64,000 bases of DNA, taken from contig NZ_QPJM01000002.1 of NCBI RefSeq assembly GCF_003337575.1, positions 310,001-374,000 of the forward strand, written 5' to 3'. How positions within the stretch are numbered: position 1 is the stretch's first letter; each line of letters begins with the position of its first letter. Position numbers and translations under genes: made by a program. Shown piece after piece: positions 1-64,000 of this stretch. A model generated the notes under the pieces. That model made no database searches and was not told the origin of the DNA. It saw nothing but the letters and a program-made list of their open reading frames with translations. Origin of the DNA: Phyllobacterium bourgognense (GTDB taxonomy: Bacteria; Pseudomonadota; Alphaproteobacteria; Rhizobiales; Rhizobiaceae).

Positions 1-3000
1 TGGTCTTTTCGACACTCTCCGACTTCGCGATCAAGCCGGCAGCGAGCTTCTGCAGGGCTTCCTGACGCTCGTCGAAGGTCGATGCGAGGTTCGATTGCGA
101 CGCGTTGATGAGTTCGGAAGCCTTGTCGAGCATGCTGCCATGTTCTTCGAAGCTTTTCGCGATGGCGGAAATATCCGTCAGCGTCGAGTTCGAAAGTTGC
201 GAGAGCTTTCCGAGATTACCGTCGATGAGGCGTGTCGATGTCTGGAACGACTCAGCGGCTTTCGTTGCGTTTTCGGCAAAAGTCGTCGTCGTGTCGAGCA
301 GACGCCCGTCGATATCGCCGAGGTTCTTGGTCGCCATATCGATCAGCTCGCCGAGCTTCGCATTGGAAGCCGAGAGGCGGTCGATCAGATTGCTGACATC
401 GTCGGTGAGGCCGGCCTTTGCCGCCTGAACGGCAGTAATGGTCTCGGCCGTGCGGCTGGCGATAGCATTGATCAGGGCGGCGTTCTCGACGCGCAGGCGT
501 TCCGTTGCTGCCGTTGTTGCCTCTACCAGCTGCGAGGCCAGTGTACGGCCGTTGTCGGCAAGGCTGTCCACCAGCGGCTGCGCCGTGTTGTCGAGGATAC
601 CGATAATTTCCTGCGAGCGAGCAGCGAGAACCTCGTTGAGCTCGCGCGTGCTTTCCGCAAGCTTCGATGCAGTCGAATCCGTTGCGGCGGAGAAGCGCGC
701 TTCGAGTGCTTCCAGATTGGCGGCTGCTTCACGAGCCCGCTCACCGAGACGTTTTTCGGTTTCCGCCAGGCTTTCATTCATGCGCAGGCTGAATGCCTCG
801 CCATGGCCGTCAAGTGCTTCGCCGGCCTTCTGTGCCTCGCCGGTAAGCGAAGAGGCGGCTTCGGAGATCTTGTCACGCAGGCTGCGTGCGACAACGGTTG
901 CACTCTGTTCAAGCGACTTGCGTACATTGTCGACGCCCATCTCCAGAGCTTTTTGCATGGTCGTCGTGCGCTCGTCGATGGTTCCACCATGGTTGTCAAA
1001 TGCCTTGGCCAATACTTCCGCGCTGTCCTGCAGGATAGCTTGAAGGGCTACGGTACGGTCGCTGATGGCGCTCGCTTGATTGTCCAATGTCTTGCCGATG
1101 GCGGCGTTGCCTTGTTCCATGGCGGTGCGGATGCCAGCGATGCGGTCATCGAGCAGTCCGGCATGTTCGTTCAACGTGTCGCCGATACGGCTATCGCTGT
1201 CCGCAAGCGCTACACGGATTGCGGCAGCCCGTTCTTCAAGGGCGCCGATATGCGACGCCAGTGTATCACCGAACTGGTTGTTGCCATTGTCGAGCGCGGC
1301 GCGAATACTTGCGGCACGTTCCTCGATGTCATTGGCATGCCTGCTAAGTGTGTTGGCAATCTGACTATTGCTGTTATCCAGCACAGAGCGGATACCCGAC
1401 GTGCGCTCTTCGATATCGTTTGCGTGCTGGGCAAGCGTCTCGCCGATACGTGCATGGGTATTTTCGAGCGCCGACTGGATGCCGGCGGTGCGTTCGTCGA
1501 GCGAGCTCGCATGCGAGGCGAGGGTCTGGCCGATCCGCTGATCGCTGTTGCTCAGCGCCTGCTCGATTCCGGCGGTACGATCCTCGATAGCACTTGCATG
1601 GGACGCCAGCACATCGCTGATCCGTGCATCGCTGCTGGTGAGTGCCGATTCAATGCGGTTCGTTCTGTCATCGACCGAGTCGATGAAACCACCCAGCGTT
1701 TCATCGATGCGCGTGCCGCTTGCGAGCAATGTCGACTGGATTTCGGCGTTGCGGGAGTCGATAGCCTGGGTATGCGCCGCCAATGTCTCGGACAATTTGC
1801 CGTCGCTGCTCGACAGGGCCAGCTGGATTTCCTGGTTGCGCTCGTCGAGGCTCTTGGCATGGTGATCAAGAGTCTGCGCAATTTTGGCGTGCGTGTCGAC
1901 AAATGCCGCGCGCATGCCGGATGTCCGGTCTTCGAAGATCTTGGCGTGAGCGTCCAGCGTCTGGCCGATCCGGGAATCATTGGCCTGAATAGCGGCTTCG
2001 ATGGCTGAACTGCGCAGATCGATGGTGCGCGCATGCTCGTCCAGCGTTTCGCGGATCTTCGCATCGGTATCGGAGAATGCAGCGTGCATGCCCGATGTAC
2101 GGTCTTCGATTGCCTTGGCGTGCTGCTCAAGCGTTGCGCCGATGCGTGCGTCATTGTCATCGAGCGCAGCGCGCAGACCCGAGGCCTGACTTTCGAGAGA
2201 TGAGCCATGGCTCCCGATAATCTGGCCAATGGCTGCAGTGCTGCTTTCGAGAACGGTCTTGAGGTTCGACGTATGACCGCCGATCTGGCCGGCCTGTTCG
2301 CGAATGATGTCGGCCGCACGGTCGGTTTCAGCAGACAGCGTTGCGGCAAGTGCCTCGCGGCTTTCGACCAGTTTATCGGCAAAGGCCGCCGCATTGGTGG
2401 AGAGGAGGCTGCCGACCGAGTCGGACAGGCTCGACAGATCATTACCGATCTTTGCCTTGGTTTCGTCAACAATGCCGTCGATCGAAGCGCGGCCATCAGT
2501 GAACGTCTTGGCGATATCGCGGGTGCGCTCGATCAGCTGTTCGTTGATCTGGCGGGCGCGGGCTTCCAGTGCTGAATTGAGGCGTTCGGTGCTGGTATCC
2601 AGCGACTGCGCGCGGGTTTCGAATTCGGCAAGCAGCGAGCGGCCACGTTCGTTGATCGTGGTGTCGAGACCGGCGAGGCGTGTATCGAATTCGCCCACAA
2701 GCGTCTGCGTGGCATTGCCGAGCAGCGACAGCATGCTGTTGGTGCGGCCATCCAGCGTATCGGCAAGTTTCATCGTTACCGCATCGGTTTGTTCGGATAG
2801 GGCAGCAATGCGCATTTCCAGAAGGTTTGCAAAGGCTTCGCCGGAAGTGCTGATCTTGTGTGAAATGTCGTCGGAACGCGAAACGATCGATTCGGAAATC
2901 GTCTGTCCGCTCTGGGTCAGGCGGTCGATGAGCGTTTCACCGGACTGGCTGATCGACATGGTCAGGTTGGTCGAGGCATTGGCGAGATTGTCGCGCAATG

Positions 3001-4009
3001 AATCGCCGGCTTGTGACAGCTCATCCTTCAATTGCTCATGCGCACTCGAAATCGACGCGCGGACACGTTCGGCATGGCCGATCACCGATTCACGCTCGCC
3101 GCCGAGGCGATCGACGAGTGTGCGGATGCGATATTCATTGTCCGTATAGACACGTTCGAGCTGGTTGACTTCGGTCTGCACGAGCGTTTCGAGTTCAACG
3201 GCACGGGCGAGGGTACGTTCGACACCTTCACTCATGGCTGCGACTTCGCGGCGCACGGCCTGACCAAGCGAGGCTACGCGGTCCGACGACATCATTTCGG
3301 GTTCTGACAGGCGCATCGCCGCTTCAGCCATCGAGCGGGCCGCATATTGCATTTCCTGGGCGCGCCGGATCATGACTGCGAAGGCCCAGAACAGCATGAT
3401 TGGAACGACAATGGCAACGAGCAGCGCAATTGCGTGCGGTGCCGCGGCAAAATCCGCGAAGGAGCGAATTGACCGGAGCTCGGCGCCGTAAAGCGCGTTG
3501 CCGAGAGCGAGCACGGCGGCCGCCCAGAGAACACTGACGATGACTGTTATCAGGCCGTAGGATTTCGGCGCAGGCACGGTGCTGGCTGTGCGCGACACGG
3601 TCGCCGTCTGCAACAGGTCGTCATTTGCCGGCTTGAAGGTCTGTGCGGGTATGGCTGGAGCTTTTGGTGGCGCTGGCGGTGCGGCGGGGATAGGGTTGGC
3701 AGCCTTGATCTGCGGCTTTGGTGCAGGCAAAGGAATCGGTGGCTCGGCGGAAACAGGCGCTTTGATTTCTGGCGCTTTCACGGGTTCCGGCGTCGCTGGC
3801 GGGTCAAGTTTTTCCGCTGCCAGTTCCTGGGCTGCCTGCGATATCTGCGCTTCCAGATCAGTGAAGGACAAGAGTTCATCATCGATAGGTGACAAATCCA
3901 TATCCATCCCGAGCGTGGACTCATCGAAATCGATTTCGAGAGCCTTTTCAAGGGCTTGTCCGAGTTCGTCGTCAGCCTTCACTGCTTTGCTTTTCGGGGC
4001 TGTGGCCAT
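1..4009 (-). CDS. GPR/RgsE-like giant polar coiled-coil membrane protein (3' end outside window)
   Basis: Reads from the ATG at 4009 off the left edge, giving about 1336 codons without a stop. Residues 1-150 are acidic then Pro/Ala-rich and probably disordered. Two hydrophobic segments follow at about 150-172 and 189-210, separated by a short loop, and everything after is predicted alpha-helical coiled coil. A block of about 14 near-regular 29-residue units lies in the middle. This architecture (disordered N-terminus, two TM helices, very long apolipoprotein-like coiled coil) matches the growth pole ring protein GPR of Agrobacterium and RgsE of Sinorhizobium, and resembles Caulobacter TipN; these organise unipolar growth. 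The family call rests on architecture and on rhizobial context (Hpt and ferredoxin genes next door), so the family is likely but orthology is inferred. The gene is divergent from the Hpt gene across a 304-bp gap. Confidence 0.75.
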   Translation of the reverse strand, partial: MATAPKSKAVKADDELGQALEKALEIDFDESTLGMDMDLSPIDDELLSFTDLEAQISQAAQELAAEKLDPPATPEPVKAPEIKAPVSAEPPIPLPAPKPQIKAANPIPAAPPAPPKAPAIPAQTFKPANDDLLQTATVSRTASTVPAPKSYGLITVIVSVLWAAAVLALGNALYGAELRSIRSFADFAAAPHAIALLVAIVVPIMLFWAFAVMIRRAQEMQYAARSMAEAAMRLSEPEMMSSDRVASLGQAVRREVAAMSEGVERTLARAVELETLVQTEVNQLERVYTDNEYRIRTLVDRLGGERESVIGHAERVRASISSAHEQLKDELSQAGDSLRDNLANASTNLTMSISQSGETLIDRLTQSGQTISESIVSRSDDISHKISTSGEAFANLLEMRIAALSEQTDAVTMKLADTLDGRTNSMLSLLGNATQTLVGEFDTRLAGLDTTINERGRSLLAEFETRAQSLDTSTERLNSALEARARQINEQLIERTRDIAKTFTDGRASIDGIVDETKAKIGNDLSSLSDSVGSLLSTNAAAFADKLVESREALAATLSAETDRAADIIREQAGQIGGHTSNLKTVLESSTAAIGQIIGSHGSSLESQASGLRAALDDNDARIGATLEQHAKAIEDRTSGMHAAFSDTDAKIRETLDEHARTIDLRSSAIEAAIQANDSRIGQTLDAHAKIFEDRTSGMRAAFVDTHAKIAQTLDHHAKSLDERNQEIQLALSSSDGKLSETLAAHTQAIDSRNAEIQSTLLASGTRIDETLGGFIDSVDDRTNRIESALTSSDARISDVLASHASAIEDRTAGIEQALSNSDQRIGQTLASHASSLDERTAGIQSALENTHARIGETLAQHANDIEERTSGIRSVLDNSNSQIANTLSRHANDIEERAASIRAALDNGNNQFGDTLASHIGALEERAAAIRVALADSDSRIGDTLNEHAGLLDDRIAGIRTAMEQGNAAIGKTLDNQASAISDRTVALQAILQDSAEVLAKAFDNHGGTIDERTTTMQKALEMGVDNVRKSLEQSATVVARSLRDKISEAASSLTGEAQKAGEALDGHGEAFSLRMNESLAETEKRLGERAREAAANLEALEARFSAATDSTASKLAESTRELNEVLAARSQEIIGILDNTAQPLVDSLADNGRTLASQLVEATTAATERLRVENAALINAIASRTAETITAVQAAKAGLTDDVSNLIDRLSASNAKLGELIDMATKNLGDIDGRLLDTTTTFAENATKAAESFQTSTRLIDGNLGKLSQLSNSTLTDISAIAKSFEEHGSMLDKASELINASQSNLASTFDERQEALQKLAAGLIAKSESVEKT
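1027..2250 (-). repeat. 87-bp (29-residue) tandem repeats inside the giant coiled-coil gene
   Basis: About 14 consecutive units of 29 residues, with pattern R-I-G-x-T-L-x-x-H-A-x-x-I/L-E/D-E/D-R-T-x-x-I-x-x-A-L. The spacing of the TL codons is exactly 87 bases where measured (about 1433 to 1520). Units are diverged at DNA level but the period is kept. A 29-residue period is four heptads plus one residue, so it suits a long rod with slow supercoil drift. Confidence 0.8.
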
Positions 4010-4313
4010 GTTTTCCTCACAAATATTGGGCAGTGACCACATGTGAAGCCCCCGCACCATACTCTTTACGCCGCTACTGTATCGTACTGGCACATGGATT
4101 GGAAAGAAACAATGGATTCGGGAAATGCTTAAAAGTTTAAACACAAGGTTAATTTTTTGAGGTCGCAGGAAATTTCACTTGGAAGTCAAAATTTACCTTT
4201 TGTTCACCATAACCGGCCATTTCCCAGCAGCGCTTGCCACGTTTTAACCTTGAATCAGAGGCATTTGAGTAAACTTGTTAGTTCAATTGTAAAGCGTTCA
4301 GGGAGAGTACCCA
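4010..4313. promoter_or_regulatory. Divergent promoter region, giant protein / Hpt gene
   Basis: A 304-bp AT-rich gap between two divergent genes, so both promoters should lie here. It contains three TTAA tetranucleotides (4129-4132, 4137-4140, 4149-4152) and a TTAACC at about 4236. None has the exact TTAA-N7-TTAA spacing of a CtrA site, so no regulator is assigned. No ORF of note is seen. Confidence 0.35.
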
Positions 4314-4682
4314 ATGGCACAACAAGCATCGATGGCCTTTGCATCGCCGGGAGGCGAAAAGTCGAAGCCATCACGCAAGCGGCCAATCGATCTCGTCCAT
4401 TTGACACGCGAGACGTTCGGCAACCGGGCCCTCGAAACCGAAATTCTCAACCTGTTTTCCCGCCAGACATGCGGCATCGTCAATCGGCTGGCGCACGCCA
4501 ACCCGGATGAACGGGTTCGTCTCGCCAAATCGCTGAAAGGTTCGGCCCGAGCGGTTGGAGCGTTCCGCGTCGCCGAGATGGCCGAAGCCATCGAGCAGGC
4601 CCCAAGCGATACGAAGAAAATTAACGACATGGGACCCGTCATCGATGATGTCCGCGATTATATAGCCGCGATCACGCGCTAG
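4314..4682 (+). CDS. Hpt-domain-like protein with the phospho-His position replaced by Lys
   Basis: 122 aa; the ATG follows a GGGAGAG Shine-Dalgarno at about 4301. After a short basic N-terminal tail, the body is a four-helix histidine phosphotransfer fold, with the family core LAKSLKGSARAVGAF around residues 70-84. Hpt proteins normally read A-H-x-L-K-G-S-A here. In this protein the His codon position is AAA (Lys72), so it should not accept a phosphoryl group. Its position, divergent from the giant polar protein and ahead of the ferredoxin gene, is as I recall it in other rhizobia. It may act as a scaffold or as a decoy partner of a response regulator; no function is established. Confidence 0.7.
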   Translation: MAQQASMAFASPGGEKSKPSRKRPIDLVHLTRETFGNRALETEILNLFSRQTCGIVNRLAHANPDERVRLAKSLKGSARAVGAFRVAEMAEAIEQAPSDTKKINDMGPVIDDVRDYIAAITR

Positions 4683-4831
4683 CATCAAAGTCGGTCGAAA
4701 CGCTCAACGCTCGCCATTTCCGGTCGGCCCCGACGCCGCCAAACGATAGCGGCTGCGTCAGGGAGTACAATTGACTTGCCCGCCAAAATCCCTATGTGAG
4801 CGGTAACTTTCCTGCTTTGGGGCGAATTTTC

Positions 4832-5152
4832 ATGGCAAAGATCACTTTTGTCACTCATGACGGCGCGCGTATTGAAACGAACGCGGAAAACGGCTCGACC
4901 GTGATGGAAAATGCCATCCGCAATGCCGTGCCGGGCATCGATGCGGAGTGCGGCGGCGCCTGCGCCTGCGCCACGTGCCATGTCTATGTGGATGAAGAGT
5001 GGACCTCCACGACCGGCGAGCCCGAAGCAATGGAAGAGGACATGCTGGATTTCGCCTATGATGTACGTCCGAACTCGCGTCTGTCCTGCCAGATCCGTGT
5101 TTCCGACGAACTGGACGGTCTCGTCGTACAAGTTCCGGAACGTCAGGCCTAA
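4832..5152 (+). CDS. Adrenodoxin-type [2Fe-2S] ferredoxin
   Basis: 106 aa. Cluster ligands are Cys40, Cys46, Cys49 (C-x5-C-x2-C within CGGACACATC) and Cys86 (x36 spacing), the vertebrate/Adx-type pattern rather than the plant pattern. The protein is soluble and acidic ([11 protein letters not shown]), as expected for a docking surface to a reductase. The start at 4832 gives MAKITFV, the usual N-terminus; an in-frame ATG at 4796 would add 12 residues with no homology. The next gene is a ferredoxin-NADP reductase, so the two plausibly form a small electron-transfer chain for Fe-S assembly or monooxygenases (inference). Confidence 0.9.
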
Positions 5153-5157
5153 ATTTT

Positions 5158-5312
5158 GTTAGCATTGCTGCTGTGCGTGGCTCGACAAGCTCACCATGAG
5201 GGGAGTTGGTGGCTGCAATGACAATCACCAACGCTGCAGAACTAGGCTCCGCTGCAACCCACGACTTCCCTCATGGTGAGCTTGTCGAACCACGCACAGC
5301 AGCGATGCTAAC
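5158..5312. repeat. Intergenic inverted repeat, family A (copy 1)
   Basis: Two arms of about 45 bp, 5158-5203 and 5268-5312, are near-perfect reverse complements and contain the core GTTCGACAAGCTCACCATGA (here with GGCTCG). The 64-bp spacer is unrelated. The same core recurs at 34400, 41302, 51785, 53221 and, as a half copy, 60170. It lies between the ferredoxin and reductase genes and would form a strong cruciform or RNA hairpin. Confidence 0.85.
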
Positions 5313-5339
5313 CGCAATGGCCCGTATCCATTCTCTTGA

Positions 5340-6470
<1,131 letters not shown>

Positions 6471-6476
6471 CGTCGA

Positions 6477-7094
6477 TCAAGGGCTTTTTGCGAATTCGCG
6501 CTGGAGCCGGAAAACAAGAAGCCGTTCAAAGCGGCTGTCAAAGTTGACAGCTTCGACGCGATCGAACTGGATTTGCGCAAGATCGTGCTGGCGCATCAAT
6601 TTTGTGGTCAGCGCATCGATGTCAGCCTTCATGGCGGTGCAATCGCTGCGCCATGGCAGCGCCTTGATCGCTCTCTCCATATCGCCTGCAGCTGTGCGCG
6701 CGATGACGATGTGACTCTCCTCGTGCCGTTTTATGTCCGCCGACAGCGTATCCCAGATCAGGGCAAGATCCGGTTTCGCTGTGCGGCGCTGGATCCAGCG
6801 CGGCAGGAAAACCTGGGCATGAACGACGACGTTGGCGTCAACAACACGGCAGGTCTTGCCGTTGGAACCGTATTTGATCCTGTTGGTGAAGCGCATCTTG
6901 GTCATGCCGGGATGACGCTGCCCCGTCTTTAGCAAAATAGGGCCGCGGCGGTACAATTCGCGATCGAGATCGGCTGCCGTACGGCCGTTCAGCGCGAAAT
7001 ATTCATACTTGCGCAGGATGGTCGCCGCGTTGGCGGGGAGTATGGTCATCGACAACGCCATACCGAGAAAGGCAGCTCGAGCAAAAATATGCAT
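6477..7094 (-). CDS. DUF922 family putative secreted Zn-protease-like protein
   Basis: 205 aa with a signal peptide (MHIFARAAFLGMALSMTILPANA) and a GGGAAA Shine-Dalgarno just upstream. The N-terminal half of the mature protein has the YFALNGRTAADLDRELYRRGP motif region of DUF922. The C-terminal half carries HEESH, a zincin-type HExxH motif, followed by a helical segment. Members are predicted periplasmic metalloproteases without known substrates. It converges on the reductase gene, 6 bp away. The family call is good; activity is inferred from the motif only. Confidence 0.75.
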   Translation of the reverse strand: MHIFARAAFLGMALSMTILPANAATILRKYEYFALNGRTAADLDRELYRRGPILLKTGQRHPGMTKMRFTNRIKYGSNGKTCRVVDANVVVHAQVFLPRWIQRRTAKPDLALIWDTLSADIKRHEESHIVIARTAAGDMERAIKALPWRSDCTAMKADIDALTTKLMRQHDLAQIQFDRVEAVNFDSRFERLLVFRLQREFAKSP

Positions 7095-7221
7095 CTGTAT
7101 TTCCCTTTTTGGCCAACTCTGCCCGATCCTGAGACTATCGTCAAAAACATTGCGGATGAATTGACGTTGCATGGGTTCTGTTCAAAAACAATGATATGTG
7201 AAGCATGATGGGAGCGCGCCG

Positions 7222-8061
7222 ATGCAAAGAGAATGGAAACTGGCACATGGCCGGTCTCTGACGTTGGGGGACCGCGCATTGATCATGGGTGTGCTTAACG
7301 TCACTCCGGACTCCTTTTCCGACGGCGGTGTGCATTATTCTCTGGATCAGGCTCTGGAGGGCGCACGGCAGATGATCGCCGAAGGCGCGTCGATCATAGA
7401 TGTAGGCGGCGAATCGACCCGGCCCGGCGCCACACGTGTCGAACCGGTCGTCGAGCAGTCGCGCATTTTGCCCGTGATCGAAGCGCTGGTAAAAGAAACC
7501 GATATCATCATCTCTGTAGATACATATCGCGAAGAAACCGCCCGCCTTGCCGTTGCTGCCGGTGCTCATATTGTCAACGATGTCTGGGGTGTGCAGCGCG
7601 AGCCTGCCATTGCCGATCTCGCGGTGGAAACCGGAGCAGGGCTTGTCATCATGCATACTGGCCGTGAGCGGGAACGCGACCCCGATGTCATCCTCGACCA
7701 GTTTGCCTTTCTCAACCGTTCGCTGGAAATTGCCAAGGTGGCCGGTGTTTCACTCGAGCAGATCGTACTTGATCCAGGTTTCGGCTTTGCCAAGGACACG
7801 GCGGAAAACATTGCGCTGATGGATCGCTTTGTGGAACTCGAGGCGTTCGGTTATCCATTTCTTGTCGGTACCTCGCGCAAGCGTTTCCTGCGTGCCACCT
7901 CCGGCGGTGAGCAACAGGAATGGGATATCGCCACGGCCGCATCGTCAGCGATATTGCGCATTGCCGGTGCAGATATTTTCCGGGTGCACAATGTCGCGAT
8001 GAGCCAAAGCGCGCTGGCGCTGGCGGACGCGGTATTGCTGTCACGCAGATCGAGGCAATGA
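7222..8061 (+). CDS. folP: Dihydropteroate synthase
   Basis: 279 aa. Condenses p-aminobenzoate with hydroxymethyl-dihydropterin diphosphate in folate synthesis. Signatures: MGVLNVTPDSFSDGG near the N-terminus, DVGGESTRPG, the GFGFAK loop and GTSRKRFL near the C-terminus. The ATG at 7222 has GGGAG at 7 bp; the in-frame GTG at 7198 lacks a good Shine-Dalgarno. The stop overlaps the folK start by ATGA, so the two are translationally coupled. Most relatives have folB between these two genes; it is absent here. Confidence 0.95.
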   Translation: MQREWKLAHGRSLTLGDRALIMGVLNVTPDSFSDGGVHYSLDQALEGARQMIAEGASIIDVGGESTRPGATRVEPVVEQSRILPVIEALVKETDIIISVDTYREETARLAVAAGAHIVNDVWGVQREPAIADLAVETGAGLVIMHTGRERERDPDVILDQFAFLNRSLEIAKVAGVSLEQIVLDPGFGFAKDTAENIALMDRFVELEAFGYPFLVGTSRKRFLRATSGGEQQEWDIATAASSAILRIAGADIFRVHNVAMSQSALALADAVLLSRRSRQ

Positions 8062-8570
8062 CCGCCTTGAAGCACAAGGCGTGGCTAGGGCTTGGCGGCA
8101 ATATCGGCGATCCGGTGACTTCGATGGCCAAGGCATTGCGGGCGCTGAACGGGCGCAGTGAAACGCGCGTTCTCGGCGTGTCTCCGGTCTACAAGACCCC
8201 GCCATGGGGCAAGACCGATCAGGCATGGTTTCACAATGCCTGCGCCGAAGTCGAGACTTCGCTCGATCCGGAAGCGCTACTCGCCGCTTGCCTCGATGTG
8301 GAAATGCGCTTGAAACGCCAGCGGCTCGAACGCTGGGGACCAAGGATTATCGATATCGATGTGCTGGCTTATGAAGGTCTGGAGGAATTCGAAAGTCCGA
8401 CGCTCATCCTGCCGCACCCGCGTATGACCGAGCGCGCCTTCGTGATGGTGCCACTTGCCGATATCGCACCGGATTTGGTGATCAGCGGCAAGACCGTCGC
8501 GCAATGGGCTGCACTTTGCGACAGAACCGGCGTCGAAACTGCGCGCGATGATTTGGACTGGTGGAAATGA
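8058..8570 (+). CDS. folK: 2-amino-4-hydroxy-6-hydroxymethyldihydropteridine diphosphokinase
   Basis: 170 aa. Pyrophosphorylates hydroxymethyl-dihydropterin, the step before FolP. The N-terminal WLGLGGNIGDP, the signature RWGPRIIDIDVL and the following LPHPRMTERAFVMVPL motif are all present. Starts inside the folP stop (ATGA overlap), so it belongs to one operon with folP. Normal length for the family. Confidence 0.95.
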   Translation: MTALKHKAWLGLGGNIGDPVTSMAKALRALNGRSETRVLGVSPVYKTPPWGKTDQAWFHNACAEVETSLDPEALLAACLDVEMRLKRQRLERWGPRIIDIDVLAYEGLEEFESPTLILPHPRMTERAFVMVPLADIAPDLVISGKTVAQWAALCDRTGVETARDDLDWWK

Positions 8571-8573
8571 ACG

Positions 8574-9110
8574 TTAGTTCTTGGCGATGCTGCCAACAGC
8601 CCTTGCATCAACGCGCTTCAGCGTCATACCTACAACCGGGATCAGCGCCTCTTCGAGCCGCACAGAAATCGTGACATTCATCGTGTTGTCATCGTTGAAT
8701 TTAGCCAGCATGGCGCCGTTCAATTGTTTGCGGCTGATGGCCAGCACAACGCGGTTGCCGGAGACATTACCGCCGGTGATGTCGAGACCCTTCCCGGCCG
8801 AACCATCGAGAAAGCTGCCCTTGTAGCTATTGCCAGCGCGAACGATCGTTGCCTTCATCGGCTGGTTGAAAATGCCGACGCGGCAGCTGCCGTCCAGTGT
8901 CATGCCGGCTTTTTCCGCTGGCGTAGTCCCATCGAGCGTGCAGACGAATTTGGTGCCCTTGTATTTGCCGGCCACGATCTCGCCGGGACCGACCCATTGA
9001 CCTTCCACGGTCTGGAAGAATTCGGTGTCCTTGTCTTTGGCTTGCGCCGGCAACGTCAGAAACGCGCAGGCAAACAGGGACAGGGTAGCGGCTGCTGCGC
9101 TTCTTTTCAT
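8574..9110 (-). CDS. Conserved secreted protein of unknown function
   Basis: 178 aa with a clear signal peptide ending ...LTLPAQA. The mature part is beta-rich (alternating short hydrophobic strands, many Gly/Asn turns) and contains two cysteines (in FVCTLDG and GSCRVG) that could form a periplasmic disulfide. The pattern EGQWVGPGEIVAGKYKGTKF suggests a lipocalin-like or avidin-like barrel, but this is a guess. Start ATG 9110; a TTG at 9116 is possible. It converges on folK with 3 bp between the genes. No function assigned. Confidence 0.7.
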   Translation of the reverse strand: MKRSAAAATLSLFACAFLTLPAQAKDKDTEFFQTVEGQWVGPGEIVAGKYKGTKFVCTLDGTTPAEKAGMTLDGSCRVGIFNQPMKATIVRAGNSYKGSFLDGSAGKGLDITGGNVSGNRVVLAISRKQLNGAMLAKFNDDNTMNVTISVRLEEALIPVVGMTLKRVDARAVGSIAKN

Positions 9111-9216
9111 CGACAAGACTCAACACAAATCATTGGAATGGGGCACTAGGCGATCATCGTCCGGAATGGTTAATGGATGGTTGCCATTCAGTGCTTATTG
9201 GAATGAAAAGGAACCT

Positions 9217-9564
9217 TCAAGGGGAGGGTGGAGCGATATTCTTGCATATCTCATGCATAACCAACGTCAGCAGTTCGTTTGATATCTCGCCAATAATTTC
9301 CGCATCGCGTTTTTCTATGGTTGCGATCTTCGTGGGTCTTATCAGCGATACAATGGGCAGTCCGGTAGCCTCAAGCAATTGAATTGTCTGATCTCCTGGC
9401 CACTTGCGGTTTTCGGCGCTTGTTATCATAACAACCCATAACAAAGCATCATCCTTGCCAATTTCTCCACGCGAAACAACCAGAGCGGGTCGGTGTTGCC
9501 GTGTATTTTTATCGGTATAGGGAAATGGAACCTTTACGACGTGGCCCGCCCTAAAGATCGCCAT
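9217..9564 (-). CDS. PemK/MazF-family toxin
   Basis: 115 aa. Begins MAIFRAGHVVKVPFPYTD and continues with RPALVVS, the conserved strand pattern of MazF-type endoribonucleases, then the IRPTKIATIEK segment typical of the family. It overlaps the antitoxin gene by 14 bp downstream in the same operon. The in-frame upstream extension to 9609 lies inside the antitoxin and lacks homology. Toxin activity is inferred from the family and the partner gene. Confidence 0.8.
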   Translation of the reverse strand: MAIFRAGHVVKVPFPYTDKNTRQHRPALVVSRGEIGKDDALLWVVMITSAENRKWPGDQTIQLLEATGLPIVSLIRPTKIATIEKRDAEIIGEISNELLTLVMHEICKNIAPPSP

Positions 9565-9769
9565 AAGCTCTCCGGTCCGCCTCGGAATTCCATTCCTCAA
9601 AAGTTGCAAAGGGATTGTCGCCCGATGTTTCTGCTGCGCGCTTGACCAGGATGACCTTTTCGCCTTCGATCTTGTATTCGATATGATCGCCTTCGACGAG
9701 ATGCAGGGCTGCTCTCACCGGCTGGGGTATCGTCGTCTGCGCTTTGCTGGTTATTTTGCTCGTTATCAT
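9551..9769 (-). CDS. SpoVT/AbrB-fold (MazE-like) antitoxin
   Basis: 72 aa. The N-terminal half (TSKITSKAQTTIPQPVRAAL, then EGDHIEYKIEG) is a swapped-hairpin AbrB DNA-binding domain; the C-terminal acidic tail (NPFATFEEWNSEADRRAY) is the usual toxin-binding part. First gene of the module. A 19-bp perfect palindrome sits 24 bp upstream of its start and is the likely autoregulatory operator. Confidence 0.85.
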   Translation of the reverse strand: MITSKITSKAQTTIPQPVRAALHLVEGDHIEYKIEGEKVILVKRAAETSGDNPFATFEEWNSEADRRAYGDL

Positions 9770-9792
9770 GCTTCACCTAATAAGAATGGGAA

Positions 9793-9811
9793 TTCCTTAC
9801 AATGTAAGGAA
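9793..9811. promoter_or_regulatory. Palindromic operator of the MazEF-like module
   Basis: TTCCTTACA-A-TGTAAGGAA: two 9-base arms that are perfect inverted repeats around one central base, 24 bp before the antitoxin start. AbrB-fold antitoxins repress their own operon at such sites. Confidence 0.7.
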
Positions 9812-9818
9812 CGATTTG

Positions 9819-10901
9819 TCAATTTTCACCTTTTTTCCCGCCACCAATACGCGCCAGGTCGCCAATGAAATCGCCGATACTCGGGCGCCTTTCCGCATTG
9901 AACGGGAAGGGCCGTACAAGGTCCATGGCGGAGATGCCGATACGCGCTGTCATCAATCCGTTGATGACGCCTTCGCCGAGCCGCGCGGAAAGCCGTGCTG
10001 CCAGGCCGTGGCCAACCAGCTGCTGGATGATGCTGTCGCCCATCGCCACCGTGCCGGTGACGGCAAGATGCGCGATGACGTTGCGCGTCAGCTTGAGGAA
10101 GCCAAGAGTGCCCGGCCGCCCGCCGTAAAGCTCCGAAAGCCGCCGGATCAGACGCGCGGACTCAAAAACCACATAACCAATGTCGACCAGCGCTCGCGGA
10201 CTGACTGCGGTGACGATCGAGACGCGTTTTGAGGCGGCAAGGATCATCTCCCGCGCCTGCCGGTCGAGGGGACGGAGCAGTTCGGTTTCAGTGAGCCGGA
10301 TCAGGTCGCGACCGTCGATAACGTCATCGCGCAGATCGTGCAGCAGTGCACGGCCCTTCGCCGTAGCGGGGAGGGTTTCGGCAATGGCGACAAGCTTGCC
10401 GACAGCCGCTTTCGCCGCTCGAGCATCATTGTCCGCCGCAGCCTTGGCTGCTTCGTCGCGCAAGTGCTGCACCGAGGCAAGGCGGCGCAAGGCCAGCCCT
10501 TCGCGCAGGACAATGGCAATCAGCGCGAAGGCTGCGACGACACTGACGCCAAGCGCCACCCAGCCCAGCCACGGCGCGCGCTCGAACAATGTGCGAATGA
10601 GGTTGTCGGCCCACAGACCTAGCGCCAGCGACACCAGCACGCCGAGCGCGCCGGTGAGCAGCGAGGCGAAAGAAAAACGCTTTTTCTGGGCGAGTGCTGG
10701 CGGCGGGGTCAGCGCATCGAGTTCGTTCGCTGTCTCCGGGTCGAGGTCGAAGACATCGACGGCTGCCGGTGTGATCACCGCGACATCCTTGATCGCGGTT
10801 GGCTTGCGCTGTTGCGGAGCGCGCGCCTTCTGCGGACCATCGGTTTGCTCTGGCTGGTCGAGCCGAAAGGAGGCGGGTTTGCGAGCGTTGTTATCCGTCA
10901 T
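9819..10901 (-). CDS. UPF0283/YcjF-family inner membrane protein
   Basis: 360 aa. A basic, disordered N-terminus (about 75 residues) precedes two TM helices (LLTGALGVLVSLALGLWADN and WLGWVALGVSVVAAFALIAI), then a helical cytoplasmic DUF697-like domain ending with Gly/Lys residues. Overlaps the ycjX-like gene by ATGA (10898-10901), so the two are coupled. In E. coli the homologous pair ycjX-ycjF belongs to the phage-shock regulon; no such regulator is visible here. Confidence 0.85.
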   Translation of the reverse strand: MTDNNARKPASFRLDQPEQTDGPQKARAPQQRKPTAIKDVAVITPAAVDVFDLDPETANELDALTPPPALAQKKRFSFASLLTGALGVLVSLALGLWADNLIRTLFERAPWLGWVALGVSVVAAFALIAIVLREGLALRRLASVQHLRDEAAKAAADNDARAAKAAVGKLVAIAETLPATAKGRALLHDLRDDVIDGRDLIRLTETELLRPLDRQAREMILAASKRVSIVTAVSPRALVDIGYVVFESARLIRRLSELYGGRPGTLGFLKLTRNVIAHLAVTGTVAMGDSIIQQLVGHGLAARLSARLGEGVINGLMTARIGISAMDLVRPFPFNAERRPSIGDFIGDLARIGGGKKGEN

Positions 10902-12361
10902 GCGAGGCGATCTCCTATGAGGAATTGTAGCGCGCGGTCGAGCCTTATATGCGGCAGCGACAGGGTGAGGCCTTCCGCGCTCTTTTCCAGCCGGGGCGGG
11001 CGGAAGCGAACGAAACGAATAGCCGGGTCTTCAGACACCCTCTCCGGATGTTCAAAGATTGAGTCCGGTTTTGCCGGCAAGTCACCGGGAAATATGGCGG
11101 TTTCGGTTTTGCCGTCGAACGTCTCGCCGTTGATGGTCTCGCCTTTCAGCGGCGTTCCGATGATGACCGGGAGCGTTTCCTTTCCTTGAGTCACCGTCGC
11201 TTCGCGCGTGGTGCGCACGGCTGCCATTGCCAGCACATCGACGCTTGCACCGGAAAAATCGGCGCGGCTGACGGCGCGGTCGACCAGGCGCCGGACGATG
11301 GCCTGCAGGCGGTCATGGCTCTCGTGGTGCAAATGATCGGCCTTGGTTGCGGCAACGAGAATGCGGCTGATGCGCCGCTGCACGAGGCCTGTCAGGAAAT
11401 TGGTGCTGCCGGGGCGAAAGCAGGACAGGATTTCCGTCAGCGCTCGCTCCAGATCGGCCACAGCCGACGGTCCGGCATTCATTGCCTGCATGGCATCGAC
11501 GAGAACGATCTGCCGGTCGAGCCGGGCGATGTGCTCGCGGAAGAACGGCTTTACTACATGGGTCTTGTAAGCTTCGTAACGACGTTCCATCATTGCGGCG
11601 AGCGAACCGGGACGCGGCTTACCCCCATCAAGGTTTGGCAATGGAGCGAAGGTAAGCGCCGGCGAACCGTCAAGATCCCCCGGCATCAGGAAGCGGCCGG
11701 GCGGTAGCGTCGACAACGCCCGTTCGTCGGCCTTTCCGGCTTTCAGATATTCTGTAAAGCTCTTTGCCAGGCGCTGCGCCGTCATTTCATCTGCGTTCGC
11801 ATCTGCCTCTGCATCGGCCGACACCTTGAACCAGTCCGCCGCAAGATCGCGGTGGCTTTCAAGCTCGGCGAGCTGAAACGAATCCCTGGAAAACTCCGCA
11901 TAGGTTTTACCCAATAGCGGGAGATCCAGCAGCCATTCACCGGGATAGTCGACGATATCGACGGAAAGCTTGCCGCCGGAGAACATGCGGTTCCACATCG
12001 ACGCGGATTCATATTCGATCGTCAGACGCAGTTCGGAGATTGCCCGCGTCGAGTCGGGCCAGACGCGCTCGTCGATCAGCGCTTTCAGATGATCCTCATA
12101 TTGAAAGCGCGGAACCGCGTCGTCGGGCTGCTCTTCGAGATAGGCGCGGGCGATGCGTCCGGATTTTTGCGCCTCAAACAGAGGAAGGCGGCCGCCATGG
12201 ATCAGATTATGGACCAGCGCGGTGATGAAGACAGTCTTGCCGGCACGAGATAGGCCGGTGACACCGAGCCTCAACGACGGGGATATCAGTCCGCTGGTGC
12301 GGTCGGCCAGCGTATCGAGCGCGATTTTCGCTTCATCGGTAAGTGTCGTCAGTGTACCCAA
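10898..12361 (-). CDS. YcjX-family (DUF463) P-loop NTPase
   Basis: About 487 aa. The Walker A motif GLSRAGKT is at residues 36-43 and a DxxG-like DIVDYPGEWLLDLPLL follows in the middle. The C-terminal third holds a second nucleotide-site motif around VAATKADHLH. The start is uncertain: TTG 12361 has AGGACGG at a good distance, whereas TTG 12400 has its purine tract directly against the codon. Works with the downstream membrane protein; the role is probably envelope stress or membrane integrity, inferred from E. coli. Confidence 0.85.
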   Translation of the reverse strand: MGTLTTLTDEAKIALDTLADRTSGLISPSLRLGVTGLSRAGKTVFITALVHNLIHGGRLPLFEAQKSGRIARAYLEEQPDDAVPRFQYEDHLKALIDERVWPDSTRAISELRLTIEYESASMWNRMFSGGKLSVDIVDYPGEWLLDLPLLGKTYAEFSRDSFQLAELESHRDLAADWFKVSADAEADANADEMTAQRLAKSFTEYLKAGKADERALSTLPPGRFLMPGDLDGSPALTFAPLPNLDGGKPRPGSLAAMMERRYEAYKTHVVKPFFREHIARLDRQIVLVDAMQAMNAGPSAVADLERALTEILSCFRPGSTNFLTGLVQRRISRILVAATKADHLHHESHDRLQAIVRRLVDRAVSRADFSGASVDVLAMAAVRTTREATVTQGKETLPVIIGTPLKGETINGETFDGKTETAIFPGDLPAKPDSIFEHPERVSEDPAIRFVRFRPPRLEKSAEGLTLSLPHIRLDRALQFLIGDRLA

Positions 12362-12459
12362 TTCAACCGTCCTATGGCCGCGTCGCAGACTTGATCTCAA
12401 TCCCTTGGCTCAGCCCATTTGGGTGTCTGGCGTGTCAAAGGCAAGAAAAAATGATGGTC

Positions 12460-12975
12460 TTACAAATGTTCTGAAGGAGAAAAGAAGGCCCGCAATGTCC
12501 CGGTTCCCGGGCGGATTTCTGCAAGCGGACTGTTGAACTGGATGACAGCCAAGGCGGCGGTCGGAAACCCGGATACGAAGGTCGGATGGCTGGGAGGACT
12601 GCCGCGGCCGGCGAGGGCGGTGGCCAGTTCCTCCATCATCGGGTTGTGACCGACCAGCATAACGGAGTTGGCTGCTTCATGTTCGAGCCCGGCCATGCGG
12701 ATCGCCATGAGATAGGCGTCAGGACCGGCCGAATAGAGCTTTTCGGATTCTTCGAGGATGAAAGGAGATTGGATATCAACGTACTCAAGCGTCTGCCGCG
12801 CCCTGATAGCGGGTGAACATAAAACGATCTCCGGTTTCATTCCGGAGCGCCTGAGTTCCTCCCCCAGGACCTTGGCGGCTTCGATGCCGTCCGTATCGAG
12901 CGTCCGGTCGAAGTCTTTCTGGCCGGGGGATGGCCAGACTGCTTTTGCATGCCGCAGCAAATAAACCTGGCTCAT
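12460..12975 (-). CDS. SixA-like histidine phosphatase
   Basis: 171 aa. The RHG-type motif LLRHAKA (His9) starts the protein, CSPAIRARQT supplies the second arginine and VGHNPMMEE the second catalytic His. SixA of E. coli dephosphorylates Hpt domains; alphaproteobacterial homologues are little studied. The ATG at 12975 has GGGAG at 7 bp. Monocistronic, divergent from dksA. Confidence 0.85.
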   Translation of the reverse strand: MSQVYLLRHAKAVWPSPGQKDFDRTLDTDGIEAAKVLGEELRRSGMKPEIVLCSPAIRARQTLEYVDIQSPFILEESEKLYSAGPDAYLMAIRMAGLEHEAANSVMLVGHNPMMEELATALAGRGSPPSHPTFVSGFPTAALAVIQFNSPLAEIRPGTGTLRAFFSPSEHL

Positions 12976-13289
12976 CTCGCAACTCCCTGATGACATTGCT
13001 CAACAGGTGCCATGCTTCCCCGAAAGACGCAAATATTGGATAAATCCTCTGCGGCAAATGGCACAATTATCAAATAATTGTGCAAAACAGGCCTGTGGAA
13101 TTTCTGGTCGGTATGCATTTTTGCAAGGCAGGCTACAACCGGTAGTAGAGCCTTGGAGCTATAAAATGTCGAAATTTGCCCTCGTTTCTTCGTATTTTTG
13201 GTTAGAAAATCGATGAATCCTGCCGTTTTTGCCGATAATTTGGGCAAAAAATCATGGTTTCTTTCTTTGATTTACATGTCTTTTTGTAG

Positions 13290-13318
13290 TTGTGCGCCAA
13301 TCTGACACGACTTATATA
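13290..13318 (+). promoter_or_regulatory. Probable dksA promoter
   Basis: TTGTGC (13290-13295), 17 bases, TATATA (13313-13318), 38 bp before the dksA ATG. It lies in the 381-bp AT-rich gap 12976-13356, which otherwise holds no supported gene. Confidence 0.45.
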
Positions 13319-13356
13319 GGCCTCCTCGCGTCTCACAGGTGCAGGGTGATTCAAAG

Positions 13357-13773
13357 ATGAATAAACTGATCGATCTTGACTATAAGCCCACGGATGACGA
13401 GCCCTTCATGAGTGATCGGCAGAAATCCTATTTTCGTGAAAAACTGATCAACTGGAAAAATGATATTCTGCGGGAGGCGCGTGAAACGCTTGAGATCCTG
13501 CAGCAGGAAAATGCCAATCTGCCGGATATTGCAGACCGCGCATCATCTGAAACGGACCGTGCAATCGAGCTTCGGGCCCGTGACCGCCAGCGCAAGCTGA
13601 TCTCCAAGATCGACGCCGCCTTACAACGCATCGACGATGGGACGTACGGTTTTTGCGAGGAAACCGGCGATCCGATCAGCTTGAAGCGTCTTGACGCGCG
13701 TCCTATCGCAACCTTGTCAATCGAAGCTCAGGAACGTCACGAACGGCGTGAGAAAGTCTACCGCGACGACTGA
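13357..13773 (+). CDS. dksA: RNA polymerase-binding transcription factor DksA
   Basis: 138 aa. The coiled-coil hairpin lies at about residues 30-90 with the tip acidic pair region (NLPDIADRASSETDRA), followed by the zinc-finger fold region and the C-terminal helix ending ERREKVYRDD. Only one of the four zinc cysteines is present (Cys100 in FCEETGDPIS), as in alphaproteobacterial DksA that works without zinc. Partner of ppGpp at RNA polymerase. Start ATG 13357 (MNKLIDLDY) after an AGGG; strong terminator downstream. Confidence 0.93.
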   Translation: MNKLIDLDYKPTDDEPFMSDRQKSYFREKLINWKNDILREARETLEILQQENANLPDIADRASSETDRAIELRARDRQRKLISKIDAALQRIDDGTYGFCEETGDPISLKRLDARPIATLSIEAQERHERREKVYRDD

Positions 13774-13787
13774 GCTGCAATCCGAAT

Positions 13788-13821
13788 TAAAAAAAGGCCC
13801 GGTTTTCCGGGCCTTTTTTTT
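13788..13821 (+). terminator. Rho-independent terminator of dksA
   Basis: GGCCCGG-TTTT-CCGGGCC stem-loop (13796-13813) followed by eight T and preceded by an A-run, 22 bp after the stop; the A-run could let it work in both directions. Confidence 0.9.
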
Positions 13822-13865
13822 GTGGTGACTGGAGCGGGTCGATCATTCAGTCTGATGGGCAGATG

Positions 13866-13955
13866 ACGTGGGTTTCGAGAACCGGAGCGGAGTGGACTTT
13901 TTCGTCCATGAGCCTAGGCAAGCACAGAAAATCGCGTCAGGTGGCCATCGGGGTG
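13866..13955. repeat. Intergenic repeat family B, degenerate copy
   Basis: Contains GGTTTCGAGAACCGGAGCGG, a GGACTTTTTCGTCC hairpin and AGCACAGAAAATCGCGTCA, aligning block for block with the copy at 15212-15334. It lies between the dksA terminator and the FliO-like gene. Confidence 0.6.
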
Positions 13956-13965
13956 GATTATCCTC

Positions 13966-15027
13966 TCAACGCTTCTCAGGTCGGGATAGATCTCCGAGCA
14001 GCCGTTCCATCTCGTCCTCGATGCTGTCCTGTTTTTCAGGCTTTGCTTCTTTGCCAGGCGCGATATTGAGTTCGCTTCCAAGATCGGTCTCGAATGCGTC
14101 GCTGAAGTCCATATCCCCCAGGGTTATTTCAGATTCTTCCGTTTCCGCGGACGCGTCGAGTGTTGCTTTCTTGAACGCGGCTGCCGGTTCGTTGCGCACG
14201 GCGAAGGGGAAGGCGGCGGCAGTCGTCGTTCTGGTTTCCGGCGCAGCGACCTCTCTGGCAGGTCCTGGCGTGTCGATATTCGGCTCGGCGCGAGGCATGG
14301 TTCCAAAGGATGGCGAAGCGGTTCGCTGCCAGTCATTGTCCCGCGCCGGTGCACTGACAGCCGGCGGCTCGTTCGAAGCGGCGGATTCTGCTTCCGGGGC
14401 CTTCGCAACCGGTGGAATAGGTTGCATCGGCGGGACGGGAGGCAAGGGGGCAGGTTGCTCGGCCTGTCTCGGTGGTTCGGGTGGTCGCCTTGGCGGCTCC
14501 GATTGCTGTGGCGGTGTCGGACGAAGTGGTATCTGCGGCGTTGGCGTTGTCTGAGTGGCTGGAGGAGGGGTGTCGGCCGGTGGCGTTGGGGGTGCGACCC
14601 GAGACGGCGCAACGGGCTGCGCGCGAGGTGGTGCTTCCGCGATTTTGGGTTCCGGCTTCGGTTCAGGAATTCTCGGTTCGGGGTCGGGAGTCGATCCCGT
14701 CGCTGGCGGTTCAATTCGCGCCTGCCGTGCGAACTGGCGAATGTTTTGCTCGATCACCAGGTCGCTGGGCCCGCCGATCAGGATCAGATGCTCGACATCG
14801 TCGCGGCGTACGAGTACCAGCCGCCTGCGATTATCGACAGCTGCCGCGTCAGTAACCGAGAGACGGACCTGACGGTTGCGCCCGCCGGCAACGAATGTTC
14901 CACCCGTCACCCGCCGCAATATGGCGAATACCAGTAGAAGCAGGGCGATGACGAGAATGAACAGAAGAATAAATCCCACGATGGGGGCAGCGCTTTCGCC
15001 AACGACAGTGGCAAGCCAAGCGTTCAT
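13966..15027 (-). CDS. FliO-domain membrane protein with long Pro-rich and acidic tail
   Basis: 353 aa. Short N-terminus, one TM helix (about residues 14-38), then a compact domain reading DNRRRLVLVRRDDVEHLILIGG, the FliO/MopB signature. Residues 105-240 are very Pro-rich (disordered) and the C-terminus is acidic, ending DSIEDEMERLLGDL. The ATG at 15027 has AAGGAGAG at 7 bp. True FliO is about 100-150 aa and sits in flagellar operons; here no flagellar gene is near, so this is likely a rhizobial FliO-like envelope protein of unknown role. Confidence 0.75.
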   Translation of the reverse strand: MNAWLATVVGESAAPIVGFILLFILVIALLLLVFAILRRVTGGTFVAGGRNRQVRLSVTDAAAVDNRRRLVLVRRDDVEHLILIGGPSDLVIEQNIRQFARQARIEPPATGSTPDPEPRIPEPKPEPKIAEAPPRAQPVAPSRVAPPTPPADTPPPATQTTPTPQIPLRPTPPQQSEPPRRPPEPPRQAEQPAPLPPVPPMQPIPPVAKAPEAESAASNEPPAVSAPARDNDWQRTASPSFGTMPRAEPNIDTPGPAREVAAPETRTTTAAAFPFAVRNEPAAAFKKATLDASAETEESEITLGDMDFSDAFETDLGSELNIAPGKEAKPEKQDSIEDEMERLLGDLSRPEKR

Positions 15028-15211
15028 GATAAACTCTCCTTGTGCGTTCTTCGGGCCCAAAACTTGTTCCCCGACATGGGCTTCGAAGCATTACTTTATG
15101 CGACACTAGTGCTTGCAATAGTTAGCCGCAACCCTAACGCAGTTTCGGCCTGTGTAGTACGGATTGTCTACGCGCGATATTGGATGTTCTAGGGTGTGAT
15201 GAGGTTCGCGA

Positions 15212-15334
15212 TCATGACGAGGCGAAAACGGTGGTTTTCGAGAAACGGAGCGGAGCGTACTTGAAGTACGTGAGCACCGGATCCCAGAAAAATGCCGTTT
15301 GCAGACCGTCATGGCGTGAACATCAACACACCCT
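15212..15334. repeat. Intergenic repeat family B, full copy
   Basis: About 120 bp centred on the perfect hairpin CGTACTT-G-AAGTACG (15256-15270), flanked by GGTTTTCGAGAAACGGAGCG and by GTGAGCACCGGATCCCAGAA. It ends with ATCAACACACCC. Layout matches palindromic repeat elements common in rhizobial intergenic DNA. The rest of the 457-bp gap 15028-15484 holds the divergent promoters. Confidence 0.7.
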
Positions 15335-15484
15335 TAAATCGGAATTCGTGCGAAACCGTGGAATAATCGCGGTCATATGAAGGATGGGGTTTATACCGCG
15401 TCAAAGATATGATCCAAACGATTCGAGAATAAACATCGGCTTGCTGCAATTGCGCCGGTGATGAAGAAAAGGGGCCTGAGACGT

Positions 15485-18106
15485 ATGTCTCAAGAAACGA
15501 ATAGCAGACGTATGTCTCCGGAAACGAACAGCGATCTTTATCCAGAACCTATCATCGCGAACACGAAATCCAACAAGGCCGGCTTGCGTCTGGTCCTTCT
15601 CGGCCTGTTGCTGATCGGCGTTTCCGTCCTTTATTTCATCTATCGCGATCAGCTCGGCCAGCAGTTTCTGCTTGGCCTTCTCGGCACGCTTGCCATGACC
15701 GGCGTGTTCTATCTGTTCGGCTCGGCGATCAATGTCATTCAGTTCACACCGCGGGGCACCAGTGATGAACTCACGCGCGCCTTTGTCGATACGTTTCCGG
15801 AAGGCACGGTTGTTTGCGATCAAAAGGGCCGTATCGTTTACGCCAACAGAGCCTATGCCGAACTGACCGGCGTCACCAATTCCAACGATGTGCGGGCAAT
15901 CGAGCACATTCTCTCCGGTGAGGCAGCAGCCTCGGACCCGATTTACCGGCTCGCCAATGCCGTGCGCGACGGCGTTTCCGCCCAGGAGGAGCTGCGTCTG
16001 TCTCGGCCGCTCGATCCATCGCGTGAGCCCGTGCCGACGTGGTACCGGGTCAAGGCGCGGCCCATCGCGGGCATTCCAGACCAGACGACACCGGTCTATG
16101 CATGGCAGATTGCCGATATTTCGGCTGAGCGAGCCGAACAGGAGCGTTATTTCCAGGATATTCAGGAAGCCATCGATCATCTCGACCACGCTCCGGCAGG
16201 CTTCTTCTCAGCCGATCCGGACGGCCGCATCATTTATATCAACGCAACGCTGGCAGAATGGCTCGGCGTCGATCTCACGCGGTTTACCCCCGGCTCGATG
16301 ATGGTTCGCGATATCGTCGCGGGCAATGGTATGGCGCTGATCAATGCGGTCAAGACCGAACCTGGCACCAGCCGCAACACCGTCATCGATCTCGACCTGG
16401 CCAAATCCAATGGCCAGAGCCTTGCCGTGCGGTTCTATCATCGCGTGCAGGCGCAGCGCGATGGCAAACGCGGCCCAACGCGCACGATCGTTCTCAACCG
16501 CGCTGAAGGCGAAGACAATTCAGCAGCGTTGCGGGCGGCAGAAGTGCGGTTCACACGCTTCTTCAATTCGGCGTCCATGGCCATCGCAGCCGTCGATGCG
16601 ACCGGCAAGATCCTGCGCACCAATGCACGCTTCCTGGGGCTTTTCGCCCCGGTTGTCGATCGTGATGACATCGACCGTCGCATTCCGCTTGAGACCGTCG
16701 TGCACGAACGCGACCGCGAAGCCTTCGATCGGGCGCTGGCTGCAGCTTTCGCCGGCAAGGCGGAAATCTCCCCGGTCGATACCGTTATTCCGGGTAATGA
16801 GGATCGCCATCTGCGCTTCTACGTCAGTCCGGTGTTCGATGCCGGGTCCGAGGATGGCGCCGAGGAAGCTGCCATTGTTTCAGTGGTTGAAACCACTGAA
16901 CAGAAAGCGCTCGAAGCCACGATGGCGCAAAGCCAGAAAATGCAGGCCGTAGGACAGCTTGCAGGCGGTATTGCACATGATTTCAACAACGTGCTGACCG
17001 CAATTATCATGTCTTCCGATCTGCTGTTGACCAATCATCGCGCATCGGATCCGTCCTTTGCCGACATCATGAACATCAAGCAGAATGCCAATCGCGCCGC
17101 TTCACTGGTACGGCAGCTCCTCGCCTTCTCGCGCCGCCAGACCTTGCGGCCGGAAGTGCTCAACCTCACCGATGTGATCGCCGATGTGCGCATGCTGCTG
17201 ACGCGTCTGGCCGGCACGCAGGTCAATCTCAAGATCGAGCATGGGCGCGATCTGTGGCCAGTGCGTGCCGACCTCGGCCAGTTCGAGCAGGTGGTGGTCA
17301 ATCTCACGGTCAATGCCCGCGATGCGATGCCCGAAGGTGGTAACCTGACGCTCCGTACCCGCAACGTGACCGAAGCGGAAAGCGCACAACTCACTTATCG
17401 CGACCTCGTTCCAGGCGATTATGTGCTGGTCGAGGTAGAAGACAGCGGTACCGGCATGGCGCCGGAAGTGATCGAAAAGATTTTCGAACCGTTCTTCACA
17501 ACGAAGGAAGTCGGGAAGGGGACGGGACTCGGTCTGTCGATGGTTTATGGTATCATCAAGCAGACGGGCGGTTCGATACACGCCGAGTCCGAGCTTGGGC
17601 AAGGAACCACATTCCGCATTTTCCTGCCGCGTTTTGTCGAGGAGAAGCAGCCGCAGGTCCTGAACGCCGATGGCGAAGCCATCGTGACCGAAATGCCGAA
17701 GAAAGAGAAGAAGACGGAAAAAGCCACCGATCTTTCTGGTTCCGCAACTGTGCTCCTGGTCGAAGATGAGGACGCCGTCCGCATGGGCGGGGTGCGCGCG
17801 CTGCAATCGCGTGGTTATACGGTGCACGAGGCATCCAGCGGTGTCGAAGCGCTCGAGGTAATGAAAGAACTCGGCGGCAAAGTGGACATCATCGTTTCCG
17901 ATGTCGTCATGCCCGAAATGGACGGCCCGACGCTATTGCGCGAGTTGCGCAAGGATTACGGCGATATCAAATTCATCTTCGTTTCGGGCTATGCGGAAGA
18001 CGCTTTTGCACGAAACCTGCCGGAAGACGCCAAGTTCGGCTTCCTGCCGAAGCCGTTTTCACTGAAGCAGCTGGCGACGGCGGTCAAGGAAACGCTGGAG
18101 AGTTGA
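15485..18106 (+). CDS. cckA: Cell-cycle hybrid histidine kinase CckA
   Basis: About 873 aa. Two TM helices near residues 34-50 and 57-77, two or three PAS domains (about 90-450), then the kinase H-box [12 protein letters not shown] (His498), the N-box, the G-boxes ([18 protein letters not shown]), an acidic-basic linker and a receiver domain with Asp806 in SDVVMP. CckA feeds phosphate through ChpT to CtrA and CpdR. The start is ambiguous: GTG 15458, ATG 15461 or ATG 15485 (AAGGGG at 10 bp); a 27-bp tandem duplication covers the last of these. No other kinase family with this PAS-HK-REC order and H-box fits better. Confidence 0.93.
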
Positions 18107-18115
18107 GGTTCAAAG

Positions 18116-18526
18116 TCATCGAAATGGATCAACGGTTCTGACACCTTCAACGATCTGGCCATGCGACAGGTCTTCAGAAAAGAGCTCGCTGCATCCAGCC
18201 TCACGCGCGGCCGAAATGATTGCGCTGTCCCAATAGGAAAAGCCGTAAGCTCGCTTTATCTCAAGCGCACCTTGCAAGATTGGCACAGTATTCTCCTGAA
18301 CATGGAACCGCAGCCACGTCTTGATCAGCCCGGCAGCCAATTCGTGTGGAAGAGGATCGGCGCGTGACGCGCGCGTTGCCTGAACATAAAATTCTTGCAG
18401 TACCTGCACCGAGACAACGCAATCATCCCGATCCATGAGCGCAATGGCGCGCATGCGCTTTCTCTCTTCGTCGGCGGCGGTGCTGATGGAATACAGCAGG
18501 ATATTAGTATCGAGAAAAGCTCTCAA
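18116..18526 (-). CDS. PIN-domain toxin (VapC-like)
   Basis: 136 aa. Acidic PIN residues are in place: FLDTN near the N-terminus, the QEFY segment and SYWDSAII, followed by FSEDLSHG. The start is TTG, overlapping the antitoxin stop by 4 bp. VapC toxins are ribonucleases that usually cut tRNA or rRNA; the target here is unknown. Tail-to-tail with cckA, 9 bp apart. Confidence 0.85.
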   Translation of the reverse strand: MRAFLDTNILLYSISTAADEERKRMRAIALMDRDDCVVSVQVLQEFYVQATRASRADPLPHELAAGLIKTWLRFHVQENTVPILQGALEIKRAYGFSYWDSAIISAAREAGCSELFSEDLSHGQIVEGVRTVDPFR

Positions 18527-18765
18527 TCTCGAAGGCCACGGTCATGAAGCTTGTCGCGGGAGACGCGATCCCCGGCCCGGAATAACTTGATCGATGCTCG
18601 CAATGCAGCTTCCTCCCGGCGCAGCCGCTCCGCCTCGGTTTCGATCGTCGCAATGTCCGACAGGAATTGACGAACGAGCGCGGAGACGGATGTGTCCTGC
18701 TCTGCTGCTTTCATGCGGGCACGGCGGTAGATATCGTCATCCACTGAAACTGTGATATTTTTCAT
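18523..18765 (-). CDS. Ribbon-helix-helix antitoxin (VapB-like)
   Basis: 80 aa. The N-terminus KNITVSVDDDIYRRARMKAAEQ is a ribbon-helix-helix DNA-binding domain; the C-terminal half is a charged helix for toxin binding. First gene of the pair. An inverted repeat TGTGATATT/AATATCACA overlaps its start codon region and is the likely operator. Confidence 0.85.
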   Translation of the reverse strand: MKNITVSVDDDIYRRARMKAAEQDTSVSALVRQFLSDIATIETEAERLRREEAALRASIKLFRAGDRVSRDKLHDRGLRD

Positions 18766-18782
18766 AGTTACACAATATCACA
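18751..18782. promoter_or_regulatory. Inverted repeat over the vapB-like start (putative operator)
   Basis: TGTGATATT (18751-18759) and AATATCACA (18774-18782) are exact reverse complements 14 bp apart, spanning the first codons and leader of the antitoxin gene. Repressor binding here would block both transcription and translation start. Confidence 0.55.
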
Positions 18783-18846
18783 GTTTTGCGGTGAATCCAA
18801 CACTTACCAAAAGACGAGCGGGACCCCGCTCCTCAGTGGCGAGCTA

Positions 18847-19818
18847 CTATTCCAGCCCTTCGAACAGCGCGGTGGACAAATACCGCTCGGCGAAGGAGGG
18901 GATGATCACGACAAGGTTTTTGCCCTTGTTTTCCGGGCGGCTGCCAACCTCTATTGCCGCTGTCAGCGCTGCACCCGATGAAATCCCCACAGGCACGCCT
19001 TCAAGCCGTGCTACGAGACGCGCATTGGCGAAGGAATCCTCGTTCGAGACCTGCACGACCTCGTCATAGATGTGCGTATCGAGCACAGCGGGAGCAAAGC
19101 CTGCGCCTATACCCTGGATCTTGTGCGGGCCTGGATTGCCACCGGAAAGAATGGGCGAATCCTTGGGCTCCACCGCGATAACCTGAACACTCGGCTTGCG
19201 CTGCTTCAACACCTGGCCAACGCCGGTGATCGTGCCGCCGGTACCGATGCCCGCAACAAGGATATCGACCGTGCCCTCGGTATCGTTCCAGATTTCCTCG
19301 GCGGTGGTCCGGCGGTGGATTTCCGGATTGGCGGGGTTGTCGAATTGGCCGGGGATGACCGCGTCTCCAATGGTCTCGACCAGTTCGTTCGCCTTGGCAA
19401 TGGCACCCTTCATGCCCTTTGCGCCTTCGGTCAGCACCAGCTCCGCGCCAAGCAGTTTAAGCATCTTGCGGCGTTCGACCGACATAGTCTCGGGCATGGT
19501 GAGGATCAACCGGTAACCCTTGGCGGCGGCGGCGAACGCGAGCGCGATGCCGGTATTACCCGAGGTTGGCTCGACGAGCGTCGTCTTGCCCGGTTTCGCC
19601 TTGCCCTGTGCTTCGAGCGCCTCGATCAGCGCCACGCCGATACGGTCCTTGACGCTGGCTATGGGATTGAAGAATTCGAGCTTGGCCAGCAGGTTGGCAA
19701 CGACACCCTTTTCCTTGGCCAGTTTGTCGAGACGGATCAGGGGGGTATCGCCGATCGTATCGACAATGGAATTGTAGATGCGGCCACGGCCTGGCTTGCG
19801 CGCGCTGTCATTGCTCAT
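18847..19818 (-). CDS. cysK: Cysteine synthase A (O-acetylserine sulfhydrylase)
   Basis: 323 aa. PLP lysine is Lys57 in PIASVKDR; the substrate loop is [12 protein letters not shown] and the phosphate-binding loop is [12 protein letters not shown]. Makes cysteine from O-acetylserine and sulfide. The ATG at 19818 has CAGGAG at 6 bp; upstream codons to 19893 are leader. Length is normal and no partner gene is adjacent. Confidence 0.95.
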
Positions 19819-19959
19819 GAATATCTCCTGATCCTGTTTTGGGTCGTGCGGCGATCTTATGGGCCCTGTCTGAAAATTCCTAGTTGGCCCCATGCGTAAA
19901 CACTGTGCCGCTTAGAAGAAAATACTAATATTTGGCTGCAGCTGTAATAGCATTCCAGC

Positions 19960-20580
19960 TCAGGACGAGCGCCCGGCAATGGCGAGTGCGGCGCCCGCCA
20001 TAAAGGCTGCCGCCGTGCGGTTCAGCCGTTTCAGAGCCCTGGGCGAGGCGAGGAGTCCGCGCGCCTTCGCTGCGAGCGCAAGATAGGGCACCAGCACCAC
20101 GAGCAAAACCAAAACAGTCAGTGCAGCGAGGATCGAATAATCGGCGAGGGTGATCGCATGCAGGTCAACGAGAGTTGGTGTCAGGGCGATGTAGAAAAGC
20201 ATGGTCTTTGGATTGCCGAGTGTCACAGCCAAGCCGGCCACAATGCTGGAGACAGCACCGCCGCGGCTTTTCCTGGCCTCGATCTTTTCCGCCGATATCC
20301 CCGATGTCCAGAAACCCCAGGCAAGGTAGGCAAGATATCCGACGCCTGCCCATTTGATCACGAGGAAAACCGTGCCAAAAGTCTGTGCCACCATGGCAAG
20401 TCCTAGCACCACTGCTGTCAAATAGGTGAGGTCGCCCATGATCAACCCGAGCGACATGAACAGCGACGAGCGAAACCCCGAGCCGAGCGCCCGGGCAACA
20501 AGGGCAGTTACACCAGGTCCGGGAATAGCGGCGGCGATGGCAAGGGCACCAGAATAGGCAACAAAACCGGCAAGCGTCAT
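19960..20580 (-). CDS. LysE/RhtB-family amino acid exporter
   Basis: 206 aa with about six TM helices. N-terminal AAIPGPGVTALVARALGSG is the family motif, followed by SLGLIMGDLTYLTAVVLGLA and the mid-protein NPKTMLFYIALTPT signature. Exports amino acids or related compounds across the inner membrane; the substrate cannot be told from sequence. Single gene between cysK and mbfA. Confidence 0.88.
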   Translation of the reverse strand: MTLAGFVAYSGALAIAAAIPGPGVTALVARALGSGFRSSLFMSLGLIMGDLTYLTAVVLGLAMVAQTFGTVFLVIKWAGVGYLAYLAWGFWTSGISAEKIEARKSRGGAVSSIVAGLAVTLGNPKTMLFYIALTPTLVDLHAITLADYSILAALTVLVLLVVLVPYLALAAKARGLLASPRALKRLNRTAAAFMAGAALAIAGRSS

Positions 20581-20698
20581 GATCGTTCTCTATGAGTGGA
20601 GGTTGGCGGAAGCGGAAGATACTCCGAGGTCCGGCTGATGTCCATGGACGGTGAAAAGAACCCGATTACATCTTGAACACAGGGCTTTGAATCTATAG

Positions 20699-20715
20699 TT
20701 TAGAACTATTCTAAT
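20699..20715. promoter_or_regulatory. Irr-type iron control element (ICE) before mbfA
   Basis: TTTAGAA-CTA-TTCTAAT, matching the rhizobial ICE consensus TTTAGAA-N3-TTCTAAA in all but the last base. It sits 14 bp before the start codon, where Irr binding would block transcription when iron is low. Confidence 0.8.
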
Positions 20716-20728
20716 TTAGGATCACGCC

Positions 20729-21712
20729 ATGCTCAGCCGTTTTTTCGGTCATCGCCGCCACGCCCTGGAATCCCTTTCCGAACAGCAATTGCTGGCTCTG
20801 GCTATTTCGTCGGAAGAGGACGACGCGCGAATCTATCTCGCCTATGCGGATGGGCTGCGCGAGGATTTTCCACAAAGCGCCAAGGTTTTCGATGAAATGG
20901 CAGAAGAGGAAAATCGCCATCGCCAGGCGCTGATCGATCTGCACCAGGAGCGTTTCGGCAACCAGATACCACTCATCCGCAGGGAGCACGTGCGCGGCTA
21001 TCTCGAGCGCAAGCCCGACTGGCTGGTTCGTCCGCTCGGTATAGAGAAGGTGCGGGAAATGGCCGAGAAAATGGAGGAACAGGCCTACCGCTTTTATACC
21101 GAGGCATTGAAACTTGTGCGGGATGCCTCTACGCGCAAGCTCCTGGGCGACCTCGCCATCGCCGAGAAGGCGCATGAGTCACTCGCCCACCGGCTCGGTG
21201 TCCAGCACACGCCCGACGACGTGCAGGAAGTCGAGAAGCAGACCGAACGGCGACAGCTGATCCTGACCTATATCCAGCCAGGTCTTGCCGGCCTGATGGA
21301 TGGTTCCGTCTCAACGCTCGCGCCAATTTTTGCGGCTGCCTTCGCCACACAGGACACGTGGCAGACGTTTCTTGTCGGCCTGTCTGCTTCGCTTGGCGCC
21401 GGTATTTCGATGGGCTTCACCGAGGCCGCGCATGATGACGGAAAATTGTCCGGGCGTGGCTCGCCCTTGAAGCGCGGGCTCGCCAATGGCCTGATGACGG
21501 CGATCGGTGGCCTTGGCCACGCGCTGCCCTATCTCATCTCGGACTTTTGGACAGCTACGACAATCGCCGCGATTGTCGTTTTCATCGAACTCTGGGCCAT
21601 CGCCTATATCCAGCACCGCTTCATGGAGACGCCATTCTTCCGCGCCGCGATCCAGGTTGTTCTCGGCGGCGGGCTTGTGCTGGCGACAGGCATATTGATC
21701 GGTAACGCGTGA
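20729..21712 (+). CDS. mbfA: Membrane-bound ferritin A, iron exporter
   Basis: 327 aa. Residues 1-165 are a ferritin-like (erythrin-vacuolar) four-helix domain with the metal-site glutamates (ISSEEDDARIY, MAEEENRHRQ, MEEQAYRFY, IAEKAHES). Residues 170-327 are a VIT1/CCC1-like membrane domain with about five TM helices (LAGLMDGSVSTLAPIFAAAF, SLGAGISMGF and a final helix). This two-domain protein exports Fe(II) in Bradyrhizobium and Agrobacterium and protects against iron and peroxide stress. An ICE box directly upstream supports Irr control. Confidence 0.93.
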   Translation: MLSRFFGHRRHALESLSEQQLLALAISSEEDDARIYLAYADGLREDFPQSAKVFDEMAEEENRHRQALIDLHQERFGNQIPLIRREHVRGYLERKPDWLVRPLGIEKVREMAEKMEEQAYRFYTEALKLVRDASTRKLLGDLAIAEKAHESLAHRLGVQHTPDDVQEVEKQTERRQLILTYIQPGLAGLMDGSVSTLAPIFAAAFATQDTWQTFLVGLSASLGAGISMGFTEAAHDDGKLSGRGSPLKRGLANGLMTAIGGLGHALPYLISDFWTATTIAAIVVFIELWAIAYIQHRFMETPFFRAAIQVVLGGGLVLATGILIGNA

Positions 21713-21770
21713 TTCGGTTGCCATAGAAAATCCGCGCGAATCACCAACTTTTCGGGCGCCTTATTGAAGC

Positions 21771-21797
21771 AAAAAGGGCGAATTTTCGCCCTTTTCC
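21771..21797 (+). terminator. Terminator after mbfA
   Basis: AAAAAGGGCGAA-TTTTCGCCCTTTTCC stem-loop with a T-tract, 59 bp beyond the stop codon. Confidence 0.8.
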
Positions 21798-21960
21798 TGT
21801 TGCGAAAAGATCTTTTTGCCCAACTGGTTAAGGCTAATTTTCTATGAATTCATTTGATTTTAACCAACGCCGTTCAGGAGGCGTTCATCTTTATGCATTA
21901 AATTTTAGCTAATTGATCGCTATCGGCCTTGTCCGATATGCCAAAACCAAGAGACCAAAA

Positions 21961-22101
21961 ATGATGACCATGATTATCCAGCTACGCGATACGCTCCGCG
22001 TCGTGCGAGAATTCATTGCTCCGAGTTACCGGCCAGAGCGCCATTACATGCGTGGCCCCGGACCGGCCTGCGCCCAGCGCAATCACCGGGTTCAGGCGTG
22101 A
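21961..22101 (+). CDS. Possible 46-aa basic protein
   Basis: ATG ATG ACC at 21961 opens a 46-codon frame: a hydrophobic first stretch (MMTMIIQL) followed by an Arg-rich part (TLRVVREFIAPSYRPERHYMRG). The upstream purine tract AAGAGACC is a weak ribosome site. Its last 10 bases overlap the end of the convergent ABM gene. No family is recognised; it may be spurious. Confidence 0.3.
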   Translation: MMTMIIQLRDTLRVVREFIAPSYRPERHYMRGPGPACAQRNHRVQA

Positions 22102-22439
22102 TGGTACACTCGCGCATCAAGCGGAGCTTCATCACGGGCACGCAACCCATAATCACGTATGACGGACGCAATCCGCAGCCTGTAGTCGGCAAAGATCCCG
22201 GCGCGGCCGTCACGTTGAGCCAGGCGATGTTCCTCGGTCTGGCGCCAAGCCGCCACTGACGCTTCATCGCGCCAGAACGACAGGGAAAGATAGCGGTTCT
22301 CGTTGGCAAGGCTGCGAAACCGCTCCACGGAAATAAAGCCGTCCATCGTCTCCAGCAGCGGCTTCAGGTCCGCTGCCCGGTCGAAATAATCCTTGCCGCG
22401 GCCTTCCGCCGGCTCCACCTCGAAAATCACCGCAATCAC
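22092..22439 (-). CDS. Antibiotic biosynthesis monooxygenase (ABM)-domain protein
   Basis: 115 aa ferredoxin-like alpha/beta fold: VIFEVEPAEGRGKDYFDRAADL, then DGFISVERFRS and SLSFWRDEASVAAWR, the ABM signature strands and helix. The start is GTG overlapping the upstream stop (GTGA), so it is coupled to the NIPSNAP gene. Members are cofactor-free oxygenases or heme-binding proteins; the role here is unknown. Confidence 0.8.
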   Translation of the reverse strand: MIAVIFEVEPAEGRGKDYFDRAADLKPLLETMDGFISVERFRSLANENRYLSLSFWRDEASVAAWRQTEEHRLAQRDGRAGIFADYRLRIASVIRDYGLRARDEAPLDARVYHHA

Positions 22440-22765
22440 TTGAGCATTCCTCCATTCGTTCCTGTCACAAGGCGCAGGAATGCACGGTCCTCGCGCCGGA
22501 TAAAGCGCTTTTCCCTGGAAAATTCGTAGTTGGCCCGGCCCAACGGATCGGCCATAAGCCGCGCGCGATAGGCTTCGTACGCCGCCAGGTTCTCGATGTT
22601 GTAAACGCCGTAGGCCAGCGTGGCCGAGCCCTCATGCGGCGCATAATAGCCGATGAGATCTGCGCCGCAACGCGGTATCGCCTCGTTCCAGTTGCGCGCA
22701 TATTCCTCGAAAGCATCCTTCTGATAGGGATCGATTTCATATTTGATGAAACAGGTCATGGTCAT
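22436..22765 (-). CDS. NIPSNAP-family protein
   Basis: 109 aa. Starts MTCFIKYEIDPYQKDAFEEYARNW; the middle GYYAPHEGSATLAYGVYNIENLAAYEAYR and DPLGRANYEFSREKRFIRRE are characteristic of the NIPSNAP dimeric alpha/beta-barrel fold. ATG 22765 has GGAG at 8 bp; a GTG at 22774 is possible. First gene of a two-gene operon with the ABM protein, divergent from an ArsR-type regulator. Confidence 0.85.
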   Translation of the reverse strand: MTMTCFIKYEIDPYQKDAFEEYARNWNEAIPRCGADLIGYYAPHEGSATLAYGVYNIENLAAYEAYRARLMADPLGRANYEFSREKRFIRREDRAFLRLVTGTNGGMLK

Positions 22766-22896
22766 TTCGGTCACTCCGTTGCCTGTGGGTTGACCGCTTT
22801 TATAAGCAGCAATATCGCTTGATACTTCGATCGTTTTCGAAGCATCGTCATCTACGTTGGATCATTCTTGATCAGCCAACAAACACGGAAACCACC

Positions 22897-23589
22897 ATGT
22901 CGAACAATGCGAGATTTGCCGAAATAGCCGCGCTAGCGGGTGATCCCGGCCGCGCGAGCATGCTCAACGGGCTCATGGACGGCCGCGCGCTGACCGCATC
23001 GGAACTCGCACAGCTTGCCGGTATCACTGCGCAGACCGCCAGCAGCCATCTGACACGCATGACCGAGGCCGGCCTTCTCGCGGTGGAAAAGCAGGGCCGG
23101 CATCGTTATCACCGGCTGGCTTCGCCGGCCGTAGCCCAGATGATCGAGAGCATCATGCGGCTCGCCGCGCCGGAAGTCACAGCCAAGCCGCTGCGTACCG
23201 GCCCACGCGATGCGGCGCTCAGGGCAGGGCGCACCTGCTACGATCATCTCGCCGGGCGTCTCGGCGTTTCAATCACCGATGCGCTGATCGATGCCGGCCA
23301 TCTCGACCTCGGCCTCGATGCGGGCGAGGTGACGGATAGCGGGCTTTCGCTGTTCGCTCGCGCCGGCATCGATGTCGAAGCGTTGACCGCCAGGCGCAGC
23401 CGCATTCTGTGCCGGCCGTGCCTCGACTGGAGCGAGCGCCGCCCGCATCTTGCCGGCGCAATCGGCGCGGCGCTGTGCAGCCACTGCTTCAACAATGGCT
23501 GGATCAGGCGGCTGGAAGGAACCCGCGCGGTGTCGGTGACGCCGAATGGCCAGAGACAACTGCGCGAGACATTCGGCGTCAGTCTCTAA
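22897..23589 (+). CDS. ArsR-family winged-helix regulator with C-terminal cysteine pairs
   Basis: 230 aa. The N-terminal 80 residues form a winged helix (ASMLNGLMDGRALTASELAQLAG, then ITAQTASSHLTRM as recognition helix). The C-terminal half is an extra domain with two Cys pairs (CRPC and CSHC about 20 residues apart), a possible metal site. Start ATG 22897; upstream codons to 22819 are the promoter region. Divergent from NIPSNAP-ABM with an inverted repeat (CTTCGA/TCGAAG near 22828-22842) between them, so it probably controls that operon. Confidence 0.85.
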   Translation: MSNNARFAEIAALAGDPGRASMLNGLMDGRALTASELAQLAGITAQTASSHLTRMTEAGLLAVEKQGRHRYHRLASPAVAQMIESIMRLAAPEVTAKPLRTGPRDAALRAGRTCYDHLAGRLGVSITDALIDAGHLDLGLDAGEVTDSGLSLFARAGIDVEALTARRSRILCRPCLDWSERRPHLAGAIGAALCSHCFNNGWIRRLEGTRAVSVTPNGQRQLRETFGVSL

Positions 23590-24299
23590 ACATGCCGCGT
23601 GACGCCGCCATCGATCCGTATGTTCTGGCCGGTGATATAGCCAGCATCGTCTGACAGCAGGAACGCGGTTGTCTTGGCAATTTCCGCCATCGTTCCAAGC
23701 CGCTTCATGGGCACCTTGTCTTCGGTTCCGGGCTTGTGGTCGAGACTGTCGATGTAACCCGGCAGAAGTGCATTCATGCGGATATTATCGGCGGCATAGC
23801 GGTCAGAGTAGAGCTTCGTATAGGCGCCGACGGCCGCGCGATAGGCGCAAGAGACCGGGAAAACCAGGCTTGGCTCGAAGGAGGCGAACGTCGTGATGTT
23901 CACCCAGGCGCCCTTGCCCTGTTTCAGCATATGGGGCGTCACCAGCCGCGCCATGCGCACCACGCTAAGAACCATCAGGTCATTGCCGATAACCCATTTT
24001 TCATCCGTGATATCGAGAAGATCGCCCTTCGGCGGATGGCCGGTATGATTGACCACAGCATCGACGCGGCCATAGGCCCCGATGGTCTTTTCAACCAGCG
24101 CCTCCAGATCTTTTGCCTCGCCTGCTGAACCCTTGATGCCGACACCGCCAAGCTCGGCGGCAAGTTCGACCGCGCTGCCGGACGGCGACATCAGTCCGAG
24201 ACGATAGCCACGCTCGTGCAATTCGCGCGCGATGGCGGCACCCATGCCGCGTCCTCCACCGGTGATGATTGCAACTGGTGCTTGTGAGGTGTCGGTCAT
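23586..24299 (-). CDS. SDR-family protein lacking the catalytic lysine
   Basis: 237 aa Rossmann protein. The cofactor motif TGGGRGMG is at residues 13-20 and the C-terminal ITGQNIRIDGG is typical of classical SDRs. Ser140 and Tyr153 of the active site are present, but the YxxxK motif reads Y-R-A-A-V, so the general-base-lowering Lys is Val157; NAG is also changed (VNHTG). It may bind a nucleotide without classical dehydrogenase activity. Converges with the ArsR gene by a 4-bp overlap. Confidence 0.85.
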   Translation of the reverse strand: MTDTSQAPVAIITGGGRGMGAAIARELHERGYRLGLMSPSGSAVELAAELGGVGIKGSAGEAKDLEALVEKTIGAYGRVDAVVNHTGHPPKGDLLDITDEKWVIGNDLMVLSVVRMARLVTPHMLKQGKGAWVNITTFASFEPSLVFPVSCAYRAAVGAYTKLYSDRYAADNIRMNALLPGYIDSLDHKPGTEDKVPMKRLGTMAEIAKTTAFLLSDDAGYITGQNIRIDGGVTRHV

Positions 24300-24492
24300 G
24301 ATGCTCGCCTTTCAAGATTTCGAATGGTGCGGAGCATGTTTGATCGGAAGCTCCGGCGCAAACGAATTCAGCTGGCAGCGAGGCTCAAATATTTTGAACG
24401 AACTTCCAAAAATGAGTCAAAAGTCGAATTGAAATTGTTGAAATAATTGTGAGAAGTCATTGCTGGCCAACCAGCTTCCGAGGGACTTCATT

Positions 24493-24624
24493 ATGGATGA
24501 ACCGGCTACAAAGTCCGATCTTGTCGCTGCGATCAAGGCACAGACCTTATCGCTGACCTTGTATTTCGGTGCGATGATGTCTGTTGGTATTGGTCTTGTG
24601 GTGTTGATGTTGGCAGCGCGCTAG
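24493..24624 (+). CDS. 43-aa single-pass membrane protein (truncated DUF1640-like)
   Basis: ATG 24493 with GAGGGA about 9 bp upstream, stop TAG at 24622. Sequence begins MDEPATKSDLVAAIKAQTLS, a short amphipathic helix, followed by one TM helix (LYFGAMMSVGIGLVVLMLA). It resembles the end of CCDC90/DUF1640-type small proteins, like the one at 58011-58253, where the same TKSDL motif precedes a TM helix. Real by layout, but shorter than the family. Confidence 0.6.
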   Translation: MDEPATKSDLVAAIKAQTLSLTLYFGAMMSVGIGLVVLMLAAR

Positions 24625-24694
24625 TCCGAGCCGTCGTATGCGCTATGTTTGAGCGGAGGGATTCTTCCCCCGCTCACTCCATCTCCCCGCCGTA

Positions 24695-25669
24695 TCAATC
24701 CATTGTCACGCCGGTGCTCTTTACGACAGGCTCCCATTTCTGGATTTCTGCTTTGACGTGGGTCGCAAGTTCGTCTGGCGTTGAACCCACAATCGTTGCA
24801 CTGAAGTCGTTCATGCGCGAAACGACGGCAGTGTCTTTCAGCGCGGTGTTGGCGGCTTCGTTGAGGCGAGCCACAACCTCGGGTGGGGTCCCGGCAGGCG
24901 CAAACAATGCATTCCAGGTATATGTCTCATAGCCCGGCACGGCCTCAGCGACCGTTGGCACGTCGGGGAAGGAAGGAGCTCGATCCTTCGTCGTGACACC
25001 GAGGGCCTTAAGCGATCCGGCCTTTATGTGTGCCGAAGACGACGGCAAATTGTCGAACATGATCGACACCTGATTGCCAAGCAGATCGTTCAAAGCCGGT
25101 CCCGCGCCCTTGTATGGGATGTGTTCCATGGAGACCCCGGCCATGCTTTTGAAAAGTTCGCCGGATAAATGCAGCGGAGTGCCATTTCCGGACGAAGCAT
25201 AGGAATATTTGTCGGGGTTGTCCTTGAGCAGCTGAACGAGTTCCTTGACGCTGTTAACTGGCAGCTGCGGGTTGATAACCAGCACATTGGGTACCAATAC
25301 CAGAAGCGAAATCGGTGCAAAATCAGCGACGGGATCGTAGGGTTTCGCTTTCAGCATCAGCGGGTTCAACGCATGGGTTGCAACCGTCCCCATGAGGATG
25401 GTGTAACCGTCGGGCTCCGCTCTGGCCACTTGACCAGCTCCGAGGTTTCCGCCGGCACCCCCGACATTCTCGACGATTACCTGCTGTCCGAGCGTCTTTG
25501 ACATGTTTGCTGCGACGAGACGGGCAACGAGATCGGTCGAACCACCGGCCGCGAAAGGCACCACGAGCGTGACCGCGCGATCCGGGAATGTTTGTGCTGA
25601 AGCCGGTAGTGCCGATGCGATCGCCGAACCAATCGCCAAGCCTAAAACAACGCGTCTATTCAATGCCAC
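24695..25669 (-). CDS. Bug/TctC-family periplasmic substrate-binding protein
   Basis: 324 aa. Signal peptide to about residue 26 (ending ASALPASAQ), then FPDRAVTLVVPFAAGGSTDLVAR, the Bug signature, and GAGPALNDLLGNQVSIMFDN later on. Binds small carboxylates or similar ligands for a tripartite (TTT) transporter. Start GTG 25669 has GGGAGG at 7 bp; longer starts to 25777 add unrelated residues. No TctA/TctB membrane genes lie nearby, so this is an orphan binding protein. Confidence 0.88.
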   Translation of the reverse strand: MALNRRVVLGLAIGSAIASALPASAQTFPDRAVTLVVPFAAGGSTDLVARLVAANMSKTLGQQVIVENVGGAGGNLGAGQVARAEPDGYTILMGTVATHALNPLMLKAKPYDPVADFAPISLLVLVPNVLVINPQLPVNSVKELVQLLKDNPDKYSYASSGNGTPLHLSGELFKSMAGVSMEHIPYKGAGPALNDLLGNQVSIMFDNLPSSSAHIKAGSLKALGVTTKDRAPSFPDVPTVAEAVPGYETYTWNALFAPAGTPPEVVARLNEAANTALKDTAVVSRMNDFSATIVGSTPDELATHVKAEIQKWEPVVKSTGVTMD

Positions 25670-25953
25670 AGTATACCCTCCCGGTAAGTTCACATGATGT
25701 GGAATGGCCATCTCGAGAAGACATTCTCGATCGGACCATAAACTCAATGAGCTATAGGACGGTATTTCAGAATCCATGTCCAGACCAGGATTTTGCCTCA
25801 GCGCTCTTTTTGCAGCAAACCGGCGGCGAGATGCCGGAAAGCGTCGACAGCCTTTGCAAAGACAATGCGGGGATCGTCAGCCGCGGCAATCCAAAGCGAC
25901 GCATCCAGCACGTCTTCTCGCAACCACGGTCATCTCCTGTGAATACATACATG

Positions 25954-26011
25954 CCGTATGCCAATTGACATACGGTGCGTATGCCAATATATGGCTACAT
26001 ACGGGACGTAT
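25954..26011 (+). promoter_or_regulatory. Promoter with two overlapping operators before ridA-like gene
   Basis: CCGTATG-8 bp-CATACGG (25954-25975) overlaps the -35 hexamer TTGACA (25965-25970); -10 is TATATG (25988-25993) at 17 bp. A second inverted repeat ATACG-GGA-CGTAT (25999-26011) lies just downstream. Two related operators around one promoter suggest a TetR- or GntR-type repressor that is not encoded here. The rest of the 434-bp gap 25670-26103 has no supported gene. Confidence 0.6.
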
Positions 26012-26103
26012 ATCAATGATCGCCCCGGACAGTAAAGCGCAAGGGCTTTGAAACCGCACGAACGACTCATCCATCCCCGCCTTAATTCTAACAGGAACAA
26101 CCA

Positions 26104-26502
26104 ATGACAAAACGCGATGCCATTTTCCCTGCCGGCCGGCAGGCACTCTATGAGATCAATCGATATTCGGCGGCGATCCGCTCGGGCGACCTTCTGTTCG
26201 TCTCGGGGCAGGTTGGCAGCCGCGAGGACGGCTCGCCAGAACCGGTCTTCGAAAAGCAGGTGCAGCTTGCCTTCGACAATCTCGCCGCCGTGCTGAAGGC
26301 TGCTGGCTGCACGTTCGATGACGTGGTGGACGTGACCACTTTCCACACGGACCCTGCCACGCAGTTTGAGGCAGTCAACACAGTTCGCCTGAAGGTGATC
26401 GGTGAGCAACCCTACCCGAACTGGACTGCGGTGGGCGTGAACTGGTTGGCCGGCTTCGATTTTGAAATCAAGGTGATAGCGCGCATTCCTCAATCAACCT
26501 GA
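26104..26502 (+). CDS. RidA (YjgF/UK114)-family protein without the catalytic arginine
   Basis: 132 aa. Family pattern GDLLFVSGQVGSREDG, FDNLAAVLKAAGCTFDDVV and the C-terminal FEIKVIARIP fit the trimeric RidA fold. In the segment that carries the imine-binding Arg in true RidA (RSxxxV), the sequence is PNWTAVGV, so the deaminase residue is missing. It is likely a different Rid subgroup acting in a catabolic context. Under the operator-rich promoter at 25954. Confidence 0.8.
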   Translation: MTKRDAIFPAGRQALYEINRYSAAIRSGDLLFVSGQVGSREDGSPEPVFEKQVQLAFDNLAAVLKAAGCTFDDVVDVTTFHTDPATQFEAVNTVRLKVIGEQPYPNWTAVGVNWLAGFDFEIKVIARIPQST

Positions 26503-26757
26503 TCGGTTCGGCCATTCCACTTGATGACGGCCAACGGGCGGCCGTCATCGATGCAAGAGCCCGGATGTTACCGTTACGTACTTGCCCCTGACCATATCCG
26601 GACCGATCATTGTCAGCTTACGCCGCCCAGTCCTAGTTCAGCATCACGGCGTGCACTTTCGCAGGACCATATCCGCAGAGCACACGAGATGTTACGGGCG
26701 CAACGTTCCCCGTAGCAGCATGTCCTCTGTTTTTGGCCTGACCAATGGAGGACTACA

Positions 26758-28062
26758 ATGGCAGAAAATCCAGATCCGAGCAGGCGTGACGTCCTGCTGA
26801 CGGGCGGTTCATTACTCGCCATGTCAGCTATCGGCACAGGTGCCGCGAGCCTTGTTTCAGCTTCCACGGCGCAGGCGGCCGCAAATGAAGAAATCCGCCC
26901 GTTCAGCGTACAATTTTCGGACGAGCAACTTGCCGATCTGCGCAGGCGCGTTGCTGCAACGAAATGGCCGAGCAAGGAAATTGTCACCGATGCATCACAG
27001 GGCGTGCAGTTCGCGACGTTGCAGAAACTCGCACAATATTGGGCGACTGACTACGACTGGCGCAAGATGGAAGCGAAGCTCAATGCCTTGCCGCAATTCA
27101 AGACAAACATCGACGGGGTGGACATTCATTTCATCCACGTTCGATCGAAGAATCCCAATGCGCTTCCGGTGATTATCACGCATGGTTGGCCAGGCTCGAT
27201 TATCGAGCAGTTGAAGGTCATTGAGCCGCTCACCAATCCAACGGCCAACGGCGGTGAGGTCGAAGATTCGTTCGACGTCGTTATCCCATCGCTGCCGGGC
27301 TACGGCTTTTCAGGAGTGCCCACGGTTACCGGCTGGGATCCTATCCGTATCGCAAGCGCCTGGATCGTGCTCATGAAGCGCCTCGGCTACTCCCGTTATG
27401 TTGCACAGGGCGGCGATTGGGGGAACGCAGTTACCGAGCAGATGGCCGTGCAGACGCCTCCGGGCTTACTCGGCATCCACACCAACATGCCCGCCACTGT
27501 GCCCGACGATATTGCAAAGGCACTGAGTTCCGGCGACCCTCCGCCACCTGGCCTCTCAGCCGACGAGAAACATGCCTACGAGCAACTCGACTTTTTCTAC
27601 AAACACGGTCTGGCTTACGCGCAGGAGATGGGTAGCCGGCCGCAGACGCTATACGCGATCGAAGATTCACCCGTCGGTCTCGCCGCCTGGATGCTTGACC
27701 ACGACGCGGCCAGTTACGCACTCATCGCACGTGTCTTTGACGGTGTACCCGAGGGTCTTACACGAGAAGACATCGTCGACAACATCACGCTCTACTGGCT
27801 GACGAATACTGCGGTCTCTTCGGCCCGTCTTTATTGGGAAAGCAAGCTTCCCTTTTTCGCCCCGAAGCACCTCACCATACCGGTGGCCGTAAGCGCCTTT
27901 CCTGACGAGCTTTACCAGGCTCCGCGAAGTTGGGCCGAAAAGGCGTATCCGAAGCTCATCTTTTACGCCAAGCATGACAAAGGCGGGCACTTCGCGGCGT
28001 GGGAACAGCCGGCGTACATCACGGCCGACCTTAGGGCGGCTTTCAAGCCACTGCGCCAGTAG
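26758..28062 (+). CDS. Tat-exported epoxide hydrolase
   Basis: 434 aa. Twin-arginine signal ([11 protein letters not shown], cleavage near AQAA). Then the EHN N-terminal domain ([23 protein letters not shown]) and an alpha/beta hydrolase with HGWPGS oxyanion loop, nucleophile Asp220 in GGDWG and His411 in KGGHFAAWE. Matches the EphA/EH N-domain family, which opens epoxides via an ester intermediate, with LYWLTNT as the cap region. The 255-bp gap before it holds two ACCATATCCG copies of unknown meaning. Grouped with the VOC gene downstream. Confidence 0.88.
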
Positions 28063-28127
28063 ATTTATAAAAAGCACTGCGCGAATTGCGCACCATCCTT
28101 TCAACAGGCATCGAGGAGGACCATGCC

Positions 28128-28787
28128 ATGACTGAGACAAATCAAGCGCGAACGGCCGATATGAAGCTGGAAATCGTCGTCATTCCGGTTTCGGACCCCG
28201 ACCGCTCGAAGGAATTCTATGCCAACCTCGGCTGGAGGCTGGATGCCGATTTCGCTGGCACCGATTTTCGCGTGATGCAATTTACGCCGCCGGGTTCCGG
28301 CTGTTCCATCATCTTCGGCAAGAATGTGACCGCTGCTGCCCCGGGCTCCGCTCAGGGGCTTTACCTGATCGTTTCCGACATCGAGGCTGCCCGCAAGGAG
28401 CTTATCGAACGGGGCGTGAAGGTCAGCGAGGCGTTCCACCCTGCCGGTGACGTTTATACGGGTCCGGATGAGCCCTACTTGTTTGGACGGGTCCGCACGG
28501 CCGGTCTGCATCCCGAGCGTGGCACCTATCGCTCATTCGCGTCGTTCAGCGATCCCGATGGGAATGGCTGGCTGTTCCAGGAAGTTACGGCGCGATTACC
28601 AGGGCGCGTGGATGCGACCGATACGATCTTCACCTCGTCGAAAGAGCTCGCAGCCGCCCTTCGTCGTGCAGGGGCTGCGCATGGTGAGCACGAGAAGCGG
28701 ACCGGTGGCGAGTACGATGAGGGCTGGCCCGACTGGTATGCGGAGTACATGGTCAAGGAACAATCGGGCGAACCATTGCCGACTTGA
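28128..28787 (+). CDS. VOC (glyoxalase/dioxygenase superfamily) protein
   Basis: 219 aa. Two beta-alpha-beta-beta-beta modules: the first IVVIPVSDPDRSKEFYANLGWRLD, the second SDIEAARKELIERGVKVSEAF, closing with SFSDPDGNGWLFQEV, where the last Glu is a usual metal ligand. An extra C-terminal helical stretch of about 45 residues follows (TSSKELAAALRRAG onwards). AGGAGG precedes ATG 28128. Probably a metal-dependent lyase or isomerase of small aldehydes or epoxide products; substrate unknown. Confidence 0.85.
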   Translation: MTETNQARTADMKLEIVVIPVSDPDRSKEFYANLGWRLDADFAGTDFRVMQFTPPGSGCSIIFGKNVTAAAPGSAQGLYLIVSDIEAARKELIERGVKVSEAFHPAGDVYTGPDEPYLFGRVRTAGLHPERGTYRSFASFSDPDGNGWLFQEVTARLPGRVDATDTIFTSSKELAAALRRAGAAHGEHEKRTGGEYDEGWPDWYAEYMVKEQSGEPLPT

Positions 28788-28821
28788 GCAGCTACGACAA
28801 ATCCGAGTGGGTATGATCGAG

Positions 28822-30027
28822 CTAAGCGGCCTGATCATCATTCTCCAGATTTTCGGCCCGGATTTCTGCGGAGCCGGTTTGCCTTTCCTGAAACAGAGCT
28901 GCGATCAGGTCTGATTGGGTGACGATGCCAACGACATGGTTGTTTGCATCGACAACAGGCATGTGGTGCAGGCCCATGTCGGCCATCGGCGGCACAAGCT
29001 TGGCGATCATGGTTTCCGGCAAGGCCGACTGGACCCGGCGTGTCATTATGTCGGCCACCGTATGCTTGGATTGACGCGCCAATCGGAAGCGGTTGCCGAC
29101 GCGGACACGCCAGCCAAGATGGAGGCGGCCATCATCGGCCAGAAGCGATGCCCGCATGAAGTCTGTCTGGGTGATGATACCGGCCAGTTCGCCATCCGGT
29201 GAGGTCACCGGAAGCGCCTTGACGCGGTGATTGATCAGGAGCTTCCAGGCGTCACGCAGAGCTGTCTCGGGGCGCACGGTTGCGACATCCTTCGACATGA
29301 TCTGCCCACAGGTGATCTCGCCGGATCGCCTCTCATATGCGCGGATCTGCGCACGATGAAGCAACGCATCGAGCTCGTCTGGGCTCACATTGACGATCTC
29401 GTCATACTGGGCCAGCACATCCTGCAGATCGCTGGGGACAAATCCCAGGCGAGCCGTGGGCGGCAAGTCAGCCGTATCGTGGATGTTGACTTGAGGGCCC
29501 GGCGCAAGATGGGGATAACGGCGCCCCGCCAGATTATTGAAAACCAGTGCTGACGCCAGCAACAGCAGCGAATTGAGCCCGACTGGCCAGAAGACGAAGC
29601 CGTATCCTTCCGCCTGCAGAACTGGACCGCCCAGCACGGCGGTCAATGCAACTGCCCCGCTTGGGGGATGCAGACAACCCAGCGCCAGCATCAGGCCAAT
29701 GGCGACCGACACGGCCAATGCCGACGCAATGATCGGATCCGGCACAAGAAGCGCGAACGAAACGCCGACAAATGCGGACAGCATATTGCCGCCGAGTATC
29801 GACCATGGCTGCGCCAGCGGGCTTGTTGGTGCGGCAAAGAGCAACACTGCCGATGCGCCCATAGGAGCGATCAGGAGGGGAAGGTTCACCTCTGGACCCA
29901 GCGCAAGTTTACTGACAGTGCCTGTCGCCATGATGCCGACGAGTGCACCGATGCACGCTCTGAAGCGCTCATACTTGCTGACCGGCGCAACCGCAGGGAT
30001 GAAGCGCTTGAGGGTGCTCCAAGGCAT
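28822..30027 (-). CDS. HPP-family membrane protein fused to tandem CBS domains
   Basis: 401 aa. The N-terminal half has four or five TM helices with the family motif LGCLHPPSGAVALTAVLGGP and the GPEVNLPLLIAPMGASAVLLF segment. The C-terminal half has two CBS domains (about 245-300 and 330-385: IMSKDVATVRPE... and IMTRRVQSALPE...), which bind adenosine nucleotides. Related HPP proteins have been linked to nitrite transport in plastids and cyanobacteria; transport substrate here is unknown. CBS domains suggest energy-state gating. Confidence 0.85.
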   Translation of the reverse strand: MPWSTLKRFIPAVAPVSKYERFRACIGALVGIMATGTVSKLALGPEVNLPLLIAPMGASAVLLFAAPTSPLAQPWSILGGNMLSAFVGVSFALLVPDPIIASALAVSVAIGLMLALGCLHPPSGAVALTAVLGGPVLQAEGYGFVFWPVGLNSLLLLASALVFNNLAGRRYPHLAPGPQVNIHDTADLPPTARLGFVPSDLQDVLAQYDEIVNVSPDELDALLHRAQIRAYERRSGEITCGQIMSKDVATVRPETALRDAWKLLINHRVKALPVTSPDGELAGIITQTDFMRASLLADDGRLHLGWRVRVGNRFRLARQSKHTVADIMTRRVQSALPETMIAKLVPPMADMGLHHMPVVDANNHVVGIVTQSDLIAALFQERQTGSAEIRAENLENDDQAA

Positions 30028-30328
30028 GGTGAAGTATCCGTCTTTGGGATTGACCCGGTAGCTAGAGTTGACGCTTGGGTGTTTGCCTAAATCACTAGCA
30101 GTTAGCTTATATTTTGGGCAACGAATAAACGTCCTCCTTGCGGGCCAATCGCAGAACTAAATTTCGTCCCTTGCCGTATTTGAGGCAAATCAATCCAGTA
30201 GCTAAATGGCCGGTTTTAGAAGGAGCCAGACGAATTCCAATTGGCCCCCCGCTCGCCGCCTTCTTTACCCTTCTTTTGCCCGAATCACTCGTATATTCCC
30301 TGCCACATCCAACCGGGGACCTGATTCC

Positions 30329-30991
30329 ATGATAAAAAGATTTGCCATCGGCTGCCTTGCCGCGACCTTTCTTGCGGGCTGCACCACGACCGACCCCTAT
30401 ACGGGCCAGCAGAAAATGTCGAACACGGCCGGCGGCGCCATGATCGGCACGGCTGTCGGCGCGTTGACGGGTCTGGCGATTGGCGGCGGCGGCAAATCCG
30501 GGCGCAATGCGGCCCTGATCGGCGCTGGTATCGGCGCCCTCAGCGGCGGCGCGATCGGCAATTACATGGATCGGCAGGAATCGGAACTGCGCGCGCAGTT
30601 GCAGGGCACCGGCGTCTCGGTGATGCGCAATGGTGACCGGATCATCCTCAACATGCCGTCCAACATCACCTTCAACACCGATCAGGATCAGGTGAAGCCG
30701 GAATTCTTCTCCACGCTGGGTTCTGTCGCCATCGTTCTGCGCAAGTTCGACCGCACCATCGTCGATGTCGCTGGTCACACGGATTCTACCGGGAGCTTGC
30801 AGCATAACCAGCTGCTGTCCGAACGCCGCGCGCTGTCCGTTGCCAATTATCTGACCCAGCAGGGCATAGACAACCGTCGCTTCGACGTTCAGGGCTACGG
30901 TCCGTCGCAGCCCGTCGCGACCAACGCCACCGAAGCCGGTCGCGCGCAGAACCGCCGCGTCGAGATCCAGATTTCGCCGCTTACCGAGTAG
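30329..30991 (+). CDS. OmpA-family outer membrane lipoprotein (YiaD-like)
   Basis: 220 aa. Lipobox LAGC at residues 15-18, then two glycine-zipper segments (GGAMIGTAVGALTG, AALIGAGIGALSGG), and a C-terminal OmpA domain with GHTDSTGS and LSERRALSVANYL, which binds peptidoglycan. Start ATG 30329; longer reads have no support. The 301-bp gap 30028-30328 contains its promoter region and no other gene. Overlaps psuG tail-to-tail by 11 bp. Confidence 0.9.
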   Translation: MIKRFAIGCLAATFLAGCTTTDPYTGQQKMSNTAGGAMIGTAVGALTGLAIGGGGKSGRNAALIGAGIGALSGGAIGNYMDRQESELRAQLQGTGVSVMRNGDRIILNMPSNITFNTDQDQVKPEFFSTLGSVAIVLRKFDRTIVDVAGHTDSTGSLQHNQLLSERRALSVANYLTQQGIDNRRFDVQGYGPSQPVATNATEAGRAQNRRVEIQISPLTE

Positions 30992-31904
30992 TCAAGGCTA
31001 CGGCGATCTTTGCGGCAAGGCGCGCGTTGTTCTCGACGAGAGCAATGTTCGCTTTAAGGCTCTCACCTTTGGTGATGTCGAGAAGTTCCGAGAGAAGAAA
31101 CGGCGTCACTGCCTTGCCGGTGACGCCTTTTTTTGTGGCGCGGGCAATTGCTTGTTTAATATACCCGCTCATGATTTTCGCAGGGATTTCACTTGCCTCG
31201 GGGATGGGATTGGTAATCAGCATGCCACCGACAACGCCGATGGCATCTCGCGCAGCCTGAAACTTTGCAATGGCATCGGGACTATCTAGCCGCAATGGTG
31301 CCTTGATGTGCGACTGCCTTGACCAGAAAGCAGGCAGCACGTCCGCGCCGTAGACGACGACAGGTACGCCTTTGGTTTCAAGCACTTCCAGCGTTTTCTC
31401 GATATCGAGAATCGCTTTAGCCCCGGCCGAAACGACGATAACCGGAGTCCGGTCGAGCTCTTCCAGATCAGCGGAAATATCGAAACTCTGCTCGGCGCCC
31501 TTGTGGACGCCGCCAATACCGCCAGTTGCAAAAACCTTGATGCCGGCGAGGTGGGCAGCGAGCATCGTCGCGGCAACCGTGGTTCCCCCGGTACGCCCTT
31601 CCGATAGCGCAAACGCCAGGTCGGCGCGCGAGAGTTTCATCGCGCCCTTGACCTGCGCCAGCGCCTCGCGCTCTTGCGCGGAAAGACCGATCTTCAAACG
31701 CCCATTGACGATGGCGATGGTGGCGGGAACTGCGCCTTCCGCAATGATGATGGCTTCGACGTCGGCTGCCATGCGGTTATTGTCCGGGTAGGGCATCCCA
31801 TGGGTGATGATTGTGCTTTCGAGGGCAACGACGGGTTTGCCCGCAGCAAGCGCGTCCTGAACCGCGGGGGCAACGTCCATGAATGGGTTCAAAACTTTGG
31901 TCAT
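30981..31904 (-). CDS. psuG: Pseudouridine-5'-phosphate glycosidase
   Basis: 307 aa. N-terminal ALESTIITHGMPYPDN, then SEGRTGGTTVAATM and TGGIGGVHKGAE are hallmark stretches of the PsuG/IndA fold; KAILDIEKTLE and TNPIPEASEIP follow. Splits pseudouridine phosphate into uracil and ribose phosphate. Directly followed upstream by a PfkB kinase in the same direction (gap 14 bp), the classic degradation pair. Confidence 0.92.
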   Translation of the reverse strand: MTKVLNPFMDVAPAVQDALAAGKPVVALESTIITHGMPYPDNNRMAADVEAIIIAEGAVPATIAIVNGRLKIGLSAQEREALAQVKGAMKLSRADLAFALSEGRTGGTTVAATMLAAHLAGIKVFATGGIGGVHKGAEQSFDISADLEELDRTPVIVVSAGAKAILDIEKTLEVLETKGVPVVVYGADVLPAFWSRQSHIKAPLRLDSPDAIAKFQAARDAIGVVGGMLITNPIPEASEIPAKIMSGYIKQAIARATKKGVTGKAVTPFLLSELLDITKGESLKANIALVENNARLAAKIAVALTTR

Positions 31905-31918
31905 TATTATTTTCCTTT

Positions 31919-32869
31919 TTATAAGATGGCAGCCGCTGCCGGTATGTGTGCGAGTGCCATTTCGAATTCCTGCCGTGTGAACCTGGCGCTGGCGGAGTGA
32001 ACTTTCAATGTAAGCATCGATGCGGCCAGTCCCTCGCGCAAGGCTTGATCAAAGGCGACGGCCCGCATCAGCGCGGCGATCGTGCCGCCAGCCAGCGCAT
32101 CGCCGGCGCCGGTGACATCGGCGATTTCATCGACGGCGGGTGGGTGGATAGTGAACACATCATTGCCGGAAAAGGCGAGGGCGGCCTCACCGCCATTGCT
32201 GATCACTGCGCCCTTGAGACCACCAGCGTGCAATGCCTTGTAGATGTCCTTTAGTCCGGCGTCGGAACCTAGCCCGGTCAGTGCCAGCGCTTCGCGGCGG
32301 TTCATGAACAGGCAGGTGAGGTTGCCGAAAATCGGTGCCAGACGAGACACCTTAGCCGGCGAAATCGCCAGTGCAAACAGTGGCCGCTCGCCTGTGAGAC
32401 TGGCCAGCCGCTGCAGCGCATCCGAGGGGAGGTTGGCATCGCAGAACACCGCATCGGCCATGGCGATCGAATCGCGCACCTTGCGCCGTCGCAATTGCCG
32501 AGGCAAGGCGAGCTCATAAAGTCCCATGTCCGCAATGCCCGCGACCACATCGCCGTGCTCGTCGAGGATAGCCGTATAGCTCGGTGTCGCGCGGTCCATG
32601 AACACCACCGAGCCGTCATGAATGCCCGCCGATTCGATGGCTGCGCCAACCATTTCCCCGATCCGGTCACCGCCACGCACCGAGAGAATCTCGGCGGCGA
32701 TCCCGCGCTGAACCGCGAGCCGCAGCGCATTGAAAACGCCGCCGCCCGGCTCCTCGCGCATGATACCCGGATTGGATGCACCGGGCACGAACGGCACGAG
32801 GCTCTGGCCGCGCCGGTCGAGATGAGCGCCGCCGACAGCGAACAGCAACGGCTTGGTGACTTGGATCAT
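31919..32869 (-). CDS. psuK: PfkB-family pseudouridine kinase
   Basis: 316 aa ribokinase-fold. The GG motif (GGAHLDR at the N-terminus), GGGVFNALRLAVQRG and the anion-hole signature DVTGAGDALAGG near residue 260 are present. Supplies the phosphorylated substrate to PsuG. Start ATG 32869 (MIQVTKPLLFAVGG); further upstream reads run into the recA regulatory region. Confidence 0.85.
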   Translation of the reverse strand: MIQVTKPLLFAVGGAHLDRRGQSLVPFVPGASNPGIMREEPGGGVFNALRLAVQRGIAAEILSVRGGDRIGEMVGAAIESAGIHDGSVVFMDRATPSYTAILDEHGDVVAGIADMGLYELALPRQLRRRKVRDSIAMADAVFCDANLPSDALQRLASLTGERPLFALAISPAKVSRLAPIFGNLTCLFMNRREALALTGLGSDAGLKDIYKALHAGGLKGAVISNGGEAALAFSGNDVFTIHPPAVDEIADVTGAGDALAGGTIAALMRAVAFDQALREGLAASMLTLKVHSASARFTRQEFEMALAHIPAAAAIL

Positions 32870-33048
32870 GGTAGATTGTGTATCCGGATAAAACTTCAAG
32901 TTGTAGGCACGGACGCCCGCGCTCCTCTCTAGAACGCCGGAGGCCGCGGTGCAATCATAACAGCGATTCGAAAGGGCGAGCCTTGGTTCAGTCAAAGGCG
33001 CTACGAAGCCACGTCGAGAGATGTGGACAGAACGTCACGCCCCGACGA

Positions 33049-33063
33049 GAACGTTTTGCGAAC
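33049..33063. promoter_or_regulatory. LexA (SOS) box before recA
   Basis: GAAC-GTTTTGC-GAAC, a perfect alphaproteobacterial GAAC-N7-GAAC box, 125 bp before the recA start. The gap 32870-33187 holds only this regulatory region. Confidence 0.85.
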
Positions 33064-33187
33064 ATTTTTTGATTATTGTTAGTTTACAATAGCTTATGCC
33101 TGTTGCCAAATAAGAACAAAACAGATACAAATAAATTCAGATACAGGAACATTCCGGACTTCATGCACAACACAGGGGTAGTGTAAC

Positions 33188-34282
33188 ATGGCTCAAAATT
33201 CATTGCGGTTGGTTGAGGGTAATTCGGTGGATAAAACGAAAGCGCTGGATGCGGCATTGTCCCAGATCGAGAGGGCCTTTGGTAAGGGCTCGATCATGCG
33301 GCTTGGACGCAATGAGCAGGTGGTTGAAATCGAAACGGTTTCGACCGGCTCGCTGTCGCTGGATATTGCCCTTGGCGTCGGCGGATTGCCGAAAGGCCGT
33401 ATCGTCGAGATTTATGGGCCGGAAAGCTCCGGCAAGACGACGCTTGCCCTGCATACGATCGCCGAAGCCCAGAAGAAGGGCGGCATTTGCGCCTTTGTCG
33501 ATGCCGAGCATGCACTTGATCCTGTCTATGCCCGCAAGCTTGGCGTCGATCTGGAAAACCTCCTGATCTCGCAGCCGGATACGGGTGAACAGGCTCTGGA
33601 GATCACAGATACGCTGGTGCGCTCTGGCGCGATCGATGTTCTGGTCGTCGACTCCGTCGCCGCACTGACGCCTCGCGCTGAAATTGAAGGCGAGATGGGG
33701 GACAGTCTGCCGGGTCTGCAAGCCCGCCTGATGAGCCAGGCGCTTCGCAAGCTCACCGCTTCGATCTCGCGTTCGAATTGCATGGTCATCTTCATCAACC
33801 AGATCCGCATGAAGATCGGTGTCATGTTCGGTTCGCCCGAAACCACCACGGGTGGTAATGCGCTGAAATTCTATGCGTCCGTCCGTCTCGATATTCGCCG
33901 CATCGGTTCGCTGAAGGAGCGCGATGAGGTTGTCGGTAACCAGACCCGCGTCAAGGTGGTCAAGAACAAGCTGGCTCCACCCTTCAAGCAGGTCGAATTC
34001 GACATCATGTATGGCGAAGGCGTTTCCAAGACGGGCGAGCTCGTCGACCTAGGCGTCAAGGCCGGTATTGTGGAGAAATCCGGTTCCTGGTTCTCCTACA
34101 ACTCGCAGCGTCTCGGTCAGGGCCGCGACAATGCGAAACTGTTCCTCAAGGAAAATCCGGAAATCGCCAACGAGATCGAATTGGTGTTGCGCCAGAATGC
34201 CGGTCTCATCGCCGAGCAGATGCTCGACAAGGGTCCGGACGATGTCGAAGATGACGAGAGCCCGGACGCCGCCGAAGGCTGA
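33188..34282 (+). CDS. recA: Recombinase A
   Basis: 364 aa. Walker [10 protein letters not shown] at about residues 77-85, Walker [13 protein letters not shown]2 loop [22 protein letters not shown] and the acidic C-terminus ([18 protein letters not shown]). Catalyses strand exchange and LexA cleavage. SOS box upstream and a terminator downstream indicate a single transcription unit. Normal length. Confidence 0.98.
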
Positions 34283-34327
34283 TCTGCCGATTACCGCTTA
34301 AGGCTCTATCCGCTCACGGTGATTACA

Positions 34328-34359
34328 AACCCGCATCCAAGACTTGGCTGCGGGTTTTT
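34328..34359 (+). terminator. Terminator after recA
   Basis: ACCCGCA (34329-34335) pairs with TGCGGGT (34349-34355) and a T-run follows; 47 bp after the stop. Confidence 0.8.
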
Positions 34360-34399
34360 GCATGATGCTATGGCGAGGGGTTCTTGCCAACCACTCCAT

Positions 34400-34466
34400 C
34401 CCTCATGCTGAGCTTGTCGAAGCACGTACAGCAGCATTGCGTGCTTCGACGAGCTCAGCATGAGGG
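34400..34466. repeat. Intergenic inverted repeat, family A (copy 2)
   Basis: Two arms of about 27 bp (CCCTCATGCTGAGCTTGTCG... and its complement ...GAGCTCAGCATGAGGG) with a 13-bp loop, between the recA terminator and alaS. This copy has CTGAGC where the others have GTGAGC, on both arms, so the arms have co-varied. Confidence 0.8.
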
Positions 34467-34595
34467 AGGTTGAGCTTAGCAAAGGGATTTTCTGGACAGG
34501 TCGCGGCCCTATCGCTACAAGCGGTGCGTTCTGCCCCTTTTCCATAGGAAGGGGCCAATTCCGTTTCGGACAATAGCAGGTCAGAAGGCAATAAG

Positions 34596-37253
34596 ATGAG
34601 TGGCGTCAACGAGATCCGGTCGACATTTCTGAACTATTTCAAGAAGAATGGCCATGAGATCGTGGCGTCGAGCCCGCTTGTTCCGCGCAATGATCCGACG
34701 CTGATGTTCACCAACGCGGGTATGGTCCAGTTCAAGAATGTTTTCACCGGCCTGGAGCAGCGTCCTTATAGCCGCGCTACCACCTCGCAAAAGTGCGTCC
34801 GTGCCGGCGGCAAGCACAATGACCTCGACAATGTCGGCTATACCGCACGTCATCACACCTTTTTCGAAATGCTCGGCAATTTTTCCTTTGGCGACTATTT
34901 CAAGGACGAGGCGATCTCGCTTGCCTGGAACCTGATCACCAAAGAGTTCGGTCTTTCGGCAGACAAGCTCACCGTCACCGTCTATCACACGGACGACGTG
35001 GCTTTTGACCTTTGGAAGAAGATCGCCGGTCTCCCGGAAGAGCGCATCATCCGTATCGCCACCAGCGATAATTTCTGGGCGATGGGCGATACCGGTCCTT
35101 GCGGTCCGTGCTCGGAAATCTTCTATGATCACGGCGCGGATATCTGGGGCGGTCCTCCCGGCAGCGCCGATGAGGATGGCGACCGCTTCATCGAGATCTG
35201 GAATCTCGTCTTCATGCAGTTCGAACAGGTGACGAAGGAGCAGCGCATCGATCTGCCGCGTCCGTCGATCGACACCGGTATGGGGCTCGAGCGCCTTGCT
35301 GCGGTTTTGCAGGGCAAGCACGATAATTACGATATCGATCTTTTCCAGACGCTGATCCACGCTTCGGAAGAAGCGACCGGCGTCAAGGCGGAAGGTCCAT
35401 TCCGTGCCAGCCACCGCGTTATTGCCGATCATCTGCGGTCATCGAGCTTCCTCATTGCCGATGGCGTCCTGCCTTCCAATGAAGGCCGCGGCTATGTGCT
35501 GCGCCGCATCATGCGCCGCGCCATGCGTCACGCGCAGCTGCTTGGCGCCCGGGAGCCGTTGATGTATCGCCTTCTTCCAGCGCTGGTGCGCGAGATGGGC
35601 CAGGCCTATCCCGAGTTGATCCGGGCGGAATCGTTGATCTCCGAGACGCTGAAGCTCGAAGAGACCCGCTTCCGCAAGACGCTCGAACGTGGCCTTGGCC
35701 TGCTTGGCGAAGCAACGGAGACCTTGAGCGATGGCGACAGCCTCGACGGCGAAACGGCATTCAAGCTCTATGATACCTTTGGCTTCCCGCTCGACCTGAC
35801 GCAGGATGCGCTGCGCCAGCGCGGCATTTCCGTGGATACGGAAGGCTTTTCCGCTGCCATGGAGCGGCAGAAGGCCGAGGCCCGTGCCCACTGGTCCGGT
35901 TCGGGTGATGCGGCAACGGAGACCATCTGGTTCTCCGTTCGTGATAAAGTCGGGGCGACCGAGTTTCTTGGTTATGAAACCGAGAAGGCGGAAGGCGTCA
36001 TCACCGCCTTGGTGCAGAATGGCGCGGTTGTAGACAGCGCCAGCGAGGGCGACGCCGTGTCCATCGTCGTCAACCAGACGCCGTTCTACGGCGAATCCGG
36101 TGGCCAGCAGGGCGATACCGGCACCATCTCGGGCGATGGCTTCACTGTGTCCGTCACCGACACGCAGAAGAAGAACGACGGCGTTTTCGTTCATATCGGC
36201 ACCGTTACCAAGGGGACGGTGAAGGTGGATCTGCCGGTCGAACTCACTGTGGATCATGCGCGCCGCACCCGCATCCGCTCCAACCATTCGGCAACGCATC
36301 TGTTGCATGAGGCGCTGCGTGAAACGCTTGGCACCCATGTCGCCCAAAAGGGTTCGCTCGTCGCGCCCGACCGGCTGCGTTTCGATTTTTCGCATCCGAA
36401 GCCGATTTCGGACAAGGAGCTTGCCGTCATCGAGGATCTTGCCAACGAGATCGTCCTGCAGAATGCGCCGGTCACCACGCGTTTGATGGCCGTCGACGAC
36501 GCCATTGCCGAGGGCGCCATGGCGCTGTTCGGCGAAAAGTATGGCGATGAGGTGCGTGTGGTTTCCATGGGCACCGCACTGCATGGCGACAAGGCTGGCA
36601 AGAGCTATTCGACGGAGCTTTGTGGCGGCACGCACGTGCGTGCGACGGGCGATATCGGCTTGATCCGTGTCGTCTCCGAAGGTGCAGTCGCTGCGGGCGT
36701 GCGCCGTCTGGAAGCGCTGACGGGCGAGGCGGCCCGGCGCTACCTCGAAGAGCAGGACGAACGCGTCAAGGCAATCGCCGGCGTGCTCAAATCTGCACCG
36801 GCCGATGCGTTGTCGCGTGTCTCGGCGTTAATGGATGAGCGCCGCAAACTCGAACGCGAACTGACCGAAGCGCGCAAACAGCTGGCTTTGGCCGGCCCGG
36901 CTTCGGGCGGCGCACAGTCCGAAACGGTCAATGGGGTCGGTTTCATCGGCAAAGTGGTCAGCGGCGTCAATCCGCGTGACCTGAAGCCGCTTGCCGACGA
37001 CGCGAAGAAGACCGTCGGCTCGGGTGTCGTGACTTTCATTGGCGTCTCGGACGATGGCAAGGCAAGCGCAGTCGTCGGCGTTACCGATGATCTCGTTAGC
37101 AAATTTAGTGCCGTCGATCTCGTCCGCATTGCCTCGGCTGCACTTGGCGGGGCAGGCGGCGGCGGGCGTCCGGATATGGCACAAGCCGGCGGCCCCGATG
37201 GCTCCAAGGCCGAGGAAGCCGTGTCTGCCGTGCGCGAAGCTTTGGCGGGATAG
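34596..37253 (+). CDS. alaS: Alanyl-tRNA synthetase
   Basis: 885 aa. Class II catalytic core in the N-terminal third (motif 1 around [30 protein letters not shown], then [16 protein letters not shown]), editing domain with the zinc ligands HSATHLLH and CGGTHV, and the C-terminal DHHA1 domain ending in a Gly-rich segment ([13 protein letters not shown]). Charges tRNA-Ala and clears mischarged Ser/Gly. Shine-Dalgarno AGAAGG before the ATG. Follows recA, a widely conserved order. Confidence 0.98.
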
Positions 37254-37266
37254 GTCATCACTGACA

Positions 37267-37291
37267 CCAGCCGCGCGTATTGCGCGGCTGG
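37267..37291 (+). terminator. Stem-loop after alaS
   Basis: CCAGCCGCGC-GTATT-GCGCGGCTGG, a 10-bp perfect stem 13 bp past the stop. No T-tract follows, so it is either a weak terminator or an RNA-stabilising hairpin. Confidence 0.6.
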
Positions 37292-37550
37292 AATCTATCC
37301 CAAGTTGCTATTGGTAATAGATTGGCAAGTACGACTAAGTGTTTAATTTTAAATAATTGCTTTCTTCCAGTGTCGGGAATATTATCTTGGATGAATAGTT
37401 TATTATGTTAAGTCGTTTGAAGAATCTGAAAGCCGAGGTGGTCGGTGCCGTGCTTCAGATACCTGTAATTCTCTTCTTAAAGTACTGAGATTCTTTATGC
37501 CGCGTAAAGCGGCGGATTGTTACTTATACATTGCTTGGGAGATTGACTTG

Positions 37551-38141
37551 GTGAGGCGCATCTTTGTTCTGCCAGCGCTTACGATTGCACTTTGTTCATG
37601 CATAACGCAGTCAGCAATTGTCAAGGATGTGCACGTGGGTGATCAGATAGCCTATGGACCAGTTGTTACGGCCTATTACGCTGTTTTAGAGTTTCTGCAG
37701 ATCAGACCGTTTTATTCGATGAAATCGGGGTATGGCTTCGAGACGCGCTTCGCTAGCTATGGCAAGGCCTCATTTATCGAGGCTTGGAGCTTTGGAAAGC
37801 AGTTAGACTACAGCAAAGGTGTGTCGCAAAAGGGGATTTGCTTCCAAGCGCCGTGCATGATTGAGGAGACAGGGCTTGTCCTTTTAAGCGAGGCCGATTT
37901 TCTGGCAGCGGCGCAAAACGGTTTTGCTTTCGCGTTGGTAGGCAAGCTACGAAGGATCAATGGGAAGGCATCAGCGCAGGCTTTTGGCGCGGTGCTGAAG
38001 CTCAAAAAACAGCTTACGCCCGCCGCGTCAGCGATTCAGGTGATCGAGCCGCCTCCGAAGCCCTACCCGGATCTCGCTTTGGAATTGGATGCGAAATCGG
38101 GAGAGTTGCGTCCACGTGAACAGGTCCTGACCCTGGATTAA
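37551..38141 (+). CDS. Putative lipoprotein of unknown function
   Basis: 196 aa. Start GTG 37551 after GGGAG; the N-terminus RRIFVLPALTIALCSC gives a signal peptide with a plausible lipobox Cys. The mature part is mixed alpha/beta with an ETRFASYGKASFIEAWSFG stretch and a Pro-rich C-terminal linker (IEPPPKPYPDL). An ATG at 37497 would add 18 residues and disturb the signal. More AT-rich than neighbours. No family recognised. The 297-bp gap before it holds a 27-codon ORF (37405-37488) not counted as a gene. Confidence 0.55.
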   Translation: MRRIFVLPALTIALCSCITQSAIVKDVHVGDQIAYGPVVTAYYAVLEFLQIRPFYSMKSGYGFETRFASYGKASFIEAWSFGKQLDYSKGVSQKGICFQAPCMIEETGLVLLSEADFLAAAQNGFAFALVGKLRRINGKASAQAFGAVLKLKKQLTPAASAIQVIEPPPKPYPDLALELDAKSGELRPREQVLTLD

Positions 38142-38452
38142 CCAGCGCGAAAGCCGCGGGCCGCTGCAATATGCATCGGCGCGATGCTGTAGCTGTTCAG
38201 TCCCGCCATCACCGTCGGGTCGTTCTCGGCAAATTGTACTGCTTGATTGTGATCCATGACTTCGAGGAGCGCGATGCCGAACCAGCCGTCCGGGTCTTGC
38301 ACCGGGCCATAGGCGAGAACGGTTCCCTCTTCGAAATATTCGCCGACATAGGTCACGTGCTGGCGCATCAATTCCTGTTCGTCGTCGTCCATATCGTCGG
38401 CGAAGGTCGGGCGCGGCGGGATCAAGCGGAAAAAGAAATGCTGCGTGGTCAT
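38138..38452 (-). CDS. YCII-domain protein
   Basis: 104 aa. MTTQHFFFRLIPPRPTFADDM, then HVTYVGEYFEEGTVLAYGPVQDPDGWFGIALLEV and ENDPTVMAG match the YCII fold, a ferredoxin-like alpha+beta domain with conserved His and Asp. Function of this branch is unknown. ATG 38452 with GAGGGGA upstream. Ends overlap the lipoprotein gene by 4 bp, tail-to-tail. Confidence 0.75.
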   Translation of the reverse strand: MTTQHFFFRLIPPRPTFADDMDDDEQELMRQHVTYVGEYFEEGTVLAYGPVQDPDGWFGIALLEVMDHNQAVQFAENDPTVMAGLNSYSIAPMHIAAARGFRAG

Positions 38453-38549
38453 CGTTTCAGTCCCCTCTGTTCGATGGCGCTGTGACACTCCATCATACCG
38501 CAGGAACATGGGACTTGCGATCCAGTAAATACTTGCCGCGCTGCGGGGG

Positions 38550-39779
38550 CTATTTCCGTACCTGCTCCATTTCGCTTTGGATCAGCCCGCCAAGCCGCTG
38601 CATGCCTGTATCGATCGCTGCGGCATCTGGCAGGGAGAAGTTCAGCCTTATCGTGTTCTTTCCGGTGCCATCGGCGTGGAAGGCCGCACCTGGCACGAAC
38701 GCCACCCGGATCTGCTCGATTGAACGGGCCAGCAGCGCCGCACCATCCATATGGTCCGGCAGCGTCATCCAGACGAACATGCCGCCCTCTGGCTTTGTCC
38801 ATGTTACGCCCTCCGGCATATATCGTGCCAAGGCGTTCAACATGTGATCGCGCCGTTGCCGGTAGTGCTTTCTGGCTTTTTCCACCTGCGCATCGAAATG
38901 GCGCTCTGCCACGTGGTGAATGACCATCTGGTTGATGGTCGGGCTGTGGAGGTCCGCGGCCTGCTTGATCAGGACAAGTTTGCTGATGACCGGATGTGCG
39001 GCGCAAATCCAGCCAACACGCAAACCGGGCGTCAGGGTTTTCGAGAAGCTGCCGGAATAGAGGATGCGTGTCTGGTCGATATGGCCTTCGCGCTCGATAT
39101 CCAGCGCCAGCAATGAGGGCGCATTCTCTCCCTCATAGCGCAGCGCGCGATAGGCGGCATCCTCGATCAGCGGAATATCGAGTTCGTGCGCTAGATCGAT
39201 CAGCTTCATGCGATCGCTGCGGCCTATTGTTTCGCCGGTCGGGTTGGAAAAATCACTGGTTAGATAGGCGAGTTTTACGTGACCTCCCGCCGCCCGCTCA
39301 TTGGCCCGGTAGGCGTCAGGCGTCATGTTGCCACCCTCCGGGATCAGGCGATCATAGTGCGGCTCATAGGCGTTGAACGCCTGCAGTGCGCCGAGATAGG
39401 TCGGCCATGTGGTGAGGATCGTATCGCCGGGCGAAATGAAGAGCTTGCCGAGATAGTCGAGCGCCTGCTGCGATCCGGTGGTGATGATGATGTTGTCGAT
39501 CGTGCAGGCAACACCAAGCGAGGCCATGTACTGCACCAGCCATTGCCGCAACGGCTTGTAGCCTTCACTGACCGAATATTGCAGCGCTGCATCCGCATTC
39601 TCGTTCAGGACTGCAGCATAGGCGTCCTTGATCGCATCTTTTGGAAAGAGCGCCGGGTCCGGAATACCGCCGGCGAAAGAGATGATGTCCGGCTGGTCGA
39701 GCAGCTTCAACAGCTCGCGAACTTCCGAAGCGCGCATCTTGCCTGTGCGCGCCGAATACCGAGCATCCCAGTCGCTCAT
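38550..39779 (-). CDS. PLP-dependent class I/II aminotransferase
   Basis: 409 aa. The lid FAGGIPDPALFPKDAI, TTGSQQALDYLGKLF, SDFSNPTGETIGRSDR, the PLP lysine in SGSFSKTLTPGLRVGW and the RLNFSLPD carboxylate-binding Arg are all present. Closest to the LysN/2-aminoadipate and MocR-like aminotransferase group rather than AspC; substrate cannot be assigned. Start ATG 39779 (MSDWDARYSARTGKMRAS). Single gene downstream of the icd terminator. Confidence 0.9.
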   Translation of the reverse strand: MSDWDARYSARTGKMRASEVRELLKLLDQPDIISFAGGIPDPALFPKDAIKDAYAAVLNENADAALQYSVSEGYKPLRQWLVQYMASLGVACTIDNIIITTGSQQALDYLGKLFISPGDTILTTWPTYLGALQAFNAYEPHYDRLIPEGGNMTPDAYRANERAAGGHVKLAYLTSDFSNPTGETIGRSDRMKLIDLAHELDIPLIEDAAYRALRYEGENAPSLLALDIEREGHIDQTRILYSGSFSKTLTPGLRVGWICAAHPVISKLVLIKQAADLHSPTINQMVIHHVAERHFDAQVEKARKHYRQRRDHMLNALARYMPEGVTWTKPEGGMFVWMTLPDHMDGAALLARSIEQIRVAFVPGAAFHADGTGKNTIRLNFSLPDAAAIDTGMQRLGGLIQSEMEQVRK

Positions 39780-39874
39780 TTCAATCCTCCCATCGTGCAA
39801 AGGCACTCGACCGCAATTTCGTGATTATGTCAATAATGCTGTCGTATATTTGGGTTTTCAGTTTGACAATATAA

Positions 39875-39898
39875 AAAGCCCCGGCGAACCGGGGCTTT
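39875..39898 (-). terminator. Terminator of icd
   Basis: AAAGCCCCGG-CGAA-CCGGGGCTTT, read on the minus strand with a T-tract, 22 bp after the icd stop. Confidence 0.85.
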
Positions 39899-39919
39899 CT
39901 CTAAGCATCAAGTGCCGGA

Positions 39920-41134
39920 TCAGGCAGCCATGGCTTTCGAAAGGTTCTCGTTGATCTTGTCGAGGAAACCAGTGGTCGACAGCCAAGGCTGATCCGGGCC
40001 AATGAGCAGGGCGAGATCCTTGGTCATGTAACCGGCTTCAACCGTATCGACGCAGACCTTTTCCAGCGTATGACTGAAGCGCTCGAGCTCCGCATTGCCG
40101 TCGAGCTTGGCGCGGTGCGCAAGGCCACGCGTCCAGGCGAAGATGGAGGCGATGGAGTTGGTCGACGTCTCTTCGCCCTTCTGGTGCTGGCGATAGTGGC
40201 GGGTCACTGTGCCGTGCGCTGCTTCAGCTTCGACGGTCTGGCCATCCGGCGTCATCAGCACCGAGGTCATCAGGCCGAGCGAGCCAAAGCCCTGCGCCAC
40301 GATGTCGGACTGCACGTCGCCGTCATAGTTCTTGCAGGCCCAGACATAGCCACCGGACCACTTCAAGGCCGAAGCGACCATGTCATCGATCAGGCGGTGC
40401 TCGTAGGTGATCTTCTTGGCCGCGAACTTGTCCTTGAATTCGGCGTCGAACACTTCCTGGAAGATATCCTTGAAGCGGCCGTCATAGGCCTTGAGGATGG
40501 TGTTCTTGGTCGACAGATAGCAGGGAACGCCGCGATTATAGGCATAGTTGAACGAGGCATGGGCGAAATCGCGGATCGAGTCGTCCAGATTGTACATGGC
40601 CATGGCAACGCCGGCGCCCGGCGCATCATAGACTTCATGTTCGATGGTCTCGCCATCGTCGCCGACAAACTTGATCGACAGCTTGCCCTTGCCGGGGAAT
40701 TTGAAATCGGTGGCGCGGTACTGGTCGCCGAAGGCATGACGGCCGACGATGATCGGCTGCGTCCAGCCTGGAACCAGGCGCGGGACGTTCTTTGCAATGA
40801 TCGGCTCGCGGAAGATGACGCCGCCGAGAATGTTGCGGATCGTGCCGTTGGGCGACTTCCACATCTTCTTCAGGCCGAATTCCTCAACGCGCTGCTCGTC
40901 AGGGGTGATGGTGGCGCATTTGACGCCGACGCCATATTGCTTGATCGCATTGGCTGCATCGATTGTCACCTGATCGTTGGTTGCATCACGATGCTCGATC
41001 CCGAGGTCATAATATTTCAGGTCGATATCGAGGTAAGGATGGATCAGCTTTTCCTTGATATATTGCCAGATGATGCGGGTCATCTCGTCGCCGTCAAGCT
41101 CGACGACCGGATTTGCAACCTTGATCTTTGCCAT
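39920..41134 (-). CDS. icd: NADP-dependent isocitrate dehydrogenase
   Basis: 404 aa, the eukaryote-like homodimeric class. N-terminal [18 protein letters not shown], substrate loop [12 protein letters not shown], metal-site [32 protein letters not shown] and NADP-binding [16 protein letters not shown] are in place. Oxidative decarboxylation of isocitrate in the TCA cycle. No operon partner. Confidence 0.97.
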
Positions 41135-41301
41135 GGAGTGTCAGCCTCTTTTTTGCTGCGTCTGGGAGTGTCAGCACGGGATTAAAGTGAGGGTTCGCGC
41201 CCCTATAGCACCACGATTGCAGAACGCAAAGTGAGGGATGCGCTGGTTTGAGGGTGTTTCTGAAATATTCGGCTTTGCAGCCCTCGCAGGATGGCAATGG
41301 C

Positions 41302-41424
41302 GCTGTGCGTGGTTCGACAAGCTCACCATGAGGGAAATGGAGTTTTGCAGGGCGCCAGCGCAGAAGCCTCCCTCATGCAATCAACCTACCTCCCTCATGG
41401 TGAGCTTGTCGAACCACGCACAGC
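41302..41424. repeat. Intergenic inverted repeat, family A (copy 3)
   Basis: Arms 41302-41335 and 41391-41424 contain GTTCGACAAGCTCACCATGA and its complement; the spacer carries an extra partial CCTCCCTCATG. Located in the 349-bp gap 41135-41483 between icd and trmJ, which otherwise holds their promoters. Confidence 0.85.
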
Positions 41425-41483
41425 AGCATTGCCCATCAAAAAAACGCGAGCTATGACGGCGCAACGTCAGCGAAGGATTAAAA

Positions 41484-42335
41484 ATGGCCGGTACAGACAG
41501 ACAGCGCACCCTTATCGCCGAAGGCCCGGCGATCATTCTGGTCGAACCGCAACTGCCGGAAAACATCGGCATGGTGGCGCGGGCCATGGCAAATTTCGGT
41601 CTGGCGGAGCTGCGCCTGGTCAAGCCGCGCGAGGAATTTCCAAACGACAAGGCGCGCTCCGCCGCGAGCCGCGCCGATCATATCATCGATGCGGCGCAGG
41701 TCTTCGACGACCTGCCTTCGGCGATCAAGGATTTGCATTTCGTCTATGCGACCACGGCGCGCGAGCGTGACGCCTTCAAGCAGGTTCGCGGCCCCGTCGA
41801 GGCGGGCCAGGTCCTGCGGCAGCGTTTCAACAATGGCGAGAAGACCGGCATTCTTTTCGGGCGCGAACGCTTCGGCCTCAATAATGACGAAGTCAGCCTT
41901 GCCGATGAGCTCGTGACCTTTCCGGTCAATCCGGCGTTTTCGTCGCTGAATATTGCACAGGCGGTTTTGCTCATGTCCTATGAGTGGATGAAGTCAGGTC
42001 TGGAGAAGCATACCGACACGGCTTTTCGCGGGCCGGAACTTGAGCCCGCGCCAAAAGAGCAGCTGCAGGGCTTTTTCAACCACCTCGAAGACGCCTTGCA
42101 GGCGCGCGGCTATTTCCGGCCGATGGCGCGCAAGGAAATCATGGTCAACAATCTGCGCGGCGTGCTCACAAGAGCGGGCTTTTCCGATTCCGAATTGAAA
42201 CTCCTGCGCGGCGTTCTTGTCTCGCTGGATTATTTCAGCCCGAAGACTCCGCGCGGCTCCGGTGCGCCGGAAGGGCGCAAGCGCGAGAAACCACCAGCGA
42301 AGAAAATCAACGGGGATCAGCCAGGCGATGAGTGA
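41484..42335 (+). CDS. trmJ: tRNA/rRNA (cytidine/uridine-2'-O)-methyltransferase, TrmJ-like SPOUT protein
   Basis: 283 aa. SPOUT motifs: [21 protein letters not shown] at the N-terminus, [20 protein letters not shown] and the knot sequence [22 protein letters not shown] helical C-terminal extension of about 110 residues follows ([18 protein letters not shown]), ending Lys/Pro rich. Methylates position 32 of tRNAs in E. coli. The stop overlaps murI by 8 bp. Confidence 0.88.
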
Positions 42336-43131
42336 AGAAACTGCGGACCGGCCGATCATCGTCTTCGACAGCGGGATTGGCGGCCTGACCGTTTTGCGCG
42401 AGGCGAGGGTGTTGATGCCGGACCGGCGGTTCGTCTATATCGCCGACGATGCCGGCTTTCCCTATGGCGAATGGGAGGAGGGCGCCCTGTGCTCCCGCAT
42501 TGTCGATATGTTCGCGGGCCTCATCGCCGAACACAATCCGGAGATTGCGATCATCGCCTGCAACACCGCCTCGACGCTGGTGCTCGATGATCTTCGCGAG
42601 GCCTATCCCGGTGTGCCGTTCGTCGGCACAGTCCCCGCGATCAAGCCGGCCGCCGAGCGCACCTCGTCAGGCTTCGTCAGCGTGCTGGCGACGCCGGGCA
42701 CCGTCAAGCGCGCCTATACCCGCGATCTCATCCAGTCTTTCGCTACGAAGTGCCATGTCCGCCTTGTCGGCAGCCAGAATCTGGCTGCCATGGCCGAAGC
42801 GCATATTCGCGGCGACCACATCGATGACGAAGCCATCGCCAAGGAAATCGCACCGTGCTTCTACGAGAAGGACGGTGACCGCACTGACATCGTTGTCCTT
42901 GCCTGCACGCATTATCCCTTTCTCGCCAATGTCTTCCGGCGCCTTGCACCCTGGCCAGTAGATTGGCTCGACCCTGCCGAGGCGATCGCCCGCCGGGCGC
43001 TGTCACTGCTCAAGCCGAATGGCACCGGTGCCGAGCCCGAACATGGTGACGACATCGCCATCTTCACCTCGGGTAATCCGGATTTCTCGACAAGACGGCT
43101 CATGCAGGGCTTCGGGCTTGCAACAGTGTGA
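42328..43131 (+). CDS. murI: Glutamate racemase
   Basis: 267 aa. DSGIGGLTV at the N-terminus; catalytic cysteines Cys78 (IACNTAS) and Cys193 (ACTHYP). Makes D-glutamate for peptidoglycan. Start ATG 42328 lies inside trmJ, so the pair is coupled. Length typical. Confidence 0.95.
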
Positions 43132-43254
43132 CTGCCCAATAATGGGTCACGCGAGCTGCGCGATAAAAAAATAGACAAACTGCGACTATCGTCGAATTGA
43201 CCACTCAACCTCCTGCCGCCAAAAGTTGCTTTTTGAGATTTTCAGAGAGCACTT

Positions 43255-46200
43255 ATGAATTTTCGTCATTTATTGCTTGCGGCCGCCCTTGGCCTTTCCG
43301 CTTGTAACGGCTCGGACTCTTCAACGACAAAAAAAGAAGCGGATAGCACTTTTTCCGATCTGGCCAATGCAAAGGCCGAATTGGTCAAAGTGAATGCTCA
43401 AAAAGAGGCTGGAGAAAAGGACAAGATCGTTCTTGCTGGCGAAATCGCAGCTCTGGAAGCCAAGCAGAAAGAGCTGAGGTCGGCGATTGGGAACGCCACA
43501 GCTGAACTTGGTCGGCTGCAAGGTGAGGACGGAAAGGGCGGAGAGATCGCCGCGCAGAAGGCACGTCTAGCGCAGCTGACAAGCGAGACGGAAGACAAGA
43601 CAGCGGACATCAAGGCGGCCAAGGAAACATTGGCGCGGCTCGGCAGTGTCGAAGACAAGAGCAGCGAGATTGGTCTGGCCAAAGCAGCGTATGACAAGCT
43701 CGTCCGGGATGCAGAGGTGAAAGCCGAAGACCTCAAAAAGGCAACTGAAACGCTCAAACGGCTTGCAGGTGGAGAAAGTGAGGGCGGAGAGGGTGGCGAG
43801 ATAAAGGTAGCCAAGGAGACGCTTGCTAACCTCGGGAAAAAAATTGGCGATGCCAACAAAGACCTCAATACCGCGAAGGCTTCGCTCGCAACACTGAACG
43901 GCAAGGACGAAGGCTCAATCTTCGCGGCACAAGAGAAACTCAAGAAGCTGACGGGAGATGGCGCGGATCCCGGCGAAATTGCGAGGGCAACCAAAGAACG
44001 CGACAATCTGCAGGAAGCGGCCCGCAAGGCAAATGACGATCTTGTTGCAGCAAGGCAGAAACTGACGGCCTTGCAAGGGGACGAAGGCAAGGGCGGTGAA
44101 ATCGCCGAGGCAGAGCGCAAGCTGCTTGAGGTCAAGGACGAAATCGCGACCACCAGTGAAATGCTGAAAGCAGCGCGAGAGTCCCTGGAGAAGTTGCAGG
44201 GCAAGGATGGCAGTGACGGTGACATTGCGACGGCGCGCAAGGCCCTCGAAACTCTCTCTGCCGATATCGAAACTGCACAAGACAAACTGGCAGCGGCACA
44301 CAATGCCTGGAAAAAGCTTGCAGGCGAAGACGGAAAGAGCGGTGATATTGCTGCCGAGCAGAAAAAGCTTGACGATCTGATCAAGCTAGCTGGAGACAGA
44401 GCCGAAGAGATTAAGGTAGCACAGGCTGACCTTGAGCGGATCACGCTTGACGGAAAAACCATAACGGACAAGGCGACGCTTGATGCTGCGCGCATTCGTT
44501 CACAAGCGGCATTCGATGCGGGGCGTTTCGACGACGCCGGGAAGTTTCTGACCGATGTCGGCCTCAATGACGAAGCCATCGAATTGTACAAGAAAGCAGG
44601 CAAGATCGACAAGGCAGCGGCGCTGCTGACTGCCGCCGGCAAACTCGAAGACGCCTACAAGCTCTATGCGGTGGAAGACGAGGCGATTACGGACACCAAT
44701 CCTTACGGCGCCGCGACGTACGGCTCGGTCACATTCGATAAGGTCGACGAATCTCCTTCGGTCAAGCGTCATTCGATGCAACTCGGCGACAAGACGGTGT
44801 GGTTTACCGCCAAGGCCGGTCATCTCGTCGCCTACGCCCAGAAGGACAAGAACAATCCAGATGCCAAGCGGGATCCGCAGGCGGCAGTCTTCTATATGAG
44901 TTACACGCGCGATGACCTGCCAAAGGAGGGGCGTCCCGTCACCTTCTTCTTCAATGGAGGGCCGGGCGAATCTTCCATCTGGCTACATCTCGGTGCCTGG
45001 GCGCCGTGGCGGCTGAAGGTCGACCAGCCCAATGTTCCAGCTGATGCCAAGTCCGGCCCTCCCAAGAGCTATCCCTTTGTAGAAAATCCGGAAACCTTGC
45101 TCGACAAGACGGATCTCGTTTTTGTCGATCCCATTGGCGCTGGCTATTCGCAAGCCATCTCTTCGGACGTCAAGAAACACATCAACAAGGATTTTTGGGG
45201 CGTCGACGCCGATGCTAAAGTCATGCGCGATTTCATCACTCGCTATATCAATGTGAACAAACGCCAGAGTTCACCCAAATATTTATACGGCGAGTCTTAT
45301 GGAGGGGGTATTCGCGTGCCGGTCCTGGCCAAATTGTTGATCGATGCCGGAACGACAAATTTTGATGATGACAAATCAGGAAAGCCGCCGGTCGTTCTGA
45401 CGGGTTCGACATTGCATTCGCCCATACTGGACTATGGGTCAAACTGTTCTACCGGCGGAGGTTCATCCTGTGCCGGATATATTCCGACCTATGTATTGAC
45501 GTCCGATTTCTTCGGAAAATCGACCGGACACGACAAAACTCGCCCCTATACGAAGTTTGTCGAGCAATTGCGTTCATTTACCCGGGAAGAATATACCCCG
45601 GCGATCACGGAATATCTGAAAGTGGAGAGGGGGGCTCAATGGACAACCTATACACAAACTTTTCTCGACGAGATGAGCCGATTGACGGGCATTACCGCAA
45701 CAAGATTATCTGATTCCAAGGGGAATGTGACCAACTATGCCAATATCTGGAGACAGTGGCCGACTGTCACCGTCGGCAAATGCGAGCCTGATCGCAAGCA
45801 ACAAGAAGGATATATGAATGCTCTCAAGCCGGGATTCAGTTATAATTTATATGACACCCGGATGGTTCTCGAAAGCAGCGTGCCCTATGATTTCGAGTAT
45901 TCCGAGGATGACGCGTTCAAGGCACGTATGGCGACGTTCGTGCCGGAATATTTGAACTACAAAAACAGTGCCGAATATATCGCATCTCCAAATTTGACAA
46001 ACAAAGACCTTTCAAAGGGTTGGGATTGGGGAACCAATCGCGGTGGTGTAGAAAAGAAAAAGACAAGTTCGCTGTCGGATCTCGCGTTGGCTATCAATGG
46101 CGCGCCAGGGCTCAAACTCATCGTCACGCATGGATATTTCGACGCGGCGACACCGTTTTTTCAGACAGAACTCGACCTTGATGTTGTGGTCAACGTGCAT

Positions 46201-46380
46201 GGTGCCGACGTCAAGCTCTCCGACCGTATTCCAGTCCATAATTTTGAGGGCGGTCATATGATTTATTACGTGGAGAAAGCACGCCCGGCCTTGAAGAGAA
46301 CCATGGACAATTTTTACGACGCGCCTCCCTATACACCGCCAGCCACAGTTCCCGCACGAAAATCGGCTGCTCTGCAGTGA
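43255..46380 (+). CDS. S10 serine carboxypeptidase lipoprotein with long repetitive coiled-coil stalk
   Basis: 1041 aa. Signal peptide with lipobox LSAC (Cys17). Residues about 35-400 are Lys/Glu/Ala-rich helices with 41-residue repeats separated by Gly/Asp loops such as GEDGKGG. About 415-475 is a short TPR-like helical part (FDDAGKFLTDVGLNDEAIEL). About 490-1020 is a serine carboxypeptidase (S10) domain: FFFNGGPGESS, catalytic Ser681 in GESYGG, Asp963 in GYFDAATP and His1001 in GGHM. Ordinary bacterial S10 enzymes are about 500 aa without a stalk. Predicted to be anchored at the outer or inner membrane and to act in the periplasm or outside. Sister gene at 47192, EF-hand gene 11 bp downstream. 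Confidence 0.88.
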   Translation: MNFRHLLLAAALGLSACNGSDSSTTKKEADSTFSDLANAKAELVKVNAQKEAGEKDKIVLAGEIAALEAKQKELRSAIGNATAELGRLQGEDGKGGEIAAQKARLAQLTSETEDKTADIKAAKETLARLGSVEDKSSEIGLAKAAYDKLVRDAEVKAEDLKKATETLKRLAGGESEGGEGGEIKVAKETLANLGKKIGDANKDLNTAKASLATLNGKDEGSIFAAQEKLKKLTGDGADPGEIARATKERDNLQEAARKANDDLVAARQKLTALQGDEGKGGEIAEAERKLLEVKDEIATTSEMLKAARESLEKLQGKDGSDGDIATARKALETLSADIETAQDKLAAAHNAWKKLAGEDGKSGDIAAEQKKLDDLIKLAGDRAEEIKVAQADLERITLDGKTITDKATLDAARIRSQAAFDAGRFDDAGKFLTDVGLNDEAIELYKKAGKIDKAAALLTAAGKLEDAYKLYAVEDEAITDTNPYGAATYGSVTFDKVDESPSVKRHSMQLGDKTVWFTAKAGHLVAYAQKDKNNPDAKRDPQAAVFYMSYTRDDLPKEGRPVTFFFNGGPGESSIWLHLGAWAPWRLKVDQPNVPADAKSGPPKSYPFVENPETLLDKTDLVFVDPIGAGYSQAISSDVKKHINKDFWGVDADAKVMRDFITRYINVNKRQSSPKYLYGESYGGGIRVPVLAKLLIDAGTTNFDDDKSGKPPVVLTGSTLHSPILDYGSNCSTGGGSSCAGYIPTYVLTSDFFGKSTGHDKTRPYTKFVEQLRSFTREEYTPAITEYLKVERGAQWTTYTQTFLDEMSRLTGITATRLSDSKGNVTNYANIWRQWPTVTVGKCEPDRKQQEGYMNALKPGFSYNLYDTRMVLESSVPYDFEYSEDDAFKARMATFVPEYLNYKNSAEYIASPNLTNKDLSKGWDWGTNRGGVEKKKTSSLSDLALAINGAPGLKLIVTHGYFDAATPFFQTELDLDVVVNVHGADVKLSDRIPVHNFEGGHMIYYVEKARPALKRTMDNFYDAPPYTPPATVPARKSAALQ
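43530..44400 (+). repeat. 41-residue helical repeats of the carboxypeptidase stalk
   Basis: Three consecutive units counted at exactly 41 residues (starting EIARATKER, EIAEAERKL, DIATARKAL) with plan E/D-I-A-x6-L-x-x-L...A-x-x-x-L-x-x-L-x-G-x-D-G-x-x-G. Earlier units are 38-44 residues and one is about 19, so the array has degenerated by unequal steps. Each unit reads as two helices plus a Gly/Asp turn. Confidence 0.75.
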
Positions 46381-46390
46381 GATGAATGTC

Positions 46391-46825
46391 ATGAAAAAAA
46401 TGTTTCAAGCTGCTGTTATTCTCGCATTTTTCAACACGTCGGTGGCCGTCGCGATGCCACTTTCCGGCATGGGAGAGATGCATGCTGACGCTGTCGTTCA
46501 AGTCAAGGACGGAAGGTTCGGTTCACCGCCGATCGATCCGAACCTGCCGCCGGTGACCGGTGATTCAATCAATGCGGAGGTCAACGCTGAAGTTGCGGCG
46601 CGCTTTGCGGAAGCCGCGGGTACTTCCTCCGGCTTGCTGACAGTCAGCCAAGCGAAAAACGCGAGCTGGGGCTACGTCGCCGATCATTTTACGGCGATCG
46701 ACCGGGATGGTGACGGTTACGTAAAGCTGGGCGATGTTCTGGATTTCATGCAAGGCAGATCTGGCAGCGGCGTTCAAAGCGGGCAAATCCCTGCCGGGCC
46801 GAAGAGCATCCAGATAGTGGAGTAG
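46391..46825 (+). CDS. Secreted protein with one EF-hand calcium loop
   Basis: 144 aa. Signal peptide (MKKMFQAAVILAFFNTSVAVA), a Pro-rich middle, then the calcium loop DRDGDGYVKLGD with ligands at positions 1, 3, 5, 7 and 12 (Asp instead of Glu at 12), followed by FMQGRSGSG. A degenerate partner hand may precede it around QAKNASWGYVADHF. Lies 11 bp after the stalked carboxypeptidase and likely shares its transcript. Role as calcium-binding partner is inference. Confidence 0.7.
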   Translation: MKKMFQAAVILAFFNTSVAVAMPLSGMGEMHADAVVQVKDGRFGSPPIDPNLPPVTGDSINAEVNAEVAARFAEAAGTSSGLLTVSQAKNASWGYVADHFTAIDRDGDGYVKLGDVLDFMQGRSGSGVQSGQIPAGPKSIQIVE

Positions 46826-47191
46826 GTCGCCAAACTTCCTCGGATAGAGTCATCATTCTCAGACTCGGCGGACGTCGCTACACGTTCCGTTTGGCGCTCT
46901 GTTGATCAGAGATACGCCCTTCATTCCGTACATTTTCGATTTCTTTCATGCGATCCAATCGGCGGACAACAACACCGCCCGAACGCACGTGCGCGGCGAC
47001 AATGCGACATGCGACTTTCGCCTAATAGACGCCACAGCTCATAATTGCATATGGTGTCAGTACTAAACTTTTACGTGTAGTGCTTCTGGGTCTGCCTGGA
47101 TTTCCTTTCGAGAAGGTTGCTCCAATATCGTCGTTTGTCGCCAACGATCGTAATCCATTGATTGATAGATTTTTTTATTGTGGAGGTTGTG
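46826..47191. other. 366-bp gap in the carboxypeptidase locus, no gene seen
   Basis: No frame with a plausible start, ribosome site and protein-like composition was found. It is more AT-rich towards its end, where GGAGG (47182-47186) serves the next gene. It must contain the promoter of the second carboxypeptidase unless the transcript runs through. Confidence 0.5.
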
Positions 47192-49240
47192 ATGAAATAC
47201 TGGATTGCGCTCGTTTCTGCATCGCTTTTACTGACCGCCTGCGGTGATGATTCTGGCAACACCAATACCGATAATGCGTTTGTGCCGGCTTCGACCGACC
47301 CGAACGTCGGCACATTTGTGTCGACCGGGGCCGGCCCAAACGTCAATACTCCGAAAGATCCAGAGACGACAGAGGTGGTAATCAAGGGCGTCGCATTGGT
47401 CCCACCCGAGGACCATGTGCTGGAAGACAAGAACGTCTATAGCGCCGCTGCAGATGCGAGCCTTAGGCCAGCGGATGTCGACGAGACGCCCGCCGTCAAG
47501 AATCACCAGATCATGATCAACGGCAAGCTGGTGAAATTCACTGCCTCTGCCGGCCATCTCATTGCCTATGCTCCGAAAGATACCAAGAACCCGGCCGCGA
47601 AGGTTGAAAAGGCATCCATGTTCTACATGGCCTACACGAGGGAGGACTTGCCGAAGGAAAATCGCCCCGTGACGTTCCTCTGGAACGGTGGCCCGGGATA
47701 TTCCTCCGCCTTTCTGCATCTGGGCTCGTGGGCGCCGAAGCGGCTCAAGACAGGTGCTTCCGATGTTGCCCAGGGAAGTCCGAAGAGCGAGACGAAAGGC
47801 TTTTCGTGGATCGACAATGCGGAAACATTGCTCGACAAGACCGACCTGGTGTTTGTCGATCCGCCCGGAACGGGGTTGTCGCAGGCCATCGCACCTTACA
47901 AGAACAGCGACTTCTGGGGTATGGAGGCGGATGCGCGGGTCAATCGCGACTTTGTCGTGCGCTTCGTCAATCGTTACGGTCGGCAAAGCTCGCCGAAATA
48001 TCTTTATGGCGAATCCTATGATGGCATCCGCCTGCCGATTGTCGCCAATCTGCTCGTCACTGCGGGAAGCGGCAATTTTGACCCCGATAAAACCGGCAGG
48101 AAGCCTGTCGCTCTGTCAGGGCTCATGCTGGGTTCGCCGGTTCTCAACCTGGGGACGAACTGCAGCCAGAATGCAGAGGTCAGCTGCGCGGGCTATTTGC
48201 CGTCCTACGCCATGGCGGCTGACTACCACGGAACGGGTACCGGGCGGGGGAAAGCGACCGCACTGGAATATATTGAGATATTGCGCACATTCGTCACGGA
48301 AAAGTACAACCCTGCCCGGAAAATCTGGTACGCGCCAAGGCTCGTTGCAGCCAAGGATATTTATGCCGAAGCCAAGGGCCAATACGACACGGCGACCGGC
48401 CGTTGGCCGAACGCTGCCAGCGCCCGCCAATGGGCGATTAATGTGGAAACCTCGCAGGAAGCGAAGAGAAAAGCCACCGAACTCGCAAACGTGCTTATTG
48501 CCATCCCAGCGGAACGGGAGAGCTTTATCACAGACTTCACGACTGAGCCGGTTGCCACGCTTGAGCAATTTGTCACCAACGCCAAACAGGAGGTCGAGAG
48601 AGCCTTGACGCTGGCGTGGCGGCCCTATGCACAGACGCCGGCTGGTTTGAACTTCTTTAAGGAAATGACAAGCATCACCGGTCTTGCTGCGGATTGGCTG
48701 TATGAATTTGAAGCGTCTCCAGTTCAATTCCTCACCAGGCTCGTTCCAGGCTCAAGCCTCGGTTTCTTTGACGCTCGGGCGAAACTCTCCCACTTTGGCA
48801 GCCCTGCCGCTGCGCTTTATACCGGTGCAGGGTTTGCTGATGCAATAAGGACTGCCCTGCCTGAGATGTTCAACTATCACAACGTTTCGCCCTATATGCT
48901 GCGCGATGACAGTATACGTGGCCCTTGGAAATTCGAGCGCGAACACAAGCTGCAGCCATACAGAACCGGACTTCCGGACTTGGTCGCGACCTTGAAGAGG
49001 GACCCGGCGGTAAGGGCGCTTGCCTTGCACGGTTACTATGACCTGCTGACGCCATTTCACCAGACAGAGCTCGGTCTCGCCGGCGCCGGCTTGGCAGGCA
49101 GCGTCCCGGTCGAACTCTACGAAGGCGGGCACATGCTCTTCGATGACGACAAGGCACGCGCTCAGGCAAAAAAGACGCTCGATGCGTTCTACGATGGTCG
49201 GCCCGCGGACGCTAGCAAGCCGGCTGTCGTGTTACACTAG
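47192..49240 (+). CDS. S10 serine carboxypeptidase lipoprotein (second)
   Basis: 682 aa. Lipobox LTAC after MKYWIALVSASLL. A short Asn/Asp-rich linker leads to the S10 domain: FLWNGGPGYSS, catalytic Ser275 in GESYDG, Asp617 in GYYDLLTP and His647 in GGHM. An insertion of roughly 130 residues (about 385-520, starting IYAEAKGQYDTATGRW) lies between the Ser and Asp parts and looks helical. It shares the anchor, NGGPG and LLDKTDLVFVDP stretches with the 43255 gene but lacks the stalk, so the two are paralogues. Strong GGAGG ribosome site. Confidence 0.88.
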   Translation: MKYWIALVSASLLLTACGDDSGNTNTDNAFVPASTDPNVGTFVSTGAGPNVNTPKDPETTEVVIKGVALVPPEDHVLEDKNVYSAAADASLRPADVDETPAVKNHQIMINGKLVKFTASAGHLIAYAPKDTKNPAAKVEKASMFYMAYTREDLPKENRPVTFLWNGGPGYSSAFLHLGSWAPKRLKTGASDVAQGSPKSETKGFSWIDNAETLLDKTDLVFVDPPGTGLSQAIAPYKNSDFWGMEADARVNRDFVVRFVNRYGRQSSPKYLYGESYDGIRLPIVANLLVTAGSGNFDPDKTGRKPVALSGLMLGSPVLNLGTNCSQNAEVSCAGYLPSYAMAADYHGTGTGRGKATALEYIEILRTFVTEKYNPARKIWYAPRLVAAKDIYAEAKGQYDTATGRWPNAASARQWAINVETSQEAKRKATELANVLIAIPAERESFITDFTTEPVATLEQFVTNAKQEVERALTLAWRPYAQTPAGLNFFKEMTSITGLAADWLYEFEASPVQFLTRLVPGSSLGFFDARAKLSHFGSPAAALYTGAGFADAIRTALPEMFNYHNVSPYMLRDDSIRGPWKFEREHKLQPYRTGLPDLVATLKRDPAVRALALHGYYDLLTPFHQTELGLAGAGLAGSVPVELYEGGHMLFDDDKARAQAKKTLDAFYDGRPADASKPAVVLH

Positions 49241-49375
49241 TGGTCCTATTCTGATCGTGGAAATAAGGGCACTCACGCTGTCGTTGCCGCGTCGGCTTCT
49301 GCTACCAATGTCGGGCTGGAGCTAGCCTGAGAAATATACTGTAATGCGGCCCTTAGCTCATATTCAGAGATTTTT

Positions 49376-50593
49376 GTGGCCATTATTCTCGGGCTGGTTC
49401 TTTCCAGCAAAGCAAAGTCGTCGAAGCATGGTCTGAAGGCGAAGGAGCTTGCAGCCAGGTTTTGCTTGATCGCGCGTCAGGAACCCGTTCTGGGACCTCT
49501 TGCGGTTATTGGAGCGGAAGGTGACGACGGCAAGACTGAATCGACGGTCTCGATACTGCCCATCGATGAGAATGTGCATTTTTACCAGCATGGACGGAAG
49601 GTGAAAGTCTCTGCCGCGACCAATGCGACTGGGCCGGGATATCATGACTATCTCGTCGGGCTTCTGGACCAACTCATTGCTGCCGAAAATCTGATCGCAA
49701 CTGAGGAAGAAGGGTGGCTGGACGAGACCGAGTACTGGACGCATCGCGATTATGCTTTGCTTCAAACGCATATGAGCATCTATTTCAACATGGTTTCCAA
49801 GGTTGTCGTCGCGCGAAGCAGAGCCGAGGGGCATGGGCCTCTGTCTCTTTCTCTGAAGCCCTCCGAAATCCTTGACGATTTCAAGGCGGAAATAGTGACG
49901 GTGCGGGGCCCGCGCGACGCGGCTTTCTTCGGAATTACCGGAGAAGCCGCCAACTTCTTTCCGTGGTGGGACTTTGCTTTGCCGCCAGCCGCCGCGCTAG
50001 GGTTGGCAGAAGCAATGTTGTGGCTGGAATTCCCCTGGCGTGCGCCAATCGATCGCTACGAGGCTGCTCTCGTTCATACGGTTTCTGAGCTAATCAAAAT
50101 TGCGCAAGAGGAGCCTCGACTGAATTCCGATACCCGATTGAACGTTGCCGCGTTCCGGGCGGCAAGCACATCGATGGAATGGCCCGCCTCCACTGGCATG
50201 GGCTATCTTCGCTATTCCCGGATGGTCAATATCAACGACAACTGGTGGATCAAACTGCCGGGCTACTTCGCCAGCGTGTGGGACGAACATTTCAAACAGG
50301 AAGTGTTCAAGTGTTTTGGCTGCGTCGTCATCGTAGCCATAGGTCTTACGGAGAAAAAGGATCGCAGCGTGATTGGAGGTTTCGAGGGCAAGCTCGACAT
50401 ATCTGTCGCAAAGGACGACCTCAGTTTCTACGGCATATTCCGTGATAAGGAATATACCGCTCGCAAGATGGGTAAGTGGCTGGATGGTTGCGCGGTAGCA
50501 AAGGATGAGGTGGCTGTTGTCGCCATCATGTTTAATGATCTTACCTTGCAGCAATGGGCCACGGATACGTTCCTTAGCATTCGCACCCATTAA
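49376..50593 (+). CDS. Protein of unknown function, 405 aa
   Basis: Start GTG 49376 with AGAGA six bases upstream; the first residues [11 protein letters not shown] are hydrophobic, then Lys-rich. Contains stretches such as [67 protein letters not shown] and a C-terminal beta-rich part. Looks like a soluble or membrane-attached enzyme-like protein but no family is recognised. Gap of 135 bp after the second carboxypeptidase, same strand; overlaps the convergent LLM gene by 4 bp. Confidence 0.65.
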
Positions 50594-51660
50594 AGGTAGG
50601 CCGTCGCTGCCGCCTCCATCTTCGCCACTCCACCAAGTTCCTTCCTGATCACCGGCGCGACCTTCGTGCCATAGAGCTCGATGGCCTTTAGCGTGTTCGC
50701 ATGCGGCAGGCTGCCGAGGTCGATCTGCAGCATGAAACGATCGTGCTGGAAATAACTGTGCTGCAGCATGATCTTGTCGATGACCTCCTGCGGGGAGCCG
50801 ACCAGCAATGCGCCGCGCGGTGTACGTCCGGCCTCGTATTGGGCGCGGTTGCTCGGTGGCCAGCCCCGCTCGCGGCCGATCTTGTTCATCACCACCTCGT
50901 AGGACGGCCAGTATTCGTCAGACGCGGCTTGCGAATTCTCTGCGATATAGCCATGCGAATTGATGCTGACCTTCAGCGTTTCCGGCGCATGTCCCGCCTT
51001 GGCGGCCGACTTGCGATAAAGTTCCACCAGCGGCGCAAAGCGATGCGGTTCGCCGCCGATGATCGCCACGGCCAGCGGCAGGCCGAGCGTTCCGGCGCGG
51101 ACCACCGATGCCGGTGTGCCGCCGACCGCGATCCAGACGGGCAGGGGATCCTGCAGCGGACGCGGGTAAACGGCGAGGTTGTCGATCGGCGCGCGAAAAT
51201 TGCCGCTCCATGTTACGCGTTCGCTGGCGCGCAGTTTCAGGAGCAGGTCGAGTTTTTCGGCAAAAAGCTCGTCGTAATCGTTGAGGTCATAGCCGAACAG
51301 CGGAAAGGATTCGATGAACGAGCCACGTCCGGCCATGATTTCGGCACGGCCGGAGGAGATCAGGTCCAGCGTCGCATATTCCTGAAAAACACGGACCGGA
51401 TCGTCGGAGCTCAGCACTGTTACTGCGCTGGTCAGTCTGATGTTCTTTGTCCGCGAGGCGCCGGCCGCCAATGCAATAGCCGGGGTCGAGATGACGAAAT
51501 CAGGGCGATGGTGCTCGCCGATACCGAACACGTCGAGCCCGACCTCATCGGCGAGCACCATCTCCTCAATGAGGTTCTGCATGCGCTGGTGCGCGCTGAT
51601 GGCGACGCCCGTCGCAGGATCAGGGCTCATCCCTGCAAATGTATAGATGCCGAGTTCCAT
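50590..51660 (-). CDS. LLM-class flavin-dependent oxidoreductase
   Basis: 356 aa TIM-barrel. [11 protein letters not shown], then [28 protein letters not shown] and [20 protein letters not shown] are luciferase-like monooxygenase signatures. Uses reduced FMN supplied by a separate reductase; the substrate is unknown. Start ATG 51660 has AAGG at 8 bp; an ATG at 51666 sits right on the Shine-Dalgarno. Confidence 0.88.
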
Positions 51661-51784
51661 GGTCATACCTTGCGTTACTTTGTTGCATAGTTAAGCGCAG
51701 GATGACGCCATGGGAAGAACGCACGTTGCGGTTGCCAAGGCACCAAAAGGAAACCGGGCTGGGGAAGCTAGATTTGGCTACTTT

Positions 51785-51926
51785 GCTGCTGTGCGTGGTT
51801 CGACAAGCTCACCATGAGGGACGTAGGACCATTTTCAGGGAGCGGGTAGAGCGCCGCTCTTCAGTTTCTGGCTCTCTTAAAACGCCAACCCCCTCATGGT
51901 GAGCTTGTCGAACCACGCACAGCAGC
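51785..51926. repeat. Intergenic inverted repeat, family A (copy 4)
   Basis: Arms 51785-51820 and 51891-51926, near-perfect complements with a 70-bp spacer, in the gap between the LLM gene and the NAD(P)-binding oxidoreductase. Confidence 0.85.
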
Positions 51927-51968
51927 AGACCGTCTCCCGGTTGTTAAACCCGGGAGACGACTGGCACC

Positions 51969-52610
51969 TCAATAACCCACGGTAAAACGCTCCCTGCTAT
52001 GCTTCGGCTTTTCTGCCTCATCCACAATTGCCACGGCCAGATCGCTGGCGCTGATCGCGCTGTTGCCCTCGGCGTCGAACACTGGGTGATCCTTGCCGAG
52101 CCGGTATTTGCCGGTGCGCGGGCCGGGTGCCAGATGGAACGGCGGTGACACGAAACTCCAGTCGAGTTCTGTCTCACCGCGCAGGTCGTTCAGTGCCTGG
52201 CGCGCACCCAATGCGCCTTCCTTGTATTCGGCCGGAAAACCTTCGCCATCGACAAATTGCGTGCCATCTGGCGCATAAAGGCTGCCGGCGCCACCGATGA
52301 CGATCAGCCGGCTGATCCCCGCTTGCTTCGTTGCCTCGGTGATCGATTTGCTGGCGGCGATATGGACTGCCTTGATGTCCGGGTTGGTCCAGCCGGGATT
52401 ATAGGCGGAAATGACGATGTCATGGCCTTTGAGTTTGGCGGCGAGGTCGGAGCTGTTGGTTGCATCGGCTTCGACGGCTGTAACACCCTTCAGCTTTTCC
52501 ACCTTGTCCGGGCTGCGCACCAGCGCTGTGACGCTGCCGCCGCGCGCAGCGGCTTCCTTCAAAATCTCGCTGCCAACAAAGCCGGTGGCGCCAATCAATG
52601 CAATTTTCAT
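51969..52610 (-). CDS. NAD(P)-binding (NmrA/atypical SDR) oxidoreductase
   Basis: 213 aa. Rossmann motif IGATGFVGSEILKEAAARG at residues 5-23; VIGGAGSLYAPDGTQFVD is shared by this YwnB/BVR-B-like group. No classical YxxxK. ATG 52610 follows AAAGGAGC. Divergent from an HxlR regulator, a layout typical for stress-responsive quinone or aldehyde reductases. Confidence 0.87.
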   Translation of the reverse strand: MKIALIGATGFVGSEILKEAAARGGSVTALVRSPDKVEKLKGVTAVEADATNSSDLAAKLKGHDIVISAYNPGWTNPDIKAVHIAASKSITEATKQAGISRLIVIGGAGSLYAPDGTQFVDGEGFPAEYKEGALGARQALNDLRGETELDWSFVSPPFHLAPGPRTGKYRLGKDHPVFDAEGNSAISASDLAVAIVDEAEKPKHSRERFTVGY

Positions 52611-52737
52611 AATATGCTCCTTTGGTGCGGGTACGCATCGTTTTCTGGTTACCAATAATAACCATGTATGCTAGAAGCATGATCGGGAGAAGTACGCACT
52701 TTTTCCGTTTCAGGGCACATGGAAGTAACTGCCTGAA

Positions 52738-52779
52738 GCAATTCCAGGAAAAGTGGAAACCGGTTTTCCGTCGGGACGA
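52738..52779. repeat. Short repeat family C (copy 1)
   Basis: Contains ATTCCAGGAAAAGTGGAAAC and CGGTTTTCCGTC, almost identical to the copy at 57029-57073 but missing the right end. Lies just upstream of the HxlR start. Confidence 0.75.
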
Positions 52780-52801
52780 AGAAACAGAAGACGAGGCAGA
52801 T

Positions 52802-53218
52802 GTGAGTATTCATGCGAAAGCCGACGGCAAGACACCACTGCTTGAATCGATGCCGGCCATGCAATCGGATGGTGCAGGCGGATGCCCGATGCGCGAGGTG
52901 CTGGATATTGTCGGCGACTCCTGGAGCCTCCTGACGCTGATCAACCTGCAGTCCGGCCCGCGCAGGTTCAACGTGCTTCGCCGCATGATAGAAGGCATAT
53001 CGCAGCGCATGCTTACGGTGACGTTGCGCTCGCTCGAGCGCGATGGTCTCGTCAGCCGTACTGTCAAGCCGACATCGCCGCCGGAAGTGACCTACGCGTT
53101 GACCGATATTGGCCATTCGATCGCGGTGCCGGTGGGCGCGCTTGGCGAATGGGCGGCTGCCAACCGCGATCACCTGCGCGCGGCGCGCAAGGCTTTCGAT
53201 GAGGCGAAGAAAGAATAA
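52802..53218 (+). CDS. HxlR-family transcriptional regulator
   Basis: 138 aa. CPMREVLDIVGDSWSLLTLINLQSG, then RRMIEGISQRMLTVTLRSLERDGLVSRT is the winged-helix HxlR domain, with the N-terminal Cys of the family. GTG 52802 is chosen because the longer frame from 52622 runs through a family C intergenic repeat and has no homologous residues. Likely senses reactive species and controls the divergent oxidoreductase. Confidence 0.88.
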   Translation: MSIHAKADGKTPLLESMPAMQSDGAGGCPMREVLDIVGDSWSLLTLINLQSGPRRFNVLRRMIEGISQRMLTVTLRSLERDGLVSRTVKPTSPPEVTYALTDIGHSIAVPVGALGEWAAANRDHLRAARKAFDEAKKE

Positions 53219-53220
53219 GT

Positions 53221-53363
53221 GTGCGTGGTTCGACATGCTCACCATGAGGGAGGTGGTTGGGCTGCAATACCAAACGTCGGCGATGGCCATCCTGACTCCC
53301 CACGGTCACCACCTCCCTCATGGTGAGCTTCATCCTGAGCCTGTCGAAGGGCGAACCACGCAC
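53221..53363. repeat. Intergenic inverted repeat, family A (copy 5, with inserted segment)
   Basis: Left arm 53221-53253; right arm 53311-53363 is interrupted by about 20 bases (CATCCTGAGCCTGTCGAAGG) inside the core, itself a common short palindromic motif in alphaproteobacteria. Starts 3 bp after the HxlR stop. Confidence 0.8.
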
Positions 53364-53433
53364 CATGATTTTGGAACCCCCATCCGCCGGTTGCGTTTCT
53401 GAACCTGTGCAACATTTCTCAGGGAGAATGACA

Positions 53434-53625
53434 ATGCCTGCAAAATCCCAGGCCCAGCAAAAGGCAGCTGGTGCGGCGCTTTCAGCAAAGCGCGGCGACA
53501 CCAAGAAGAGCGAGCTCAAGGGCGCGTCCAAGGGTATGTATGAATCAATGAGCGAAAAACAGCTCGAAGAATTCGCAGAAACCGATCGCAAGAACCTTCC
53601 AAAGAAGAAGTCAACCAAACACTGA
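53434..53625 (+). CDS. DUF3008 family small protein
   Basis: 63 aa, very Lys/Ala/Ser-rich and disordered: MPAKSQAQQKAAGAALSAKR then KSELKGASKGMYESMSEKQL, the pattern of DUF3008. ATG 53434 has AGGGAGA at a good distance (an ATG at 53428 is too close). Function unknown; such proteins are abundant and stress-related in some rhizobia. Confidence 0.8.
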   Translation: MPAKSQAQQKAAGAALSAKRGDTKKSELKGASKGMYESMSEKQLEEFAETDRKNLPKKKSTKH

Positions 53626-53652
53626 TCGGAATTCAAATTCGAGGCGCCGCTG

Positions 53653-54660
53653 CTACTGGCAGATGCGCGCCTCACATTTTCTTCCGTGACAGCCGAGATC
53701 GAGATGCAGGTTGCCCTGATGGGCAGCATCGCCATCCGGGCCGATCACCGTCATGAAGCGGTCGCAGCTCGCCTTGTGCAGCGCCCGCCAGAATGTCTGT
53801 TCCTCCGGGTTGCCCCTCCATCCCGAACCAAGTTCCGTCGTCTTGCCGTTCTTGAACTTGAAGGAGACGATATCGACAGCGTTGGCGAAGGCGTGTTCCG
53901 AAACGCGGCCCTTGTGGCCATTATTGACCTTGCGGCACTGATAGTCGGAACCGGTGGTGATGCTTTCGATCTCTGCACCAAAATTCGCCTGCGCATCTTT
54001 TTGCACCTCAACTACCCACGTCGCCAGTGATCCTGCCATCGCGCAATTCGTGGTGATCGGAGCCGCCAGTTTCACCGGATTGTCCTTGCCAATGGCCGTG
54101 ATCTTCAATGGCGAACGCTCACCGCACATACCCTCGGATAAGGGTGAAATGAGTTCGCCCTTGACCTCGCCGTTCATCAGGGCAGGGCAGGCATTCTGGT
54201 AAACCCGGTCGGGCGAGATCGAAGGATCAGCCTTTTCGACACTTTCCTCATGATCGGGCTTGTCGCCGGCATCCTGCTTGGGCAGCGGGTTCGGGCCAAG
54301 TTGTTCGGCGGGCTTTGGCGGCTCCTTGGGCTCCTCGGCCGGTTTGGTCTCCGGGGCTGGCTTCTGCTCAGGAACGGGCGTCGTTTGCGGATCCGCTTTT
54401 TGTATTTCGCCGGCAGGCTTTTCCTCAGGCTTTGGCGCTTCCGGGGCGGCTGCGCGAGGATTGTCCATTGGCAGGGGCGGAACAGCAGGCAGGGCAACAA
54501 CCGGCGGTCGCGGGGGACGAACAATTTTTGTCCGGTGTCCCCGTCTGTGCCGCGCATCCGCATCGTCGCTCGAACCGATGATGACTGTGCTTGCAATAAT
54601 GGCTGTGAAGGATAGAAGGACGAGTGGTAGGTTACGCGACTGCCGCGAGAATAGGGTCAT
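53653..54660 (-). CDS. Extensin-family secreted protein (M15-like fold)
   Basis: 335 aa. Signal or anchor helix (LPLVLLSFTAIIASTVIIG), a Pro/Glu/Lys-rich linker to about residue 150, then the extensin-like C-terminal domain: CPALMNGEVKGELISPL, SEHAFANAVDIVSF and HQGNLHLDLGCHG. The spacing of SEHAFANAVD and HLD resembles M15/VanY metal ligands, so peptidoglycan trimming is possible but unproven. Eight or so conserved Cys suggest periplasmic disulfides. Confidence 0.85.
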   Translation of the reverse strand: MTLFSRQSRNLPLVLLSFTAIIASTVIIGSSDDADARHRRGHRTKIVRPPRPPVVALPAVPPLPMDNPRAAAPEAPKPEEKPAGEIQKADPQTTPVPEQKPAPETKPAEEPKEPPKPAEQLGPNPLPKQDAGDKPDHEESVEKADPSISPDRVYQNACPALMNGEVKGELISPLSEGMCGERSPLKITAIGKDNPVKLAAPITTNCAMAGSLATWVVEVQKDAQANFGAEIESITTGSDYQCRKVNNGHKGRVSEHAFANAVDIVSFKFKNGKTTELGSGWRGNPEEQTFWRALHKASCDRFMTVIGPDGDAAHQGNLHLDLGCHGRKCEARICQ

Positions 54661-54766
54661 TATCTGGCGCTACTCCTGTTGAGCGTCCACCCTAACGTTT
54701 CAAATGTGGCATCGGTTTCAAATTATATGATCCGCTGAAACATGCAGCAGTTGTCGCAGCGACAAA

Positions 54767-55129
54767 TCAATCGAGACTCTGCCACCGTAGAACTTTATAT
54801 GATTGCGTAATGCGTCCGTTCTCAAAAACTGCCGCAGGGCCAAACTTTCCGTGTTCTGACATGGAACCAATGATGTTGGAGACAAATTTCCAAGGCGTAT
54901 TCTCGTTCACGATGACAAAGACGCACGCATCTTTGTTGCTGCGCAGCTTGGCCAACAACTCATCTGGGTTTGCTACTTGGCCGCTCCACGTGGATATCTC
55001 CCCCGCAGGATTGACCGTAACCATCAACGGCTTGACGGGTTTTGCGTGGGTGGCATCGCATCGCGCCCAAGCGTGTTGAGGAAAAATTGTCGAGCAAGTG
55101 AATAGTATCAGGCAACCAATCAATTTCAT
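54767..55129 (-). CDS. Secreted ExbD/TolR-like domain protein (tentative)
   Basis: 120 aa. Signal peptide (MKLIGCLILFTCSTIFPQHAWA), GAGG ribosome site. Mature sequence VTVNPAGEISTWSGQVANPDELLAKL, then ACVFVIVNENTPWKFVSNIIGSM, follows the beta-alpha-beta rhythm of ExbD periplasmic domains. It has no TM anchor with the essential Asp, so it cannot be a proton-channel component by itself. Resemblance is by eye and could be convergent. Confidence 0.5.
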   Translation of the reverse strand: MKLIGCLILFTCSTIFPQHAWARCDATHAKPVKPLMVTVNPAGEISTWSGQVANPDELLAKLRSNKDACVFVIVNENTPWKFVSNIIGSMSEHGKFGPAAVFENGRITQSYKVLRWQSLD

Positions 55130-55365
55130 GAAACACCTCAAAAAAACTTCTAAAATATGCATCCACAAACCATGCCCGGCTCGCCAAAGCAAGATCCGTG
55201 TCCTTGGGTTGACATTCCCTTACCTTCACTCTAGAAGCCACCCAGCGCAGGGCTTGAAAGAGCTCTGCGTTTCATTTGACGTGTCCCGTGAGTGATCTCG
55301 CAAAGCGTGCGTGGGTCATTCTGTCAGTCTTCGAAAACGGAAGGCAGAGGAGGGCGCGTTTCCTT

Positions 55366-55390
55366 GAACCCGGGTTCTAAACCCAGGTTT
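55366..55390 (+). promoter_or_regulatory. Tandem inverted repeats in rpsD leader
   Basis: GAACCCGGGTTC (55366-55377, perfect palindrome) directly followed by AAACC-CA-GGTTT (55379-55390), 23 bp before the rpsD start. Possible RNA structure for S4 autocontrol or a transcription factor site. Nothing else is seen in the 283-bp gap 55130-55412. Confidence 0.45.
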
Positions 55391-55412
55391 GGTTTGTTTG
55401 AAAGGAAATGCG

Positions 55413-56030
55413 ATGAGCAAGCGCGAATCGTCCAAGTATAAAATCGACCGCCGTCTTGGCGAAAACATCTGGGGCCGTCCGAAGTCCCCGGTCAACCGTC
55501 GTGAATATGGCCCCGGCCAGCACGGTCAGCGCCGCAAGAGCAAGCTCTCCGATTTCGGTGTGCAGCTGCGCGCAAAGCAGAAGCTCAAGGGCTTCTACGG
55601 TGACATTTCGGAAAAGCAGTTCCGCAAGACCTATGAGGAAGCCGCTCGCCGCAAGGGCGACACCGGTGAACAGCTCATCGGTCTGCTCGAGTCGCGTCTG
55701 GATGCGATCGTGTACCGCGCAAAGTTCGTTCCGACGATCTTCGCAGCGCGTCAGTTCGTCAACCACGGCCATGTCAACGTCAACGGCCGTCGCACCAACA
55801 TCCAGTCCTACATCTGCAAGGCTGGCGACGTGATTGAAGTGCGCGAAAAGTCGAAGCAGCTCGTTATCGTTCTGGAAGCCGTTCAGCTGGCTGAACGCGA
55901 TGTTCCTGAATATCTCGAAGTTGATCACAACAAGATGGTTGCCAAGTACAACCGCGTTCCGGCCTTCTCCGATGTGCCTTACGCTGTACAGATGGAACCA
56001 AACCTGGTTGTCGAATTCTATTCGCGTTAA
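55413..56030 (+). CDS. rpsD: 30S ribosomal protein S4
   Basis: 205 aa. [21 protein letters not shown], the S4 RNA-binding domain [33 protein letters not shown] and the C-terminal EFYSR. The zinc cysteines of some S4 proteins are absent (C-minus form). A monocistronic location, away from the alpha operon, is normal in this group. ATG 55413 after AAAGGAAA; terminator downstream. Confidence 0.97.
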
Positions 56031-56049
56031 TCAGTATTGAGTTTTAAAA

Positions 56050-56083
56050 GAAGCCGCCGGAGAAATCCTGGCGGCTTTTTTTT
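56050..56083 (+). terminator. Terminator after rpsD
   Basis: AGCCGCC...GGCGGCT stem with eight T following, 20 bp after the stop; glsA starts 16 bp further on. Confidence 0.9.
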
Positions 56084-56098
56084 CAACCGGAGTTTCGC

Positions 56099-57028
56099 AT
56101 GACCGACCTTCAGGATGTCGTCGACAGCGTCTATCACGATCTTTCGGGCAGGATCGGCGAGGGAAAGCTTGCCGACTATATTCCGGAGCTTGCGACCGTC
56201 GATCCGAAGCAGTTCGGCATTGCGCTGGTCACTGTCGACGGGCAGACTCATGCGGCAGGCGGCGCTGAAACAGCATTCTCGATCCAGAGCATCTCGAAAG
56301 TCTTCACGCTGACGCTTGCGCTTGGCAAGATCGGTGATGGTCTATGGAAGCGCGTCGGGCGTGAACCATCGGGTAATGCTTTCAATTCCATCGTCCAGCT
56401 CGAGCAGGAAAAGGGCAAGCCGCGCAATCCCTTCATCAATGCCGGAGCGATCGCAGTCGCCGATGTGGTTCTGGCCGGCCATTTGCCCAAGGAAGCGATC
56501 GGCGAGATCGTGCAGTTCATCCGGCATCTCGCCGATGATGAAACCATCGCCATCGATCAAAACGTTGCCCGCTCGGAGACGCAGACCGGCTACCGCAATG
56601 TGGCGCTCGCCAATTTCATGAAAGCCTTCCGCAATCTCGATCATCCGGTAGAACACGTGCTCGGCGTCTATTTCCATCACTGCGCCATCGCCATGTCTTG
56701 CCGCCAGCTTGCGCACGCCGGGCTTTATCTCGCTTCGGCCGGGCGCAATCCGCTCAATGGCGGCAGCGTGGTTTCGGCAAGCCGTGCGCGCCGTATCAAT
56801 GCGCTCATGCTGATGTGTGGCCACTATGATGGCTCGGGCGATTTCGCCTATCGCGTCGGGTTGCCGGGCAAAAGTGGCGTTGGTGGCGGCATTCTTGCCA
56901 CCGCCCCCGGCAAAGCCTCGATCGCGGTCTGGTCACCGGGGCTGAACGAAGTTGGCAATTCGCAGCTCGGCTCGGCGGCACTGGAACTTCTGGCGCAGCG
57001 CACTGGCTGGTCGGTGTTTGGGCAATAA
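56099..57028 (+). CDS. glsA: Glutaminase
   Basis: 309 aa, beta-lactamase-like serine glutaminase. [16 protein letters not shown] holds the catalytic Ser-x-x-Lys; then [26 protein letters not shown] and the C-terminal [11 protein letters not shown] loop. Converts glutamine to glutamate and ammonia. Normal length; starts right after the rpsD terminator. Confidence 0.95.
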
Positions 57029-57073
57029 GCAATTCCAGGAAAAGTGGGAACCGGTTTTCCGTCCGGAATTGCG
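57029..57073. repeat. Short repeat family C (copy 2, complete)
   Basis: GCAATTCC ... GGAATTGC terminal inverted repeats enclose AGGAAAAGTGGGAACCGG and TTTTCCGT, about 45 bp. Begins one base after the glsA stop. Known as a dispersed motif type in rhizobial genomes. Confidence 0.75.
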
Positions 57074-57148
57074 ACCAAAAGCAGAGATTCTGATAGCGCT
57101 TGCGTTGCGGCTATTTGCGATGCAATGAAAGCGCCATGAGGTATTCAC

Positions 57149-57991
57149 ATGACCATTCATGACCAGGAATTGACCGACGCTGCCGGTTGCCACCCGATGT
57201 TTCTCGGCGTGCCGTCCAGCGTGGAGTTCAACAAGCTGCGCAAGCGGCTGTTACGCAACATGCGGCAGGCGCTCGAAGATTTCGCCATGGTCAAGCCGGG
57301 TGAGCGCTGGCTGATCGGACTTTCCGGCGGCAAGGATTCCTACAGCCTGCTGGCGCTGCTGCTCGATCTGAAATGGCGCGGTTTGCTGCCGGTGGAACTC
57401 CTCGCCTGCAATCTCGATCAGGGCCAGCCGAATTTCCCCAAGCATATCCTTCCGGATTTTCTCAAAGCAAACGGCATCGAGCACCGCATCGAATACAAGG
57501 ACACCTATTCGATCGTCACGGAGAAGGTGCCGAAAAACCAGACCTATTGTTCGCTCTGCTCAAGGCTCAGGCGCGGTCATCTTTACCGCGTGGCGCGGGA
57601 GGAGGGCTGTTCGGCGTTGGTGCTCGGCCACCACCGCGAGGATATCCTTGAAACCTTCCTGATGAACCTTTTCCATGGCGGGCGCCTTGCCGCGATGCCG
57701 CCGAAGCTGCTCAATGACGAAGGCGATCTCATGCTGCTGCGGCCGCTGAGCTACTGTGCCGAGGATGATCTGGAGAAATTTGCCGCCGCCATGCAGTTCC
57801 CGATCATTCCTTGCGACCTGTGCGGCAGTCAGGACGGGCTGCAGCGCAACATGATGAAGGCGATGCTGGCCGATATTGAAAAGCGTATGCCGGGCCGCAA
57901 GGAGATCATGATCCGCGCGCTGGCAAACACGCGCCCGAGCCACCTGCTGGATCGGAAGATTTTTGATTTCGCCGGGCTAATGGCCGGTTAA
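57149..57991 (+). CDS. ttcA: tRNA 2-thiocytidine(32) synthetase
   Basis: 280 aa. PP-loop SGGKDS at residues 59-64, iron-sulfur cysteines in [10 protein letters not shown] and the PCDLCGSQ pair. Thiolates C32 of some tRNAs. ATG 57149 lacks a strong Shine-Dalgarno, but the N-terminus aligns with the family. Confidence 0.93.
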
Positions 57992-58010
57992 AATCAGCGC
58001 TTTTTCGAAA

Positions 58011-58253
58011 TCAGGGGAATAGTTTTACGATCGCCGCGATGGCGGCAATGGACGTCCCGAAGAAAAATGCACCCATCCGCACCGTAAGACGAAGCGTCAG
58101 CAGCTCTAGAGCGATGTTCAGATCAGATTTGGTTACCAGTTCGGGCATGATGAAATCCCTTGCGGCTTCTGCTTGCGCCTTGGCATGGACGGGACTGATT
58201 CCGCCCTGTTCCAAGCGTATCACACAACCAAGAGTATCAAATGAAATTGTCAT
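58011..58253 (-). CDS. Small coiled-coil membrane protein (CCDC90/DUF1640-like)
   Basis: 80 aa. N-terminal part IRLEQGGISPVHAKAQAEAAR, then LVTKSDLNIALELLTLRLTV and a C-terminal TM helix (AFFFGTSIAAIAAIVKLF). ATG 58253 with AAGGG at 7 bp. The family resembles mitochondrial MCUR1-type proteins; bacterial function is unknown. Converges on ttcA. Confidence 0.8.
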   Translation of the reverse strand: MTISFDTLGCVIRLEQGGISPVHAKAQAEAARDFIMPELVTKSDLNIALELLTLRLTVRMGAFFFGTSIAAIAAIVKLFP

Positions 58254-58341
58254 AGTCAGGCCCTTCAAGATACCCGAATGTTAGGCGACAGGTTGGATGC
58301 CAGCAATTCAACCAAAGTGCTACATGGCCCGTTGCGGAATA

Positions 58342-59589
58342 CTAAACCGGCTTGTTGTGAGGCTGGAACAATTTTCCCCTTTCGGCGATGAGCACAAACA
58401 CCAGCCCGATCAGCGACAGCACGAAAAACCCGGTGACCAAGGGCAGGGTTGTGCCGTTATAAGCCTGGCCGATCACCGCGCCTATGATGCCGCCACCGGC
58501 CGTGCCCATGAAGCCAAGCACGGACGAGGCGGTGCCGGCCACGTGTCCAAGCGGCTCCATCGCCAGCGAATTGAAGTTGGAGCCGATCCAGCCGAACTGG
58601 AACATCGCCAGCGAAAACAGCAGAAGATAAAGCACGAATGGTGTCGGCTGCGGTCCGAAAAGCGTCAACAGCAGCCACACGCCATTGATAGCCATGAAAG
58701 CAAGCAGCGCTCCATGCGACAGGCGCCGCATGCCGAAGCGGCCGACGAAGCGCGAATTCATGAACGAAGAAAACGACATGGTGATCGCGACGACGGAGAA
58801 GGCGAGCGGGAACCACACGCCGAGATGATAGATCTCGACATAGATCTGCTGGGCCGAATTGATGAAGCCGAACATCGCGCCGAAGATGAACGCACTTGCC
58901 AGCGCGTAGCAAAATGCGACCCGGTTGGTCAGCACGATCTTGAATGCGCGGGCAACCGACACGATGGTAAATGGACGCCGATCGGTAGGGTCCATCGTCT
59001 CTGGCAAGCGCAGATACATCCAGATCGCGACCGACGTTGCCATCAGCGCCATGAAGATGAAGATCAGCCGCCAGTCACCGAACAGCATGACGACCTGACC
59101 CGTCCCCGGCGCAATAACCGGAACGATCATGAACACCATCATGATCAGCGACATGGCCTCGGCCATCTGCCGGCCGCCATAAACGTCACGCACGATCGAA
59201 ATGGCGATGACGCGGGTAGCGGCGGAGCCGATGCCCTGCAGTGCCCGGAAAAACAGCAGTGCGCCAAAGCTCGGGACAAAGACGCACGCCATCGCCGAAG
59301 CGATATAAATGATCAGCCCGCAGAAAATCGGCACCTTGCGGCCAAAACGATCCGATAGCGGGCCGAAGAACAGCTGCGCCACCGAGAAGCCGAGGAGATA
59401 AGCCGAAATCACATACTGCCGATGGTTTTCACTGCTGATGCCAAGCGCCGCGCCGATCTGCTGCAAAGCCGGCAGCATGACATCGATAGCCATGGAATTG
59501 ACCGCCATCAACATTGCCATCAGGCTGATGAATTCGACTTTACCCATTCCCTGAAGGCGTGAGGGAGCGGTATCGGCGGGGGAATCCAT
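58342..59589 (-). CDS. Bcr/CflA-type MFS multidrug exporter
   Basis: 415 aa, 12 TM helices. DVMLPALQQIGAALG after the first helix, the MFS motif GPLSDRFGRKVPIF, and SIVRDVYGGRQMAEAMSLIMM, which is typical of DHA1 drug/proton antiporters (Bcr/CflA). Start ATG 59589 (MDSPADTAPS). Substrate unknown. Confidence 0.9.
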   Translation of the reverse strand: MDSPADTAPSRLQGMGKVEFISLMAMLMAVNSMAIDVMLPALQQIGAALGISSENHRQYVISAYLLGFSVAQLFFGPLSDRFGRKVPIFCGLIIYIASAMACVFVPSFGALLFFRALQGIGSAATRVIAISIVRDVYGGRQMAEAMSLIMMVFMIVPVIAPGTGQVVMLFGDWRLIFIFMALMATSVAIWMYLRLPETMDPTDRRPFTIVSVARAFKIVLTNRVAFCYALASAFIFGAMFGFINSAQQIYVEIYHLGVWFPLAFSVVAITMSFSSFMNSRFVGRFGMRRLSHGALLAFMAINGVWLLLTLFGPQPTPFVLYLLLFSLAMFQFGWIGSNFNSLAMEPLGHVAGTASSVLGFMGTAGGGIIGAVIGQAYNGTTLPLVTGFFVLSLIGLVFVLIAERGKLFQPHNKPV

Positions 59590-59627
59590 TTCCAAGTGCT
59601 TTCTGGATTTGAAAAACAAACAAAGAC

Positions 59628-59654
59628 AAAGGCGTCGGAACGGCCGACGCCTTT
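59628..59654 (-). terminator. Terminator of grxD
   Basis: AAAGGCGTCGG-AACGG-CCGACGCCTTT, symmetrical stem with T-runs both ways, 50 bp past the grxD stop. Confidence 0.8.
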
Positions 59655-59703
59655 AACATGGAGATTCCGGATGAGGCCGGAACCAGTTGGAATTAAAGCG
59701 TAA

Positions 59704-60036
59704 TCAGGCGGCCTTGGTGGCAACGCCCTTTTCGCTGAGGAGAGCCTGCAATTCACCCGCCTGGAACATTTCGCGGATAATATCGCAGCCGCCTACAAAT
59801 TCGCCCTTCACATAAAGCTGCGGGATGGTCGGCCAGTTGGAATAGTCCTTGATACCCTGGCGCAGTTCATTGGAAGAAAGAATATTCACGCCTTTGTAGT
59901 CGACACCGACATAATCGAGGATCTGCACGACCTGACCGGAAAATCCGCATTGCGGAAAGCCCGGGGTGCCCTTCATGAAAAGGACGACGTCGTTGCTCTT
60001 GACTTCATTGTCGATGAATTCGTTGATACCGCTCAT
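59704..60036 (-). CDS. grxD: Monothiol glutaredoxin Grx4
   Basis: 110 aa. Active site CGFS with Cys30, then [20 protein letters not shown] for glutathione binding. Binds a shared [2Fe-2S] cluster with BolA. In most relatives it lies next to bolA; here a toxin-antitoxin module intervenes. Confidence 0.95.
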
Positions 60037-60169
60037 TTAAGGTTCCTTTCGCGGCCGCGAGGGAGGAATCACGGCCAGAAAAACGCTTTGAGGCCAATCT
60101 ACCTCAATTCTTTGCCCAGAAAAAGCACGATGGACGCGTGAACGCAAGTAACTTGTCTATTAGTTGGGA

Positions 60170-60184
60170 GTGCGTGGCTCGACA
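60170..60184. repeat. Half copy of family A repeat
   Basis: TGCGTGGCTCGACAA, the outer half of one arm, ending abruptly next to the 3' end of the HigA-like gene. No matching other half is found within the bolA side of the module. Confidence 0.5.
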
Positions 60185-60199
60185 ATCAATAAGGAGATT

Positions 60200-60496
60200 T
60201 CATGCCGCTGCTCCATCTTGTCTCGGAGCCAAATGGAATCCCATTGCTTTCAGGACAGCCACCGTTGTTTCCAAAGTGGGATTTCCGGTTTCGCTCAAGC
60301 ATTTGTAGAGATGCTCGCGTGCCAATCCCGTTTCGCTGGCAATCTTGCTCATGCCTTTTGCACGTGCCACGACGCCCAGAGCTGCTGCAATAAGCTTCGC
60401 GTCATCGGTTGCCATAGCTTCGGTCAGGAATATTTCCACAGCCTCATCGGAGTCGAGCATTTCTGCGGGATCGAAATCGTAGAATTTCTCAGCCAT
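60200..60496 (-). CDS. Addiction-module antidote (HigA-like, XRE fold)
   Basis: 98 aa. The C-terminal half is a helix-turn-helix (AKGMSKIASETGLAREHLYK then TLETTVAVLKAMGF); the N-terminal half carries the DSDEAVEIFLTEAMA region typical of the probable addiction module antidotes. ATG 60496 with GGAAAG at 6 bp overlaps the toxin stop. Second gene of the module, which is the usual HigBA order. Confidence 0.85.
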   Translation of the reverse strand: MAEKFYDFDPAEMLDSDEAVEIFLTEAMATDDAKLIAAALGVVARAKGMSKIASETGLAREHLYKCLSETGNPTLETTVAVLKAMGFHLAPRQDGAAA

Positions 60497-60794
60497 TCTC
60501 ATCTTTCCATTCGGCAGCGATTTGCTTGGCCATTCTGATATCTTTTTCTTGAGTGCTTTTGTCGCCGCCACACAAAAGCAGGATAATCAGATCACTGCGC
60601 CGCTGAAAATAAACACGATAACCAGGACCGTGGTGAACACGAAGTTCGCTGATACCCTCGCCGACCGGTGCCGCGTCACCAGCGTTTCCTCCGAGTAGAC
60701 GTTGCAGACGCAAAGCAATCAGCGCCTTCGCCCGACGATCCTCTAGCTTATTTTGCCACCTTTTGAAGGTGTCGGATTGTTTAAATGTCGGCAC
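60489..60794 (-). CDS. RelE/HigB-type toxin
   Basis: 101 aa. TFKRWQNKLEDRRAKALIALRLQRL, EGISELRVHHGPGYRVYFQRR and LLLCGGDKSTQEKDI follow the phage-derived Gp49/HigB-like toxin family. First gene of the module, between bolA and grxD. Ribosome-dependent mRNA cleavage is expected from the family. Confidence 0.85.
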   Translation of the reverse strand: MPTFKQSDTFKRWQNKLEDRRAKALIALRLQRLLGGNAGDAAPVGEGISELRVHHGPGYRVYFQRRSDLIILLLCGGDKSTQEKDIRMAKQIAAEWKDENG

Positions 60795-60860
60795 CGGAAT
60801 ATGTAAGTTAAAAATTACAAACTGTCAAATGGATTGGTATTGTAAATAGATAGAGCGCCG

Positions 60861-61094
60861 TTATTCCGGCGCGCTGGTCTGCAGGGCGAGGGCGTGCAAC
60901 ACGCCGCCCATGTTGCCCTTCAGCGCATCATAAACCATCTGGTGCTGCTGAACACGCGACTTGCCGCGAAAGCTTTCCGCAACGACTTCGGCGGCATAAT
61001 GGTCGCCATCGCCCGCCAGATCGCGAATGGTTACCTTCGCATCCGGAATGGCGTCTCGAATCATTTTTTCGATATCGCGCGCGTCCATTGCCAT
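60861..61094 (-). CDS. BolA-family protein
   Basis: 77 aa. IEKMIRDAIPDAKVTIRDLAG, DGDHYAAEVVAESFRGKSRVQQHQMVYDAL and a C-terminal HALAL; the His in VQQHQMVY is the cluster ligand shared with monothiol glutaredoxin. Follows purL by 12 bp and should be cotranscribed. Confidence 0.92.
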   Translation of the reverse strand: MAMDARDIEKMIRDAIPDAKVTIRDLAGDGDHYAAEVVAESFRGKSRVQQHQMVYDALKGNMGGVLHALALQTSAPE

Positions 61095-61106
61095 GTCGTT
61101 CTCTCC

Positions 61107-63338
61107 TCAGGCGGCCTGTGTTTTTTCGTCCGCCTGACCACTCATATAGTCAGGGAACCACGATTCGTGGGCTTTTGTCAGGTCCTCAACAGATATGGAG
61201 AGCATGCGTCCAATCGTCAATGCGTTGCCGCCGACTGTACCAAGGTTGCGGAATGGAACGCCGGAACCTTCCGCGTTGAGCATGACGAGCTTTGCCAAGT
61301 CAGGGGCAACCGTCACGACGTAGCGGGCTTGGTCCTCACCGAACAACAGCGCATGCGGCGCGGTTTCGCCGATTTCCACATTCGCACCTTTGCCGGAGGC
61401 CATGCACATCTCGCTGAGTGCAATGGCAAGGCCGCCATCGGAAAGGTCGTGGCAGGCGGTCACCTGGCTGTTGCGAATAGCGGAGCGCACGAAATTGCCG
61501 TTGCGCTTCTCGGCGGCAAGGTCAACCGTCGGGGCCGGACCATCGGCGCGGCCGTGCAGGTCGCGCAAATAGATCGACTGGCCGAGATGCGTGCCATCGC
61601 CGCCGAGCAGGATCAGAACATCGCCATCGCGCATGCCGCCGATCTTCGCCGTCTTGCTCCAGTCCGGAATGAGCCCAACGCCGGCAATGGTCGGTGTTGG
61701 CAAGATCGCCTGGCCGTTGGTCTCGTTGTAGAGCGAAACATTGCCGGAAACGATCGGAAAGGCGAGAGCGCGGCAGGCATCGCCGATGCCGCCGATGGCC
61801 TTCACCAGCTGGCCCATGATCTCGGGCCGTTCGGGATTGCCGAAATTGAGATTGTCTGTCGCAGCCAGCGGTTCGGCGCCAACAGCTGTCAGGTTGCGCC
61901 AGCATTCTGCCACCGCCTGCTTTCCGCCCTCATAAGGATCCGCCTCGCAATAACGCGGCGTCACATCGGACGAAAAGGCGAGCGCCTTGCTGTGATGGCC
62001 ATCGACACGCACCACGCCGGCGTCTCCGCCCGGCACCTGCAGGGAGTTACCCTGGATCAGCGTGTCATATTGCTCGTAGACCCAGCGGCGAGATGAAAGG
62101 TCGGGCGAATTGAGCATTTGTAGCAGCGCCGCGCCATAGTCCTCGACCTCTGGCACATTGGCAGCTGGCAGGGGCGCGTGCTTGCCCGGCTCCATCCAGG
62201 GCCGGTCATATTCCGGGGCCTGGTCGCCGAGATCCTTGATCGGAAGATTGGCGACTTCATCGCCGTCATGCAGCACGCGAAAGCGCAGATCGTCGGTCGT
62301 ATAGCCGACAATGGCGAAATCCAGCCCCCATTTCTTGAAGATGCCCTCGGCCTCTTCCTCTTTTTCCGGGCGCAGCACCATGAGCATGCGCTCCTGGCTT
62401 TCGGACAGCATCATTTCGTAGGCGGTCATGCGCTCTTCGCGCACCGGCACGGAGTTGAGATCGAGTTCGATCCCGAGATTGCCCTTGGCGCCCATTTCCA
62501 CTGCCGAGCAGGTGAGGCCGGCGGCACCCATGTCCTGAATGGCGATGACGGCGCCGGAAGCCATCAGTTCCAGAGAAGCCTCGAGCAGGCATTTTTCGGT
62601 AAAGGGATCGCCCACCTGTACGGTAGGGCGCTTCTCCTCGATGGATTCGTCAAATTCAGCCGATGCCATGGTTGCACCGCCAACGCCGTCACGTCCGGTC
62701 TTGGCACCGAGATAAACCACCGGCAGGCCTACGCCCTTGGCCTCGGACAGGAAGATTGCATCGGTCTTGGCAAGGCCCGCTGCAAACGCATTGACCAGGA
62801 TATTGCCATTATAGCGCGCGTCGAAATTGACCTCGCCGCCAACCGTCGGCACGCCGAACGAATTGCCATAGCCGCCGACCCCCTCGACTACGCCGGAAAC
62901 GAGATGCCGCGTCTTGGGATGCGACGGTTCGCCGAAACGCAGCGCGTTCATCGCCGCGATCGGCCGCGCACCCATCGTGAACACATCGCGAAGGATACCG
63001 CCGACGCCGGTCGCGGCGCCCTGATATGGCTCGATATAGGACGGGTGGTTGTGGCTCTCCATCTTGAAGACTACGCAATCGCCATCGCCGATATCGACGA
63101 CACCGGCGTTTTCGCCCGGCCCCTGGATGACCTGTGGACCGGTCGTCGGTAGTGTACGCAGCCACTTCTTCGAAGATTTGTAAGAACAATGCTCGTTCCA
63201 CATGGCGGAAAAGATGCCAAGTTCGGTAAAGCTCGGCTCGCGCCCGATCAGATCGAGGATGCGCTGATATTCGTCCGGCTTCAGCCCGTGTGAAGCCACG
63301 AGTTCCGGCGTGATCTTGACAGTATTGGAAATGGTCAT
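61107..63338 (-). CDS. purL: Phosphoribosylformylglycinamidine synthase subunit PurL
   Basis: 743 aa, small (PurQS-dependent) form. ATP-binding [30 protein letters not shown]-like loops, [20 protein letters not shown] and the C-terminal [17 protein letters not shown]. Fourth step of purine synthesis. Start ATG 63338 ([14 protein letters not shown]); six more codons upstream are possible. PurS and PurQ would be elsewhere, left out of this window. Confidence 0.96.
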
Positions 63339-63524
63339 GGGTCCTGAAATATCCATACGTGGGAGAGCTTTTGGCCTTCTTTAGCTTATGTAGTCCTGCG
63401 GCGCGATAGGAAAAAGGGCTGAATCAACAGAGAGGGTCGCGGCTAAGGCTGGGGCGCTTGTCCGGCGCATATGGCGGGCATAAGGTCTGCATTCAGGCAG
63501 TATCGCGTGTGGAGGAGACCGAAA

Positions 63525-64000
63525 ATGACGGGCAGGCTGGCAGGCAAGGTGGCAATCGTTTCCGGTGGAGCGACAGGCATGGGCGGCGCGGCATCGAAAC
63601 TTTTCGCTGCCGAGGGCGCAAAAGTGGCAATCATCGACCGCAACGAGCAGGCGTCGGCTGCCGCTGTAGCGGAGATTATTGCTGCTGGTGGTGTCGCCAG
63701 CTATTTCGTCGCCGATGTTTCCGATGAGGCGCAGGTGCAGAAGGCGGTTGCCGGGGTTGCGGACAGATACGGCAATGTCACTGTTCTCTTCAATCATGCG
63801 GGTACCATCGTCATCAAGCCGTTCCTCGAGACGACGGTTGAGGAATGGGATTGGCTGCACGCGGTCAATGTGCGCTCCATGTATCTGATGACGCGCGCCG
63901 TCATCCCGCACATGCTCGATGCTGGCGGCGGTTCGATCGTCTGCACCTCGTCCATTTCAGCTGTGGCGGCAACGCCGATGGAAGTTCTCTACGATACGAC
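63525..64000 (+). CDS. Classical SDR-family oxidoreductase (3' end outside window)
   Basis: 158 codons visible. SGGATGMGGAASKLFAAEGAKVAIIDR is the TGxxxGxG cofactor site with Asp selecting NAD; FNHAG replaces the usual NNAG and CTSSISAVAA supplies the catalytic Ser; the sequence ends just before the YxxxK motif. GGAGGAG ribosome site. Divergent from purL across a 186-bp gap with no other gene. Confidence 0.88.
   Translation, partial: MTGRLAGKVAIVSGGATGMGGAASKLFAAEGAKVAIIDRNEQASAAAVAEIIAAGGVASYFVADVSDEAQVQKAVAGVADRYGNVTVLFNHAGTIVIKPFLETTVEEWDWLHAVNVRSMYLMTRAVIPHMLDAGGGSIVCTSSISAVAATPMEVLYDT

Follow-up and report, generated by a model that had tools for sequence, protein, structure and literature searches.

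The window analysed here, a 64,000-nucleotide stretch of the Phyllobacterium bourgognense genome, carries on its + strand one uninterrupted ATG frame of 1041 aa, read from the window's ORFs at 43255-46380 and called S10a below. Its predicted product is a lipoprotein built from an anchor signal, a helical stalk, a collar and a Peptidase S10 head. An earlier note on this DNA had claimed a single gene joining a lipobox anchor to an S10 domain, and that claim stands: the two-gene reading, with a frameshift between stalk and enzyme, is ruled out, since one frame spans both, here as well as in each of three orthologues. Beginning 1 base past the S10a stop is EFh (46382-46825, or start 46391, + strand), which encodes a small EF-hand-like protein of 147 aa with an N-terminus that by eye is of the export type. 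Further downstream lies S10b (47192-49240, + strand), a tandem paralogue recognised from its ORF, Pfam match, motif and place in the head tree; it encodes a second S10 lipoprotein of 682 aa with no stalk. The gene order trmJ-murI-S10a-EFh-S10b-LLM is kept in three relatives. S10b, EFh, the further paralogues in the genome and the modular exchange described below go beyond what the earlier note had noticed.

The signal peptide (43255-43305, + strand) ends in the lipobox LSAC with Cys17 as its cysteine, a motif that is also found in the three orthologues and that predicts a bacterial lipoprotein. The +2 residue is Asn in S10a and Asp in the stalked paralogue of 930 aa (C3 locus); under the enterobacterial +2 rule, Asn at this position does not keep a lipoprotein in the inner membrane. 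A search for Slam-type surface export gave no match for the S10a system, and none for any control either. The surface projection or reach through the periplasm suggested in the earlier note is no more than a possibility. Residues 18-33 (43306-43353, + strand) form a tether conserved in the alignment of four orthologues, with low pLDDT at 14-35.

The stalk, residues 34-421 (43354-44517, + strand), is about 390 residues long and consists mostly of ~34-residue helices with Gly/Asp turns, repeating every 41 residues. This 41-residue unit, already proposed in the earlier note, was recovered for residues 26-420 with z 9.1 against 300 shuffles (the 99th percentile of shuffle maxima being 3.9), and a period of 82 ranks second. 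The AlphaFold2 model (mean pLDDT 82.4, pTM 0.65) places helices in the repeat block at 34-90, 95-135, 138-171, 182-215, 221-232, 239-274, 282-315, 323-356 and 365-421, that is, eight long ones (34-57 residues) and one of 12, followed by four short collar helices and then the head. Heptad periodicity (3.5) of the kind expected in coiled coils was reached by fewer than 3% of 2000 shuffles in five of the eight long helices, and was not significant, over the same number of shuffles, in helices 34-90, 95-135 and 365-421. No DNA tandem repeats were found in the stalk region, and the protein repeats are therefore old or diverged; recent DNA repeat slippage as the origin of the stalk is unsupported for the same reason. 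Also unsupported is a change of stalk length among orthologues by whole 41-residue units, as part of the 39-residue gain seen in two of them comes from 26 residues inserted in the collar. A viral or SMC identity for the stalk was rejected, the matches being weak ones of helical regions.

The collar, residues 425-471 (44527-44667, + strand), corresponds to a segment that the earlier note had called TPR-like. Its four short helices appear in the AlphaFold2 model, but its match to TPR_WDR35 scores 22.9 bits against a Pfam cut-off of 27, hence we keep the name TPR-like only and do not assign it to the TPR family. The counterpart of the collar in a P. trifolii paralogue is the start of the block in which the DNA changes partner (below).

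On evidence from Pfam, AlphaFold2 and Foldseek, the S10 head occupies residues 500-1022 (44752-46320, + strand), where we distinguish an N-core (500-725), a variable cap (~730-870) and a C-core (885-1022). The match to PF00450 scores 50.5 bits (cut-off 21.9, E 2.7e-13) and covers only positions 17-182 of the 420 in the profile. A motif search found NGGPG and GESY and, in S10 order, the catalytic residues Ser681 (codon 45295-45297), Asp963 (46141-46143) and His1001 (46255-46257, all + strand); Asp963 is invariant and the other two are at least 90% conserved in a 63-row alignment. In Foldseek the predicted model matched cathepsin A (one chain, 2.9e-13) and carboxypeptidase Y (1.9e-9), pointing to an alpha/beta-hydrolase fold. 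Fold, NGGPG/GESY motifs and Ser-Asp-His order are those of the S10 family (cathepsin A, carboxypeptidase Y, wheat carboxypeptidase II, KEX1), in comparison with which S10a adds a lipobox, a long N-terminal helical stalk, a TPR-like collar, a variable cap and a linked EF-hand-like gene. Glu65 of carboxypeptidase Y presumably has no counterpart in the S10a head, and carboxylate recognition may therefore differ. Across 15 stalked proteins, identity averages 0.60 for the N-core, 0.30 for the cap and 0.45 for the C-core. The cap shapes the substrate pocket in S10 enzymes, so that exchange of the head probably alters specificity.

The match of the window's own EFh to the Pfam EF-hand is 16.7 bits, under the cut-off of 25, while 32 of 63 EFh members match EF-hand_6 at E ≤0.01 (best 1.5e-7). 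Its putative calcium loop, DRDGDGYVKLGD (46700-46735, + strand), follows the loop pattern, with Asp/Asn/Ser ligands, Gly6 and an acidic position 12. A strict version of the loop test was passed by 39 of the 63 members and failed by 24, two of these through misplacement of the pattern. In the structure model of EFh the C-terminal half is confident and helical, and the N-terminal third is of low confidence. The tail VQ[IV][IV]E is conserved, a looser tail pattern fitting 42 of the 63; it may act as an active-site plug, but homogenisation could also keep it alike, since it sits in the recombination block that different copies share.

Linkage of EFh to S10 genes extends beyond this locus. Of the 53 EFh copies in the genus, 49 follow an S10 match at a distance of no more than 3 kb; viewed from the other side, the 3 kb behind an S10 match contain an EFh in 49 of 73 cases. 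When all loci are taken together, EFh follows 67 of the 96 distinct S10 genes that could be evaluated and is absent behind 29, with four more that could not be judged. The 24 genus S10 genes without EFh in that interval include 10 that by frame length (549-636 aa) and weak match resemble the non-lipoprotein copy of P. bourgognense, the one among them that was inspected, about eight S10b-like second copies and two at contig ends. One stalked S10 (G009:C44) has no EFh. The four unlinked EFh genes are: (i) one beside a broken S10 (G018:C1); (ii) one in a headless stalk-EFh fusion (G019:C4); (iii) one with no S10 recognised within the 5 kb read (G005:C8); and (iv) one at G017:C28. The gene pair also occurs in Burkholderia, Paraburkholderia, Variovorax and Inquilinus, and G007 carries an in-frame head-EFh fusion, possibly degenerate, in which no lipobox could be recognised.

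The P. bourgognense genome encodes seven S10 proteins: four stalked lipoproteins (1041, 930, 890 and 861 aa), two short ones (682 and 570 aa) and one without a lipobox. Counts of one to seven per genome were obtained in 18 of 20 Phyllobacterium genomes. For a wider view, 128 S10 rows were collapsed to 103 distinct proteins (named loci, 76 of 145 relatives), and the stalked form was defined as a lipobox plus at least 390 residues ahead of NGGPG. A lipobox is present in 73 of the 103; 16 of the 73 have NGGPG at residue 394-605, and these 16 stalked proteins, one of them the interrupted G013 copy, are all from Phyllobacterium (8 of the 20 genus genomes), which agrees with the earlier claim that S10 enzymes elsewhere lack such a stalk. 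Among the other 57, NGGPG lies at 115-226 in 56 and at 314 in one, also a Phyllobacterium protein. The closest heads to those of stalked forms belong to these unstalked S10 lipoproteins (Burkholderia, Variovorax, Paraburkholderia, other Phyllobacterium), many of which share the lipobox and a downstream EFh; it is in the position of NGGPG that they differ. L031, with NGGPG at 404, was left out of the stalked set, since it lacks a lipobox and its upstream frame has a non-coding appearance. A 950-aa frame (G013:C5:651534) was likewise rejected as a further stalked protein, being a short S10 lipoprotein split by a transposase-like gene.

A survey of 297 genomes of the GTDB family, five of them from the genus, found 50 with a head match (E ≤1e-20). 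Of the 47 frames matched in other genera, 43 have lengths of 499-611 aa, which leave no room for a stalk; the remaining four are an 867-aa frame that joins S10 to a C-terminal sedolisin-like part, one of 843 aa whose upstream part looks non-coding, and frames of 670 and 696 aa. Searching the 20 genus genomes with the stalk alone returned only S10 frames and four short headless frames. Heads also occur without stalks in many genomes, and in a quickly built tree of heads (100 rows, 15 of them stalked; at least 380 residues required after NGGPG) stalked and unstalked heads are intermixed, the stalk label needing eight changes, at least six of which are forced by starred branches.

Intact orthologues of S10a occupy the corresponding position in three genomes, those of Phyllobacterium sp. 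KW56, P. trifolii and Ca. P. onerii, where the genes bordering the locus are 95-99.6% identical in protein. Measured against the window, dS is 0.19-0.35 for the flanking genes, 0.95-1.70 for the S10a stalk and 0.91-2.77 for the head, with some of these values near saturation; for EFh and S10b it is only moderately raised (0.44-0.68 versus the three relatives). The two parts of the gene also disagree about who is related to whom. P. trifolii and Ca. P. onerii differ by 14% in the stalk and 43% in the head; P. trifolii and KW56 differ by 67% in the stalk and 28% in the head, a conflict that none of 5000 permutations of the columns reached (ungapped columns: 263 in the stalk, 525 in the head). 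Judged from these distances, the S10a gene is a mosaic. In G013 and P. brassicacearum just the first ~50 codons of S10a are left at the locus. Point-mutation diversifying selection is unsupported as a source of the divergence, dN/dS being ≤0.39 across gene comparisons and 0.115-0.186 for the head of S10a versus its orthologues; head diversity seems to arise through exchange, not through excess amino-acid change.

The same pattern was found at other loci. At C3, compared in four genomes, DNA identity is 90-92% in the downstream flank and 85-94% over the upstream flank and stalk; stalk proteins are 67-84% identical, heads 42-47% and head C-halves 23-35% (the G013 copy being interrupted, its first open piece alone was compared, with a partial head). 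In a hand-chosen comparison of 19 proteins, 16 of them stalked and three unstalked head neighbours, best head partners sit at different loci: P. bourgognense C3 with P. endophyticum C4a (70%), KW56 C1 with P. bourgognense C16 (76%), Ca. P. onerii C1 with P. trifolii C2 (87%), and G013 with G009 (56%). P. trifolii C2 shows an exchange in its DNA, which matches the same locus of KW56 across the upstream region and stalk; the linker end, whole head and EFh match Ca. P. onerii instead, at its C3 locus (2112 bp, 88% identity); and the match returns to KW56 within the last ~60 codons of EFh. A 2.1-kb segment of head plus EFh, 88% identical, thus lies on different stalks at two loci. We regard it as very probable that stalk and head are separable modules and that head and partner have been exchanged, and in these alignments one head-EFh cassette is delimited with its boundaries, alongside the S10-EFh linkage described above.

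Co-inheritance of EFh with the head is apparent in partial correlations among 14 stalked proteins, from which G009:C44 (no EFh) and the interrupted G013 copy were omitted. EFh identity follows that of the head C-half, given the stalk, with r 0.80 (0 of 3000 permutations), and follows the stalk, given the head, weakly (0.34; 20 of 3000). Addition of the three hand-picked unstalked neighbours (n 17) gave 0.82 for the head and 0.31 for the stalk (16 of 3000), and further addition of G013 gave 0.82 and 0.30. With the 3' part of EFh removed, the correlation with the head was 0.87 (n 14) and 0.88 (n 17). By this measure EFh type goes with head type; EFh may be inherited with the head passively, given that the downstream recombination block falls inside it.

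We favour, as somewhat better than an even prospect when taken whole, an S10 peptidase that is anchored in the envelope and whose head and partner form an exchangeable cassette, a reading in which localisation, activity, substrate, the role of EFh and Ca2+ binding are inferred from sequence. Lipid anchor, helical stalk, TPR-like collar and S10 serine carboxypeptidase head would together form a cell-envelope lipoprotein, whose stalk would keep the carboxypeptidase away from the membrane, probably the outer membrane. The head would trim the C-termini of peptides, with substrate choice set by the variable cap, and EFh would be its cognate periplasmic partner, either a folding helper or a reversible inhibitor and possibly Ca2+-dependent. 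Chaperone and inhibitor appear about equally probable, and either single role is less likely than the reading as a whole. Head and EFh would move as a unit from locus to locus and strain to strain, the likeliest route being homologous recombination in two conserved blocks, the upstream one comprising the collar and the start of the S10 domain and the downstream one the last ~60 EFh codons.

Parts of this reading have competitors. The stalk helices may fold back as a compact bundle in a periplasmic lipoprotein whose head acts in the periplasm, a serious contender that we place somewhat short of probable. The short turns between helices (2-10 residues in the AlphaFold2 model) and weak Foldseek matches to coiled-coil segments, such as an Smc segment at E 0.031, are in keeping with a bundle, but pLDDT falls below 50 at turns 131-137, 174-176 and 357-364, and the monomer model obtained cannot separate extended from folded-back forms. 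Possible too, and held more tentatively, is a nutritional expansion for peptide scavenging, in which the stalk is a neutral spacer, head diversity reflects food peptides and EFh is a generic Ca2+-binding protein. The seven S10 genes of P. bourgognense and the counts in its relatives accord with this, as do the purifying dN/dS and the retained catalytic residues; by itself, though, scavenging makes no prediction that EFh type should track head type.

That tracking could arise by linkage alone, if exchanged tracts happen to end inside an EFh whose role is unrelated or minor. The last ~60 EFh codons are a shared block, and head and N-terminal part of EFh must therefore move together mechanically; moreover, EFh is missing behind those 24 of 73 genus S10 genes. 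The recurrence of the pair in Burkholderia, Paraburkholderia, Variovorax and Inquilinus and the in-frame fusion in G007, degenerate as it may be, nevertheless weigh against mere linkage, which we think rather unlikely. A competition module resembling the polymorphic toxins, with the stalk presenting an exchangeable hydrolytic head and EFh as its immunity protein, would account for a constant N-terminal part, an exchangeable C-terminal part and the exchange of a small adjoining downstream gene as well. However, every head found is an S10, none from an unrelated toxin family appearing in the stalk-only search of 20 genus genomes; the EFh N-terminus is of the export type; no killing is known; and heads lack stalks in many genomes. 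We consider such a module improbable. Returning to the envelope peptidase with an exchangeable cassette, a bolder form of it, speculative and in our view doubtful, is modular display: lipid-anchored stalks would serve as constant platforms, and heads, each with a Ca2+-sensing partner of its own that acts as inhibitor, chaperone or immunity protein, would be swapped between loci and strains, so that strains would differ in the envelope peptidases with which they compete or meet plants.

Cassette exchange is best known from toxins, and CdiA-CT/CdiI pairs are exchanged together. In CDI a polymorphic CdiA-CT has a cognate CdiI (PMC3150448); the S10a locus is alike in having a variable C-terminal part with a small downstream gene and a more constant N-terminal part. 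Unlike CDI, the heads here are of one enzyme family, the partner is apparently exported and the carrier is a predicted lipoprotein, not a two-partner secretion protein; nor is any toxicity known for it. In the staphopain-staphostatin pairs of a secreted protease and its inhibitor, the partner gene is directly behind the peptidase gene, as EFh is; EFh differs in being EF-hand-like with an export-type N-terminus. The tetrabrachion-protease complex of Staphylothermus holds a peptidase off the membrane on a coiled-coil stalk much as proposed here, with stalk and protease as separate proteins; in S10a the two are in one protein. S10 carboxypeptidases have been studied mostly in plants, fungi and animals, and among the matches listed in the open literature on bacterial S10, Phyllobacterium S10 and S10 with EF-hand, none concerned a stalked lipoprotein S10 (subscription journals mostly fell outside this scope). 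If the favoured reading is true, cassette exchange would extend to envelope peptidases. The natural swaps of heads with their partner on constant stalks, with sharp boundaries, would then offer a direct test of the partner's role and of the contribution of the stalk. The stalks themselves vary in kind: one in KW56 has a period of 15 residues (z 13.1, 60 shuffles), not 41.

In four relatives (loci L137, L138, L139 and L141), the 3' part of murI is present a second time upstream of S10b, the unstalked S10 lipoprotein gene, in a diverged form with 79-84% DNA identity to its source (window 42799-42977). This second copy was not found in the window itself; in the four relatives it is possibly the trace of a tandem duplication.

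Some relatives have the S10 head or the stalk joined to EFh, the small EF-hand-like protein encoded directly behind the head of the stalked gene S10a. A single 726-aa open frame in G007:C1 (L152:2516-4696) combines an S10 head with the EFh body; the EFh signal peptide is absent, and the N-terminus has no clear lipobox. In G019:C4 (L157:2937-3533), the N-terminus and TPR-like collar of a stalk protein are fused to the EFh C-terminus in a 198-aa frame that lacks the S10 head. Also headless is a short, lipoprotein-like frame of 139 aa in G007:C1 (L151:4270-4689), with a stalk-like helical region. In Phyllobacterium sp. KW56, one S10 head (L071:3774-6602) is preceded by a stalk of another type, whose repeat is 15 residues long (z 13.1).

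Two S10 frames, from G004:C33 (L154:1237-4101) and G115:C27 (L155:1192-3795), continue into an in-frame C-terminal part that resembles, as judged by eye, an S53 (sedolisin) peptidase. Finally, a short S10 lipoprotein gene in G013:C5 (L158:1402-4254) is split by a gene whose likeness to insertion-element transposases was likewise judged by eye.
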